A DNA stretch of 64,000 bases from positions 71,663,118 through 71,727,117 of the forward strand of contig CP092881.1 in the NCBI GenBank assembly GCA_030710605.1, given 5' to 3'. Position 1 is the stretch's first letter. The number at the start of each line of letters is the position of its first letter. Shown one piece after another: positions 1 to 64,000 of this stretch. The translations under genes were made by a program, and so were the position numbers. Source of the DNA: Cordylochernes scorpioides (Eukaryota > Arthropoda > Arachnida > Pseudoscorpiones > Chernetidae). Under the pieces are notes generated by a model. The model was not told the origin of the DNA, did not search any database, and worked only from the letters and a program-made list of their open reading frames with translations.

Positions 1-31
1 CGAGCATTCTACCACTGAACCAGCGATTCTT
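1..31 (-). tRNA. Partial tRNA-Gly-like 5' half at window edge
   Basis: Read on the minus strand, the first 30 bases contain TGGTTCAGTGGTAGAATGC, which closely matches the D-arm and A-box of animal tRNA-Gly. The anticodon, T-arm and 3' acceptor would lie outside the window, so gene, pseudogene and SINE head cannot be told apart. The bases before the A box do not obviously give a good acceptor strand. Confidence 0.5.
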
Positions 32-99
32 ATAAAAAATGGCCATATTTGGGTATTCATTCCATTCCGGATTACTCCGGAATTTTTCAAATGAAAAAA

Positions 100-385
100 A
101 GAAATAGCCATCGGGGGAATTCTCGGGCGAAGCCGGGTCATACGTCTATATTATATATAATATAAATATATATTATTATATCAACTATATTAATTGAATC
201 AAATACCTAAACACTAATATAATACAATTTTTGCCATCACTTACACTTTTTTCCTGTAGTTTATGTGTTACTTCTGTATTGCTATTCTATGGCACTTCTA
301 ATATTTATTATTGATGTACTTTCAGTATGAAGGAAATTGCAATCGGGGGAATTCACTGGCGAAGCCGGGTCATACGTCTAGTCTA
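100..385. repeat. Two copies of a short repeat with GGCGAAGCCGGGTCATACG
   Basis: The motif GGCGAAGCCGGGTCATACG followed by TCTA occurs near 127-150 and 358-381, each preceded by a GGGGGAATTC run and followed by AT-rich DNA. A relative in opposite orientation lies at 45747-45770 (GTACCCGGCTTCGCCCGGG). It looks like the terminus of a dispersed retroposon common in invertebrates; I cannot name the family. Confidence 0.45.
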
Positions 386-1000
386 TTTTTATATATTTAA
401 ATATATTTATTCATATATCTATCATTATTAATCTTATTTATTCATTTGATGTATTTAACCTTATATAATCTTATATGGACGTTATAATAAAGTAGTTTCA
501 ATCTCAATCTCTCTCTCTCTAAACCTACCTATTACCATGGAAAGTTGATTTCAAATATTAGATTAATAACATTTCAACAACCCAACTAACAGTGAAATGC
601 ATACAAGCTGCGCCTGTATGACATTCCTGTCGCGGCCAGAGAATTGTTGGAGATAATAATTTTAAAAAGATGAGAGTTGTTGGATCGATGTGTCATAAAT
701 CATTACGTTGTATTTACGGGACATTTAGGTGGTAATGATGTGCCGCTCCCATTGATTCTGGCGTTTTTTTACCAACTTGATCTTGTTGTTTCCACTCGCG
801 CAGCTGTCGATAAGTATGAAAAATCAAATACAATTTCTTTTTCCCGGCACTTCAGCCTTTATTATAGAACACAACTTTAAAAACATAAATTTGGTGTAAA
901 TGGTATCTAAAAAGAACTATATATTTTTAAAATTTTATAAATATATAATCTTTTTAATATTATATTTTTATTTATGATATTCTTGAACCACACAAAAAGA
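386..1000. other. AT-rich DNA, no gene seen
   Basis: It holds AT-rich sequence with a short CT microsatellite near 508-521. A small open frame at 677-880 has no recognisable motif. Nothing supports a gene. Confidence 0.5.
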
Positions 1001-1006
1001 ATTCGG

Positions 1007-1150
1007 CAAGAATATATTTTATTTTCTCAACGTCTCGACAAAAATAGTTTGTCCTCGTCATAAAAAATAAAAATAAAGTATTTGGCGAGAGGCTAAAAAT
1101 TATTCTGAGGTTGCAAGGGCGTTGTGGCCCACCGTACGTATTACATCCCA
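1007..1150 (-). repeat. P-tail family copy (PLE-like 3' tail), degenerate
   Basis: On the minus strand this copy reads: TTGCAAC segment, AT-rich A-run, TGACGAGGACAAAC, TTTTTGTCGAGACGTTGAG. It matches the tails at 4560-4720, 11165-11375 and 60965-61090. The hammerhead-like core has decayed here (TGACGAG for CTGACGA; GAGA for GAAA), while the stem I 3' strand GAGAA remains. Confidence 0.55.
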
Positions 1151-1331
1151 AACACGATGCGACCCCAGACATCTCTAATCATCTGTACCATCTCGGCGAC
1201 CGTCAAGACAGTGAATTAGGTGAAATAGAGAGAAAAAAGGCCAAAATTTGCGCAAATACAAATTTTTAAATAGTCCATTAAAATAAGTAACGTATATCTC
1301 TCTCCTACGTCTAAATCAAAATATGGTTAGA

Positions 1332-1431
1332 NNNNNNNNNNNNNNNNNNNNNNNNNNNNNNNNNNNNNNNNNNNNNNNNNNNNNNNNNNNNNNNNNNNNN
1401 NNNNNNNNNNNNNNNNNNNNNNNNNNNNNNN
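1332..1431. other. Assembly gap (100 N)
   Basis: A run of 100 N bases. Open frames crossing it are meaningless. Confidence 0.99.
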
Positions 1432-1859
1432 GATCAATACGTAGGTTTCTCAATTGTTCGGTTCAGAGATTATCACCCGGGGATCAATCAACTCTGTCAA
1501 CGGGACATCTCACCGTACGGTCGACGTTCTCTAAAATTAAAAAACGATTTGAAGCAATTAGCCAATGCCCTTTTAAAAGTGTGCCATTAACGGTGAAGTA
1601 ATGGGGAGTAAAAAGGATTTGTGCCCGACACCCATCCATCATGGCCAACCAGCCCTGAATGCCAAACAGACAGCCTGGGGTAGATCTTGGGACAGTTACT
1701 CGGACAAGAAAGTATTGCCAGCGATGTTGATAAAATATCTTTTTTCGCTTTTTATTTCCCTTCAATATTTATCCTTTATAAGTCTTATCACTATCAATAA
1801 AGCCGTGTTTGATTATTATTGGCCACGGCAGAAAAAAATAAAAAATAAAAATATATATT

Positions 1860-1898
1860 ACACTAGCTTTCGGACGTCACCCGTCCTTCATCAGGTGT
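1860..1898 (-). ncRNA. PLE hammerhead-like ribozyme motif, minus copy
   Basis: In minus-strand order: ACAC (stem I), CTGATGA, an extra A, stem II GGACG/CGTCC with a 5-nt loop, GAA, palindromic AGCT in place of stem III, A at the cleavage-site position, then GTGT completing stem I. The core matches hammerheads, and the minimal palindromic stem III matches PLE-associated variants described as acting as dimers. The extra A before stem II departs from the classical core, so activity is uncertain. Confidence 0.6.
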
Positions 1899-2483
1899 TG
1901 ACATGAATAAGAAGGAGATGCTATATTTATAAGCGACAGTTTAAAAGTATTAAAAATATTAAAAACAATCTGATGCACGCCCGCGAGAGCACATGCTAAT
2001 AACAAAATATTTTCAATTTTACTCTGTATAAATATCATTTTGAGTTTGTACAAAGAATATCAGCCCGTTGAAAATATGTATACCTAAGACGAAGTGAGAA
2101 AGGCGGACAACGAGAGGCGAAGACAAAAGCAAGAAAAAACAACAATAAAAATAAAAAATAAAAATAAAAAATCAGCGGAATAAAGATAAAGTTAAAAGTT
2201 ACGAAGAAGGTGTATCTGAGGTAGAATAAAAAACAGAATATTGGGGCGGGAGGTCAATCTTTCTGTTGAGGCTGGGGGTAGTATTAGATACAAGGGCCTC
2301 AAGAACTAAGCGTTGGTATTTGTTTGCTATATCGCTATAAATGGGGGTTGTGTTGTCGAGATTGAAGGAATGTCCGGACTCGGCGATATGTTGGTATATG
2401 AGCGATTTTTTGTCTTTCGAGCGGATGTTACGGGCGTGTTCACTGGCTCTGATGGCGATTGTTCGGCCTGTTTCTCCAATGTA
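1860..2483 (-). repeat. Left inverted arm of PLE 3' region (624 bp)
   Basis: This segment is the reverse complement of 2888-3511. Both arms are 624 bp and appear to align without indels. Each carries the end of the GIY-YIG reading frame, an AT-rich 3' UTR with repeated TTTTTATTTTT tracts, and a hammerhead-like motif. Inverted partial copies of the 3' region (pseudo-LTR arrangement) are characteristic of Penelope-like elements. The high similarity suggests recent insertion or recent inverted duplication. Confidence 0.85.
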
Positions 2484-2887
2484 GTGTAAATCGCAATCGT
2501 TACAGGGAATTTTGTAAACGGCGTTGGAAAGGGATTGGGGGTTACGTTTGGCGGAGCTTTTTGTGATAGGATGTCTTAAGAAGGTGTGAAGGGAAGGTGT
2601 GCACTTGTAAAAAGTGCGAATGCCGTATTTACGTAAAAAGGAACCAATACCGGAATTCGTGGTGGAGTATGGGAGGACGCAGGTGCTTTTAAATACAGGA
2701 GGTGTGGTTCTTTTTTGGTTGGGTGTGAAAAAATGCCGGTCGATAAAACTGCGTGGATAGCCCGCGGACAGGAGATGCGAGTAGACCGTACGCCTCTCGA
2801 TATTGTTAAAGAAAGGGAGGGAACAGTGGGTGTAGATACGTTTGGAAAGAGTTCGGACGGTGGTGATCTTGTGGGAGACGGGGGAAT
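2199..2887 (-). CDS. Penelope-like element polyprotein, C-terminal part (GIY-YIG endonuclease)
   Basis: This is the 3' end of a PLE reading frame. The open frame formally extends to 2912, but its first residues come from antisense of the opposite arm, so the element's own sequence begins about 2887. The upstream 130 or so residues look like the RT thumb/linker (HTFLRHPITKSSAKRNP). Then comes the GIY-YIG-type endonuclease: VYKIPCNDCDLHYIGETGRT, the arginine-bearing EHARNI helix, H..SGHSF and the catalytic-region glutamate in VLEALVSN. The C..C..H..H pattern typical of PLE endonucleases is visible. The frame stops at 2199 and is followed by the 3' UTR and ribozyme motif. RT catalytic motifs are absent, so the copy is 5'-truncated and cannot move by itself. 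Confidence 0.85.
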
Positions 2888-3172
2888 TACATTGGAGAAA
2901 CAGGCCGAACAATCGCCATCAGAGCCAGTGAACACGCCCGTAACATCCGCTCGAAAGACAAAAAATCGCTCATATACCAACATATCGCCGAGTCCGGACA
3001 TTCCTTCAATCTCGACAACACAACCCCCATTTATAGCGATATAGCAAACAAATACCAACGCTTAGTTCTTGAGGCCCTTGTATCTAATACTACCCCCAGC
3101 CTCAACAGAAAGATTGACCTCCCGCCCCAATATTCTGTTTTTTATTCTACCTCAGATACACCTTCTTCGTAA
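2888..3172 (+). pseudogene. Second copy of PLE GIY-YIG C-terminus, inverted
   Basis: From YIGETGRT onward the plus strand encodes the same GIY-YIG C-terminus as the minus frame at 2199-2483, with what appears to be the same amino-acid sequence to the stop at 3170-3172. It lacks its own upstream part because it begins at the inverted-repeat junction. It is a partial duplicate, not an independent gene. Confidence 0.8.
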
Positions 3173-3472
3173 CTTTTAACTTTATCTTTATTCCGCTGAT
3201 TTTTTATTTTTATTTTTTATTTTTATTGTTGTTTTTTCTTGCTTTTGTCTTCGCCTCTCGTTGTCCGCCTTTCTCACTTCGTCTTAGGTATACATATTTT
3301 CAACGGGCTGATATTCTTTGTACAAACTCAAAATGATATTTATACAGAGTAAAATTGAAAATATTTTGTTATTAGCATGTGCTCTCGCGGGCGTGCATCA
3401 GATTGTTTTTAATATTTTTAATACTTTTAAACTGTCGCTTATAAATATAGCATCTCCTTCTTATTCATGTCA

Positions 3473-3511
3473 ACACCTGATGAAGGACGGGTGACGTCCG
3501 AAAGCTTGTGT
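3473..3511 (+). ncRNA. PLE hammerhead-like ribozyme motif, plus copy
   Basis: Same architecture as the minus copy at 1860-1898: ACAC, CTGATGA, extra A, GGACG/CGTCC stem II, GAA, AGCT, then T at the cleavage-site position, and GTGT pairing back to ACAC. The cleavage-site base differs between arms (A versus T), and both are permitted H bases. Confidence 0.6.
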
Positions 3512-3960
3512 ACAGCTCAATAAAGAAACTCACCACTTTCCTCTTGATCTCCCTTTTACACTTCAAACGTGGCTATATCTCTTCTACCATATATTACACT
3601 GAAGTTCAAATTTGATTCAATAATCAATAAGCCAATTTAGTGATGAATTATATTATAGCTTCGCCTTTAACGCATTCAATTTAGCTAGTTCGCAAATCAG
3701 AAAAAATTGCAGCAGTTTTAGCAATTTTTAAAATAAATTAATTAATCCCCCTTCGATTATATTAAAAGATTACAAAATTGGACAATTCAAACTTTAAGAA
3801 AATAATATGATCATTATAAAGTAAAAAATTAAGACACGAATGTTTCTTTCATAAATCAAATGTCTTCTGTCCTTACTGTGATGAACATTTTTGATTTATA
3901 TATGAAATATAAATTCTTCGCTTCTTAATGTTTTTATTTGCTATTTATAGATGGAGTGTT
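3512..3960. other. No gene seen
   Basis: AT-rich intergenic DNA following the PLE tail. Near 3840-3880 there is a weak match to the TGTTTCTTT / CTTACTG segment of the G-family repeat. Confidence 0.4.
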
Positions 3961-3961
3961 G

Positions 3962-4112
3962 AGAAAAATTATTCATTTCTCCAAGGAAAAGTATCTTTTC
4001 AAAAACATTTTTGTTGTTCTCTAGCTTTCGGGCACAGACTCCCTTCTACAGAAGAAAATATGGACACTTTTCCCTGGAGAAATGATTAATTGTTCTCAAT
4101 ATTGATGCAGGG
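3962..4112. repeat. Foldback element with hammerhead-like centre
   Basis: The arms near 3968-4005 (GAGAAAAATTATTCATTTCTC) and 4072-4108 are inverted copies of each other, making a hairpin of roughly 40-bp arms. The centre holds a CGAAAGCT-type tail on the minus strand. Confidence 0.6.
4017..4056 (-). ncRNA. Hammerhead-like motif in foldback, mutated core
   Basis: Minus-strand order: TTCTT (stem I), CTGTAGA (expected CTGATGA, AT transposed), A, GGG...CCC stem II, GAA, palindromic AGCT, A, then GAGAA pairing with TTCTT (one U-G wobble). The layout equals the PLE motif but the core change predicts loss of activity. Confidence 0.4.
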
Positions 4113-4559
4113 GGTTATTTTATAGAGATAAAGCGTTATTGCTTTATATTGATATGATCATGGATGATAGTACATCAGATCAATATGATATGGAATATGA
4201 TGCACAATGGTGTTTATGGTGCTTATCTCTTTATGATACAGAGTAATTGGGTGCTTTTCCTGTTGATGGGAACATCTGAGGCCCACAAAGGTAGGAATAT
4301 GACATTACCTCATTGCCTGTTAACATTTAGTTGGACTTAATAGAACAGCCTTCATGCTTAGGGTAGCCCTACTAGGAGTACAAGACTCAAGACATACTTC
4401 GCCTGTCCTGCCCAGGCTCGCCAACCTTAATTTACAATTAGCTAACATTATTTATTTATTTTTACTTAATTTTATTATTATATATTTTCATTTCCAAGAT
4501 CATAGTCTTTGACGAGTTTAATATTTGTTTTTGACTCGCGCTTTAGATGTTTTACTAAA

Positions 4560-4720
4560 TTCGAAAAATCACATCAAAGAACGCACTTGCAACCTCCGAA
4601 CAATTTTTAACGCCTTGCCAAATGCTTTATTTTTATTTACTTCTCCTGACGAAGAAAAAATATTTTTGTCGAAACGTTGAGAAAATAAAAAAAACTCCAA
4701 CTGGCCGAAGTGTCTATTTT
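4560..4720 (+). repeat. P-tail family copy with hammerhead-like motif
   Basis: Contains the family order: TTGCAAC, AATTTTTAACGCCTTGCC, AAATGCTTTATTTTTATTTA, TTCTCCTGACGAAG, TTTTTGTCGAAACGTTGAG, and the trailer GGCCGAAGTGTCTATTTTT. The hammerhead-like core is 4641-4683: TTCTC (stem I), CTGACGA, extra A, partly decayed stem II ending TTTTTGTC, GAAACGTT, GAGAA (stem I). Confidence 0.6.
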
Positions 4721-4744
4721 TTATATAAATAATTATCTAATACG

Positions 4745-4962
4745 TCTAGTTATGAAAATTCTAAACTATTATAGACGCGTATGATTATTTTTAAAATGTA
4801 AACAATTTCTACTGTCCTTACTGCAATGTAAAATTCAATAGAAGAGTACACCACTAAGTCCCATTAAGTTTTCCATTGCAGCAAGGGCAGTAGAAATTGT
4901 TTAATTTTCAAAAGAATCTTACGCGTCTATAATAGTTTCGAATTTTCATAACAGATGGCGCA
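4745..4962. repeat. Palindromic foldback element
   Basis: Arms of about 85-95 bp face each other around 4850-4870: TTATGAAAATTCTAAACTAT to CTTACTGCAATG on the left, and CATTGCAGCAAGGGCAGTAG to GTTTCGAATTTTCATAA on the right. The inner arm shares ACTGTCCTTACTGC with the G-family repeats. Confidence 0.65.
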
Positions 4963-5390
4963 CTAATACATCACATCTAGTTATATATAATATTGTGTCA
5001 TAGCCAATCACAATGATTTATTTAATGGTTATATAGGAAAAAAGTTCAAATCTTCCTCTTTTCAGGGAAGATAATAATCACCAAGGATTTGCCAACTTTA
5101 AAAAGTTCTTTAGCGAATAAGTCCATTTTTTTGGTAGTGGCGGTCATAACCAAAAAGGGACCTCTCCATTCAAATATGCATCATGACAATGCATTATTAT
5201 CTTAACACTCAAGTAAAATTAATAAAAGGTATTGATAAGGAATGAACTATAACACTCCATTTTTGGCAAATAAAGACGAAAGCCGAACTGTGTACCCTGG
5301 TTTCGGATAATGGTCCTTATCTTTAATGGTGAGGCTTCAATTACTTAACATCCAACGGTAGGATTTATGAAATAGGTTCAATTTGCCACA
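4963..5390. other. No gene seen
   Basis: AT-rich sequence with no coding signal. It lies between two repeat copies. Confidence 0.4.
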
Positions 5391-5394
5391 AAAG

Positions 5395-5730
5395 AGTTTA
5401 TGCTGATTATGTGGTATGGCCGGTTTGTTACACATGAATATATAAGCAATAACGCGCCATCTATATATAGCAAATTAAAACATTTATACTCCAATGTTTC
5501 TTTCACCTATCATTCAAACTTCAGTGTAGAATATATAGGCAGAATGATCCAATACAGTATTAGATCTCTAAATAAGCGGCCTGGTAGATTAAAAATTGGC
5601 AAAACTGCTTTGAGGGCTAACCACTGATTAGCCAAGTCCTCCCAATATTCTTTTATCGCAGTAAGGACAGTATAAGTTTGATATAGGTATGAAAGAGACA
5701 TTAAAGTTTGAATGTTTCCATTTTCTACAC
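5395..5730. repeat. G-family repeat, degenerate inverted copy
   Basis: AGCAATAACGCGCCATCTAT, AATGTTTCTTTCA and CCAATACAGTATTAG at 5436-5562 match the start and middle of the G unit. From 5600 on, CACTGATTAGCCAAGTCCTC and the AGTAAGGACAGTA segment run in the opposite orientation. It is therefore a decayed head-to-head copy of the family at 34035-34635. Confidence 0.6.
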
Positions 5731-6150
5731 ATGGCTATAGTTTTGTTATAAAACCTAAATAAAGATGTGATTATGTGAGGAAGGCAAATCCCACTAGTGT
5801 CGAAGGACCGAGTCAACTGAACCTCTTAGTTGCATAAATTTACTCTCAATGCCAAAACACAAAATATTACATATCTCTTTGTAGTACCTCTTGTAGCTTC
5901 TGTTAAGTGAATTTAAAGATTTCTGAAGCAGATTATTTACGCCTTCCACTTCACGATTCTCTCACAGCAGATTTGCATAATGGTATTTGCATAATATTAG
6001 GAATTAAATGAATTTATAAAGTTTTATTGAAAAACGTTTATTGTGCGTGTTTGCTTTTTGAGAAGTGTTATAGATTCGAGTTATAAAAAGTGCTAACCCC
6101 AATGGCTAACCTCTCTGATCTTCAGAAACTACTATCTCGCCATGATACTA
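5731..6150. other. No gene seen
   Basis: Unique-looking AT-rich sequence without coding or RNA motifs that I recognise. Confidence 0.35.
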
Positions 6151-6159
6151 TACAGGTCT

Positions 6160-6372
6160 AGTAGCGAAGACTAAAGCGCGGCTGATTCCACACTCGCCTT
6201 TTCAGTGATACGCTAACCTATGTACGATGGATTCTGTGGCCAATGGACATGCGTCGGACTTGGAGGCTGTTGGGTTCTGCGATGCCTGGAGTATAGAAGC
6301 TCCATCTATGCTTCCTTCCTGCAGTAAACCTGTATAATACCGGTCGTCTTAATAAAGCTGTATGTATATGTG
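6160..6372 (+). repeat. LTR-like repeat copy with polyadenylation signal
   Basis: Shares a long ordered set of segments with 38868-39095: GCGGCTGATTCCACACT, GGACATGCGTCGGAC, GAAGCTCCATCTATG and TCTTAATAAAGCTGT. The AATAAA near the end and the absence of coding sequence fit a solo LTR or another non-coding retroposon. Ends are not certain. Confidence 0.5.
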
Positions 6373-7350
6373 TGTAGTAGTGAATATTCCTAGAGAAATT
6401 GAAGACGAGAGAGGTAAACACTATTATTTACACTTTCCTATTTTACATTAATCCAACATTTTGTTATTTAATTGATAATATCGCTCTGTTTTAAAGTAGG
6501 AATAATGTTTTTCCTAATGTAAAATATCTATTGGTAATATAAAATGTGGGAATACGTGTGACGCGATGTTCAGAATTCTACAATACTCTATTCAGAAAAA
6601 AAAGACAATTTGTACGAAATTTACTTTTTTTTTAATAAAACTAAAAATATTTATACATATAATTATTTTTACTTATAATTTTATTGAAAATCTTAACAAA
6701 GAATTACTTTCTAAAGTTCCGAATATTTGTGAAGAATGACCCAGTACAATATCAAAGCAGTGTAATGGTTATTTGAAGTTTATATGTTAATTTTGTAAAT
6801 ATTCTCATTTTTTAATTCATAGTAACATTTTTCTCTGGCAGACATATTCAATTTTTTATCATCAGCATTTTTTATTATTATTGTTTTTTTCCTTTGTTAG
6901 TTATCAAATCATTTGTAATTTTAGTTTCTTTTTTGTTTTGTTGTGTTCCTTTTTAAGCAATAAAATATATAGAACTAAGGTGTAATATTCAATTCAAGCA
7001 TATGGAACCAACATCGATTCATTTTTAAAACAAGGTAAAATCATAAGCTTATACAACTTTCACTTTTTCATACAATGGTAAAAAGTGAGGAAGCCGCTTG
7101 GAGAGTCCACCACTGTTCCTTCCAATATTTTTCATTGCAATGAGGACCATCGTTAGTTGATTTATTTGAATAATAATAGAAATACAATTGCGCTAAATGA
7201 CTTCTCATTTGGAGTATTCCATACTCAATGATTTGTTGGATCTATTTAGACAACGGAGTGGCGAGGGTAGAAGCTACGAACAACCCGTCCCCGATGTCGT
7301 GTTCGGCTGGCAATTAATACAAGAGATGAGTCACTCTCTGATAATGTTTA
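6373..7350. other. No gene seen except a G-family scrap
   Basis: AT-rich. Around 7080-7165 a fragment (GAAGCCGCTTGGAGAG, TTCCAATATTTTTCATTGCA) is a degraded G-family piece. The remainder shows no supported feature. Confidence 0.4.
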
Positions 7351-7351
7351 C

Positions 7352-7561
7352 CTTCCCGGAGAAATAAATAGATTTGGCCAGCAGACCATGTCGTGACATC
7401 ACTCCCTCATCATCATCTCCCCCCTGAGTGAAACTGATTCTCAGTTTTAATCCGATTTCAGGGCTACGGGTTCTTGTCAAACGCTCGTTACAATGATTGG
7501 TGCTTGCCGCCGTGAAGTTCCAGCTACCATGGCTGGCGGATAGTTCAATATGAGCTTCCAT
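7352..7561 (-). CDS. Candidate first coding exon, unknown protein
   Basis: On the minus strand an ATG at 7561 (MEAHIELSASHG) opens a frame of exactly 70 codons. It ends at AAG followed by GTAAAC, a good splice-donor context, in phase 0. The peptide is polar, with an acidic DDDEG patch and no repeat-family match that I recognise. Composition is more balanced than the surrounding AT-rich DNA. I cannot name a family, and no matching acceptor or second exon is identified. It may equally be a chance frame in old transposon DNA. Confidence 0.25.
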
Positions 7562-7713
7562 CGGAAGGTAGACTTGATAATTCTTCCTCTGCCTCTCTTC
7601 AACATTGTTAATTCACAATCATATAATGAGCTGATAATTGTTGACTGTACACTGTGAACAACAATGAACGCTAACTCTAAATTTGTTTAAAACCTGCTTA
7701 TTGTGACTATCTA

Positions 7714-7874
7714 CAGTAGAACATCCCTTTAGCGGACACCTCTCTATAAATGACAGTCTTCATTTGCAAAATTATCATTAATACTATTTAGCAACTCTCC
7801 GGTAAGAGGAAATCTCTTCCCTAAAAGACAATTCGGCTCTGCAATTAGTTGTCCTTTACAGGGAGGTTCTACTT
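7714..7874. mobile_element. MITE with pogo/Tigger-like termini
   Basis: It begins CAGTAGAACATCCCTTTAGC and ends TTACAGGGAGGTTCTACTT, giving imperfect terminal inverted repeats, with TA on both sides (7712-7713 and 7875-7876). The TIR sequence and TA target resemble non-autonomous pogo/Tigger-type Tc1/mariner elements. No transposase is present. A fragment of the same right end occurs at 47504-47532. Confidence 0.7.
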
Positions 7875-7876
7875 TA

Positions 7877-8540
7877 TCGAGGAGCAAATTATTGTTGCCG
7901 ATATACAATCAGAAAGCGGAATCATGATTGTTGCTTTTCATGTGAACACCGTATCTTGTTGGGTAATGGATAGTAGACTGGAAAATGCTGCTTTCCCTGT
8001 CACGTCAATTATTCTAATACCATCATTTATTAGATTGATAAATAGTGTAATTCCTTTGAGAGAATATTTTAGACCGAGATAACATCGATTGGTGAACGAA
8101 TGATGTTTATTTAACTTGTATGAGCAGCAGAGTTTGCCCTAGCCATCATATAGTGAAGAAAATATTGTTGTCTTACCTGTGAGCAGAGGTGTTTGACAGA
8201 GATCAGATAGTGGACTCATGAGTGTGCTGTTATAACTGTAAAAAAAGGATTAATTTCGATTGTATGCTTCCGTATAAGGGTTCACAGTACCTGAAAGCTT
8301 TAAAAAAAGTTTAATAAATTTATAAACATATCCTCGGAGACTGCGTCTTATTGTAATTTAGTTTCATAAAATTCTACCGATATTTTACAAAAAAAAAAAG
8401 GATTGTTGGCCACTTTCAAGTAACGGACTGATAATTTATGAAAAAGGCATCTCCTCCTTCTTGCAACTGAAAGTTGCTGATGGCTTGCGCCATCTACCGG
8501 AATAAATATCAGCAATTCTTGTTGATTTTTAATTATTCCA
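7877..8540. other. No gene seen
   Basis: Low-complexity AT-rich sequence. A 77-codon frame at 7849-8082 starts inside the MITE and shows no motif. Confidence 0.35.
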
Positions 8541-8545
8541 GAATT

Positions 8546-8677
8546 GGCCAAATACCCATTCTGGATTAATCAAGAAAAGCTAACCACGGACGCGTTTCGG
8601 GCTGTTGGCCCTCATCAGCGTGGTGCAAGCTGTACCTCAACTTTTCTTGATTAATCAAGAATGGGTATTTGGCCATT
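8546..8677 (-). mobile_element. H-family foldback copy carrying a hammerhead ribozyme
   Basis: TGGCCAAATACCCATTCTGG ... AATCAAGAAAAGC at the left and its inverted counterpart ending GGGTATTTGGCCA at 8675 enclose the ribozyme. In minus-strand RNA these arms would extend stem I into a long hairpin. Other H copies: 35681-36030, 47030-47405 and, without a ribozyme core, 36507-36600, 37940-38075 and 63500-63800. Confidence 0.7.
8584..8623 (-). ncRNA. Canonical hammerhead ribozyme (type I, minimal stem III)
   Basis: Minus-strand order: CCACG (stem I 5'), CTGATGA, stem II GGGC/GCCC with a CAACA loop, GAAA, CGCG forming with the flanking A and T a palindromic ACGCGT stem III, C at the cleavage site, and CGTGG, a perfect complement of CCACG. 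Every invariant core base is present. Predicted cleavage lies after the C at 8589. The tiny palindromic stem III suggests activity as a dimer or in tandem transcripts, as known for animal retrozymes and PLE ribozymes. Confidence 0.85.
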
Positions 8678-9730
8678 TCTGAAATAATTTCATATGATAA
8701 ATTGATCACATTTAATAAACATAATTTAAAAAATAATATCATCGTTAGTATTTGTTTTATTTTTATTATTAAATTTGAATTCATTTTTCAGTATGGTGTG
8801 TGAGGCGTAAAAGGTATAAATAATGAAATTATTTAAAATCAACATGAAGCTCCATTATGCAAAAATTTAAGATTTTTGTGATTACTATACCGAATATATT
8901 GCACTTCCTAAGATACCTAAATCAACAATATATTTTAAATATAAAGTTTTATTTATTTCAGTTATGGCATTTTCATGGAAGACATTTGGAATTGAGCATT
9001 TATACATAATGGAGAAAGATATGATAGAAACACTTCAGCAACAACCAAAGTAGAAATTCCACCCATAATTATCTCATAAGTCGCTAAACTATGTTTTCTA
9101 GCCTCTGAGTGGTTCTAGGAATCCATGGGGACAATCATACTTGTGACATCGAGAACGTCAGAAGCGCTTCCATTGGAAAAGTGAAAGGAGATAGATTGGC
9201 TCAGCCAATAGGATCAATCTATTGGGAAATACCAAAAATAAATGTCGTCCTTAGTTGGAGCAAATCTCATGTCTTCTGGTCGTCTGCTTAATGAGGACGG
9301 CTTGCGATTGGTCAATCCGATTAGTGCGGAGACCATCGCCTGGTTATTACTGAGCTGAGCCTGACAAATGGAATACCCAGTGGTGGTATTTGTTGCCGGC
9401 AGTTTTTTATGGATTCCACTTTACACCCGTCTCTTCTTCTCTAATATAGTCCTTGTGTGAATCCGTCCTTTCATATATAAAGTAATCGCATTTTTATTAT
9501 ATTATTTTTTCACTCATTGGTTACAACGTAAGTCTGATTTCTGCATTTGTAAATTTGCTTTTGTTTGGCAAACAGAATGTTTATGTATATTGTCGTGACA
9601 ATTTATGGTTGTAAGTATACGTATAAAATAAGAGAAAATAAGAATTATATGAAGAATATAAGAAATATAAGAAAATATATATACATTAAAAGGTTTGATA
9701 TTCTTCTTATCATTACTTGTGTTTCTAAGT
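8678..9730. other. No gene seen; possible LTR-like stretch
   Basis: 8678-9100 is AT-rich. 9100-9500 is more mixed, with a 60-codon frame lacking motifs and ATATATAAAGTAATCGC near 9473, a TATA-like sequence. This could be a solo LTR but I find no second copy in the window. Confidence 0.3.
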
Positions 9731-9732
9731 AT

Positions 9733-9998
9733 AAGACCAGTTGGTCTCGAGAACCACGCCATCAACATCTCCTCAGCGGCGAAGCACGCGACCTACGTAT
9801 TCTTCGTAGATCGCGAAATACGTGGTGTCGCTGGAAACCCGCTGGTGATTCTCCACCAAACTCTGCAGCGCTGGCAGAGGCGCCATATTCATTGTACATA
9901 GTGTATATAATGCATATTATATATTTTTAAATGTTACAGACTGTGCACTTTGCATGTATTGACAAGATGTCAATAAAATTATTTTAATTGTCAATTGT
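9733..9998 (+). repeat. SINE-like repeat (S family), copy 1
   Basis: Starts GTTGGTCTCGAGAACCACGC, includes a hairpin around the ACCTACGTATTCTTCGTAGATC segment, then GTGTCGCTGGAAACCCGCTGG, TCTGCAGCGCTGGCAGAGGC, and ends TGTCAATAAAATTATTTTAA. Other copies: 15909-16150, 33872-34035 continued at 34636-34780, and reverse at 40884-41143. I see no clear pol III A/B boxes, so SINE is a working label. Confidence 0.7.
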
Positions 9999-10635
9999 CT
10001 AAGTATAAAACCTAAAAAATATAAATTGCTTATTAATTATTACCGATATGAAGCAATTATGGTAACCTGTATCGTAAAGAGGTTGCTAACTATCCATTTT
10101 CTTATATAACGTAATTCAGGGTATGCTAATGCCAAAGTTGAAAATCAAATCATGACAAATGCTCTAAATAAATTGAAGTTAAAATATATCACTATATGAA
10201 GTAAATCCTCTTCTATTTAGATAGGAGAGCTACACTAGCCCGTCTGAACAGGCCCATGCTGTACTTAGAAAATCTGTGTATGTAGAGAAATTTAAATTTC
10301 CTGTAGTGGATTGTGATTTCTTAATAAATTAATTCGTCGAGTGACGAAGAAACTAAATGCTGAAAATTTTGATAATACTTATTATCCTTGATCGATCGTT
10401 AAGGACGTGTGATAAACTCATGAATTTCTTTATTTTATATTGAAAATATTTATAATTTTCATCTCTTAATAGTGAAAATACTTCCTATATTATTACATTT
10501 TGTGTATAAGAATTTGTATTGATTCAAATGAATGGATACAGAATGGATAAAGAAATAAGAGGTATTAACAGAACATCCGCTATACTGAATGAATATATTT
10601 CAGTGTAAACTCTTTATTTTAATTTGAATTCTCAA
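9999..10635. other. No gene seen
   Basis: AT-rich sequence without coding or RNA features that I can support. Confidence 0.35.
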
Positions 10636-10639
10636 AGAA

Positions 10640-11085
10640 TTATTTCAACAACAACAACAAAAAGGCTTTTTATTAGGGCCCATTGCCCTGTATGGATTCG
10701 CCATACAACAACAAAACAATACAGCAATTCCTCTCCCTTTCCCCTTGTGCACGCGAGTCTTTGTTTGAAAAGGGATTTATTTAGGCATCTGTTCTAAAAC
10801 TTTCCTCACTACCTCTTTTGTGTATGAATCTATTTAAAATTGATCTGTAGAAATTATAGAGTTCTATTGCTATATTTTTCTTTTCTGAAATAGTTCTTAG
10901 CGTCTTCAGTGGGTTGCTAAGTCTCCAGAATGTGTTTTTAAGAGTTTTTCTCTTTCTTCCCCTAAATATTGGCATTCTGTGATATAGTGGGAGATTTCAT
11001 CAGATATCATATTTCCACATATCCTGCAGTGAATATTTTCCTTTTTGATGATGAGAATATGATTTTTTTCTATCTAGAGTTGAAG
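10640..11085 (-). pseudogene. LINE 3' end: C-terminal zinc motif and 3' UTR
   Basis: Read on the minus strand, 11045-10950 encodes KENIHCRICGNMISDEISH followed by YITECQYLGEE. That is the C-x2-C...H...C motif found at the C-terminus of many LINE ORF2 proteins. The frame then shifts, and a second frame runs to a stop at 10781. The 3' UTR ends in a CAACAACAACAA-type simple tail near 10650. No RT domain is present, so this is a strongly 5'-truncated insertion. Confidence 0.65.
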
Positions 11086-11164
11086 TAAAGAATTATTTCA
11101 TATATTGTAGAAGTCGGTTATATCGTAGTAGCTCGGGACTGAGAAAATTATGCTTATATAATAA

Positions 11165-11375
11165 GTATTATTTTTTAACGTTTCAACAGAAATCTTTTGT
11201 CTTCGTCAGGAGAAAAGAAATTAAAATAAAGCATTTGGGAAGGTGTTAAAAATTGTTCTTAAGTTGCAAGGGACAGAACAATTTTTTACGCGTTGCCAAA
11301 TGCTTTATTTTTATTTATTGAAACGTTGAGAAAATAAAACTTTTACTGGCCGAAGTGTCTATTTTTTAAATAACT
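11165..11375. repeat. Head-to-head pair of P-tail family copies
   Basis: 11175-11275 is a minus-strand copy (CTCCTGACGAAGACAAAAG at the core, TTGCAAG distal). 11262-11375 is a plus copy that lost the CTGACGA part but keeps GAAACGTTGAGAAAAT and GGCCGAAGTGTCTATTTTT. In the minus copy the stem I 3' strand reads AAAAA, so the ribozyme fold is broken. Confidence 0.6.
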
Positions 11376-11399
11376 ATGAATGCCGGCCAGGCAACCTCT

Positions 11400-11905
11400 G
11401 TCTTTACGATAAACACTACACTGTAAAGTCGACCGCCAGATGTCGCGGCTTTCCCTATATAAACCGATTGCTGTTGTTTTCAGTACCCCTGGGCTCAATA
11501 CTATTGGACCCGTCTCCCCCTGATCTCCGCGGATCACCACCCTGCCCCCCTCCTCTACATCCCGGCTCTCCTGGCCTCACCTGGCGATGATCCCCTGGCC
11601 ACCCATCCCCAGGCCCCTCCAACAATTCAATGTATATATTCCGCTTTATGCGTCCATCGGGGCTCAAAAATCATCATTCTGGTTAGCAGCCCCGTAAATA
11701 AAGATATTTCTGTTTCCCGTTGGCCGGCTCAAATCTTTCTGTAGATATGTAAATACGCATTTAGTTTTTACTATTCTACTCACCTTAAGTCAGGCATTTC
11801 TTCCTTAATTATTTTCATCAACTCAATTAAAGCAATTTGTGATTAAAATTAATTTTATTGAATTTTTTAAGAAGTCCACGACTGCAACAGCACCAAAATG
11901 CTAAC
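11400..11905 (+). repeat. LTR B copy, interrupted
   Basis: GTCGACCGCCAGATGTCGCG, a TATA-like CCTATATAAACCG, then GCTGTTGTTTTC, an unmatched GC-rich insert (about 11485-11695), TTTCCCGTTGGCCGGCTCAA, ACTCAATTAAAGCAATTTG and CCACGACTGCAACA. The same order occurs at 47661-47952 and reversed at 27486-27706. TATA box, attaAA-type poly(A) region and terminal CA support an LTR. The GC-rich insert has open minus frames with no recognisable domain. Confidence 0.55.
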
Positions 11906-12105
11906 AAACCCAAAACAATCAGAAACAGCAAGTAATATTTATATATCTCGATATTTCCCAAATCAGCAGAAATTTAATATTATAACGTATATATAAACCA
12001 AAAAAGACTGATAAATAGCGATATATTGTTACAACAAATTTTTGATCTTTATTATAAGCACAATAAGATACACGTATATATATTAAATAATAAAATGGCA
12101 TAATA

Positions 12106-12545
12106 CAGGGTGATCCAAAAGTCCCGCACAACTTTAAAAATTAATAACTCCGCGAATATTTGCGCTAGAGCAATGCGGTAAACACCATTGTGTTCAGGAT
12201 GCAATGGGATTTTTTATGGCAAATAATGAAAAATTCGAAATTGATTTTAGTTACAATTTTATTCGCCAGATGGCGTTCTACCAGAATCAGAGATTCAGAG
12301 GCCAAATTGTTTGATAAATTGAAAAATATAACTGATCGACACGTATTTTTCCTTTTTGAATACCAGGAAAGACCCCTAATAATATCAAATAACAAATTAA
12401 TAAAACACCACTTCGCCAAAAGTATGAAGAATTGGTTAACGATTTTCAAATACAATCAGAGATATGTAAAATAGGTAAATGCAAATTAAAACATGTAGCA
12501 AAAATATTTATATTTTAAATGGGGTTTTGTGGAATAGATTGAATG
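12106..12545 (+). repeat. Left long terminal inverted repeat of the 11-kb element
   Basis: Matches 22690-23115 in reverse. Similarity is strong through GATATGTAAAATAGGTAAATG (12460-12480) and fades near 12530. A 94-95 codon frame (MFRMQWDFLWQIMKNSKLIL...) is open in both arms but resembles no family that I know and may only reflect shared sequence. Confidence 0.75.
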
Positions 12546-13236
12546 TTTAAAAACACTGCTGATATCAATACACGAATTTTTGAAATGTTAATATAGTACC
12601 AAAAATTATGATGGCACTATTAATGGGATTTCTAGCTATAAGAAATGTGTAGTTTCTTGACTGATTGGCGACCCTTGACTATTTAACTGGATATTTGTCA
12701 TGATCCAAAAAATGAAATATAGAGGGGAGTGACAAAATATATTTGTCGTACTTTATTCCAAATATCCTATGGGCTTGTCAAATGTTATCATTGTTTATTA
12801 TACTGTACACAAATTTTTAAAATGTGTCCCCTCAAATAAAAATAATTTTTAAATCGACCTTTTGCGTTGAAAAACGTGGTAGTAAAATCATTTTGTATTA
12901 TTTTTTTTTCACAAAATTTCTAAAGTTATTGGTGTACAGAAAATATTCCTTATGCTATTTCTTCTAATGAGCGAAAAGCGAAAAACTAAACATAAGGGGA
13001 AAAATTGTGTGTACCAGTGTTATTCGAGAAGTTATAACCCTCTGGTTTGCACGACATAATATGTGAGCAAATCACAAACAAAATATTACTGTTCACAAAA
13101 AAAAAGAGTCAAGATGTTAGGACAGCATTTATTATCCCCATATCCCAACACAAAGAGCTGCAAAATATTGGTAGATAATATAATACATGGCAGCTTATAT
13201 AACACATGAGATAACTGCCTTCTCTCTTGTATTAGG
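12546..13236. other. Transposon-internal AT-rich DNA, no gene seen
   Basis: Lies between the left inverted repeat and the transposase remnant. No open coding frame or RNA motif supported. Confidence 0.4.
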
Positions 13237-13978
13237 TCACAATCCTTGCTCAATGTGGCACCCTTCATTCTCAATCACCGCCTGCAGACGATAAATGACA
13301 GAATGGACAGCATTAAATAACATATCTGTTGAAATTGATAAAACGTGCCATCTGATAGAAGCCTTCAACATGGCCAATGTGGTAGGCCAGCATCGATAAA
13401 CACACGATTTAATGTACCCCCATAAACAAAAATCGCAAGGCGTCAAGTCTGGTGATCTTGGAGGCCACTGGTATATAAAGTGGCGACTTATCACACGATT
13501 TTCCTGAACGTATCTTTCAGCAATTGTTTGGCACCTAGGGAGATATGAGGAGGTCCTCCATCTTTCATGAATGTTATTTCGCTTAGTGCTTTTGCCCTGC
13601 AATATGGGAATACCCTTTTCTCTCAAAAGTTGAACATAACGTTCACCAGTTACAAAAACGGTTTTAAAAGTTCTTCCATTGATTTTTCGAAGAAAAATGG
13701 CCCAATAATAAAAGAAGTGAACCCACACAAAATGTAACTCTAGGCTGGTAAAGTGGCATTTCTGTAAAAATCATAGGGTTTTCTGTTGCCCAAATGCGGC
13801 TGTTTTGAATGTTAAATTCTCCGTTTAGAGAAAAGTGAGCATCATCTGTCCACAGAACATTCGACAGCCAGTTTTCATCAATATCAATTTGCCGGAAAAC
13901 CCATGCAGAGAATTCTTGACGCATCTCAAAATCGCCAACTTTCAGCTCGTGAAATCTTTGAATTTTGTATGGGTACAC
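13237..13978 (-). pseudogene. IS630/Tc1/mariner-type transposase remnant
   Basis: Minus-strand pieces in order: a first block with WTDDAHFSLNGEF, carrying the first catalytic aspartate; then a block in another frame near 13575-13525 with FMKDGGPPHISLGAK, carrying the second catalytic aspartate; then WPPRSPDLTPCDFCLWGY with the third acidic position, ending GCHIEQGL and a stop. At least two frameshifts separate the blocks. The N-terminal DNA-binding half is missing because a LINE abuts at about 13979. It would have been the enzyme of the surrounding TA-flanked element but cannot be functional. Confidence 0.85.
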
Positions 13979-14305
13979 ACAATAGAGGCATTAAGTGAAG
14001 CGTCTTCGGATATCACAATCATACTCGGCGAATTTAACGCCAAAAGTTCAATTTGGGGATCACCTGTCCAGGATAACAAAAGTCAGCAGGTTGAGGACAT
14101 GCTAACCGACCTCGACCTTACACCGTTAAATAACGGAGAGAACAGCTATCTATCTAAGTCCACAGGCACAGAATCCGCAATAGACATCACAGCGATAAAT
14201 TACAACATCGCACCCACAACACAATGGAAAATCCTGAGAGGTGCAATCAGCGACCACAGACCAATTTTAACAACCCTAAACTTCAAAATTGAGAATGTCC
14301 ATTAG
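13979..14305 (+). pseudogene. LINE apurinic-type endonuclease, C-terminal half
   Basis: Encodes the C-terminal half of an APE-like endonuclease: DITIILGEFNAKSSIWG (normally GDFNA, here Asp to Glu), then TESAIDITAINYNI and ISDHRPILTTL with the conserved SDH. The N-terminal half is missing at the junction with the transposase. It is the upstream part of the RT-bearing segment that follows, with frame breaks in between. Confidence 0.75.
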
Positions 14306-15893
14306 AATAAAAGAACATGGAACTTTAGGAAAGCCGACTTGAAAAAAATTCACAGAAAAGCTTGAAGAACTGTGCAACGAAAAATTGAATTACAGAACGC
14401 TTGACAAAAACTTGGAAAAATTCTCTTCGAACATTTCAAAAGCTGCAAAAGCATCGATACCTAGAGGTAGACGTAAAGACCTGTGGATACCTTACTGGAA
14501 GGACCACAACATCGAGGCAAAGATTTCAGAGAGAGAGACAATATCAATGAACTTTTTAAAACAAATAAAACAGAAGAAAACAGAAAGGAACTCATTGAAA
14601 TTAGTCACAAAATAGAACAAGAAATTTGGATATGCAAGCAAGAAAAATGGCAGAATTCTGCGAAAAAATGGATCCAAGAAAGGACAGCCAACACTGGAAT
14701 ATGATTAGAGTGTTAGAGAACAATCAAAACCAACACAAATCCTCCAATACTCTAGCCGATATGAATAGAACAGCGAGAACGAGAACAAACAGATAGCTAA
14801 CATAATTGCTGAATATCTTTCAAGCACTTCCATACTCAACTATACGAATGAAGACAGGACTCTAAAAATAATATAAACCAGTTAGTTAAACAAGCAAGAA
14901 ACTTCCATCAACAAGATATTTTCTCGAGAGACTTCACACTGAATGAGCTAAACTCATCAATAAAAAAATCCAAGAGTTCACCAAGAGATAATCTAATCTT
15001 TGGTCAAATGATTAAACACTTTGAAGACAAAGCTAATAATCAACTCCTACGAATACTGAACATTTCATGGCAAACTGGTAAACTATCAAAGAATTTTAAG
15101 ATATCAATTATAGTGCCAATACTGAAGCCAAACAAAGATGCCAAGGAATACAAGAACTATCGGCCAATTGCTCTCACCAGCATACTTTGTAAAATACCAG
15201 AACGAATTATCCACTCTAGGCTCATAGTCTGTCTCACTAACAATAATAAAATAAACTTCTACCAAACTGCCTATAGATCCCAGCACTGTACGACTGATCA
15301 ACTGTTCTACTTCTGTCAATCAATAATAGATTCTTTCCAGGAAAAACCGCCAAAGAAGACCACGGCTATATTCCTTGATATGACCTCAGCTTTTGATCGA
15401 GTGTGGAGGGAGAAATTACGTGAAAAGCTGCACAATATAGGAGTAAGAAGAAAAACCTTAATCTGGATTGCAGACTTCTTAAGGGGAAGAAGGTTAAAGG
15501 TTAGGGTCAATGGAGAATTTTCCAAGGAAGGAAGAACATGGGCTGGTGTAACTCAGGGATCTGTGCTCAGTCCTCTACTCTTCCTGCTATATATTAACGA
15601 CATCCATCCTTACCTCACTGAAGACACAAAGGTTGCCTGTTATGCAGATGATATAGCCATATGGCACACAAGTAGCAGCATAGAAAAATCGTAAAAAATA
15701 CTGAACACATCAATGAGAGGACTGGAGAAGTGGGCAATGGAACTCCAAATGACCATAAACCCAATAAAACCAAACCTATGCGTCTTCTCCACTCACAGGG
15801 AAAAAGGCATAAATATAACAAAAAAAATAAGCATAAACAAACAAATGATTGATAAAATTAGAAATCCATAATACCTAGGTGTGATACTGCAGT
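14306..15893 (+). pseudogene. LINE reverse transcriptase (EN-RT-RNH type), first part
   Basis: 14385-14700 holds the lysine-rich linker between EN and RT, in two frames. The RT core is open at 15008-15694: KNYRPIALTS, FLDMTSAFDRVW (motif A), GVTQGSVLSPLLFLLYIND (motif B) and ACYADDIAIW (catalytic YADD). Stops follow at 15692 and 15869. A SINE-like insertion interrupts at about 15900, and the thumb resumes at 16160. Nonsense and frameshift changes make it dead. Jockey- and CR1-like LINEs are the nearest general match. Confidence 0.8.
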
Positions 15894-15908
15894 CCTGTAT
15901 CTTTCAAG

Positions 15909-16150
15909 TTGGTCTCGAGGACCACGCCATCACCATCTCCTAAGCGGCAAAGTACGCGATCTACGTATTCATCGTAGATCGCAAAATGCGTGGTGTCGCT
16001 GGAGACCCACTGGCGATTCTCCACAAACTCTGCAGCGCTGGAAGAGGCGCCATATTCATTGTACATAGTGTATATAATGCATATTATCTTTTTTTAATAG
16101 TGCAGACTGTGCATGTATTGATAAGATGTCAACAAAATTATTTTAATTAT
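15909..16150 (+). repeat. SINE-like repeat (S family), copy 2, inserted in LINE
   Basis: Starts GTTGGTCTCGAGGACCACGC and ends GTCAACAAAATTATTTTAAT. It splits the LINE frame between the RT palm and the thumb. The hairpin CGCGATCTACG / CGTAGATCGC is nearly perfect here. Confidence 0.75.
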
Positions 16151-16154
16151 TATT

Positions 16155-16482
16155 GATGAGAAATTGGAATTTTCAGAACACATAATTAACACCTCAAATA
16201 GAACCATCAGAAAACTAAACATTCTGAGAAGGCTATGTGGAACAAATTGGGGAGCAAAACCCAGAATTCTCAGAACAACATATACCACCTTAATAAGGCC
16301 GATAATGGAATATGTAACACCGGTCTGGGCTCCCTCAAGCTCATCACTAAAAGTAAGACTAGACAGTGTTCAAGCAAAAGCGGCCAAAATAATCACTGGT
16401 GCTGTTTCATCCACCAACAATGAGAAAATTCAGAGAGAATGTGTTCTAGACCTACTCGCTCGAAAGCAGAAGACAAAATAAA
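16155..16482 (+). pseudogene. LINE RT thumb and connector, continued
   Basis: Encodes EFSEHIINTSNRTIRKLN, LRTTYTTLIRPIMEYVTPVW and VQAKAAKIITGA, the conserved block downstream of YADD in Jockey-type LINEs. It breaks at about 16482 where the R1-like LINE begins. The RNase H part of the same LINE probably resumes at 21756. Confidence 0.75.
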
Positions 16483-18480
16483 AACAACTTGGATCGGCAC
16501 TTCGGAAACGAGGAACCAAAGGACGAGATCTCTCTGACCACTTGTGGTTTGGTAGATCCACCCTTTTCTGAGAATGAGGTGAAACTGACGGCTTTCAAGT
16601 TGGGGAAAAGGAAATCTCCTGGTCCCGAAGGGATCGATAACACGGTCGTGAAAGCCCTGGTAAGGATGCACCCATCGCTTCTTTCCAGGTTATTCAATAG
16701 GTGCCTGGACACTGGTACATTTCCTGAGGCATGGAAGGTTGCCCGAGTAGTGCTTCTCGAAAAGTCTGGTATAAAGGGTAATTCTCATAAGGATTATCGT
16801 CCGCTTTCTTTACTAGTGTGTCTAGGTAGGGTCCTGGATAGCCTACTAGCTCAGCGACTGAAGCACTGGCTAGAGAGTAATGAGTTCCGTTCCTCTTTCC
16901 AACATGGTTTTAGGGAAGGCAAATCCACAATCACAGCTCTGAACGAGGTGTTAGAGGGGCTTGAGATGGGGTTGAATAAGGGTGCTTGGGTTCTTCTCGT
17001 GGCCCTGGACATTGATGGCGCGTTCAACTCCATGAACTGGAACAAGCTGATAAGTAATTTGATGGCCATGGGTTGTCCAGATAATTTGTGCAGCTCGGTT
17101 CGTGACTTCCTGAGGGATAGACGGATTATCCTCAGTTTTGGTGGGCGGAAGTTGGAAAGACACTGTGCTAGGGGTTGCCCCCAGGGCTCCTGCTGCGGAC
17201 CTATTCTGTGGAATATCCTGGCAAACACCGTTGAGCTACTATTTTTAGGAACCTCTGCCTCTCCTGTGTCGAGCCAATCTTGCTATATGCTTCCGGGGCT
17301 TGGTGGCGCCGAAACAGGGATCAGAAGGTGGCAACAACTCTAGAGAGAGTGCAGAGGACAGCGGCACTCAGAATCACAGGAGGATATCGCACTACCAGCA
17401 GTGAGGCCTTTTTGGTCCTCGCTGGGCTTATTCCCCTGGGATTGAAACTAGAGGATGAGACCACAGACAGAAGATCTGGGAGAACAGGGAAGATGCCCTG
17501 GGACTTAAAGCGGGGGCCCTGGAATCGAAGAGGGACCCAAGGAAGCCTCAGCAGTGGTTGCCAAAGTGAAATTGGAGTCCTGGAGGGCCGACAGGGATTG
17601 GCACGGAAGTTTTCACTGATGGTAGTAAGTCTGGAACCAATACTGGAGCTGGGGTAGTGATATTCACTAATGGAGAGCTGATCTTCCAAGAAAGTTTAAC
17701 ACTCAGAGTGGACGAATTGGTCTTTTCAGCCGAGCTGGTTGCGATCAGGGTAGCCCTCAGAGTGTGTGCCGAGAAGAACTTCAGTCCGGACCGCCTCTAT
17801 TCAGATTGTATGTCGGCCCTCGTCGCCATCAATCTGGAGAAAGGGCAACTCGCGCATCAAATAATCCAGGATCTGGAGATGATGACGCGGGCTCCGGAGC
17901 TACCTTGGTTTAGGAGACACAGCCTCTTCGAAGGTAATGAGTTCGCAGACAGGATCGCTAAGGCAGGATGCTTTAGAGGTAGATCACTGAGGACCCCAGT
18001 GACCAAGAAAGAAGTTTACGTATAGGAGGATCAGGGGGCACGTCCAGGACTTATGGTTGGACAGATGGAGGAACAGTGTGAAGGAGAGAGAGGTATTCAA
18101 TGGGGTAACAACACCCAAGTACCTCTGTAAGGTAATGTCCCACAAACTCATTAGGGTAGTTCGGGACATGGGCCCTTCCCCAAGTCTCTCCACAGATTTA
18201 AAATTAAGAGAAACCCGGATTGTGTCTATGGAGAAAGGGATGTGAATGCACGCCACTACGTCTTGGATTGTCCAAGGGTAGTGGGTTTGCAGGAAGAGAG
18301 AAGGAGGGCGAGGGGCGTGATCGAGAGTAAGCTGCTGAGAAATCACAGCAAGCTTCTTGAGAAAGCCCACGACGTGGCAGCTGAGCTTTTCCTCAGCTGT
18401 GAGTGAACAGAGTCGACCGGGGGTTGCCTCCCCGCGGTCCCTGCTGGACACAGTAGATATTTTCCTATTTTGCTGTGATT
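16483..18480 (+). pseudogene. R1-like LINE: RT, RNase H-like and C-terminal zinc motif
   Basis: RT blocks are KRKSPGPEGIDNTVVKAL, DYRPLSLLVCLGRVLDSL, FQHGFREGKSTITALNE, VALDIDGAFNSMNWNKL (motif A) and ARGCPQGSCCGPILWN (motif B), the last very typical of the R1 clade. The YADD/FADD block is missing: the frame passes from motif B into EPILLYASGAWW, so an internal deletion has occurred. Then come an RNase H-like region (EVFTDGSKSGT, ELVAIRVALRV, YSDCMSALVAI, GNEFADRIAKAG) and a C-terminal ARHYVLDCPRVVGLQEER block ending with TGA at 18404-18406. At least three frame breaks. Its GC content is higher than its neighbours, consistent with a separate insertion. Confidence 0.85.
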
Positions 18481-19170
18481 AAAGGCCACCGGTATAGAAA
18501 TCCTTCCAGACACGTTGTCTGGGAGGTGGTGTTTCCAGGTACAATATCCAAGCACTAGCTTGGATACCGTTACTTGGCTTATGAGTTGAACAGAATAGCA
18601 GCGAAGGGCATGCTTCGCATGCCGGCTTGTGGACCGAAAGGTCTGGGTGGCCATCTGCTTCTAGGGTGTACCAACTGTGCTTAGGTGGGATCCTCCAGTT
18701 ATTGTTTATTTTGGCTACTGTTTCTATTTCTTTAAAATTAAGTTTATATTTCTGTAGCAAGGGTTCTTTTGTGCCTTTTTTCGCTAGCGCACCAGCAGCT
18801 TCATTGCCTTCAATGCTAACATGTAAGGGTATCCATTGAAGGTGAATTTGAGGTATTGTGAGTTTTTGGAGATAACCAATTATGTTCCTGCTTACTTTGT
18901 CTCTAAGTTCCCCTGTGTGACTCAAGTGTTGTATGGCACTTCTACTATCAGTAAGAATCCATATATCGTGATGTTTAGTGTTTCTGATGGATTTTAAGAC
19001 TTCATAGATGGCTATAAGTTCTGATCTGAAGACTGAGCAAAAATCTGGGTTTCTTCTGTTTATTTTCTCAATGCCATTTGTGGTTTTGATGAGAGAGCCA
19101 CTGCCAGTGTGTCCCAACTCGTCTCTGCTACCATCGGTATAGATAGTTATTGCATTATCAGGAATTTTAT
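18479..19170 (-). pseudogene. RNase H domain of the reverse LINE
   Basis: Minus-strand frame with IYTDGSRDELGHTGSG (first Asp), VFRSELIAIYEVLKSI (Glu), WILTDSRSAIQHL (Asp) and LQWIPLHVSIEGNEAAGALA. The fourth catalytic position, usually Asp in NEAADxLA, is Gly here. A cysteine-bearing tail follows (CEACPSLLFCSTH). The domain is the 3' end of the LINE whose RT lies at 19317-20750. Confidence 0.75.
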
Positions 19171-19316
19171 ATTTATTATTTCTAATGATAATTGTTTTAA
19201 GTATTCTGGATTTTGGTATTGTTTGTTGGTGGGTTCATTTGAAGTGGCATTAAAAATAACATTTTGTTAGTGGTTCGCATGGAGATATTTTTTCAGCTAA
19301 ATAATATTTTTCCACT

Positions 19317-20750
19317 TTATATTTTAAAAATCCATTTCTTTTGGCCAGGTGGAGAGGGCCTTTTTTTTTTTAGTCTTATATTGGGTTCCCAATTAAGTAT
19401 GTAATTGAAAGTTCTGTGTTTGTTTTCATAACTCTTGATTTTGTTTATATATTTTGGCAGATTGTAGCTTCTTCTATCCTTTAAGGGCATAATGTCTGCC
19501 TCGTAAAGTACAATATTATCAGGGCAGGTATTTCGAAGACCTGTAATAATTCTAGTTGCATTTAGTTGTATCCTTTCCAATGTTTTTAGATTTGTTTCAG
19601 ATGCTGTACCATAGATTTGATATCCATATTCCAAGATAGGTCTCATTAGAGATGTGTAAGTTAATTTTAGTGTTGTTGCTTCAGCTCCCCATTCTTCCTG
19701 AAATATATTTCAAGATTTTTAGTCGGTCTCTTCCTTTTCTAACAACTACTTCAATATGTTTACTGGAGTAAATTTCTGGATCCAGGGTGTAGCCGAGATA
19801 TTTAGGATGTTAAATATATTGCAATTGTTGTTCTTTCAGAATAATATTTGGTCTTATTTTGTATAGTTTCTTATCGGTAGTAAAAAGTCAGGTCTCCGAT
19901 TTTTGGGGGTTAAATTCTAATTTATGTTTATTAGCAAATTTTTCTAGGTGGGAAAGAGTCTTGTTCAAATCTCTTTCAGCTTTTTTCCAGTTAGTGTTGC
20001 TGCTCCATAGAATAATGTCATCAGCAAAAAGTCCAATATTGGTTTTATGTGAATTTTTTTCTTCTATGCCTGCAATAAATAGGGTGAAGAGAGTTGGGCT
20101 AAGGACTGATCCTTGTGGTAATCCTTGGTACAATTTGAAGGTTTTAGATAGAGTGACATTATATTTGACCCTGATGTATATATTTTTAAGGGAATCATTT
20201 ATCAAAGTTATAGCTTTTCCATCAATTTTGAAATGTTTGTATAATTTTGTAATTAACTTGTTTTTCCATACCTTATCAAAAGCTTGTGTAAGGTCTAAAA
20301 AGCAGCTATGATGTGGTTAGTTGGTTTTTTATTTTGTGCATCTTTTTTTACCTTTTGTGTGAAAAATAAGAGTAGGTCTATTGTCCCATGTCCTTTCCTA
20401 AATCAATATTGTTCTTCTGGTAAGAGATTTCTTGTGTCGGGGTGGTAGGTGAGTCGTCTGAGTGAGTCCATTAATTTGCAGCAAATATTTGTGAGGGAGA
20501 TAGGTCGATAGTTTTTTGGGTCATCAGCAGATTTGTCAAGTTTTTAATGGGAATTATTGTTGCATTTTTACAGTCTTGAGGCAATTTTCCAGTTTTCCAG
20601 GAGTTATTGAAAATATTAAGAAGTCTTTCTTTGCCAATTTTGCCCAAGTTTGATATCATTCGGCCATGGATTCCATCTGGCCCAGGAGTCTTGTTTAAGT
20701 CAGTGTTTTCTAATGCATAAGCTAGCTCTTTCATATTGATTTTTTTCATG
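19317..20750 (-). pseudogene. Reverse transcriptase of the reverse LINE
   Basis: From 5' to 3' on the minus strand: LNKTPGPDGIHGRMISNL, WKTGKLPQDCKNATIIPI, then a frame break, LYQGLPQGSVLSPTLFTLFI (motif B), IGLFADDIILWSSN (FADD) and the thumb MRPILEYGYQIYGTASETNL. Several stops and frameshifts break it (near 20470, 20300, 19690). It belongs to the same broad Jockey-like EN-RT-RNH group as the LINE it interrupts but is a distinct family. Confidence 0.8.
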
Positions 20751-21755
20751 GAATATATTGAGTGCTGGTGACATTTTTACAGTTATGAATAATCTTTCGG
20801 GTCTTTTTTCAACCTTGATTTTACTACTTATTTGATATGAATTACCTAAAAGATTGGCAGCAATTTTGTCATTAGTTGCTGGTGTACCATCTGTATTCTT
20901 AATCATATTTGTGTTTTCAGTTTGTGGCTGGATTCTGTCAATTTGTTTTGCCAAATTCCAAAGTTTTGTATTTGGGTTTCTTGGGTTCAGGTTTTCACAG
21001 GTTTGTTTCCATTTTTCCCTTTTCACATTTACGTATAATCTTTTTATTTTTGCAATCACAATGTTCAGTTCAGTTCTACAATTTGTTTGGTTTTGGGTGC
21101 ACTTTTTTGTAGTTCATTTTTTTAGTTATAAGTGTTTGAATATTTTTTGCCTGGTGTGTATAATTTGGAAATTATTTCTTAATATTACCTCTTGGTATTG
21201 CAACTTTGGCTGCTTCAATAATGGTGTTTTCGAAAGATATCATATTAGCCTTTTTGAAGTTCCAGAAATTTTCTTAATTGAGCTAATTTTGGTCTTGGTG
21301 CTAATTCCTATCAAATTAGGCAAATGATCACTTCCAAAACTTTTTAATATTTGCTATTTGCATTTGTGGAAAATGTCAGGATAGTAAAAACTTATATCAA
21401 GGGCTTGTGCAGTATTATAGCTTGTAGGAATGATGGGTAGGATTGCCATCATTTAAGCAAATGAAGGCTTTGTCGTCAAATATGTTTGATAGTATTTTGC
21501 CTCTTGGGTTTGGCGTAGAACATCCTCATAGTTGATGTTTGGCATTAAGGTCACCTACAATAATAGTGTTGCCTGTAAGAAATTGAGCCATTGTTCCATC
21601 GTCAATAAATGTATTGTTTAGAGGGTTATACATATTGTATATGTTGATGGCTTTGTTTTGATTGAGGTAGACTTTGATACCTTGGGCTTCGAGGTCTAAT
21701 GTTTGGAATATTAATGGCTATGTCCTCATACTACAAATTCTTGATTAAAAATGCT
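20751..21755 (-). pseudogene. Endonuclease and linker of the reverse LINE
   Basis: On the minus strand, around 21590-21340, GNTIIVGDLNAKHQL has the APE GD-N-A motif, followed by an in-frame stop, GCSTPNPRGKILSNIF and FGSDHLPNLIGI with the SDH motif. A linker MIAKIKRLYVNVKREKWK lies at 21059-20860. The 5' end of the LINE is lost at about 21755. Nonsense codons make it inactive. Confidence 0.7.
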
Positions 21756-22560
21756 AGGCCACCCCCTTTAACAGCATATACAGATGGATCTTCAGACCTT
21801 ACCCTGAGTAATGGAGGGGCCGGAATTAACATAATACTGCAAGATGGAACAAACATCAAAATCAAAGAAGGAGCAGGACAGATTTCGTCAAACTTCACTT
21901 GTGAACTGACAGCTATCTGGAAAGCCCTTGATGTATGCCTTAACCATCCATCCCTGCATCAAGCAGAAGGAATTTTTTAATATACAGCGACTCCATATCC
22001 GCTCTAGAAGCAATTCAGAAGGGCAATACTAAAATCACACAGAAAATACACTCGTTACTTACCCAACTGGAACCATTGGAGAATAACTGCATTCTACATT
22101 GGATCCCTGCCCATGCTGGGATCGGGGGTAATGAAATGGCATTTGAATTGGCAAAGAAAGCCAGAAAGTTGAGCCAAAGGAAAGAACAAATGTCATTATT
22201 TGACACTGATTCTTTGTCAAAATACAAGATAATTAAACAAAAAAATAAGAAAGATCAAAATGCGAAATAAACTCTGAGAGAAAAATGATAAAAACTATAA
22301 CAAGACTTAGAACAAAACACTATAAAGGAATGACAATACATTCAGATGGCACAAGAACCTATAGGACATGCAACAACTGTCCTGGTGTGGATCTAACACC
22401 TACCCACATATTCTCATGTCCAGCAATGGCCGCAGCCTTGCAGAAAATTGACTTAGACCCAGAGCAGCAGCTTTACACACCCAAGATAGTGGATATTTCT
22501 GCTACTGTGATGGAGATGCATGGATACATCTAAGGCTCTTTATTGGACACGACAACAACA
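21756..22560 (+). pseudogene. RNase H and C-terminal zinc motif of the split LINE
   Basis: TAYTDGSSDLTLSNGGAG (Asp), TCELTAIWKALDV (Glu), then a frameshift at a T run near 21976, IYSDSISALEAIQKGN (Asp) and LHWIPAHAGIGGNEMAFEL, where the fourth Asp is replaced. A further break precedes RTCNNCPGVDLTPTHIFSCP, a C-x2-C...H...C motif, with a stop at 22533 and a CAACAACAACAA-type tail. Position and type suggest that it continues the LINE at 13979-16482, separated by the later R1-like and reverse LINEs. Confidence 0.75.
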
Positions 22561-22689
22561 ACAACGGCATTCCAGAGTAAAATAAATTATCAGAGATAGA
22601 TACATATTTTTCAAATGAATTAAAATAAATATAATCGATACTGAGTGAGAGTTGAATTAAAAATATTAGAAATTTATTATCTTCGGAAA

Positions 22690-23115
22690 CAAACCGTATC
22701 TAAAATATCAAATTTCTTTTTGCTACACGTTTAAATTTGCATTTACCTATTTTACATATCTCTGATTGTATTTGAAAATCTTTAACCAATTCTTCATACT
22801 TTTGGCGAAGTGGTGTTTTATTAATTTGTAATTTGAAAATATTAGGGTTCTTTCCTGGTATTCAAAAAGGAAAAATACGTGTCGATCAGTTATATTTTTA
22901 AATTTATCAAACAATTTGGCCGCTGAATCTCTGATTCTGGTAGAGCGCCATCTGGCGAATAAAATTGTAACTAAAATCAATTTCGAATTTTTCATTATTT
23001 GCCATAAAAAATCCCATTGCATCCTGAACACAATGGTGTTTACCGCATTGCTCTAGCGCAAATATTCGCGGAGTTATTAATTTTTAAAGTTGTGCGGGAC
23101 TTTTGGATCACCCTG
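22690..23115 (-). repeat. Right long terminal inverted repeat of the 11-kb element
   Basis: Reverse counterpart of 12106-12545, ending TTTTGGATCACCCTG next to TA. Differences between arms are scattered substitutions, so the copies have diverged somewhat since insertion. Confidence 0.75.
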
Positions 23116-23149
23116 TATTTGATTAAATAAATAAATTTATTTGCCAATA

Positions 23150-23395
23150 CACCCATACCTCGCTTTGCGTCGGGGTTACGTTCCAAAAAAGCACGACGCA
23201 AAGTGAAAATATGTGAAGGCGCAATCAAAAACAAAGGTGTTGACATATTTTAGGGAAAAAAAATTCAAAAAAAAAAATTAAAGACTCGAATCCAAAACAA
23301 CGCAACTTCGAAAATCTAACGATGCACAGTGAAATTCATTAAAAATTAAGCAGCGACGCAACTTTGAAAAAACGCAACACGAAACGACGCAAAGG
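23150..23395. mobile_element. TA-flanked MITE, right end truncated
   Basis: Begins CACCCATACCTCGCTTTGCG after TA (23148-23149) and contains GGGGTTACGTTCCAAAAAAG. It aligns over its length with the intact copy at 63214-63487 but ends at GACGCAAAGG without the terminal AGGTATTGGTG. Sequence of the termini and TA target resemble Tigger-like MITEs; this is inference. Confidence 0.7.
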
Positions 23396-25985
23396 TACAT
23401 AGTATTTCCCTTTGTCAAGGTATTATATTTTGTATCCATATATAAAAGATATATAAATGTATGATATAATCTAAAATGCAATTATTTTATTTTTAAAAAA
23501 ACATATATTTTATTTTCATTCTGTTGTATATACGTATATTAATTAATTGTTTTCACAGAGTGTGTGTAAGCTCACAGGTAAATAGGCGCTAACCGAAACA
23601 GAAAAAAGTTCCTTTGTTTAATATTAGTGTTCCTTTTATATTTTGTTCTCTCTCTTGTAAATCAATAAATATAATGTTTATTTAATATTTATTGGAAACA
23701 GTTTCATTAAAAATTCTAAGCAAAGTCAACACATTTATTGACTGTTCTACATTTTTTGACCATAGATTCAGAAGTATGCACTTTAAATATTTGTTGTAAA
23801 TATGTATAGTTAACCTACCTAAATTTTTGTATCACAAAATAGGATTCATTTTATAAATTCTATATTACTGTGAAAAATTTTTAAAGTGTAATTCTTTTCA
23901 AGTAATTGAAAGAATACTACTTGATAAGTAAATAACTATCTTTCCTATTTTCACGACTGCACCTTCAATTCTTTATCATTCAAACATCAAAACATTATAA
24001 TAATAACATATATATTGTTGCACCAGGCTGCGGTTTGGCAGATTCTTCAGTCTTGATTCTCTCCTTAGGCGCGTCTTGCATCTTTCCAGAACGTGTCTCA
24101 ACCATCCTACAAGGTTAAACCAGTCAATAATAAGACAACTATATTTTTAGGTAACACCTAGAATATCTCTTTATTTATCACATCAAAGTTTAAAGCAGGT
24201 TATGTATTCAGTGCATCAAAATACAAATGTTTTATAAAACATAATATTTCATAATAATATTATGTTTCATAAAAATAAATAAATATATAATTTAAATTTG
24301 AAATATATGGAAAATAATATTATAAATAATTTCAAAATAGGCGCACTAATCATGATTCAGCAATATAGTATAATAAGAAATACCCAAACTTTATCTAATG
24401 TAAAAGAAATGCTCGAATAAAAGAAATAGGAAAGTTTGTGAACGGCCGTTACAAGAGCGGTCTAAAATAATATTTCACCGCAAACAACAAGAAGTTCCAC
24501 TCACCAACAACAAGGAAGAAGATCATAATTGACTTTCCGATACCTTCCATTAACTCTGGGCCAGCTTCACACCATGCTCTTCAACATTTCTTCCTTCAGT
24601 TTATGTTGTATTGTTTTATCTGTCTGATAGGGAACACTATTTGAATTTTATATTTGGAGAGACCAAATTTAGTGAGATTATGGAATTCTATGTCTGAAAC
24701 ATAGCATAAGAAATACAATGATTTATACAGAGAATTTATAGAGAGATAACATATAGAGAACAATAAATGTAGACGTTCAAATCTTATCGAGGTCTTCAGA
24801 CCGCGGGAGAAACAGAATGTGGAGATGTGGATTGAAACATCTTTATTACATCGTTAATATAAGCTTAGATATATACAATATTGAAAAAATAAGATTAAAT
24901 AATGATAAATATATGAATAAGGGAGAGAGAGAGACTTTTGAACACTTTTATTGATATCTTGTCAATTAGGCTTTAAAAAAAGAATGAAAAATAATGGGAA
25001 TATTCAAAATGAATTATGAGTGAGGAAAGCTCCACCATCTTGATAGGGTCCTCCTCCAGACCGTGGAGATGTGGAGGAATAGAGTGTAAGAGGAATGTTC
25101 GTTGAAATTGAGAAATATATCCTTCAGATAATAGATACATCAATTATTCACATAAAATACATTAATGTTTCTAAAAATAAGCAAATATGATTTAAAATAT
25201 TTTATTTAGCGACTATTGAATAGTCCAATTTTATTTCTTTTTTAAAGAGAGCAGACGGTGAAGCGAGTTCTCCTTCATTTGCCAACAAAAGGCAAACTTT
25301 GGAACCATTCGATCGCCAACTACAGGCCTAAACTGCTACGCTCTATTTCTTTGGCAGACAATATAGTGTTGTGTTTCATAGTGGCAATATCTCTCTTGGT
25401 AGGTTCTAAATTAACGGTCATAAATTGCAAGCCTCTCTTCCAAAACTGGACAGGTTCAAAGGAAAGACATTGGGAGGTCGAAGATTATATACATAAGAAT
25501 TAGAAGTGATATATATATGTCATAATATATGCTCTTCCAGGATTAATAAAACAAACCAACAGCCAACGAGAGAGAAATGGGCAGCTAAAGCGAGACACTT
25601 TAGACAACTAACTTACGACCATTTTTTGGCCACATTCCTGAGGGGGGCGTCACCACCTGGCGACTATCCTGATTAGCCCCCGGTTGTGTACACAGGGAAA
25701 ACGGTCGTTCAGCGGACAGCCGCTCGCTACCTCCCTCTCTCTCGGATGGCTTCCAGGTTCCATCTTCCAAACTTGTTGTTTCCTTATTTCTCACTCACCA
25801 CATTATTATCACTATAGTGCCACATCGAAAGTCGACAGAATCATATCACAGAAGAGTCGACAGGATCATATCACATATATATATATATTATAAATAAAAA
25901 TATTTTCCTGCTGATTTTGGAATATTAGAGTTTTAGAATTATTAGATGTTGCTTGATTTTGGTTTACATGAGTATGTTACGATAT
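23396..25985. other. Sparse AT-rich DNA, no supported gene
   Basis: Mostly AT-rich. A short minus frame at 24111-24026 (MVETRSGKMQDAPKERIK) resembles the start of some retroelement Gag proteins but is too short to call. 24943-24970 is a scrap of S-family tail. 25258-25503 and 25600-25895 are small open frames without motifs. Confidence 0.35.
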
Positions 25986-27481
25986 TGTTTTGCAGTCGTG
26001 GGAGTAATAAAATAGTTTTGATCAGAGATTTCTTTATTTGAGCTAAGGAATATATTTTGTCGCGTGTGTACCCTACCGGTTCTTTGCGACAATGCCGCTT
26101 CCTCCTTCGTGGATCACCTACTTAGGCTCCCGTTGCTCTTGCCTGCAGCTTTTCCCCGCAGGCCACCCAAAGACGTTCTGAGTTCCACCTCTCCAGTGGA
26201 AACTCCCTTCCTCTGGCAGTATCTCTCGGCCTTACCACTGGTGGGGGAACACGAGAGACCTACCAGAAGAGTAGCAGCAGCAGCCTGGCGATGATGGCAA
26301 TGGCGAGAGTAACGACAGGAGGCGGCATGGAGACTTGAAGCACTTTTTTATTGTCATCTATTACTAAACATTACATATAACTTGAATAATAAACAACGGG
26401 TATTTACATCATTTTATATCCTGGGGCCAACACAAAAGCGTATTTACAGTTAACCTCCCCAGGAAACGAGACCACAGCAGTCGGCGACTCCCACATCAGC
26501 CAGCAAGGGAATCAGGCGAAAGCGCCATCTATTGGTGGAGGTTGTAATCGTTTGGAGGCCTTACACATAACACCGCCTCCCCATCAAGGCGGATCGTCCC
26601 GATCCGGCCTCATCGCTTCCGTCGCCCAGACGTCACGCTTCTTGCTGGTGCCGCTTCTCTTGCCGGAACTGTCCATCTCGCTGGAATCGCCTTTCTCGCC
26701 GGAGCCAATCTTTCTCGCTGGAGCCGCCCCTCTCGCCGGAGTCGCCCTTTCGCCAGAGCCGTTCTTCTCGCCGGGATCGCTTCTCCCGCCGGAGCCGCCC
26801 CTTTCTCCGGAGCCGTCCCTCTCGCCGGTGCCGCCCCTTTCGCCGGTACCGCTTCTCACGCCGGAACCGCCTCTCACGCCGGAGGCACCTCTCATGCTGA
26901 CTCAGCCTATTATGACGATTCCGCTTCTTATATCGGTACCGTTTTTCGTGCCGGAGGCGCTTCTCATGCCGGCACCGCCTCTTATGCTGGTACCACTTCT
27001 CTCGCCGAGACCACCTCTCTCGCCAGGACCTCTCCTCTCGCCGGGACCATTCCTCTCGCCGGGACCGCTTCTCTCGCCGGTACCGCTTCTCTCGCCCGTA
27101 CCGCTTCTCTCGTCGGTACTGCTTCTCTCGCCGGGACCATTCCTCTCGCCGGCACCACTCCTCTCGCCCGTACCGCTTCTCTCGCCGGGACCACTCCTCT
27201 CGCCTGTACCACTTCTCTCGCGCGTACCGCTTCTCTCGCCGGTACCGCTTCTCTCGCCGGTACCGCTTCTCTCGCCGGGATCACTCCTTTCGCCGGGACC
27301 ATTCCTCTCGCCGGGACCGTTTCTCCCGAGGACACCTTTTCTCCCAGCGTATTTACAGTTAACCTCCCCAGGAAACGGGACCACAGCAGTCGGCGACTCT
27401 CACATCAGCCAGCAAAGGAATCAGGCGAAAGCGCCATCTATTGGCGGGGGTTGTAATCGTTTGGAGGCCTTACACGTAACA
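25986..27481 (-). mobile_element. LTR A element with internal minisatellite, ATAT target duplication
   Basis: The outer ends form TG...CA: TGTTTTGCAGTCGTGGGAG at the left and CCTTACACGTAACA at the right, flanked by ATAT on both sides (25982-25985 and 27482-27485). On the minus strand the terminus reads AGCTCAAATAAAG ... CCACGACTGCAAAACA, similar to LTR B. Inside, 136-bp direct repeats (26437-26572 and 27346-27481) enclose an 18-bp minisatellite. A complete LTR of 587 bp would be 25986-26572, with only 136 bp of a second LTR kept. No gag or pol remains. Confidence 0.6.
26573..27345. repeat. 18-bp minisatellite, GC-rich
   Basis: About 40 imperfect 18-bp units of the type CTCTCGCCGGGACCATTC, most regular at 27000-27335. 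Because 18 is a multiple of 3, several frames stay open. The plus frame 26552-27487 encodes a six-residue repeat (LLSPVP, LLSPGP). The minus frames encode GERSGT and PAREAV repeats. I regard these frames as by-products of the repeat, not as genes. Confidence 0.85.
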
Positions 27482-27485
27482 ATAT

Positions 27486-27706
27486 GAAAACCAATTTGGT
27501 AAAAGTACCGCCTGGATTAAGGCGAATAGAACAAGGAAAACAAAAGAATATTTACATAATGTACAAATATTTGAGCCGGCCAGCGGGAAACAACAACAAC
27601 GGGTTATATAAAGGAAAAAGCGCGACCTCTGTCGGTCGATTAACAGAATATTTGAATCGATGAAATATAATTTTAAATAAAATAATATTTTAATATAACA
27701 TATATA
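27486..27706 (-). repeat. LTR B 5' part, reverse copy
   Basis: Reverse of the LTR B order: GCCTTAATCCAGGCGGTAC, TTGAGCCGGCC, GGGAAACAACAACAACGGG, TATATAAAGG (TATA-like), GCGACCTCTGTCGGTCG, then TATTAAAATATTA-type DNA. It adjoins the LTR A element, which may have inserted into it. Confidence 0.55.
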
Positions 27707-28105
27707 AAGTTTGATTCGTCTCAATTAGTCATGTGTTCAAACATATAAAACCCATACAATATGTCAATATAGGAATATAAAGTATATTCGACAACTGAGC
27801 CATCGATGGAGGGCTCCCCTCCAGATAACGATGGGTCTTCCCCCCTCTACTTCAGACTATAGAGAGGGGGAACCTTCATAAGGGATGGAAATATTTCTTT
27901 CAATATTAGTATAAAAAGATAATAGAAAGCGAGTGAACAACTTGGAAGACAAATAGAAAATTCGACTTTTCCAAATACATTCACTACCTGTTTCCTCCCA
28001 CTCACAATACATAAAAGCTATAAGAACAACCCAGCTACACCTGGTATCTTCCAAAGTGAATGTTTGCCAATAATATATTGTACTTAATAAAATATAGTTC
28101 ATTAT
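27707..28105. other. No gene seen
   Basis: AT-rich, with an 81-codon minus frame without motifs. A short GAGGGGGAA / TTCCCCCCTC inverted pair lies at 27837-27871. Confidence 0.35.
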
Positions 28106-28111
28106 ATCTTA

Positions 28112-28325
28112 TTTTTACGGTGGTAAAATAGTAATAGTAAAAATAGGAATTTCAACAGTAGCAATTTGTTTATTTATTCGTGCAAAGTGCGAGCTTTCGG
28201 ATCTTTATAATCCTTACACAGAGGCATCAGATGCCACTGTAGAAAGATTATAAAGATCTTAAAGCTTGAAACTTTGCAAGAATAAAGAAAGGCATTTCTA
28301 CTGTCAAAATTCCTATTTTATGCTT
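28112..28325. repeat. Palindromic foldback with PLE-like tails head to head
   Basis: AAAATAGGAATTTCAACAGT at the left mirrors CTGTCAAAATTCCTATTTTA at the right. Inside, CGAGCTTTCGGATCTTTATA and TATAAAGATCTTAAAGCTTG mirror each other around GCATCAGATGC. The CGAAAGCTCG tail resembles the PLE-type ribozyme tail, but the CTGATGA core is not preserved. Confidence 0.6.
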
Positions 28326-28555
28326 TATAGAAATTTTCTTTTCCAATAAAATAGTAGTGGTGATCATTTAAAATTCCCAATGTTGTAAGTAAAGAGATTT
28401 TTATAATATAAAATGATATCGCTCAATATATATTGATATTGAAATTTATCCTCAAAAATGTAATGGCTCACGGTTGTCCCTGACAGTGGCATTTACTATA
28501 TCTGAAGCTGTAGTTGATTTTTTGTAAGTATCGATTCGTCTTTCGAAACAATCAC
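28326..28555. other. No gene seen
   Basis: Short AT-rich stretch. Confidence 0.3.
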
Positions 28556-28559
28556 CAGC

Positions 28560-29400
28560 TTGACATGGGGCCTTGTCTTATAACTCCTTGGCAGCGGCCG
28601 CTTTTGTAAAGTAATTGTCTTAGAGGGGGCTGGTAGTAATGGCAACGGGCTGGTGCTCGGCGCCTGAGCAGATGGATCGGTGGCTGTTTACTGAGGAGCG
28701 AGAGAACGGTTTGCTACCTGAGAAGACGCGGCAGGTCTGTAAGGTGCCATAGAGGACTGCTGCAATCTCCCGTAGACATTGTAGGTGCTGTGGATTTGTG
28801 GGAGGGCGTGGGTCGGGAGATTTGGGGCGTCGACACTGGCCCACTCGGGATGTCCAAAAGATAGATTGGAAGACATCCATGGTTTCTTCAGGGACAGGAA
28901 GCTCGTCCGTCCCTTCCAGTGACATCTGCTACAATAAACGCCGCGCCGCGATGACGCCTTTTTTGATAGCAAGTGGGATATTTCCAATTGATATCTTTTC
29001 TGCTCTTTTCCTATATGGAAAATCTCTCAAGAGGGTGGTTTTTATGGTGAAACTCTTCTCAGCCAGGCGCTCGGTCTAGTCGACGCTGGCCAGCCCGACC
29101 AATATCTTCATTATCCACACAGAAGCCTTGCTCAGAATCTATTCCAGCACCTTTATTTTGGGCGGGATGGATTTTCAAGGCCCCTCGACGAAGCAGCGTT
29201 TGTCAAAGGTCGCAGCCGCCGACCTAGTACTGATTTTACTGTTGTCTGCTGCTCTTAATCACCGTTACAAGATCTCTTTCCCCTGTTCAATTATTGACAT
29301 GGCCTGTCTGCTATCAATTCAGCCTTCGAAAATTTTTCTGGTTGGATTGGAGACTCCTAGCTTTTGCCAACCTTGAGATGTCAATTCCTTCTCGTAAGTT
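28560..29400. pseudogene. Degenerate coding-like island, family unknown
   Basis: Balanced composition in AT-rich surroundings and several overlapping open frames on both strands (minus 28620-28987; plus 28798-29079 and 29128-29376). On the minus strand, KISIGNIPLAIKKGV is followed by a frame break and SLEGTDELPVPEETMDVF. The pattern suggests an old retroelement ORF, but I recognise no domain. Confidence 0.35.
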
Positions 29401-29821
29401 CCGATTTTTCCCTAAATTTAAATTTTCGACGTAATCAAACTTTCGTTCTCTTTCGTCGATTGTTTCTCTTGAAAAAATAATACATTTTGAAAGGTGAAAA
29501 ATCTACAACGAATTATTATCATTTTATCTCCTCATCTAAGAACTTGTCAATTCTAATTTTTTCCCTAGAAGTATGAGAGTTCGTGCTTTTTCAGACATCC
29601 ATAATGTTAGTATATGCTCTATTAATATCTCTAGCGACAGCTGTCGCCATAAAGAGAAGAGCTGGGCGACAGGTGATAAAGTCAGGTCTCCAATTACCGC
29701 CATGTGACACCGAGGAGAGAGAAAAGAGTTAAGAAGAACTTTCCTATCGTGACCGGAAGTGCCCTGTCCCATTACCTCGGAAGGCTTCCTGCCAATTTGT
29801 GTCATCGTCCTAATCACGTAT

Positions 29822-30195
29822 TGGCCGTAATTGGAGAGGTCTCTCCCCAATCTCAGCCACGCTTTCTGCCAACATTTTGTTATTTCATCCCAACTCATAT
29901 ATAGTGGGTGAAGGATGATGGATTTTATGGAAAGGAACGAGTAAATCTCTGGGTAACACACAGACAAATGGTTTCTCTCATCGTATTCACATTTCTTTTT
30001 AATTTTTAAAAGATATTGGAGTAATTGGAGCGGTCTCTCTCCAATCTCGACGTCAGCCTTTCTGCCAACATTTTGTCATTTCATCCGAACAGAGATATAT
30101 AGTGGGTGAAGGATGGTGGATTTTATGGAAAGAGACGAATAAATCTCTGGGTAACACACAGACAAATGGTTGTTCTCATCGTATTCTGATTTTTT
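29822..30195. repeat. Tandem duplication of about 190 bp
   Basis: GTAATTGGAG..GGTCTCTC, TCTGCCAACATTTTGT, TATATAGTGGGTGAAGGATG and AATCTCTGGGTAACACACAG occur in this order twice (29828-29985 and 30021-30180). The 143-codon minus frame at 29536-29967 overlaps the first copy and has no recognised domain. Confidence 0.75.
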
Positions 30196-30975
30196 TTTAA
30201 AGGTATGAAGGAATGAATCTTCATCCTGATAGCACCTATTTGACCAATTTCATTAAACCGATTTGGAAGATATAAATTTTAAACTTCGCTTTTTGAATTG
30301 TCTTCATCATCAGAGGTATTTCAAAAAGGAAAAAAAAACATATTTTGAAAGGTTTGCTGGTTCAGAAATGTATTTTGATGATTTCTTGGTATATATGGAG
30401 CTAGTTTATAAGAACATGGTAACCACTTAGAATTAAATTCTGAAAAGGTAAGGAAGGTAAAATTGGCGTGTGTATAATTGGCTGGAAGTAGTGATTCTAG
30501 GTGTCATTTTGAAGGGCATATTGGCTCTAAATCTCGAGAAATAAGGAGTGGTTAAAAGAGACATTGCCCTCGATTGCTTATTGATTTAGTTAAATGAAAG
30601 AATAAGTACCCAAATGTGTAACAGCTAATGTACAGATCCAATATGTCTCACAAAGATTGTATCAAACAAACCCCAGATCAATAGCGCCCAATAGAATCGA
30701 AGCGATAGATAAACAGAGGGTGATCCAGGGAAGTACCTGGAAGATTGTTGTCGACGTTGTAAAAAATGACAAACAGAGAGCCAATAAACACTGCGCGGTA
30801 TTGAGCGGAGTCTGCAGTTGACAGTGAGGAATGGAGCGGCTTAGTCAGCCCTGTCTGGTCATTGCCAGCTAGCTACTCTTACGCGACTCTATGCTATACC
30901 ATCATATTGAAAATATCAAATAAAATATAAAAAGCTATATTTATATATTTCGGTAAATAATATGTATAAGATAGC
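30196..30975. other. No gene seen
   Basis: AT-rich. GGGTGATCCAGGGAAG at 30718-30735 resembles a mariner-type terminus but has no partner nearby. Confidence 0.35.
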
Positions 30976-30979
30976 ATAT

Positions 30980-31425
30980 CTCCTATATGCAAACGTTAAG
31001 AAGCTAACTGTTCTCAGCTAACTAATGAGAAAAATACGGCTGTTCTTTAGGCCCCAATATCCTTCTGTTAACAAAGACCTGGTGGAGGACCCTAACACCA
31101 AACCTCCCGGCTACAACCTACCTAGGAGGACCTGGTCAACCCTCAATAGAATCAGGACCTCTACTGGTAGATGCAACTACCTACTAAATAAGTGGAACAT
31201 GAGTCCAGACCAGAACTGCGACTGTGGACAAATACAAACAATGCACCATATCCTAAGGGACTGTCCTCGAAGATTCTTCCAGGGAACACTTGGGGATATC
31301 CACCGGTGCACAGAGGAGGCCCTGGAGTGGATTCGTCACCTCGACATTCCACTCTAGAGAAACTTGCCAACATTGTTGTATTGTGCTGTAAAAAACAATA
31401 TCATACGCAATAAATAAAATAAATC
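30980..31425 (+). pseudogene. LINE C-terminal fragment with zinc-like motif
   Basis: The frame 31025-31357 encodes RTWSTLNRIRTSTGRCNY, LLNKWNMSPDQNCDCGQIQ, TMHHILRDCPRRFF and EALEWIRHLDIPL before the stop. The C-x-C...H...C pattern with this ending is common at the C-terminus of LINE ORF2 proteins. It is open to its stop, but the RT is missing upstream. The 3' part contains AATAAATAAAATAAA. Confidence 0.75.
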
Positions 31426-32195
31426 CTTCTGTTTGTTCACCTAGCCCCTTCTGAAACTTGCTGCAACGCCATCAACGGCAAACAGTTCTATCCCTGGAGT
31501 CTCCAGCCTAGGAGGATGCAGCTTCTGTGATGATTACCATCCCTCTGCTGTCACCATCAGCACTTTCTTCAAACACTACCACGTTAATATCATTGGCAGA
31601 CCCTATCAAGATATTTAACGATATTCTTTTTCGCTCTGTCACATATCTCGAGTCTTAGAAGAAACAGCCTTCTTTGGATACCCAGAGAATTAATCGTCAT
31701 CCCATGAAACATCAGTGAAAAAGTCAAAAGTTCGCAAGAAGCTCAAAGAATTTCTCGAAAGGCTATTCTCATTCCATTCTCGTAGACTACTGCCGAAGTG
31801 GACATTAGAAGAACCAATATAGAAAAGGCGGCTATATCTCGATTCCGCATGTTGTAACTTTTAGATTTTGGTCAATTGATGCATTTTATTCCTAAGTTAA
31901 TGCAAATACTATTAATTATCTTGCTTTTTCATTTAGTATAAAATAAAACTAAAAGTATATTAAACGAAGAGTTTTGTCTTGATTCTTAGTAGCGAAATTT
32001 GGACTCAAAATAGTACAGCTTGGGAAACAAAAGGTTGAACTCCAGATGATCGTGGAAGCAAATGCTAATCTGCCTCCAGTCAGAAGAGAAATATGATATA
32101 TGATAAATACCACCCTGGGAATCAAGGTACTTCAACTGCCTCTCCACCTGTAACATCGAACCACACCGAACAAAAACAACTCTAGAGGGTAAAGG
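31426..32195. other. No gene seen
   Basis: Mixed composition at 31430-31860, AT-rich afterwards. No coding or RNA feature supported. Confidence 0.35.
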
Positions 32196-32199
32196 CTAT

Positions 32200-32480
32200 C
32201 CAGAAGCCTTCAGTCGGAAAAAGTTAAAAACCAGTAATGGAGATGTTTCAGTAAATCTAAACAAATATCTAAATCTCTTTCCAGCAAGATTGTTACTTTT
32301 TTAAATAAAACAAACTTTCTACTCTTCTTACTGCGATTAAAAATAATGGGAGGGCTCTCTTCGGAGGTGAACATACCCAGCCGTTTCACCAATTTAATCC
32401 AACAGACCGCTTTTAGAGCCCTAATATCGTGTTGAACTTTTCAGATTATATATGCGACATTAAAGAAGTGGGGACTCAAA
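32200..32480 (+). repeat. G-family repeat, diverged copy
   Basis: TTTCTACTCTTCTTACTGCG, AATGGGAGGGCTCTC, TTCACCAATTTAATCCAACA and GACCGCTTTTAGAGCCCTAA follow the order of the G unit. The CTCATCAG motif is mutated. Confidence 0.6.
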
Positions 32481-32584
32481 ATGTGGGAATACATTGTCGT
32501 CCTTTCCGCGTCTAGCGTTACCTGGGCAGAAACTCTAGATTTTAGGAAATTACGCTAACGAGACTGTGCGTTTGTCCTTTTATG

Positions 32585-33720
32585 CATTTATCTCCCCCTC
32601 CCCCAATTCCACCGGCATATCTTTCTTGGCCCTGGCTGTTCTGCATCTTCTGCGGATCCGGCGACTGACCGCTTGGCAACAGGTTCTGCAGTGGCATCCT
32701 TTTCTCTTTTAGAACGTTTTATTTTATTTCCTAACTGCCACCAGACTTGAAGGATGAATATTTGGACAAAGCGTGAAAAATTAATCATGGTGTACGGGTT
32801 ACATTTTTGTCCACTGGCTCGCCCTGTGTCCGTCGGTGGCGAAAGGCTGCTGGATGTAAAAACGCAACTCCAGCTTGCCTGCTTCAATGGGGTCCAGTCC
32901 GCATGCCGAGCAGGGGGAAAGAATGTCAACTCATGGCTGGTGGAGCCCGGTCTTGGATGGCCTTCTTGTCTTCAGGTTCCTGACTAGTTCTCCGTCGCCG
33001 TCGGCTGCTGGATTTGTGAGAGCAGGCCTCTTCCATTCTTGTCTGAGCCACCGGGTGGTGCCCACTCCCACCCTACTGAACCAGCCTCTCGTTGGTTCCT
33101 ACAAATTCCTGGCGACGCCATCGCTTCGGGCTCACTCAAGGTGGAGAGTGCGTGTCCATGACCTGGCGTGCCATGCTCCATCGCTCACCCCCAGGCTGAG
33201 GAGAAGCATCTGCGAAGACGCAGCCGCCCTTGGTCAATTCTGCCGGCGTCTGGTGGAGGAAAACGCAAGAAGCGAATATCAAGAGAGAAGCTTGGAAGAA
33301 GCCATCGTGCTGCGCGTAAAGGCCAGACCGTTCTTGCACATCAGCACCCGCACTGTGCGATGCATGTTGGAGCCTCTCCGCCTGGCCGCAATTCCATCTC
33401 GCAGTATCTCCGGCACTGGGCGTCTGTCATCAACGTACCCTCCACCAGCCTGGCGTTTTCATCTCTTCGTCGCTTCTTCTTGATGGCCATGCAGCGGACA
33501 TCGCTTTGCGGCTGGCCCTGCAGGCACTGCCTCATCCGGGGCACCCGGCGTCGAGCCAGCCCGTCTGCATCGCCTACAACTCCAGAGACCTGTCGCTGGC
33601 CCCCTGCTAATAGTCCTGCAGTGCCGCCCGCCTTTTCATCCAAGAGGTGTTCGCCATCATCGGGCGGCCCCCTGAACTGCAGTCCTGAATCTCCGTGGTG
33701 GGCCTTGTGAAAAGAAACAT
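32585..33720. pseudogene. GC-rich coding-like island, family unknown
   Basis: A sharp rise in GC content with long overlapping frames on both strands (plus 32875-33483 and 33168-33710; minus 32984-33339 and 33341-33643). The plus frame contains DLACHAPSLTPRLRRSICED and FCRRLVEENARSEYQERSLE. No domain is recognised. Such islands are often decayed retroelement ORF1 sequence; a host exon is less likely because no clean splice context was seen. Confidence 0.35.
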
Positions 33721-33871
33721 TCGTCTCATAAGGTCTTCATTCGTTATATATAGATGACCTTTATTGCTTTGTATTAAATAACAGTTAAATAATTTGTAAA
33801 TTTTGATCATTTTTTATAAAAGGCAAAACTCTAATGACGTGAGTTCTTCATTGGAAACATGCTTAATTCCT

Positions 33872-34780
33872 GTGACCACGCCATCACCATATCCACAGCG
33901 GTGAAGCATGCCATCTACGTTTTTTTTTTCTTGCGAAATACGTGGTATCGCTGGAAACCCGTTGGCTATCTTCCATCAAACTCTGCAGCTGCGGCAGAGG
34001 CGCCATGTACATATTCATTTTACATATTGTATATATAAAATAAAAGGACTTAAAAGCGCGAATGTTTCTTTTATACATAAAACGAACTTCTACTGTCCTT
34101 ACTGCGATGAAAAATATATTGGGAGGGCTTGGCTCATCAGTGGTGAACCCTCCCAGCGGTTTCGCCAATTTAATCCACCAGACCGCTTCTCAGAGCTCTA
34201 ATACTGTATTGGATCGTTCTGCTTTTATATGCTACACTGAAGGATGGAATCTTAGAAATGGTTTTCAAGTATACTATGGACATAGGCTTATAGGACAGTA
34301 GAATTACAATCAAATATTTGCTTCAAGCAATGCTCTTCAGCAAACTATAAAGACAAGACCAGTTAGGAATAAATTAACACAAAGCAATAACGCGCCATCT
34401 ATACATATAAAATAAAAGGACTTAAAAGCGCGAATGTTTCTTTTATACATAAAACGAACTTCTACTGTCCTTACTGCGATGAAAAAATATATTGGGAGGG
34501 CTTGGCTCATCAGTGGTGAACCCTCCCAGCGGTTTCGCCAATTTAATCCACCAGACCGCTTCTCAGAGCTCTAATACTGTATTGGATCATTCTGCTTTTA
34601 TATGCTACACTGAAGGATGGAATCTTAGAAATATATTGTATATATATTTTGATTATAATCATCATCATCATTGTAAATTACTCATTACAACTTCTTAAAT
34701 AGTGCGGACTGTACACCTTTACCCCCTGTATTGACAAGATGTCGATATACCTATATTAATTGTCAATTATCTCTCTCTCA
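33872..34780 (+). repeat. SINE-like repeat (S family), copy 3, split by G-family insertion
   Basis: The first half is 33872-34034 (GACCACGCCATCACCATAT to TATTGTATATATA). The second half is 34636-34780 (ATTGTATATATATTTTGATT to AATTGTCAATTATCT). Between them lies a G-family tandem. ATTGTATATATA occurs on both sides, so the insertion probably duplicated or targeted this AT-rich site. Confidence 0.7.
34035..34635 (+). mobile_element. G-family tandem insertion (1.6 units, period 372 bp)
   Basis: The unit starting ATAAAATAAAAGGACTTAAA at 34035 starts again at 34407. Each contains CTTCTACTGTCCTTACTGCG, TATTGGGAGGGCTTGGCTC, ATCAGTGGTGAACCCTCCC, AGCGGTTTCGCCAATTTAAT and GACCGCTTCTCAGAGCTC. The two parts are almost identical. 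No protein is encoded. A partial tandem inserted as one event suggests a circular or concatemeric intermediate. Confidence 0.75.
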
Positions 34781-35155
34781 TAGTTTAATAGATAGCACTC
34801 TCGTTTTTTTTATCACAGTCTTTATTGATTTATTTAATTTTTTATATAAATATATAGTCGCTTTTGTACAAAAATATTCTATAATATATTTTATATAAAT
34901 TATAGTTTTGCACAAATCTTTACTCCTCTATATTCAAATATATATATATATATATATATATAGGTAACGAATACCTCTCTAAACATTAAATTAAAATTTG
35001 CCTATAATCTTTATTCAGTTTCATACCTCAACCTACAACAGTTCTCTAAGGTGTTAGAATATTATTGAAATTAATATATTTTCATTTCACAAAAACCATT
35101 CATACATTCAATTCAGTTATCAATATTAAGGATAAAAGATGGATCACACAGGAAT
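34781..35155. other. AT-rich DNA with TA microsatellite
   Basis: A TA dinucleotide run lies at about 34937-34964. Otherwise nothing supported. Confidence 0.5.
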
Positions 35156-35159
35156 TTAG

Positions 35160-35668
35160 AATGTTTCTAATGAAGAACTCACCTCATTAGAGTTTTGCCT
35201 TTTATAAAAAAATGATCAAAATTCACAAATTTCTATGCATCTTATTTAATACTTAGCAATAACGCGCCATCTATATAATACAAATGAAAACACCAAAACT
35301 CGAATGTTTCTTTTCACAAATAAATCAAACTTCTACTGTCCTTACTGCGACGAAAAAATATTAGAAAGACTGGTCTCATCAGTGGTGAACCCTTCCAGCG
35401 GTTTCGCCAATTTAATTTACCAGACCGCTTCTTTAGAGCTCTAATATTGTATTGGATCATTCTGCTTTTATATGCTGCACTGAAGGGTGGAATCTTATAA
35501 AAATGGCATTTAATCTTAGAAATTGGCGAAACCGCTGGGAGGGTTCACCACTGATGAGCCAAGCCCTCCCAATATTTTTTCATCGCAGTAAGAACAGTAG
35601 AAGTTTGATTTATTTGTGAAAAGAAACATTCTCGTCTTAATGTCCTCATTCGTTATATATTATTATTT
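35160..35668. repeat. G-family inverted pair
   Basis: Plus-oriented copy 35264-35500 (AGCAATAACGCGCCATCTAT to TGCACTGAAGGGTGGAATC), then a minus-oriented copy 35510-35665 (AATTGGCGAAACCGCTGGG, CACTGATGAGCCAAGCCCTC, CATCGCAGTAAGAACAGTAG). The pair forms a large palindrome. The left edge near 35195-35215 (AGAGTTTTGCCTTTTATAAA) is an inverted relative of 33810-33835. Confidence 0.65.
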
Positions 35669-35680
35669 AATAATAATGAA

Positions 35681-36030
35681 GGTCTATCCTGACCAAAAGC
35701 ACATATGCTTTTTAGATGGCAGAGCGCCATCTAGTGGAGCAAAAATAAACTAAGCGTTCATTTAACTTGCTCCGTGATATTTGACCAACCCAATTTCTTG
35801 ATAAATCAAGAAAAGCCATCCACGAACTCGTTTCGCGCTGTTGGCGCTCATCAGCGTGGAGGTACCACTGCGACCAAAATATTTTTGGTCCCAGAGGCTT
35901 CTTTAAAAAACAAGAAATGGGTATTTAAGGCCAAATTTGCGTAAATACGCTTAACACATGAGAAAACAATAGAAAAAAAGGTCAGGTGTTGATATTAAAA
36001 ATAATGAAGGCATATCCTGACCAAAAATTA
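35681..36030 (-). mobile_element. H-family element with hammerhead and partial tandem unit
   Basis: GGTCTATCCTGACCAAAAGC at 35681 recurs as GGCATATCCTGACCAAAAA at 36009, a period of 328 bp. The unit includes TAGATGGCAGAGCGCCATCT, TTCTTGATAAATCAAGAAAA, the hammerhead at 35820-35859 and AAGGTCAGGTGTTGATATTA. No protein is encoded. Layout matches animal retrozyme-type elements: one unit plus the start of the next, with a type I hammerhead having a minimal stem III. Confidence 0.7.
35820..35859 (-). ncRNA. Hammerhead ribozyme with compensated stem II
   Basis: Minus-strand order: CCACG, CTGATGA, stem II GCGC/GCGC with the CAACA loop, GAAAC, GA, GT, T at the cleavage site and CGTGG. Compared with 8584-8623, both sides of stem II changed (GGGC/GCCC to GCGC/GCGC) and pairing is kept. 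Stem I is perfect. Cleavage after T is usually slower than after C. Confidence 0.8.
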
Positions 36031-36490
36031 TTTGCATAATATTTTAATAACATATTAGTTATTTCAACGAAAAATGAAATAAAATACTATTTCATTTTTA
36101 CGGAGAGATATAGAATAAAAAGTTATAAAGAATTTTAAATAATAAATAATTCCACGTAAAGAGAGATGGATGCAAACAAAGACGAACAAAGGGAGGGAAT
36201 ATTCCTTCAGTTTAATCCCTTCTGATCCTTTGTGGAGCAGAACCATGTGAGAATTTCTCTGCCGCCGGCATTCCTGAGCGAGCGATCCCATTGGACGGGC
36301 TTGTCGGTAACCTAATCCAAAATATTGTATATAACATCGGTATACATATATAGGCTGAGAAGAGATCAGATGTAAAAGCGTCGTTTCTTTATTGAAGAGG
36401 TCCGAGCTTTTCGACATTAAAGTCCTCCAACAAGCTGTAACGCGAATACAAGTGTGTGACTAGACATGTATGAAATTATATAAATAAATA
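36031..36490. other. No gene; degenerate PLE-like tail
   Basis: A 117-codon minus frame (36064-36417) lacks motifs. On the minus strand 36418-36395 reads AGGACTTTAATGTCGAAAAG, a worn PLE-type tail. Confidence 0.35.
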
Positions 36491-36495
36491 TATTT

Positions 36496-36606
36496 ATTTA
36501 TATTAAAAATAAAGAAGGCATCTCCTGACCACGAGCACATGTGCTTTTTAGATGGCGCTCTGCCATCTAAAAAGCTATGTGCTCGTGGTCAGGAAATGCC
36601 TTTTTA
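36496..36606. repeat. H-family compact hairpin
   Basis: GGCATCTCCTGACCACGAGC, ACATGTGCTTTTTAGATGGC and their inverted counterparts (GCCATCTAAAAAGC, GCTCGTGGTCAGGAAATGCC) sit back to back around GCTCT near 36552. The result is a near-perfect hairpin of about 42-bp arms. Confidence 0.75.
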
Positions 36607-36750
36607 CACATGTGAAAAGCAGTTCGACTTTGCATTTACAAATAGGCCAGAGCCCCGTTTGGTTACTTGCACTAGCTGGTGGGGTTAGACTTTTGCAAGA
36701 ATCGAGGGACAAATGGAGCATTCTTTTATTTTTTTAAATCAGAAAAAAGT

Positions 36751-36824
36751 GCCGAATGCGGGAATCGAACCCGGGTCGTAGCAGTCGAAAACCAACGGTT
36801 TAGACCATCCTTCCACCGACCCCC
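36751..36824 (-). tRNA. tRNA-like sequence or pseudogene
   Basis: Minus strand: A-box-like TGGTCTAAACCGTTGG, a CGA triplet in a possible anticodon loop (TTTTCGACT), an excellent B box GGGTTCGATTCCC closing a 4-bp T stem, then GCATTCGGCAC and TTTTTT, a pol III terminator. The acceptor 5' strand pairs poorly with ATTCGGC. This could be a decayed tRNA gene or a tRNA-derived SINE head. Confidence 0.5.
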
Positions 36825-36956
36825 CTTGAAGAAATGTAATTCCAGTGTGAGTAGGATGTAGCGGGCAAATGTGAGGTATTTTAAGCACCTTAAAGGTGAG
36901 GTAGGCAGACTGAAATATCATTCAGAGTTGACCTGAGTGTAGGTTCACATAAGCAG

Positions 36957-37390
36957 TTGTGTGAACTGAGTAATCTTCAGTATAATCAGAGTGGACCGTT
37001 GTTGACGCTACCCTCCTCCCAGCCCACGCCCTCCCAAACATCCGCAGCGCCTACATCGGCTACTAGGTGTCCTGTCAGTATCAAGCAGAGCCCTTTGACA
37101 CTTTCCAGCCCTGCCGCATATTCGCCTCCCGCGAACAATACTATTCCTCCTCAGGGGATTCCAGCCACCAAGCCTTCTTCCAGCTCGTTTCCGTCACTAC
37201 CAGTGCCCTCCTTGACCATCTCTATCAACAGCGGCCCCTGCCAAAGACCAGACCATGGCTGCGGCCTTCAAACCCAAAATACCTCCAGATTCTTCAATCT
37301 TCAAAGAAACAGGTAGAGGAGATATTTGCTAGCCTTAACCCTGACTCATTTCCAGACACCTATGTGATAGAAAATTTAGAGAGTTTATAG
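36957..37390 (+). other. Pro/Ser-rich open frames, unknown
   Basis: Two overlapping plus frames (36957-37316 and 37067-37390) are rich in Pro, Ser and Thr. The second ends SKKQVEEIFASLNPDSFPDT. Composition rises in GC here. There is no recognised domain; retroelement ORF1 debris or a host exon are both possible. Confidence 0.25.
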
Positions 37391-37934
37391 CTATCGCGGT
37401 TTTATTCTGCTTCCCAAGGGAAAGGTTTTTATTGTGCTCCTACTTAGGGGCAGGTCTCTACCGAGAAAATTCCTCGGCATTACAATAATGCATTTCGTGG
37501 AAAAGGACTCCGATCTGTGTCAGAGAATGTCAAGGCGGCTTGTGACAGCGAACAGATTCTGGACGTTTCCCCGGTGGAATACGTCTGATGTTGATACTTG
37601 TACAATTGGTTCTATGCTAATTTGATCATTTTTATTCTTATTTTATGACTTTTGAATAAGGTCAATAAATTCATATTAATTGTCAATTCTCTCTATCTAT
37701 TTATTCCTATATTTATCTTTATATAATCCTATTTATTCGTAATTTTTCAATTCTGTATTTAACTTATATAATCTTATATGAACCTTGTAATAAATCTCAA
37801 TCTGTCTCTCTCTCTATTATTTAATCTATTTATATATTTTATTCATTTTATATGTAACCTTATATCATCTTTTACGAAAAATTAATAAAAATAAATACAA
37901 AAATGAATAAATTTTAAAAAGGTTCAGGTGTCGA
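37391..37934. other. No gene seen
   Basis: Contains TTTGAATAAGGTCAATAAAT near 37650, resembling the S-family tail. The rest is AT-rich. Confidence 0.35.
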
Positions 37935-37939
37935 TATTA

Positions 37940-38075
37940 AAAACAAATAAGGCATATCCTGACCAGTAACATAAGTGTTTTTAGATGGCAGAGTGCTATC
38001 TTGTAGAACAGATCACACTCTACCATCCATAAAACGCTCATGTTTGTGGTCTGGATATGCCAATATGTTTTTAAT
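37940..38075. repeat. H-family foldback copy
   Basis: AAGGCATATCCTGACCAGTA and TTTTTAGATGGCAGAG on the left mirror the right arm CATGTTTGTGGTCTGGATAT. No ribozyme core is kept between the arms. Confidence 0.65.
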
Positions 38076-38449
38076 AATCTTTTATAAACGACACAATAAA
38101 GTAGTTTCAATATATATCACTCTCTACACACAGAGTCCCATACACAGGTTCTTTCTGAGCCTTGAGAGGAGGGGAGAACATGAAAACCCCCTTACTGTCT
38201 GGAGGAGGACTCTCCGTCGTTGGGGGAATCTCCTCGACTGTACATAACTGTATATATATCTTACTCTTTTATTTTTTTCCTCTTTTTATAATTATTATAT
38301 ACTACTACCATTGACTTGTGTATGAGGAGAATAAAATATTTTTAAATCTCAAATATCTACACACAGATATAAATCATATATTGAATTATTATAATTATAA
38401 TAGAATATAATGCGGCTTATGATTTTATAACAAAGTATGACAATTATAC

Positions 38450-38628
38450 CCCAAATGTTTCTTTTGAACGAAAAATCGAAATTTATTTTAAGGAGAAATA
38501 CCGATTATTTCTAACCTTAGGGATGAAGTTTGAAAGGATGAATAGTGAAAAGTAATGATAAACGGAAAAATAAATTGTCCAGGGATGGGAATTTCGATTT
38601 TTCGTTCAAAAGAAAGATTTGCGGTATA
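38450..38628. repeat. Foldback element
   Basis: CTTTTGAACGAAAAATCGAA at 38462 and TTCGATTTTTCGTTCAAAAG at 38592 are inverted copies, and the flanking ATACCCCAAATG / TTTGCGGTAT extend the arms to about 38 bp. Confidence 0.65.
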
Positions 38629-38867
38629 ATTGCGGGATTTTTCTCATAAATATTTGAGAGAATTTGAGGCTTACATTTATATAAAGGTTTTTAAAAATCA
38701 ATCCATTAAGTATGCATTCAATAAAAAGGTTTATCTTGATTTATATACAAACATTACTTTATTTCAGTATCTTAGTAATTATTAGGTATCAAGAAACGAA
38801 TTTAACGTCGCGTTTTCATCCTCTTAGATTCATAGAATTGCCGAATGCCGTGGTCCATTTGGACAAG

Positions 38868-39095
38868 GAAAGCAAAGACTAGTACGCGGCTGATTCCACA
38901 CTAGCCTGTTCAGTGATTCGCTAACCTTGACGTATGCACGAAGGAACGTGTGGCCATTGGACATGCGTCGGACCTGGAAGCTGTTGTTGGGTGCTACGCT
39001 GCCTGGAGTACAGGAGCTCCATCTATGATTCCTTTCTTCCTGTGGTGAATCTGTATAAGACCGGTGGTCTTAATAAAGCTGTGTGTGTGATTAAT
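38868..39095 (+). repeat. LTR-like repeat, second copy
   Basis: Same segment order as 6160-6372, with TCTTAATAAAGCTGTG near the end. Two diverged copies 32 kb apart suggest separate insertions. Confidence 0.5.
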
Positions 39096-40880
39096 TCTAT
39101 TAATAAAGGTAAGTGTAGAGCTTACTGAAATATTGGAATAAAATTATTTCTTTATTGAGAGTATACATTTTCGAGTAGAAAAATACATTTTCAAACTTTT
39201 ATAGGAAAAATCGGTTATGAATATTAACAAAAAGAATCTTAAAAAGAAAGATAAAAACTGAATTTTACAGATATTCAGAAGTTTATATAAATCAGCGACA
39301 AGATAAAACAGAGAATTTCAAATTCTCCAACCAGGAGGATAATTGTAATTGTTTCCTCTGTTGTCCCACGTGACGTATACTATGTAAATAGGTCTAAGTG
39401 CTGCAGCGGTGGTGTCTGTCTATTGTCTATACACAATTCTTCCGTTAATTGTAATTTGAATGTTAAATAATTAAATTAATTTTGATTAGATTCAGCACTT
39501 TATTGTTTGTCTTACGACGATCCTTTGTCTCTCTTTGTCAGAGGAGTTTTTCTTGAGTTTAATTCTGCCATTGTGAGTTCTCTTCGCCCCCGTGGAACTC
39601 CCTAATTGGAAACAAAAGACTTAGAACTGGGAAATAAGAACTGACAATAAACATCCTCGCTTTGAATTTTAAAATGAATTTTGGTTAAGGAAAAACAATT
39701 ATTTTTCTATTCTTGAATTTTTTTGAAGGTTTTTGTGACTCTATTATCATGAAAATTACTCCAACAGTATATTTTATGAAGAAGGTGGCAAACCGCAACC
39801 TAAATGATTTACCTTAAATGAATTAGACTAACAATAATGGTTCAAATTTTGACTATTTACATATGTCGTGTCGATCCGGGCCACGAAAGAAGTTTAAGGC
39901 AACAAGACTGCTCTATTCCTAAGGCTGGACTGACTACCTTTATTCTTACCTCCTATTCATAGCGTTTACGTTAATCTGAAACTATGTAAATTAAGAATAA
40001 CAAATATGCAAAGACACAACAACATATTTAAAGAAAGTAGCTTCTGTACCTTTTTTCTCTGGATCTCTCCTTTCATAAACACACTGATTTTTCAAAATAT
40101 AATATTTCAATTGCGCTCTGCCATCTGAAATACTCGTATGAACAATCAAGATTGACTTTTTGTTTATAATCATGTATCGATCGTTCCCCAAGTATATAAG
40201 AGTGTGAAAACCTCAGTTTTATAATCCAGACAGTCTATTCTGCCTGGATCACACTGGACCATGGACCACACACCACCCACCCAATAATCCCCCAGCACGT
40301 TCCTAACACTGAATGAGCCTTAAGTGGATTCGTTCGGCTTTATGGCCTGACCTCTGTGAGGGGATAAAGCACGAGCGGCTCGTGGATGCTGTCGTCCTGT
40401 TTGGATCATCTATTGGTGTATTATCATCATATCAGGCCATTTGAACGTACACACACATATATACCAGGTAAGATAGATCCAGGTTGAGTAACCAATAGTA
40501 TAAGTTTGTATAAATCGTATATTTTCTTATCAAACCTAAACCTGGTATGCGGGACTGAAGTGAGACTCAGAGATAAAGCGGTTGAGAAAAACAATTTTAC
40601 CTTTGACATACCTTTATTTGGTCATTTTTGTATATTTATTTTGAAACACAAAATATTCACGAGGAAGTTAATATTATGAAGTCCAAAAAGCAAAGCAAAG
40701 TATATTTGATATATATAAAACCTCTTTCTATTTCTTACCGTTCACAAGTATAGTGTAAAATCAAATTTCACTATGCTTACAGAGAACATAGAAGCCTGGC
40801 ATACTTGCTCACACCTGATTACAATGCATGATCTCAACATGGCATCAATGAAAAATCTCCCTATAAATTAATCTACTTCA
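39096..40880. other. No supported gene; one possible LTR-like patch
   Basis: AT-rich to 40190. 40190-40440 has a TATA-like AAGTATATAAGAGTGTG and mixed composition that might be a solo LTR, but I see no second copy. Confidence 0.3.
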
Positions 40881-40883
40881 CAA

Positions 40884-41143
40884 TACCTTTATCGACATCT
40901 TGTCAATACAAGGTCAAGTGAAACACCCGCATAAATCAGGAAATTAATAATGATGATTATCATATTACAAAAATTTAAAATATCGATATGCAGTCAATAT
41001 GTACATGGCCCCGCTGCAGAGTTGATGGAAGATAGCCAGCGGGTCTTCACTGACACCATGCATTTCAATATCTACAAAGAAAACGTAGATCTCGTGTTTC
41101 GCCACTGAAGAGATATTGATAGCATGGTCCTCGAGCCCCACAG
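40884..41143 (-). repeat. SINE-like repeat (S family), reverse copy 4
   Basis: Reverse orientation: ATCGACATCTTGTCAATACA at the left (tail), CGCTGCAGAGTTGATGGAAG, CAGCGGGTCTTCACTGACAC, AACGTAGATCTCGTG and TGGTCCTCGAGCCC at the right (head). Its head abuts the U6-derived array. Confidence 0.65.
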
Positions 41144-41823
41144 CGAAAATCTAGGTAGAGAGAAAAAGAACGCATCACAATTTTGCGTGTCATCCTTGCG
41201 AAGGGGCCATGCTAATATTCTCTGTATCGTTCCTATTGTAGTATATGTACCGCCGAACAAGCGTCAACAATCTAAAATAAAATACTTCACAATTTTGCGT
41301 GTCATCGTAGCACAGGGGCCATGCTAATATTCTCTGTGTATCGTTCCTATTGTAGTATATGTACCGCCGAACAAGTGTGTACAATCTAAAATAAAACACT
41401 TCATGATTTTGCGTGTCATCCTTGCGCAGGGGCCATGCTAATCTTCTCTGTATCGTTCCTATTGTAGTATATGTACCGCCGAACAAGTGTGTACAATCTA
41501 AAATAAAACACTTCACGATTTTGCGTGTCATCCTTGCGCAGGGACCATGCTAATATTTTCTGTATCGTTCCTAATGTAGTATATGTACCGCCGAACAAGC
41601 GTGTACAATCTACAATAGATCGCTTCACGATTTTGCGTGTCATCCTTGCGCAGGGACCATGCTAATATTTTCTGTATCGTTCCTATTGTAGTATATGTAC
41701 CGCCGAACAAGCGTGTACAATCTACAATAGAACGCTTCACGATTTTACGTGTCATCCTTGCGCAGGGGCCATGCTAATCTTCTCTGTATTGTGTCTATTG
41801 TAGTATATGTACCGTCGAACAAG
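41144..41823 (-). repeat. U6 snRNA-derived tandem array, block A (6 units)
   Basis: Units end at 41261, 41375, 41487, 41599, 41711 and 41823. The last four are exactly 112 bp. On the minus strand each reads TTGTTCGGCGGTACATATAC, GGAACGATACAGAGAAGATT, AGCATGGCCCCTGCGCAAGG and ATGACACGCAAAATCGTGAA in order, i.e. U6 from its 5' stem-loop to the 3' domain. The U6 terminal T run is replaced by TATTGTAGATTGTAC, and no U6 promoter lies between units. These are not normal U6 genes but a U6-based satellite. Confidence 0.9.
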
Positions 41824-42039
41824 CCAAAAGAATATCCTTTGGATTCCAGTGACTCGGCGATAATTCGTCAATAATTGGACCCGGTGTTCCATCTATCAGT
41901 GGCCGTGAGACATAAAGAACTTGATGCTAAGAAGACAGTGTCGATAAGAAGTCTCCAGAAGTCCAGTGGTAAGTTGTACATAAGTGCTATGTTGGAGATT
42001 GAAGAGAACAGCGCTTGTCACCACGTCACAGGATATAGA
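41824..42039. repeat. BEL-related 215-bp segment interrupting the U6 array
   Basis: Starts CCAAAAGAATATCC, then GGATTCCAGTGACTCGGCGA, GGACCCGGTGTTCCATC, GAACTTGATGCTAAGAAGAC and CGCTTGTCACCACGTCACAG. It is a second copy of 44873-45062, where it is joined to BEL/Pao-type pol remnants. This copy has an extra stretch around 41955-41985. Confidence 0.75.
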
Positions 42040-43477
42040 ACGTTTCACGATTTTGAGTGTCATCCTTGCACACAGGGGCCATGCTCATATTTTCTGTATC
42101 GTTCCTATTGTAGTATATGTACCGCCGAACAAGTGTGTACAATCTACAATAGATCGCTTCACGATTTTATGTTTCATTCTTGCACAGGGGCCATGCTAAT
42201 ATTTTCTGTATCGTTCCTATTGTAGTATATGTACCGCCGAACAAGTGTGTACAATCTACAATAGATCGCTTCACGATTTTATGTGTCATTCTTGCACAGG
42301 GGCCATGCTAATATTTTCTGTATCGTTCCTATTGTAGTATATGTACCGCCGAACAAGTGTGTACAATCTACAATAGATCGCTTCACGATTTTATGTGTCA
42401 TTCTTGCACAGGGGCCATGCTAATATTTTCTGTATCGTTCCTATTGTAGTATATGTACCGCCGAACAAGCGTGTACAATCTACAATAGATCGCTTCACGA
42501 TTTTATGTGTCATTCTTGCACAGGGGCCATGCTAATATTTTCTGTATCGTTCCTATTGTAGTATATGTACCGCCGAACAAGCGTCTACAATCTAAAATAG
42601 AAACCTTCACGATTTTGAGTGTCATCATTGCGCAGGGGCCATGCTAATCTTCTCTGTATCGTTCCATATTTAGTATATGTACCGCCGAACAAGTGTGTAC
42701 AATCTACAATAGATCGCTTCACGATTTTATGTGTCATTCTTGCACAGGGGCCATGCTAATATTTTCTGTATCGTTCCTATTGTAGTATATGTACCGCCGA
42801 ACAAGCGTCTACAATCTAAAATAGAAACCTTCACGATTTTGAGTGTCATCCTTGCGCAGGGGCCATGCTAATCTTCTCTGTATCGTTCCTATTGTAGTAT
42901 ATGTACCGCCGAACAAGTGTGTACAATCTACAATAGAACACTTCACGATTTTACGTGTCATCCTTGCGCAGGTGCCATGCTAATCTTCTCTGTATCGTTC
43001 CAAATTTAGTATATGTACCGCCGAACAAGTGTGTACAATCTACAATAGATCGCTTCACGATTTTATGTGTCATTCTTGCACAGGGGTCATGCTAATATTT
43101 TCTGTATCGTTCCTATTGTAGTATATGTACCGCCGAACAAGTGTGTACAATCTACAATAGATCGCTTTACGATTTTATGTGTCATTCTTGCACAGGGGCC
43201 ATGCTAATATTTTCTGTATCGTTCCTATTGTAGTATATGTACCGCCGAACAAGCGTGTACAATCTACAATAGAACGCTTCACGATTTTGCGTGTCATCCT
43301 TGCGCAGGGGCCATGCTAATCTTCTCTGTATCGTTCCTATTGTAGTATATGTACCGCCGAACAAATGTGTACAATCTACAATAGAACGATTCATGATTTT
43401 GCGTGTCATTTTTGCGCAGGTGCTATGCTTATCTTCTCTGTATCGTTCCTATTGTAGTATATATACCGCCGAACAAG
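42040..43477 (-). repeat. U6 snRNA-derived tandem array, block B (13 units)
   Basis: One partial unit to 42133, then twelve units of exactly 112 bp from 42134 to 43477. Two subtypes alternate. One keeps the U6 ACAGAGA box and GCGCAAGGATG; the other reads ACAGAAA and GTGCAAGAATG on the minus strand. Regular spacing with few indels indicates recent amplification or homogenisation. The array ends at GAACAAG followed by unrelated DNA. Confidence 0.92.
43254..43365 (-). pseudogene. Best-preserved U6-like unit
   Basis: This unit keeps ATACAGAGAAGATTAGCATG (ACAGAGA box and AGC triad), GGCCCCTGCGCAAGGATGAC (internal stem-loop) and CACGCAAAATCGTGAAGCG. The 5' stem-loop is altered (TTGTTCGGCGG) and the 3' end reads TTCTATTGTAGATTG instead of a T run. 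Without an upstream PSE/TATA promoter or a terminator, expression as a U6 snRNA is unlikely. Confidence 0.8.
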
Positions 43478-43980
43478 AGAGAGAATGGGGGGAAGGGCAG
43501 GAACACAAGAACCCGGGCAATTAACGGTAGATTTGAGGAAAGAATAGCCCGATCCATTTTGGGAGAATAATTGGAGGATTGAGTGATGTATCTATAACAG
43601 GCGGAGTGGGCAAACTATCTTTTTATTAAAATATATTGTAGCAATGGATCTTTACGGGAATTTCCCACAGAATCATGTGACGACAATGAGAAATACTTTC
43701 TTAGTTTCAATAATATCTCTCTTTGTTGTTTATAATTTTAGATATTTCACTGAAATAGAAATTTTGAAACAAAAAACAATGAATAATTCTGAAACTATTC
43801 TAATATTTTAATTGGAATAAATATTAGTGTTGAAAAAATAATTCAGAAATTCATTATTTCAAACTATTTTTTCTCGCACACAAAAAAATGAAAGATTATA
43901 AATACTAAATTTTATCTATTATATGTCAAACACTATGTATCAATTTAATATCCAATAATATATATTAAAATATCTACCAA
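43478..43980. other. No gene seen
   Basis: A short GA-rich stretch directly after the array (GAGAGAATGGGGGGAAGGG), then AT-rich DNA. Confidence 0.4.
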
Positions 43981-43982
43981 TA

Positions 43983-44181
43983 TGTCAAACACTTACAATA
44001 AAGACTAGAAGATTGTTTGGTCTGGGTCGTTTTCATTTTTATTTGTTTACGCTAGCCCCTCCCTTTGTTTCCCGCTAGCTTTCTTCGTTTTCGATGCCCT
44101 TCGAGCGTTGCGCCTGTCAGCTTACCCATATATTATGTTTAAAAAATAAACCTTGAAATAAGATATTTCTAATTTTCTACA
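43983..44181 (-). repeat. BEL/Pao-type 3' LTR
   Basis: TG...CA bounded: the plus strand starts TGTCAAACACTTACAATAAA and ends CTAATTTTCTACA. The minus strand is preceded by AGGCGGGAATGA, a polypurine-tract-like sequence in the correct place. Orientation fits the pol remnant to its right. A short match to the LTR start (TAATTTTCTACATTA) recurs at 45977-45991 and may mark a lost 5' LTR. Confidence 0.6.
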
Positions 44182-44199
44182 TCATTCCCGCCTAAAGTT

Positions 44200-44580
44200 G
44201 TTGAATAAAAGCAACATTATAAAAACTTAAATGTTGGGATGATAAACAATGCTTAACATTCTTACTGGCTGAAATATATTTTCGTTCCATATCTGATTGC
44301 ATTTTACGTTTAAGGAAATACAAATGTTGCATTGGTCGGATAAATATTCCATTCTTTGTCTTGATTTATGCAATTCTTGGTAGCCCATCGCGTCCAGAAA
44401 ACAGTTCCATAATTATACCAAGTGGCCAGGTAATTCTTCCTTATTCATCTGAAGCAACCAGAATAGCATCATCAACCTTTATTGGGCTTGTGGGTTCTTC
44501 CACGCACTATACACTTAAGGATGCTCTTGAAATTCTTCTCAATGTGTCTAGGTTTGAAACATCATAAACTACAGTTCTTT
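44200..44580 (-). pseudogene. BEL/Pao pol C-terminus (integrase C-terminal domain)
   Basis: On the minus strand: VDDAILVASDE, then after a stop GRITWPLGIIMELFSGRDGL, PRIA, another stop, KTKNGIFIRPMQHLYFL. The order D..LV....WPLG.I.E...G.DG..R.....T..G...RP.Q.LY.L is characteristic of the C-terminal domain that follows the integrase core in BEL/Pao elements (DUF5641 type). At least two nonsense codons interrupt it. Confidence 0.75.
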
Positions 44581-45070
44581 CATTACAACCTGGTTTCCCT
44601 TTATGAAATATTCATTCTTTGGGCAATGAAACAGATATTGGAATCATGCTGCTTTCCACAGAAAATGTCACTAGCAATTTCATCAATGTGGAAACCTGCT
44701 ACTATAGACTCCTTGCTTCTCTTCGAAGCTTTCTTTCGTTATTATTCCTCAGAGTGGGGTTCAATCTGCGTGGCTTCAAACCAGATTGTGCCCATTATTG
44801 GTGAATATCATCAAGCTGTTTAACCAAGATACAATATCACCCTCTCTAAGCTTTGAACATTTTGCCAAGGGGGCCAAAAGAATATCCGTTGGATTCCAGT
44901 GACTCGGCGATAATTCATCAATAATTGAACCCGGTGTTCCATCAATTAGTGGCCGTGGGACACAAAGAACTTGATGCTAAGAAGACAGTGTCGAGGAGAA
45001 GTCTCCAGTAAGTTGTATGTTGGAGATTGAAGAGAGCAGCGCTTGTCACCACGTCACAGGAAGGCTAATC
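44581..45070 (-). pseudogene. BEL/Pao pol, upstream fragment
   Basis: The minus strand encodes CVPRPLIDGTPGSIIDELSP, SHWNPTDILLAPLAKCSKLR in one open run before stops. Position upstream of the integrase C-terminus suggests the end of the integrase core, but the match is weak. The segment 44873-45062 is duplicated inside the U6 array. Confidence 0.45.
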
Positions 45071-46320
45071 ACTCGGCACACAAGGATAGCCTCAAATTAC
45101 TTGAGTGATGAGACAAGAAGCAAATTGGCCTCATCGGCATGCCACGTAGATCGCGCAATTAACCCCTTGTAGATCTCCCAGAACATGACATGAGCAGTGA
45201 CACCTGGTCGCGTCGTTCACGCGACAGTGACCAACCAGCCCTGCTAGATCGCCCGTCTTTGCGACATGCTGTACGAAGAGTGGCACCCTTTAGTTCAATA
45301 GTTAACCATTCCTCTAGGCGATATATCAATCTACAAACAATAAAGAGGTTAACGACACAAATAGGTATCGGCGTGACGAATTAATTGGATAGGTGTCTTC
45401 CTTTACTCTGAACGGCGGCGAGCTTCCACTTGATAGCGGTTATGCAGGTCGAAACGGACGCATAAAATATAGTTCCCCAACATAAATTAATTTAGGCATA
45501 TAAGAATATTGATGATTTTAAAGATATTTCAATATAATTAGAATTCTATTGAGAAATCTATTATCGAAGTTTCTGCTCTACTTGATTTGAACCAATAATC
45601 ACCATCCAAAAACAAAAAAAAAAAAAAAAACTATCAAGCAGTGGGGACCATTGACGAATCATTTCTGTGGCCTGATAATTCGGCTTTTAAAATGTTTGTA
45701 TGGAATCCTTTCAAAGATCATACTGATATTTATTTAGTACTAGCGGATGTACCCGGCTTCGCCCGGGTTTTACCCGAGTAAAGGTTTGTCTAACGAATCT
45801 CTCGATAAAGTGAACATTTTTTCCCGGTCCCTTGAAAAATACTCGATAAGTTGAATAAAATCAATATTAATTGGTTCCCTCGGTAATTGGAAGTTAAAGG
45901 AATAGTATTTTGCCTTGGAATTGTATCATTATTCTTGTCTCAAATAAATTGCCGTCTCATCCTGAATTTTGTCTTTCCTAATTTTCTACATTACAAAATC
46001 ATCGTATCATCATGATAATATTTTAAGCAGATTGTTGAATTATAACAGATAAATTAGAATATTTATCTTGATTATTTTTAGGCGAAAAGTTATTTTAAAA
46101 ATTTTATTTGCTAGAAACCTTCCCAGTACTATACTAAATAACTTTCCAAAGTTTCATGGCGTTCCAATGAGTGGTTTGGTCAGGCAATAAAGGACATAAA
46201 GGACACACACACACACATACATTCACTTTTATATATATAGATATATTATTATTATTATACTATATATTACAATTACAATTATTACAATTATTTTATTTCC
46301 AAAGCGCTATATCCCGCAAG
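45071..46320. other. No gene; retroposon scraps
   Basis: 45100-45400 has mixed composition with no motif. A poly(A) run lies at about 45610-45629. 45747-45770 holds GTACCCGGCTTCGCCCGGG. CACACACACACA at 46204 is a short microsatellite. Confidence 0.4.
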
Positions 46321-46329
46321 GGATACTTG

Positions 46330-46720
46330 CGCCAAACAAGGAGAAACGTTTATTTACATAAGTTATTTACATTATTCAACGCATGAAAACATCAGAGATC
46401 CAGATTTTGTAGAAAGTTTAGAATGTATTTACAAAATGAATTGAACTTTGAATATGATTTTTTATCGAAAATCAAATCGTTAAGTTCACAAACAACTAGT
46501 TCATTCTTCATTCTATAATCTTGAAATGCTGGGCAATCGATCAGTAGATGTCTTGAGGTTTGTTCCTCAATACCACAAAAGCAACTTGAATCCTCCACTG
46601 CCTTTATTCTATTTAAAAAAAAAATTGAAATTTCCGTCGTTTGTAACAAATTGAGTATTATAAAAATTTGGACGAAAGTATTTAGAGATTTCTTGGGGGG
46701 AAAAGCTTAAGAAAGTATTA
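46330..46720 (-). pseudogene. LINE C-terminal fragment
   Basis: Minus-strand frame 46649-46392: CFCGIEEQTSRHLLIDCPAF, then QDYRMKNELVVCELNDL and a stop. The C-x-C...H...C arrangement with DCPAF is the typical end of LINE ORF2 proteins with RNase H. 5' truncated. Confidence 0.7.
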
Positions 46721-46859
46721 TTTGCTTCGTTTTTCAGAACATTCCTTCTGGATTTGAGAAAGGTATATATAATTCCTGGAATAAATGGGTCATATATTTG
46801 TTGGTATATACTATATATAATATAATTAAGAAGGAATCAAAGTTTACAGCGACAAATTT

Positions 46860-46935
46860 CTTTTAGTTGTGCGTTATAATCGGCAAGCTTTCGGGCTTTG
46901 ACGTCCTTTAACAGGCTACAGGTTGCACAAATAAA
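46860..46935 (-). repeat. Degenerate PLE-type tail
   Basis: Minus strand: GTAGCCTGTTAAAGGACGTC, AAAGCCCGAAAGCTTGCC. Layout as in the PLE ribozyme tail, with the core mutated to CTGTTAA. Confidence 0.45.
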
Positions 46936-47023
46936 ATATATTCGTCGCCTAAAATTTTGACTCCTTCTTTAAGTTGATGTCTGGCGATTCCTTCTCTTAC
47001 AATAATATACAGTATTAAAACGA

Positions 47024-47405
47024 AAAAAAGCATATTCAGACCACGTTTACATGAACTTTCAGATGGCAGAGCGCCATCTAGTGAAACAGAAATCAACTAA
47101 ACGTTGATTTAGCCTATTTCCTTATATTTGGCCAACCCATTTTCTGGATAAATCAAGAAAAGTTAACTATGAACGCGTTTCGGGCTGTTGGCCCTCATCA
47201 GCGTGGTGCAGACTGTACCTCTACGCCCAAATATATTTTGATCCTAGAGGCTTCCTGAGAAATCAATAAATGGGTATTTAAAGGCCAAAAATTGCGAAAA
47301 TTGATAAGCATGTGAAAAAATAATAATAAAAGGTCAGGTGTTTGTTTTTGAAATAAAAAAGGCATATTCTGACCATGTTTACATGATATGCCTTTTTCTA
47401 TTTTA
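47024..47405 (-). mobile_element. H-family element, decayed hammerhead, partial tandem unit
   Basis: GCATATTCAGACCACGTTTA at 47030 recurs as GCATATTCTGACCATGTTTA at 47362, a period of 332 bp. In between lie GCAGAGCGCCATCTAGTG, the ribozyme relic and AAAAGGTCAGGTGTT. The second start folds straight back (ATGATATGCC) into a short hairpin. Confidence 0.7.
47167..47206 (-). ncRNA. Hammerhead relic
   Basis: Core and stem II are identical to 8584-8623 (CTGATGA, GGGC/GCCC, GAAACGCG), but stem I is now CCACG against CATAG with two mismatches, and the cleavage site is T. Probably weak or inactive. Confidence 0.65.
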
Positions 47406-47503
47406 ATAATAAACATCTGACATTTTTTATTTATTTCAAACATGTTTAGCGTATTTACGCAGGTTTGTGTCCCAGGAAAGGTGAGGTGAGAGTGGAAAAT
47501 TAG

Positions 47504-47532
47504 ATGTCCTTTACAGGGAGGTTCTACTGTAG
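47504..47532. repeat. Fragment of pogo/Tigger-like MITE end
   Basis: TCCTTTACAGGGAGGTTCTA followed by CTGTA matches the right end of the MITE at 7714-7874. Confidence 0.55.
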
Positions 47533-47660
47533 ATGGCTTACACCTAATTTCTCTAGAGGGATTTTTCCAGAGGTTTTCTAGGAATTGCTTCCACGCCATG
47601 GTGAGGATATATGATGTTTTTTTCTATATATAATTAATATAGTATATAGTTATATATATA

Positions 47661-47952
47661 TGTTATATTAAAATATTATTTTATTTAAAATTATATTTCA
47701 TTGATTCAAATACTCTGTTGAATCGACCGCCAGAGGTCACGCTTCCCCTATAAAAACTCATTGTTGTTGTTTCCCGATGGCCGGCTCAAAACTTTTGTAT
47801 ATTATGTAAATAAGTTTTTATTTTTTATTCTTACGCCTTAAGCCAGGCAGTACTTTTATCAAATTATGTTTTTTATATATTCCTTCAGCTCAATTAAAGC
47901 AATTAATGATCTGAACTATTTTCAGTATTATTGCCACGACTGCAGTGTCACA
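47661..47952 (+). repeat. LTR B, most complete copy
   Basis: TGTTATATTAAAATATTATT, TTGAATCGACCGCCAGAGG, CCTATAAAAACTC (TATA box), TTGTTGTTTCCCGATGGCC, TTAAGCCAGGCAG, AGCTCAATTAAAGCAATTAA and GCCACGACTGCAGTGTCACA in order. No target duplication could be confirmed, so the exact ends are approximate. Confidence 0.6.
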
Positions 47953-49050
47953 TGTTCATGGATTCCGGGATCAAGGAAATGATCAATAAATCTATTTAAC
48001 TCTAATATTCAAAAATCAACAGAAAATATATTTTTATATAACATACATACTTATAGTTAATATAGTATACAGAGTGATAACTTATGAAGAACTATCTAAA
48101 TAACTATACGGGGAGAAAGGCTCTACATCAAAATCAATATTAAAGCTTTCAAAATATTAAAAAGGGTTAGAATATAAAATAAAAAATCAAAAAATAATAT
48201 CATTCTCTATAAATAATTCTATATATAAAGATGGTCTCTATTCTATTTCTGAAATATTGATTTAGCTTTGTGAAATTATTTTAACAATACATTAAAAGGT
48301 GGAGCAAATTCTAACCAAAGAAACCGTTAAAAGAAAAAAAAAAGCTCATTTATTAAGATTTTGATTTACCAAGGATAATTTCATTAGGGGCCTGTTAATT
48401 CTCGAGGTTGGAGAAAAACACCGCGGGACAATGAATTAACCCAAGCTATCAATTAGACCGAAGGAAAAACCGGAGGAAAAACCTCCACAGTCCCATGGAT
48501 TAATCAAATCTCCGGCAAAAACCTAATTAATGTTCCCAACCAAATAAAACCTTCACAAAACATATCAATTGATTAATAAACCCTCTGAAATCTTCACATC
48601 CAATAAATCAACGTTTCTTAAGCAGATTCTGCGCTTTTTTTTTCCAAACTTCAATCCGACGACATAAAAGGCAAAAGGGGACGGATTACGCAGAGACATG
48701 AGTGGAACCAAATAAAATTCTAAAATTAATTAATGACATTTTAAAAAGGTTAAGTGACTCAGAAATTCTCCTTTCTTAGCGAACAAGTAATCCGAATCTC
48801 ATAACAAAATTAACTTTTTCTTTTGGAGAAAATTGAATTTTCTCTCTCTCTTTCGTGGATACCGCGTCCATATGCAAATATTTATTCCGAGATAAATTTT
48901 AAAATATGTAATTAAGCCTGGAGGCAGAAAAGTATTATTGTGTTTAATACTCTCTCTTATCAATATATATGTCAATTTTTTTTTCTCCTCATTGAATAGA
49001 ACAAAATATTTTTACAAATTAATTCTGTTGACCTTATATGGCGCTGAGTT
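47953..49050. other. No gene; possible conserved AT-rich block
   Basis: 48380-48560 contains many ATTA/TAATTA cores (TGAATTAACCC, TGGATTAATCAAATC, CCTAATTAATG) in mixed-composition DNA that matches no repeat in the window. It might be regulatory; this is inference only. Confidence 0.25.
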
Positions 49051-49059
49051 TGTTGTTGA

Positions 49060-49145
49060 CATACATTAAATATGTTATAACACCTTGATAAAGGTTGGCG
49101 TTCAGCCAACTGAAATATTGGTATAATAAATGATATTTTGATCCA
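49060..49145 (+). repeat. PLE-type tail, degenerate
   Basis: AACACCTTGATAAAGGTTGG, CGTTCAGCCAACTGAAATAT and TGGTAT: stem II GGTTGGC/GCCAACT pairs well, and ACC/GGT could make stem I, but the core (TTGATAA) and GAAATATT differ from an active hammerhead. Confidence 0.45.
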
Positions 49146-49156
49146 ATATATGCCTT

Positions 49157-49320
49157 TTTATTTAATAGATTTTTTATATGCTTCAATGAAGAGAGTCATC
49201 TTAGAATTGGTATTCACCACTGATGACCCAAGCCATCGCAGTAAAGACAATAGAAGTTTGATTTATTAGTGAAAAGAAACATTAGCGTCTCAATGTCTTC
49301 ATTCGTTATATAGATTTTTA
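49157..49320 (-). repeat. G-family fragment, reverse
   Basis: TTCACCACTGATGACCCAAG, CATCGCAGTAAAGACAATAG and TTCATTCGTTATATAG in the reverse order of the G unit. Confidence 0.55.
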
Positions 49321-49845
49321 TTGTTTTGAAAATAGAACAATATATGTATTTTTATTTAATAGATTTTTATGAAATAATCTAAATTTATCATAAGTTTCTA
49401 ACTCTTTGTTATCTAAAAGAACAATTGAACAATTATCACAGTATTTTAGTCATATCTGAATACGAACATTTATAAAAACAAAGTTTTATTATTATTTCTA
49501 CGTTAAAAGTTTTCTGCGATCCCCTTTATCAAGTAAGGTTATGAATACAAATAACATATGAGATATTTGAATAAGTTAAACTAGATCTTTGGACCAATAA
49601 TGAAACTCTTTGTCTAAATATCTAGCTTTACTTATTTGAATATTTCTAAGTGAATATCGCTCACATATGAAATGTTGTAATCTAACTGGTTTTAGTATTT
49701 CTGTCTATTTGTGTATAATTGTATTATTTGCATATTCATATATGGATATTCTCGTTATTAATAATGCTTTAAAAATAAACTTCAGACGTATTGTCAAATT
49801 ATATTGACAAACATTTTAATTTTTTTTCTAATCAGGTTTTAACGG
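49321..49845. other. No gene seen
   Basis: AT-rich DNA. Confidence 0.35.
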
Positions 49846-49850
49846 GAATA

Positions 49851-50165
49851 ATGTTGTCCTCGTTTGTTAGTGAACCAATCTCTCACGTCATTGGACGAAC
49901 CTATCTGTATATAAGAGGGGACTAAGGGAATGCGAGGGGCCCAGAGCGTGGAGAATTGGTGTGGAGACGCTTAAAGTGTGTTTCTACGTGATTTTTCCGT
50001 GTCTGGGGGATCTCTTCGCATCCCGGTGTGACCCGAGACCGATCCCTTCCAACGTTACAATAAAGATAAGTACTGTTTTGTCTTTATTTTACCAATGACG
50101 AGTTTTATTGACTTTCTTCTGGTTATTGGTGTTGTACTCTTGAGTGTACGCTTTTCTGTATATCA
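49851..50165 (+). repeat. Possible solo LTR
   Basis: A GC-richer block with a TATA box (CTGTATATAAGAGGGG at 49908) and a poly(A) signal (ACAATAAAGATAAGTACTG at 50057) about 150 bp apart, typical of LTR spacing. No second copy is present in the window and the ends are unclear. Confidence 0.4.
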
Positions 50166-51055
50166 AGTTACATTTATTTTAGGCCCTAGTATATTCCATT
50201 TTTGTGTGGTAACCCATAATAGTAATTTTGTCAGTATAGGCGCTTAAGGACTTCAATTACCATATTTTGATCCGATTTAAAGAGTGCGCGATCTCTTAAA
50301 CAATACTTGCGATCATTAAGCATGTTCCTCTCAACCTTTTGCCTGACATTTAAAAATGACTCTAAAATATTATATTCAATTCAACTTCAAACACATTGTG
50401 AATGTCGTAAAAATATTTATTTTCAAGTACTATATAATTCGGGGTCTGGATTTCAACCACGACTCAGATTGTTTTACAGCTCTATGGAGCTTCATCAAAG
50501 AAATAACTCTTTGCGGCCGACACGGTCTACGCCGGTCAACGACCACACCAGTTTATAGACCATTTTTAAGCTCCAAATACTTGCCACTGACACGGTATCT
50601 TAAATTATGACCACCGCGCCTCAACAACCATTTAAAAATAGGCCCTTAAATCAACTATAAAATTTTTAGAATATAAACAAATATATGTATTACCACAAGC
50701 ACTAGCAGTCATGGGGCCCAGTAGTTTAAGGCTTCTATGTGTAGCACAAATGACGAGGTGCAGGTTGAATGTACATAAAAGATAAGCGCTGAAGACGCAG
50801 CAAGGTTCAGGATGGTATGATATGCAAAAGTGGGAAAGATTATCTGTTTTTGCTTGGCCTGTTTTTCAGTGTTCGGCTGTGGGCGTAAAACTCACTAATG
50901 ACTTATAGAAGTTACCTGGCAGAAAATGATGTAACCTTGACGGAACTGGACCTCGCCCTGTCTTGGTATGTAGGACTCTCAATGAAATTTTATTGTCTTT
51001 TTTATGTTTACATTATGGCCAAGCTAGCGCGCTGAAGTTTATCTAAATTTTTGGG
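50166..51055. other. No supported gene
   Basis: Small plus frames at 50307-50610 have no motif. The CAGCTCTATGGAGCTTC at 50478 is a short palindrome. Confidence 0.3.
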
Positions 51056-51059
51056 ACTA

Positions 51060-51640
51060 TCACGCTAATTATAATTTTCATAAATATAAAAATGTTGTAA
51101 ATCGACAAAGAGACAAGCCATCAGAATGAATGAACACAGCAGGAACATAACCAACAAGGACACAAGATCCCAAATATATACCCATATCTTAAACACAGGT
51201 CACTCGTTTGATTTATCCAATCCAACCATCCATTATAAGAACATCAACAACAAATACCAAAGATTGATCCTGGAGGCCATGATGTCATTACAATGCAATA
51301 GTATCAATAGACACATCGATATACCTGACTCATACCATATTCTGTTGAAATAGCATTTTATCCACTTCCAACCGTCATCATACCTTATCACATTCATAGT
51401 TATTTATTTCTCCGTTCTTATCCCTCACAATTACAATAGTTTATTCCGCTGTATATTAATTCAGATGTAAATATGCACTCTTGTTTAATCTCTATTGTAT
51501 GTTAATTTATAGATCTATATCACTAATTTTCAATATGTAAATTATTATTTTTTAGCTATATATATAGTCGGTCATGTCTTTCATTCTATTGCCAGTTGAA
51601 GGACGTCACGGTCCGAAAGCTTGCGAATATTAAATATAAG
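51060..51640 (+). pseudogene. Second PLE 3' end (GIY-YIG C-terminus and tail)
   Basis: 51126-51353 encodes MNEHSRNITNKDTRSQIYTH, LNTGHSFDLSN, YQRLILEAMMSLQCNS and a stop, the C-terminal half of a PLE endonuclease. The Tyr-Ile-Gly part lies upstream in broken sequence. The tail 51593-51630 reads GCCAGTTGAAGGACGTCACG, GTCCGAAAGCTTGCGAA. Stem II (GGAC/GTCC) and the palindromic AGCT are kept, but the core is CAGTTGA. It is a different PLE family from 1860-3511. Confidence 0.7.
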
Positions 51641-52500
51641 ATACGCCTCTTCAGGTCTCCTTTTAATTCATTTAAATAAAAATGTTGTGTATATTGACAT
51701 ATATATTGCTAAATATACTTTCATATATTCGACACTATTTTATTTCTATATGGTCAAGTTAACAGGAGCGCTATATATGAATCAAGATTGAGTGATTGCA
51801 TCAACAGAACTTGTATTCTAACAAACCAGACTTCATTTTTGAGGCCTCTATTTTCAGTCCAGTGCTGATTTTCACTGGCGAGATCGCAGAAATTTCGAAT
51901 TTGCGTTCATGCTAATATATGCAGAATACCTTTTTCCTAAAACCCTCCAAATATTCATGACTTGAGGTCCTAAAATATATTATTTTTTGTGTGATATAGA
52001 GTGCATATATTAGGTCTTTAACATTAATGCAAAAGAATGGAATATTTTTATAATTGTGAAGTTCAAGTCGTGTTAAGACAAATGTTTAAGATCTACGTGG
52101 CCCAATATAAATCACAAACGTGCTCCCAGCAAGTGTAAAAACCATCTCCCCACGGTCTAACGAGGCAGCGACAGCTAATGGCCCAAGTTTGAGTCGTGCA
52201 TCTTATAAATATTCATGGGGCAAAAATTGGGCAATCTTTTTAATTGGCCGCTGGAAATGACCTCTTTTAAATATTATTCCTAAATGGGGCATAAAGTTGA
52301 TAGAATCAATTTTAAGAGCTTTTTATACTCGACAATCTTATTGCCGGTGTTGTTTTTTGATGACGGTGATGTTGTTACATCTGTTGGGTTTACGCTAACG
52401 TCGAAGTAGATTTCACATTTAATTTATTTTTATGAATTTACAATTGGTATCTATCGATACAATGTGTGGCAATGATATCTTTGTATTTTGTTTCTTATTT
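51641..52500. other. No gene seen
   Basis: AT-rich. 52100-52300 has mixed composition without repeat matches. 52410-52470 is AT-rich. Confidence 0.3.
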
Positions 52501-52504
52501 ATAG

Positions 52505-52582
52505 AACGGTAGACGAGTAGGTAAAACCCTTGATTCCCGACAGCCATGAACTGGGATCAAATCCCGCATTGTACTTTTTTTT
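52505..52582 (+). repeat. tRNA-derived SINE-like sequence, copy 1
   Basis: AGACGAGTAGGTAAAACCC, TTGATTCCCGACAGCCATGA, ACTGGGATCAAATCCCGC (B-box-like) and a T8 run. A related sequence lies on the minus strand at 59112-59190. Together they indicate a tRNA-derived family rather than tRNA genes. Confidence 0.5.
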
Positions 52583-52705
52583 GTGAAGAACCTGTTCATA
52601 TTTCTCATTGTAAACAACATAAGCTATGTTTCTTTTCATGAGCGGTACCTAATAAATTCATTTCGGAACAAAAACATGTGTTTTGTTAATAATAGCATTA
52701 AATAT

Positions 52706-52965
52706 TGTCGCGGAGATAAATAAAGCAAGGGCAAGTTTGGGGATAATTAATTTATTATAAGGAGTAAATGGAGTATAAGGAGTATAGGGAGAGAGAGTTT
52801 TGTACAACTTACCCCCAGTTAAGGTTAATCCTGAATGAACGGCGTTAGCCACCGTCCCGTTTTCCTTATTTACAGATCAGCCTCCCAGCAGCCCCCACAC
52901 CGGTGGTCCCCCCCGGGGTCCAGGGATGATTGACAGTTGTCCCATCTGGATGGAGCTACTTGACA
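52706..52965 (-). repeat. 3' LTR of gypsy element (260 bp)
   Basis: The plus strand begins TGTCGCGGAGATAAATAAAG and ends GAGCTACTTGACA. The GGTGGTCCCCCCCGGGG run is shorter in C than in the other LTR. It adjoins the pol 3' end with about 35 bp between. Confidence 0.9.
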
Positions 52966-53000
52966 TTACACCCTCTTTAGAAAAAGCAGCGACCCGCTGA

Positions 53001-56000
53001 TTAGCTTGTCTCAGCCCTTGTTCTGGAAGGAAATATATCACGGCCTGTGTTCCCTAGCAGAATGGAATGTTGTTCTTCAGGGTCCAGGTAGGGCTTCATC
53101 CGAATGACATGAACGATATCCTTGGATTTCCGTGATCGGGGAGACGGGTCCACGGGCTCTACTTCATACGTAACTTCTGAAAGCTTCTTGGTCACCTTGT
53201 AGGGACCGAAGTATCTCTTCAGTAGCTTTTCTGAGAGCCCTACTTTTCGGATGGGAGTAAAAACCCACACAAGATCATCCTTCTGGTAATAGACTGGAGT
53301 ATGTTTCTGGTCGTAAAGTCTACGGTCTTTCGCCTGTGATTGTAGAAGGCGTGATCGGGAGAGTTGACGCGCTTCCTCAGCTCTGGTCACAAGTTCCCCA
53401 ACGTAGTCGTCAGAGATCTCATCTGGTAGGTAGGGTAGTACGGCATCGATGTAGGTCTCGGCCTCGCGGGCGTGGACAAGAAAGAACGGAGTGTAGCCGG
53501 TCGCCTCCTGTTTAGCAGTGTTGTAAGCAGAAGTCACGTAGGGTAAAACTTGGTCCCAGTCCTTCTGCTCGACACCTGTGTACATGGACAACATGTCTCC
53601 CAGAGTTTTGTTGAACCTTTCAGTCAGGCCGTTGGTCTGGGGATGGTAGGCCGTTGTAAATCTGTGCACAATTCCGCACAGAGCATTGATCTCTTTTATT
53701 ACTTGAGAAATGAAATTTCTTCCGCGATCTGTTATCATTTCTCTAGGAGCTCCATGCTTCAAGATAACATCTTCAACCAGGAACTTAGCTGTTTCGATTG
53801 CTCCTCCGTCTGGGATCGCTTTCGTTATGGCTTACCTTGTCATATAATCGGTGCACACAATGATCCAACGGTTTCCATCTTTAGAAACTGGAAATCTTCC
53901 AAGGAGATCGACCCCGACCTTATAGAATGGCTTTTCTACGGGCGGTATGGATACAAGTTGTCCAGCCGGACGTCGAGGTAATTTCTTCCTTCGTTGACAC
54001 TCCCGACAATGGCTTACATATTGGCGAACAGTTCTATAAAGGCCAGGCCAATAGAATCGTTTCTTGACTTTGTCATACGTTCGGGCGAAACCCAAATGCC
54101 CAGCTGTAGGAGCGTCATGTAAATCTGCCATAACTTCCTATCTTAAGTGCTTAGGGATCATCATAAGCCAGGGCTTTCCAGTTGTGCTATAGTTTTTCTT
54201 GTATAAGATGCCGTCGATAATGCTGGATTCCTTTCTGGTGTAGCCCGAGTTTAAATTATCGATTATTTTAGCTAAATCCGCGTCTTTAGTCTGCTCTATA
54301 TCGACGTTGGTTAGTGACATCACAGCACTTGGTGGATCGTTCTCAAGCGGGCTCCTTGACAGACAATCGGCATCCTTATGTTTGCGTCCGCTCTTGTAGA
54401 TAACGGTCTCGTCAAATTCTTGCAACTTCAGCGCCCATCTTGCCAAACGGCCAGAAGGATCTTTCTGCCCTACCAACCAACATAGAGAATGATGGTCAGT
54501 GACAACCGTGAATGGTCGACCAAACAAATATGGGCGGAATTTGCTAATAGACCAGACTACAGCAAGGCATTCTTTTTCCGTTGTAGAATAGTTATTTTCA
54601 GCCTTTTTCAAGATTCTAGATGCATAAGCTATAGGCCGCTCCTTTCCACCTTGTATTTGTAGAAGAACAGCTCCAATACCATGTCCGCTTGCATCCGTGT
54701 GTAGATGGGTATCAGCGGATTCATCAAAGTGTCCTTAGACAGGCTCTGAAATTAGAGCTGTTTTAAGGACATCAAACGCTTTCTCTTGAGCTGCATCCCA
54801 ATAAAATTGTTTTTCAGTCTTCAGTAGGTCATGCAAAGATCTAGCTTTGTCGGCAAAGTTCTCAATAAATCTTCGGTAATAGGAACATAATCCAAGAAAG
54901 CTCTTCAGTTCAGAGATATTCCTTGGCCTCGGAAATTTAGAGACGGCTTCAACTTTATCTGGATCTGGATGAATTCCATTGGCGTCAACAAGGTGTCCCA
55001 AAATCTTTATCCTCCTTGATCCAAAAAGACACTTTTTGTGGTTCAAGCTTAGTCCAGCTTTCTGGATGCAGCTTAATACAAGTTGTAGACGACGTAGATG
55101 TTCTTCAAAGGTAGGTGCGTAAACTACGATGTCGTCCAGGTAGCAAAGGCACATGTTCCATTTAAGACTGCCCAGAACACTATCTATCATCCTTTCAAAC
55201 GTTGCTGGAGCATTGCAAAGACCGAAAGGCATTACTTGGAATTCATACAGCCCATCTGGAGTGATGAAAGCAGTTTTCTCCCTGTCTTTTTCGTCCACTT
55301 CAATCTGCCAATACCCGGACCGAAGATCCATCGTGGAGAAGTAACTAGAGCCGGCTAAACTGTCCAAGGCATCGTCAATGCGTGGCAGCGGGTAAACATC
55401 TTTTTTTGTTATCTTATTTAATCGACGGTAATCTACGCAGAATCTCCAGGTCCCGTCTTTCTTTCGAACTAGAATAACTAGAGATGACCAAGGACTTTCA
55501 GAGGGCTTCACGATGTGATTTTCAATCATCTTGTTCACTTCATATTGAATTAGTCGTCGTTCACTTGGTGCTACTCTATAGGGCCGCTGTTTGATAGGAG
55601 ACTGGTCGCCTGTGTTTATCTTGTGCTTCACAGTACTGGTGGGCTTAATAGGAGTACTCCCAAAGTCAAATATGTCAATAAACTCGTCAGGGCATGAAAC
55701 AAGCTGTAACCTTTGAATTTCAGACAGCCCTGGATCTAGAGTAAGGTTTATCTTCTGTGACCATTCACGTGACTTTAGCTGCGTTTCTTGTAACTTATCG
55801 CTGGATTCAATAAGACTGCAGATATTCCCATTCTCATAACTTTCCATGGTGCACATATTCATTCCTGATGGAATCAGTTGCGGCCAAGACGCTCCATTCG
55901 CCACCCAAATGCTACCTCGGCCGTGTCGAAATGTAACCAATGAGTTTGGTATAAGAACTTCCTTTCTTAATAATAAGTCCTTAGAAGTTGAGACTAAAAC

Positions 56001-56508
56001 ATCTCTAACACCGCATACTTCTTCGTTTATCACACTGATCTTCTTTATTGATTTAGGCGGGATGACAAAGTCGTCGGAAGCAAACAATCTCTGGTTTTCC
56101 TCCTCTCGAGATTCCAGGACGGAGGTTTCCTCGAGATGGAGTTCATTTCTGCCACAATCAATGACGGCTTCGGTGGCCTTGAAGAAGTCCCATCCGAATA
56201 TGATGTCATGGCTGCATTCCACCATAACAACGAATTCAAATGAGATATTCAGACCATTAACTTCTATGTTCAGTACACATTTTCCTAGGGTCTCTATTGA
56301 ATTTTTATTTGCGGCTTTAAGAATGGGACCTGGTTCTTTGAAGAGAGGTGTCTTTAGTTCGCGTCGAAATTTGTCTGAAATAACAGAAAAGTCGGCTCCT
56401 GAATCCACCAATGCTTTAATTTTGCGTCCATTTATTTCGACCATAACAAAATTTTCTTTTAATTTAGCGGCGATATGCCCTGGAGGATTTTCCTCAATGG
56501 CGACCTCA
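53001..56508 (-). pseudogene. pol: Gypsy pol: protease, RT, RNase H, integrase; three in-frame stops
   Basis: One reading frame throughout. Protease: ALVDSGADFSVIS (DSGA). RT: SSLVILVRKKDGTWRFCVDY, STMDLRSGYWQIEV (motif A), VMPFGLCNAPATFER (motif B) and CYLDDIVVYAPTF (YLDD). RNase [32 protein letters not shown] and [13 protein letters not shown]. Integrase: HHCC finger (HLGFARTYDKVKKRFYWPG, CRECQRRK), D in DLLGRFPVSKDG, D in MITDRGRNF, and E in TNGLTERFNKTLGDML. No chromodomain is seen. Stops lie at 54735-54737 (start of RNase H), 54138-54140 (before integrase) and 53832-53834 (in the integrase core). Apart from these it looks intact. Confidence 0.93.
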
Positions 56509-56529
56509 CCCCGTTAGAAGCCGCTCCAC

Positions 56530-57684
56530 TTAGTTTTTCACATTCTGAGGCATGAGAGAACGGCTGAAACGACGGGCTGGCGACTGGGATTGTCTTCGGG
56601 CTGGCGACCTTGCGCGGCTTGGATGTGGGGAAGAGCTCCGGTAGAAGTACGTCGAGGTTTGGGGCGTTACATAGTCGTCGTCGGCGTCATATCTCGGGGG
56701 TCGACTCGAAAATCCAACATTTCTTCCTTCTCCGCCATTCCTTGACCTGGCTTCAGCGAAGACCTGCCGTCGTTCCCTACAATAACGGACGACATGTCCG
56801 GGTCGTCCGCAGTGGAAGCAGATAGGTTTATCGTCGTAGGTTCTCCAATGTTCCGTCTTCCTGGGTTGGGTTGGTCGGTCGATATTATAATAGGGCGTTC
56901 GTGGTTGTTGTTGTACCACGTTGACTTGTGGTCTGGTAGGTTGTAGAGCACGGCTGACCTCTTCCCTCACAGTCTGTTCCAGGGCGTTCACCTCTCGGAG
57001 AGGATTGACCACTTCAGGTGCTGAGAAAACCTTTTGTATCTCTTCTCTAACGATGCGGCGAATTAAGCCGGCCAAGTCGTCTGAGTCGTCAACACACGAA
57101 ATGGGCATTACGTTTGACAACCTGGCGAATTTCGTACGGCCGATCCTGCGCTGCTTGACGGTTGTCAGATGACGACAAAACTTCAGGATCTCATCTACTG
57201 TCTGTATGTCTTTCGCCACCAATACCTGGTATGTGTCTTCCGAAATTCCCTTTATAATATGAGCAACTATCTCACCTTCTTCCATGCGAGGGTTCACCTG
57301 GTGGCAGAGACTAAGAATCTCCTGGATGTATGACTCGCTGGATTCCTCGGCCTTCTGTGCTCTTGACTTCAGAACTTTCTCGGCGCGTCGAGCAGAATCC
57401 TCCTGCAGTCCGAACACACCGCGGAATGCGTCTTCAAAGCTTCTCCACGAGTTGAGTGATTCTTCGTTATTATCAAACCACCTTCCAGCAGTTCCGTTCA
57501 AGTAAAATACGACGTTGGCAAGCTTCATGGTCTCGTCCCATCTGTTGTACTTCGACACTCTCTCGTACTCTTTCAACCATTGTACAGGGTTTATATTTCC
57601 ATCTCCCGAAAAGGTAGAAGGATCTCGTTGGCGCTGACAAGGGAGGTAGGATCCGCTAACAGTAGGTCTGTGGTCGTCTTCCAT
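56530..57684 (-). CDS. gag: Gypsy Gag with zinc knuckle
   Basis: The open frame extends to 57813, but that part lies partly in the LTR. The ATG at 57684 (MEDDHRPTVSGSYL) gives a 384-residue Gag. The capsid-like part has NPVQWLKEYERVSKYNRW, TAGRWFDNNEE and WRSFEDAFRGVFG. A zinc knuckle CFHCGRPGHVVRYC (C-x2-C-x4-H-x4-C) follows, then an Arg/Ser-rich tail (RARSPARRQSQSPARR). The stop at 56530 falls before pol opens in another frame at about 56508, so a normal overlap for frameshifting is absent or has been lost. Confidence 0.88.
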   Translation of the reverse strand: MEDDHRPTVSGSYLPCQRQRDPSTFSGDGNINPVQWLKEYERVSKYNRWDETMKLANVVFYLNGTAGRWFDNNEESLNSWRSFEDAFRGVFGLQEDSARRAEKVLKSRAQKAEESSESYIQEILSLCHQVNPRMEEGEIVAHIIKGISEDTYQVLVAKDIQTVDEILKFCRHLTTVKQRRIGRTKFARLSNVMPISCVDDSDDLAGLIRRIVREEIQKVFSAPEVVNPLREVNALEQTVREEVSRALQPTRPQVNVVQQQPRTPYYNIDRPTQPRKTEHWRTYDDKPICFHCGRPGHVVRYCRERRQVFAEARSRNGGEGRNVGFSSRPPRYDADDDYVTPQTSTYFYRSSSPHPSRARSPARRQSQSPARRFSRSLMPQNVKN

Positions 57685-57784
57685 TTCTATTCGTTGTGGC
57701 AAAGGTTGAAGAATTGGTTCACGTCCCTGTAGACGTCGACTTCTTCGAAGTTCCGTCACGCTACCCAGCGTCTCCACCAAAATA

Positions 57785-58050
57785 TGTCGCAGAGATAAAT
57801 AAAGCAAGGGCAAGTTTGGGGATAATTAATTTATTATAAGGAGTATATGGAGTATATAAGGAGTATAGGGAGCGAGAGTTTTGTACAACTTACCCCCAGT
57901 TAAGGTTAATCCTGAATGAACGGCGTTAGCCACCGTCCCGTTTTCCTTATTTACAGATCAGCCTCCCAGCAGCCCCCACACCGGTGGTCCCCCCCCCCCG
58001 GGGTCCAGGGATGATTGACAGTTGTCCCATCTGGATGGAGCTACTTGACA
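57785..58050 (-). repeat. 5' LTR of gypsy element (266 bp)
   Basis: Plus strand TGTCGCAGAGATAAATAAAG to GAGCTACTTGACA. Compared with the 3' LTR: G/A near the start, A/T in GTATATGG, a TA insertion, A/C in GAGCGAG and a longer C run. Confidence 0.9.
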
Positions 58051-58061
58051 ATATTATATCT

Positions 58062-58172
58062 ACAGACCTTCTCTCTGTATACTTAGTTCTCTTCTCTTCA
58101 ATTACTCTGTAAACTGGCGAATCCTTTATAGGACGAGAGGTCCTCAATAAATGCCTTTGTTGTTGTATATTT
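58062..58172 (+). repeat. Retroposon 3' tail with GTT repeats, copy 1
   Basis: CTTCTCTCTGTATACTTAGT, CTCTGTAAACTGGCGAATCC, TTTATAGGACGAGAGG and CTCAATAAATGCCTTTGTTG. Same as 61500-61605. AATAAA and the (GTT)n end suggest a LINE or SINE 3' end. Confidence 0.65.
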
Positions 58173-58204
58173 ACAGACTTTACTGAGATGGTAAATGTTA
58201 TTGA

Positions 58205-58660
58205 ATGAAAAAACATGGCTTATCAGTGGTGAACCCTCTCAGCGGTTTCATTTCAGTAAGGTCTGTAGAGAAATAATATTTGATGCCAATATTTGAAAAA
58301 CATTTCTCTGATAGAAGTATTGTTATAAATTTTATCGATATATGGCAATTGAATTAATAAATGTAATTTATAATATTGCTTTGATTTGACACCATATTTT
58401 GCGGAAGAGATTTTCTCGAAGCAAATTCTTGAAATTATATTTTTGAAGCTCTACAGACCTATAAGCTTATGTCCATAGGTTTACTAAACACCCCTAAGCT
58501 GCCTTCCTTATAAAATACAGGTTATATAATAATACCAATCCAATACAATAGTAGAGCGGTCTGGGGAGGGTTCACTACTGATGAGCCAAGCCTTTTCATT
58601 CAATAATTTTTATAATTGCAGTAAGTTAGGTCTATAGAGATATTATTTGATGCTATCAAT
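58205..58660. repeat. G-family degenerate fragments, both orientations
   Basis: 58208-58255 GCTTATCAGTGGTGAACCCT is forward. 58556-58600 GGGGAGGGTTCACTACTGAT followed by GAGCCAAGCC is reverse. Near 58463, ATAAGCTTATGTCCATAGG is the reverse of the unit's GACATAGGCTTATAG segment. Confidence 0.5.
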
Positions 58661-59995
58661 AAAAAAAAACACATTTCCAAAAAGTTTTTACAAATCTCTT
58701 TTTAGTCCGTTAAAAAATAATTTCAGAAAACTTTTCATTGAAGCTTTCCGTTTCTTTTTCAGACACCTCTTCTCGATTAGGAATTTTTATAGGCAAATGA
58801 TAATTTATTCGAAATATTTCAAGTGAATACCTATCCTGTGTATATGCATGAATTCTGAGTATAATTTCTGTAATATATATTGCCATTGGATGTTGATGTA
58901 AACATAATTTATTTCATATTAAGTCTTATTAGACCCGATAAATCAATAACCAGACAATGACATAAGTAAAAGTTTAGATTCCTTCTTCACATATTCAGTA
59001 TAAGTGGCAATACGTTATTAAAGTTCCAAAATTTATTAGGTACCGGTCAATAAGAGCAACCTAGTTTATGATAATTACAACAATGAATAATAGGTGAAGG
59101 TTATTCACATATTAAACAAAATGTTAACGTGGGATTCAATCCCGGTTCATGACTGTCGGGAATCGAGGGTGTTACCCACTCATCCACCGATGTTATCGTT
59201 ATTAAAGCGAATTAATTATTATTTTTTTAAAATAATTTTGTTATTGATTTTGGTTTTATGCAAGCTTCGAACGGTTCAACTGTGTGCACATGTGGTTTAG
59301 CACTGTATGTGTCTACCACCAGCCAACGCTGGTCAATGCGATCGTGGATCAATAATCGGCGTATCTTGTTGAACTAAGGAAGGGGCAGCAATGTCCCAAT
59401 CAATGATTAGCAAGCAGGGGAGGGACTACAAATTACTTGCATGCTCATGCTATCTGGGCCGCATCCATCCAGCTGGTAAAAATGGAGTTAATTTCATTTC
59501 TTTGTAATTCGGCGTCGCTATCTGGCATGCAGTGGCTAGATAGCGGCTACACAAAGCCAGTTATATCCGGCCCGATGGCCATGTTCAAAAGAGCTGACTC
59601 ACAAAAACGATTACCCTCTGAGATCGATCCTGGACTCGGCGAGCTAATAGCCGACTGAGTATGATGATGGGCTGGCAGCTCATCATCAATAGCTGCTTCT
59701 GTCTTCACAGTCCCGGCATGAATCAGAGGTCCTCCGTCCAACTCGGGTAGAGTCTCCGAGAAATATAGATTTTGTTCTCTCTACTTCCTGAAGCTACCTT
59801 GGAGTATTTGCTAAGAAAAGAACACGCTCTCTCGTTATTCGAGAGTAAGCATGAATAACTCTCATGTTTGTCTTATTTTTGCTATATGAGATTGTTAGAA
59901 CTCATGGAATATTGTATGTATATATGTAAATATTACAACTATTTTCATATTTTTGGTTTTTGTGTGTGTGACCCCTCAGCGAAGGGAAATCTATT
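58661..59995. other. No gene; one tRNA-like SINE copy
   Basis: 59112-59190 on the minus strand reads CGGTGGATGAGTGGGTAAC, CCTCGATTCCCGACAGTC, AACCGGGATTGAATCCCACG, the same family as 52505-52582. 59290-59760 has mixed composition and no motif. Confidence 0.45.
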
Positions 59996-59999
59996 TTTT

Positions 60000-60480
60000 G
60001 CTGTTTCTTCTCCTCTTTTCACACACCGGCCCCCCCTGCCGATAGAATGTAGTCGTCCGTCCGCCGGATGGACCGTCCAAAGTACCCACCGACCAATTGG
60101 AGGGGCGGAGGGGTCAAAAAGGTCAGGGCGCGGGGGCCAGAGTTGGTGTCACAGCTGTGCGGAGTAGACAAGAAAAAAGCCTCGCGGCGGCTTGCCCTAG
60201 ATGAGCTCCGGGAACTTCGTCCATCTTCCATAAAACGACCATATAAGCGGTCTGAGAAGGGACAGGGTGGCTGACATCTCAAAGAAAAGGTGAAGCCGAG
60301 ACGAATCTTTTGAGAGATTCGCATAGTGGTTGGAGTACGTCGAGGACGACGAATTGTGCTTCATCTGAAGATAACAGGAAGTTCGTCGAGGACGACGAAT
60401 TGTGCTTCCAAGGCAGGGGGGGCAAGCCGACCTAACAACTGAGAGGAACTGTTTTTTTGGTGAGCACTCTCTCACATGCT
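60000..60480. other. GC-rich patch with short basic frame and duplicated 26-mer
   Basis: The plus frame 60068-60274 encodes 68 residues (MDRPKYPPTNWRGGG, VDKKKASRRLALDELREL, SIKRPYKRSEKGQGG), strongly basic. GTCGAGGACGACGAATTGTG followed by CTTC occurs twice (60339-60362 and 60385-60408). I cannot assign a function. Confidence 0.3.
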
Positions 60481-60960
60481 TTTATTTCCTAAAAATTGAT
60501 ATATTTTTTATGTTAATATAGCATATTTTGTAGTATTTTTCTTTTTCTTATTTTTACTAAGTTTTTTTTTCTATTTTCGTCAATATCATCATTATATATT
60601 TTCTTTTGTTAAAAAACATTTGAGTTGCATGCAAAAATTTTGGAATATACAAAAATAATAAGTTTTTCATATATTTTTTTATCCTTCATTTTATAGCTAA
60701 CATTAAACAAAACTTTATATGTGTAACCTTTTGTTGTCTTCCTTTTTTCTTGCTTGAACACCCAAGGCAGCCCAAAACAATATCAAACTTTAGGTTAAAG
60801 TTTTTATTTTGTTAAAAAGGGGGTTTGTGGAGCGTTCAGAATTTTTTCTTTTCCTCCTCGAGCTTTTTTAATTACCCCGTTCTTAACAGAGATAGTTTAG
60901 TTTTTGTTTCTCCCTTTATGAAAAGTATCTCTACGGAGAAATATATATTTATATGAAAAA
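60481..60960. other. T-rich DNA, no gene seen
   Basis: Long T-rich and A-rich tracts. Confidence 0.4.
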
Positions 60961-60964
60961 CAGA

Positions 60965-61090
60965 CACTTCGGCTAGTTAGAGTTTTTTTATTTTCTCAAC
61001 GTTTCGACAAAAATCTTTTGTCTTCGTTAGAAGTAAATAAAAATAAAGCGTTAAAAATTGCTCTGAAGTTGCAAGGGCGTTCTCACGTGA
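60965..61090 (-). repeat. P-tail family copy with hammerhead-like motif
   Basis: Minus strand: AACTTCAGAGCAATTTTTAA, CTTCTAACGAAGACAAAAG, ATTTTTGTCGAAACGTTGAG, TAGCCGAAGTGTCTG. Stem II GACAAAA/TTTTGTC is a perfect 7 bp here. The core has CTAACGA in place of CTGACGA, and stem I is TACTT against GAGAA, weaker than at 4641-4683. Confidence 0.6.
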
Positions 61091-61499
61091 TTACAACTAA
61101 ACTTTGTATTACAAATATATATTTTAGGGATATATTTCAATTTTTTTCATATTTAAGATAATAAATGCGAATAAGTGTCAGTCCACCTTTGATTTTCTCG
61201 GGATAGATGGTATAATTTCTAATGTACGTTTATGTTAATATTCAGAGTATTAGCTCCTGTTGAAGGAGGTGGTGAGAAACAGAGCTGGAGCTTTTGCGTT
61301 GTTCAAATTTTGGAAGACGGCTGAAGAGAAGGGGAAAAGCTATACACATAATCTAATTGATGTAAATAATTATATGCAAATAATCTTTGTCAGGATTAGA
61401 ATGACGAATCCTGTATGGGACTTTGATTCCGGTAAAAGGCTTGTTGCTGCTGTTGTATATAGTCACAGTGTAGAAAATACTTTACTATACCTACTACAC

Positions 61500-61605
61500 A
61501 TAAGTTTCTCTCTGTATTCTTAGTTCTCTTCTCTTCAATTACTCTGTAAACTGGCGAATCCTTTATAGGACGAGAGGTTCTCAATAAAGGCTGTTGTTGT
61601 TGTTG
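61500..61605 (+). repeat. Retroposon 3' tail with GTT repeats, copy 2
   Basis: Matches 58062-58172 over its whole length and ends in a (GTT)5 run at about 61589-61604. Confidence 0.65.
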
Positions 61606-63100
61606 TTAATATTCAGAGTATTTTCATCCTGAAATACTCCAAATACTCTTGATCTGAGGTCAGAATTTTTTTTTTTGATAAATAAGGCGCAAATATTAAG
61701 TCTCTCACATTTAATGTAAAGGGTCGTCCACTTCAAAATACCACATATATTTAAATATTTGAATATTTTAAAGATAACCTGATACAGAACTACACATAGA
61801 AACCTGAAAAACTTTAAAATAGCATTCCTTAATAATTTTTTTGGAAAATAACATTGCGTATTTCTGCTTAATTGTTATTCAATATATAATAATATTTGCA
61901 ATATTAATTGATGAACTTATTCATTTAATGAAAGCGATACAACTGTATCATAAAGACTATATTGTCGATCTTTAAAGTAAACTAGATGTCAATTCTACAA
62001 TCATCTAGCGGAGCCATGTCCCACGAGACGGAATATCAAATTAGCGTAGTTTCAAGCTGCAAGTATTCAGGGTTTCAAACTCCCCTTTTCCCTCGAGTTC
62101 CCATTTTACTTGGAAATGATAAAATTTGTTCATTCAAGTTGTCGAACACAGAACAACAAGTAATTACATTAATTGGGGGCTGCCACGGAGATTAATCAAA
62201 CACCCCAAATGATTAATATTCATTTCCACGGTCTCTAATTAGCTGGGATCACCTTCCTTCTGTTCCTTTCAAGCGCCAGGAAACTTCTGTTTGGTCAGAG
62301 TTCGAGAAGACATACCTCTCCATCCACTGTTCTGTTATGGCTCCAAGAGAGAGTTTAGTTTAACGCACCGTCTGTTTCATTACGATTCCAGGATGAAGAG
62401 TTATTTTTACCTAATTTAATTCTTCGTCATGATTCCAAGAGACGCGGAGAAGTACACTCGCACAAACCCACACATAAATAACCTATGTTTTTCCAGCGGC
62501 GTAACCCAATAACACCATATATATATATATATATAAACGCGTGTACATAAATAACTAATACGTATTTCCAGCGGCTAAAGCGAAATAACTCCACAAACCT
62601 ACACATAAATAACCTATATTTATTTTCAGCAACCGTACACACAAGTAATCACTTACACAACTTACATTGTAAACTAATTGGTCCGAATCAAGCATTTCTT
62701 TCTTCAAAGAAATACAACTTGTTTCTTGTAGCAACAGCATTGGGTTGGTTTATTCATTCCGAGTTAAAAGCCCTCCAGGTTCACTCGGAATTCTTTGAAA
62801 GGACACTCACTCTACAAGTCTAAATAAAGTTAAATTCTCAACGAGGTAATGGATGCATTGACATAAAATGGTAGAAAACCTTTCTGCTATTCTAAGTGAT
62901 CTATTTTATCTTAAAGTAAACTATAGAGAATTTATTTTTATTTTAAACAAATATTTTGTTATACGTATTTCGATATGCTTCCCAAAATTAAATATTATTA
63001 ATTAAATTGAAATATTTGAGTTATTTCTATTTAGAAATTGTATTCCCTATAGTAGGTGTCAATATAATATACATATATCTAAAAATAAAAAAGTTAAGCG
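61606..63100. other. No gene; unique-looking patch
   Basis: 62150-62400 has mixed composition with ATTA-type cores (GAGATTAATCAAACACC, CTCTAATTAGCTG) and no repeat match. A TA run lies at 62517-62536. Small frames lack motifs. Confidence 0.3.
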
Positions 63101-63106
63101 CTGATA

Positions 63107-63211
63107 TTAAAAACAGGTGTTGTTATTAAAGGCAAATCCTGACCACTAACTTAAGCATTTTTTAGATGACAGAGCGTTATCTATTGGAACAGAAATTAAC
63201 TTAAACGTATA
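63107..63211 (+). repeat. H-family fragment cut by MITE
   Basis: AAGGCAAATCCTGACCACTA, TTTTTTAGATGACAGAGCG and ACAGAAATTAACTTAAACGT follow the start of the H unit and stop at the MITE. Confidence 0.6.
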
Positions 63212-63213
63212 TA

Positions 63214-63487
63214 CACCCATACCTCTCTTTGCGTCGGGGTTACGTTCCAAAAAAACACGACGCAAATTGAAATGACGCAAAGTGAAAATAAAATTTCGAT
63301 GGCATGGTGCAATCAAAAACAAAGGTGTTGCTATATTTTAGGGAAAAAAAAATTAAAGACTCGAATCCAAAACAACGCAACTTCGAAAATCTAACGACGC
63401 ACAGTGAAAATCAGTAAAAATTAAGCAGCAACGCAACTTCGAAAAAAAAAAACGCAAAATTAAACAACGCAAAGCGAGGTATTGGTG
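63214..63487. mobile_element. TA-flanked MITE, complete (274 bp)
   Basis: Starts CACCCATACCTCTCTTTGCG and ends CGCAAAGCGAGGTATTGGTG, giving terminal inverted repeats of about 20 bp, with TA on each side (63212-63213 and 63488-63489). Internal sequence matches 23150-23395. No coding capacity. Confidence 0.8.
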
Positions 63488-63496
63488 TATATATAT

Positions 63497-63802
63497 TAAA
63501 AATAAAGAAGGCATATTCTGACCAGAAGCACATGTGCTTTTTAGATGGCAGAACGCCATCTAGTGAAACAGAAATCAACTAAACATTGATTTAGCCTGTT
63601 CCCTGATATTTGGCCAACCACTTTTCTGGGTAAATCAAGATTCGTGGATGGCTTTTTTTTTATTTTATCAAGAAAAGGGGTTGGCTAAATATCATATAAC
63701 AGGCTAAATCAATGTTTAGTTGATTTCTGTTTCACTAGATGGCGCTCTACCATCTAAAAAGCACATGTGATCCTGGTCAGAATATGCCTTTTTTATTTTT
63801 AC
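63497..63802. mobile_element. H-family long palindrome (about 150-bp arms)
   Basis: The left arm, AAGGCATATTCTGACCAGAA through AACATTGATTTAGCCTG to TTTTCTGGGTAAATCAAG, is mirrored by the right arm, TTATCAAGAAAAGGGGTTGG through CAGGCTAAATCAATG to CATGTGATCCTGGTCAGAAT. The centre keeps only ATTCGTGGATGGC, the outside of the ribozyme stem I; the core has been lost. Confidence 0.75.
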
Positions 63803-63892
63803 TATCAACACCTGACCATTTAATTTTGTTTTTATATTATTTTTTCACACAAACACATATATATTAATATAAATATATTTAAAACAATTAAC

Positions 63893-64000
63893 ACAAAGCA
63901 ATAACGCGCCATCTATACATATAAAATAAAAGGATTTAAAAGCGCGAATGTTTCTTTTATACATAAAACGAACTTCTACTGTCCTTACTGCGATGAAAAA
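63893..64000 (+). repeat. G-family copy running off the window
   Basis: AACACAAAGCAATAACGCGC, CATCTATACATATAAAATAA and CTTCTACTGTCCTTACTGCG match 34374-34485 almost base for base. The copy continues beyond the window. Confidence 0.75.

Follow-up and report, generated by a model that had tools for sequence, protein, structure and literature searches.

An array of 19 units derived from spliceosomal U6 RNA, found in the genome of the pseudoscorpion Cordylochernes scorpioides (2.62 Gb, 24 contigs), is, with a probability that we put at about 0.7, a satellite-like array of U6 retrocopies that would have arisen by retroposition, tandem duplication, exchange between units and local spread. The array lies in the window, that is, the whole 64-kb stretch of DNA analyzed (positions 71663118-71727117 of contig 19; contigs are denoted C and positions on them given in Mb below). 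The first steps of satellite formation are usually erased and hence hard to study; here, the birth of satellite DNA appears readable step by step because the target duplication still separates the repeats at many sites. U6 ranks among the most conserved RNAs known and so offers a reference for interpreting mutations, truncations, and linkers, and arrays of different ages, from 2 units to about 15 kb, coexist in one genome. Competing models of array birth (duplication via target repeats, repeated insertion, template jumping, and ectopic conversion) become directly testable when junctions are compared, single U6 insertions serving as natural controls.

Structure of the array in the window

All 19 above-threshold matches from a scan of the whole window with Rfam at gathering thresholds (44 bits for U6) belong to the U6 family (RF00026). 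They lie on the minus strand between positions 41159 and 43480, and each spans model positions 1-105 (72.5-96.7 bits, E = 9.3e-24 to 2.1e-16). Relaxing the threshold to E = 0.1 left these matches unchanged and added three sub-threshold ones to other families. The preliminary description had counted about 19 head-to-tail units on this strand, sixteen of them of exactly 112 bp, and both figures were recovered: with boundaries set at the conserved CTTG (U6 nt 8), the array resolves into 19 units, all scoring as U6 above the cut-off, and 16 are exactly 112 bp long (84-100% identical to one another, mean 91.7%). Unit u18 is 114 bp long, whereas u13 and u19 end 3' in other DNA, the former at a spacer and the latter at the array edge. 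The head-to-tail arrangement was thus borne out, but the continuity was not: Tandem Repeats Finder delimits two blocks of period 112, 41175-41824 (5.8 copies) and 42035-43477 (12.9 copies), and the non-U6 spacer of ~209 bp that splits the array (Table 1) is a fragment of a sequence that recurs at 44875-45061 (85% identical). For a satellite, 19 units make a short array; the longest U6 array detected in this genome extends over ~15 kb.

Table 1. Features of the array in the window (positions counted from the first base of the window) and related arrays elsewhere in the genome (contig:position in Mb)
Feature	Position	Strand	Description
Block 1	42034..43477	-	13 head-to-tail U6-derived units (Rfam, TRF, unit list)
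u1	43366-43477	-	First unit of block 1; u1-u12 exactly 112 bp
u13	about 42034-42133	-	Last unit of block 1; linker lost at spacer
Block 2	41159..41823	-	Six U6-derived units (Rfam, TRF, unit list)
u14	41712-41823	-	First unit of block 2; u14-u17 112 bp, u18 114 bp
u19	about 41159-41261	-	Array edge; ends with GCGTTCTTTTT
Inter-unit linker, first of 17	43373..43383	-	TATTGTAGATT in sense, then GTACAC
Non-U6 spacer between blocks	41825..42033		~209 bp (BLAST within window, alignment)
Candidate target-site duplication, left copy	41157..41164		AGAGAGAA on +, TTCTCTCT in U6 sense; outer 3' array edge
Candidate target-site duplication, right copy	43478..43485		Directly before U6 nt 8 of u1
Dispersed repeat near 3' edge of array	40882..41141	+	Similar stretches at 9740-9983, 15908-16037, 33874-34015
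112-bp family loci	C19: window, 71.57, 71.04, 69.43, 68.78, 68.31, 67.46, 66.25
Target-linked array	C2:178.81		Linker CTCACCAACGT; period 112
Target-linked array	C22:35.76		Linker TATGCCCTCC plus GCTT; period 114-115
Target-linked array	C6:97.16		Period 121
Target-linked array	C2:67.43		Period 114
Target-linked array	C20:14.97		Period 117; 15 bp exact on either side
Target-linked array	C19:38.74		Period 124
Target-linked array	C10:11.42		3' side only; period 112
Target-linked array	C15:21.04		(TC)n; 12 units of 107-109 bp
Target-linked arrays	Three C4 loci		(TC)n TTTT; flanks mutually homologous

The native reference was a cluster of four loci on C20 (L004-L007) that are identical over 110 nt (GTACTCGCTTGTTCGGCGG...GCGTTCCATATTTTT) and end in T5. 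L004-L006 carry TATATAAG about 30 bp upstream, L007 has TATAAAAG there, and a common block was recognized by eye further up; we take the four to be real U6 genes and the shared block to be a putative PSE. Measured against this reference, the window unit consists of U6 nt 1-101 followed by an 11-bp linker, TATTGTAGATT (101 + 11 = 112), and the GTACAC after the linker is the start of the following U6 copy. The content of a unit, previously given as most of U6, can therefore be stated more sharply as U6 from its first base through nt 101 of 110. A linker variant, TATTTTAGATT, occupies 5 of the 17 linkers in the window (u6, u8, and u16-u18).

U6 genes use an external promoter, which accounts for the lack of promoters in the units of U6 arrays. 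As judged by eye, no native-type upstream region fits in the 11-bp linker between the window units, and no T5 was found between them. The reported absence of promoter and T-run between units thus stands, with the qualification that a T5 is present at the array's outer 3' edge. Only 9 of the 19 units contain an intact ACAGAGA, the canonical core GAACG..CGCAAA survives in 2, and no preferential conservation was detected across the 94-nt body of the 19 units (after removal of a 2-base duplication from u13 and u18 for alignment): the 34 functional sites show 1.12 minor copies per site compared to 1.17 at the other 60 (permutation P = 0.50). The units being devoid of promoter and terminator and broken at ACAGAGA in 10 of 19 cases, the earlier judgment that these are not ordinary tandem U6 genes is supported, and the array is one of U6-derived repeats. 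A functional multi-copy U6 locus, or an array of structured non-coding RNAs under selection, would fit the uniform scoring of the units as U6, but not the loss of the core or the equal variability of functional sites, and is extremely improbable. Selection for U6 function thus finds no support in the window units, and we propose no function for them. Among the 19 units, 44 of 136 informative site pairs display all four combinations; therefore, the units have recombined.

The array is flanked by an 8-bp, TC-rich repeat of low complexity, a candidate target-site duplication (position-constrained chance, 92 of 200000 random pairs). In a null drawn from 36 loci, random 40-mer pairs shared an 8-mer anywhere in 1232 of 34319 cases, and 11-, 12-, and 14-mers in 50, 31, and 10 of about 34,300, respectively. 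Because shared 8-mers are this common among random flanks, the repeat in the window is weak evidence, and the longer flanking repeats at other loci are stronger. An exon with a 3' splice site beside the array (TTTTTCTCTCTACCTAG plus an open frame at the 3' flank) was considered and rejected: similar stretches occur at three other places in the window, which marks the "exon" as a dispersed repeat. A Pfam search of eight open frames from the window produced one match, to RVT_1; the window also encodes a gag protein that is 96% identical, over 88% of its length, to a C. scorpioides record.

Linkers and flanks of U6 arrays across the genome

The genome-wide search for further arrays envisaged in the preliminary description was run twice at the DNA level, the queries being two-unit pieces from the window and from L010 (one each). 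Scoring the best 40 of 1933 and the best 40 of 1156 candidates, two sets that may overlap, yielded at least 29 loci (window included) with two or more head-to-tail U6 units, on 12 of the 24 contigs (1, 2, 3, 4, 5, 6, 10, 12, 15, 19, 20, and 22). These arrays range from about 0.2 to about 15 kb, with periods of 107-125 bp. All 29 loci were read at least partly, C10:14.35 (about 15.1 kb) at its ends only, and C10:11.42 and C12:77.01 short of their 5' edge. All evidence on the arrays comes from one assembly; an assembly artefact appears unlikely as their source, given that the units differ from one another and that 28 other loci have a like structure, most with other linkers. Single native-like U6 copies are abundant, with direct repeats of 8-11 bp around some (L025, L030, and L040). 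At C20:72.89, one U6 copy contains a 66-bp internal tandem expansion.

Most of the linkers can be grouped into classes. In 11 of the 29 loci, representing nine independent events, the linker equals the sequence that flanks the array (target-linked arrays, Table 1). Another nine share their linker with another array (the eight loci on C19, including the window, and one on C22; their own flanks differ where tested), four have end-to-end junctions, and three (C3:165.42, C6:64.82, and C10:14.35) fit no clear class; C12:76.95 and C12:77.01 are probably of the end-to-end kind. Linkers and flanks were compared at 22 of the 29 loci (all except two C4 duplicates, C10:14.35, C12:77.01, and three loci of the C19 family). 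Outside (TC)n, seven independent target-linked arrays had a longest exact linker-flank match of 8-24 bp at the 5' flank (all six that could be tested) and of 9-15 bp at the 3' flank (all seven). By comparison, in 472 cross-pairings of linkers and flanks from different arrays (17 arrays, setting aside five of the (TC)n type and same-linker pairs), the match was at most 7 bp in all but four, namely, two pairings of the C22:36.53 linker with C22:35.76 flanks (12 and 8 bp) and two further ones (8 and 9 bp) that look like chance. Twelve loci were read after it had been predicted that a linker is either a target copy or an end-to-end tail: four were target-linked (C2:67.43, C20:14.97, C19:38.74, and C10:11.42), two were end-to-end (C5:105.99 and C10:57.64), one was a near-duplicate of C12:76.95, and five were misfits (C3:165.42, C6:64.82, C22:36.53, and two shared-linker loci of the C19 family).

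These linkers suggest how the arrays could begin. U6 RNA would be reverse-transcribed and inserted by LINE-type machinery, with duplication of about 8-15 bp of the target, as the structure of the arrays implies. The two target copies would then allow tandem duplication of U6 together with the target duplication, either by slippage or through unequal exchange, so that each unit would comprise U6 nt 1-101 and a linker, a product seen directly in the nine independent arrays. Homology between units would subsequently drive exchange within the array.

Repeated independent insertion of U6 at one target, as in the double insertion proposed for P elements, would likewise add one target copy each time and would account for both the target-linked arrays and the mixtures of U6 variants within one array (C2:178.81 and C22:35.76). 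Tandem P-element junctions of target-duplication size, and the hypothesis of multiple insertions at the same site, are described in a study on satellites derived from transposable elements (PMC9659126). The 5' junctions argue against it. In three arrays, extra bases absent from the far flank separate the target copy from the U6 5' end and are common to every unit: GCTT in 7 of 7 units of C22:35.76, TGTAGCTA in 8 of 8 units of C6:97.16, and TTTTCGCTTGTA in 2 of 2 units of C19:38.74. Such sharing indicates that one insertion was duplicated, and disfavors repeated insertion for these three arrays; overall, we regard the latter as quite improbable. At C4, all five units carry TTTT and the far flank has TT, which is ambiguous as junction evidence. 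Independent insertion followed by duplication, which we prefer, does not predict one further observation: a two-base variant, CTAAAATTGG -> CTACAATAGG, recurs in arrays with unrelated linkers, which calls for a variant source gene or for conversion from locus to locus.

The four end-to-end loci are C1:170.09 with three units, C12:5.29 with two, C5:105.99, and C10:57.64, the last of these at one junction. In each case, the U-tail is joined straight to the next 5' end. This is the structure expected if a reverse transcriptase jumps from the U6 5' end to the 3' end of the next U6 RNA, or copies ligated U6 RNAs, and so delivers a ready-made array in one event. The junctions at C1:170.09, C12:5.29, and C5:105.99 sit in TC-rich sites, and in the C1 and C12 arrays, truncation (at GCGTTC, in a (TC)n site) is confined to the outermost 3' unit. 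Non-LTR elements specific for (TC)n, Kibi and Koshi, exist; the present argument does not draw on them. A protein record of the dragonfly Ladona fulva (P0121) corresponds to a U6 dimer, with a period of 111 nt, read in antisense. Separately, four further records read as U6 repeats with a period of 123 nt; short-period head-to-tail U6 is therefore not confined to the C. scorpioides genome. Reports on template switching and U6/LINE-1 chimeras provide a precedent (PMC13174262, PMC2104539). We consider template jumping a likely origin of the end-to-end junctions, and thus a second route to U6 arrays, but an unlikely origin of the array in the window, where the linker TATTGTAGATT is not the native U6 3' end, CATATTTTT, shuffled linkers fit a plain end-to-end model equally well (4694-6428 of 10000), and the units stop at nt 101, like most target-linked arrays.

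The arrays differ in age. Identity to the native gene at the compared sites is 99.5-99.7% for units of C1, C12:5.29, C4, and C15, 92.0% for the window units, and 90-94% for the other old arrays, a gradient that indicates a recent process acting more than once. In 9 of 11 old arrays (the exceptions being C19:68.78 and C19:66.25), identity within the array exceeds that to every other old array. Homogenization is nevertheless partial, since the window units are no closer to one another (0.913) than to the native gene (0.920).

The 112-bp family on contig 19

The linker of the window array is common to at least eight loci, all located between 66.2 and 71.7 Mb on C19 (Table 1), a count drawn from the best-scored candidates rather than a full census. 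Were the sites random, the chance that all eight fall on one of the 24 contigs would be about 2e-11. BLAST comparison of the flanks of six of the eight arrays gave no match at 1e-5. At the five family loci where TATTGTAGATT was compared to the flanks, the longest match was 6 bp, so that no founder, with flanks equal to the linker, was found among them. For this family, tandem duplication through target repeats accordingly rests on analogy, and we regard TATTGTAGATT, by analogy with the target-linked arrays, as the presumptive fossil of the target duplication of the family founder.

A different source of the linker seemed attractive from the sequence alone, namely, a snap-back: the 3' end of the cDNA would fold back on the molecule, a stretch of the U6 5' region would be copied, and synthesis would be re-primed. 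The 22-nt consensus tail is nearly a perfect reverse complement of native unit positions 19-40 (19 matches and three one-base gaps). Only 3 of 20000 shuffled sequences reached this match, and none did among 20000 Markov sequences or 19142 segments of the window. When the linker was compared with the 5' region of the unit itself, an equally good fit was obtained by 46 of 10000 shuffles of the major linker and by 809 for the minor one, and most junctions fold as hairpins. However, part of the tail match is natural U6 pairing, the linker is unremarkable against the canonical 5' region (991-2467 of 10000), and the linkers of other arrays are plainly target sequence. This origin was dropped after the native U6 genes and the other arrays had been read, and appears highly improbable.

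The family is present at eight or more sites on one chromosome, with unrelated flanks where compared. The most likely route of its spread would be ectopic gene conversion, with transfer of several units into resident U6 retrocopies, the least certain step of the scheme. At C19:71.57 and 66.25, the last unit has a native-type end (CCATAT, CAATATTT) that is absent from internal units. These two array ends suggest conversion of resident copies, a reading that also fits the distribution on a single chromosome and that we extend to C22:36.53. The main rival is movement of a multi-unit array as a retroposon, whereby a transcript of several units would be reverse-transcribed and inserted with a new target duplication. 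At C19:69.43, the whole 18-unit array with the TATTGTAGATT linker stands inside a 14-bp flanking repeat; C22:36.53 shares its linker with C22:35.76, yet a 12-bp repeat of its own flanks it; and an 8-bp repeat (11 counting the U6 end) surrounds the mixed array C10:57.64. Restriction of the eight loci to one contig points to a local process instead, as do the native-type ends to conversion, and we view array retroposition as possible but doubtful.

With ectopic conversion as the preferred route, we tentatively suggest, as an idea that may well fail, that U6 RNA acts as a satellite-seeding retroposon in this lineage, with inserted copies repeatedly made into arrays by way of their own target duplications, and that finished arrays "infect" nearby resident U6 copies. 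If so, one linker would spread along a chromosome through ectopic conversion, and one genome would preserve all the stages through which a satellite is born, with a slowly evolving RNA as the measure of their age.

Comparison with known systems

No U6-derived satellite is named in the open-licence literature searched (titles and abstract openings, among the matches listed). A search for the U6 core 36-mer elsewhere matched no viral contigs and, among genome contigs, one pond metagenome bin. McGurk and Barbash reportedly described the birth of satellites from transposable elements through target-site duplications. Satellites have also arisen from 5S RNA, that is, from a pol III RNA.

U6 retropseudogenes and U6/LINE-1 chimeras contain (nearly) full-length U6 inserted with target duplications, and single native-like copies, some between direct repeats, are likewise abundant here, but in the accessible parts of the respective reports (PMC4476161, PMC13174262) the copies are single or fused to LINE-1 and head-to-tail arrays go unmentioned, whereas here the copies are in tandem. 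In satellites formed by transposable elements via target-site duplications, the target duplication separates tandem units as it does in the target-linked arrays here, and the models offered are P-element double insertion, NHEJ, and NAHR (PMC9659126). In contrast, the source here is a spliceosomal RNA, the bases common to all 5' junctions of an array argue for a single insertion that was then duplicated, and many independent cases of differing ages are found in one genome. Satellites derived from tRNAs or SINEs, such as Hy/Pol III and Xenopus satellite 1, likewise come from a pol III RNA or its retroposon and are listed in a table of the same study (PMC9659126). Compared with these and with the 5S-derived satellites, the U6 units are promoterless and, instead of making up a single family, differ in period and have linkers unrelated to one another. 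The tripartite element of Magnaporthe, a LINE template-jump chimera, involves RNA-to-RNA jumps (PMC2104539), a likely reading also of the end-to-end U6 junctions; here, a single RNA is repeated. Tandem repeats of U snRNA in grasshoppers also place an snRNA in tandem, but are treated as multigene families (PMC7754599), whereas the units in the window have neither promoter nor terminator.

Source genes and variants of the U6 copies

Putative native U6 genes clustered at 27.70-27.73 Mb of contig C20 begin with GTACTCG, whereas many other full-length U6 copies in the genome begin with GTACACG. Judged from these 5' ends, the difference points to a second U6 source gene besides the C20 cluster. In addition, CTACAATAGG replaces CTAAAATTGG recurrently among arrays with unrelated linkers, on contigs C2, C22, C6, C3, C10, and C19; among the arrays compared, this variant was absent from the youngest ones.

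Sequences adjoining and interrupting the arrays

The non-U6 spacer (41825-42033) that splits the window array into two blocks shares 85% identity with another sequence, at 44875-45061, which lies 2.8 kb from it; the likeness stops at both spacer edges. A relative (71-73%) of the dispersed repeat that adjoins the window array flanks the U6 arrays on contig C4, on the opposite array side. At a further locus on C19 (L064, 69.43 Mb), about 160 bp of non-U6 sequence separates the last two units, and part of this stretch, as judged by eye, resembles a tRNA-derived SINE.

Runs of (TC)n often adjoin U6 copies (loci L010, L015, L029, L037, L048, L022, and L033). Such a run was found within 30 bp upstream of 7 of the 60 U6 matches, compared with 329 of 19,943 random points.

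Features of the window other than the U6 array
Feature	Position	Strand	Remarks
Minisatellite, 18/36/54 bp	26650-27325		Lies in an open frame of 364 codons composed of proline-rich repeats
Tandem repeat, 198 bp	29819-30200		1.9 copies
Dispersed repeat adjoining the U6 array	40882-41141		Similar stretches at 9740-9983, 15908-16037, and 33874-34015
Ty3/gypsy-like open frames	53001-57825	-	The gag shares 96% identity with a record from C. scorpioides

Shorter units and arrays in protein records

At 72.89 Mb of C20 (L011:4597-5104), a U6 copy contains seven U6 matches spaced about 66 bp apart. Similar 66-bp units are present at C22:36.53 Mb and C10:57.64 Mb and as the final unit of the C6:97.16 Mb array. 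Adjoining the 66-bp-spaced copy on C20 is an Rfam U4 match just over the threshold (47.5 versus 46 bits; L002:1998-2072).

Head-to-tail U6 is also represented among protein records. The predicted protein P0121, from Ladona fulva, is an antisense reading of head-to-tail U6 with a period of 111 nt; four further predicted proteins (P0125, P0126, P0128, and P0244) are antisense readings of such U6 with a period of 123 nt.
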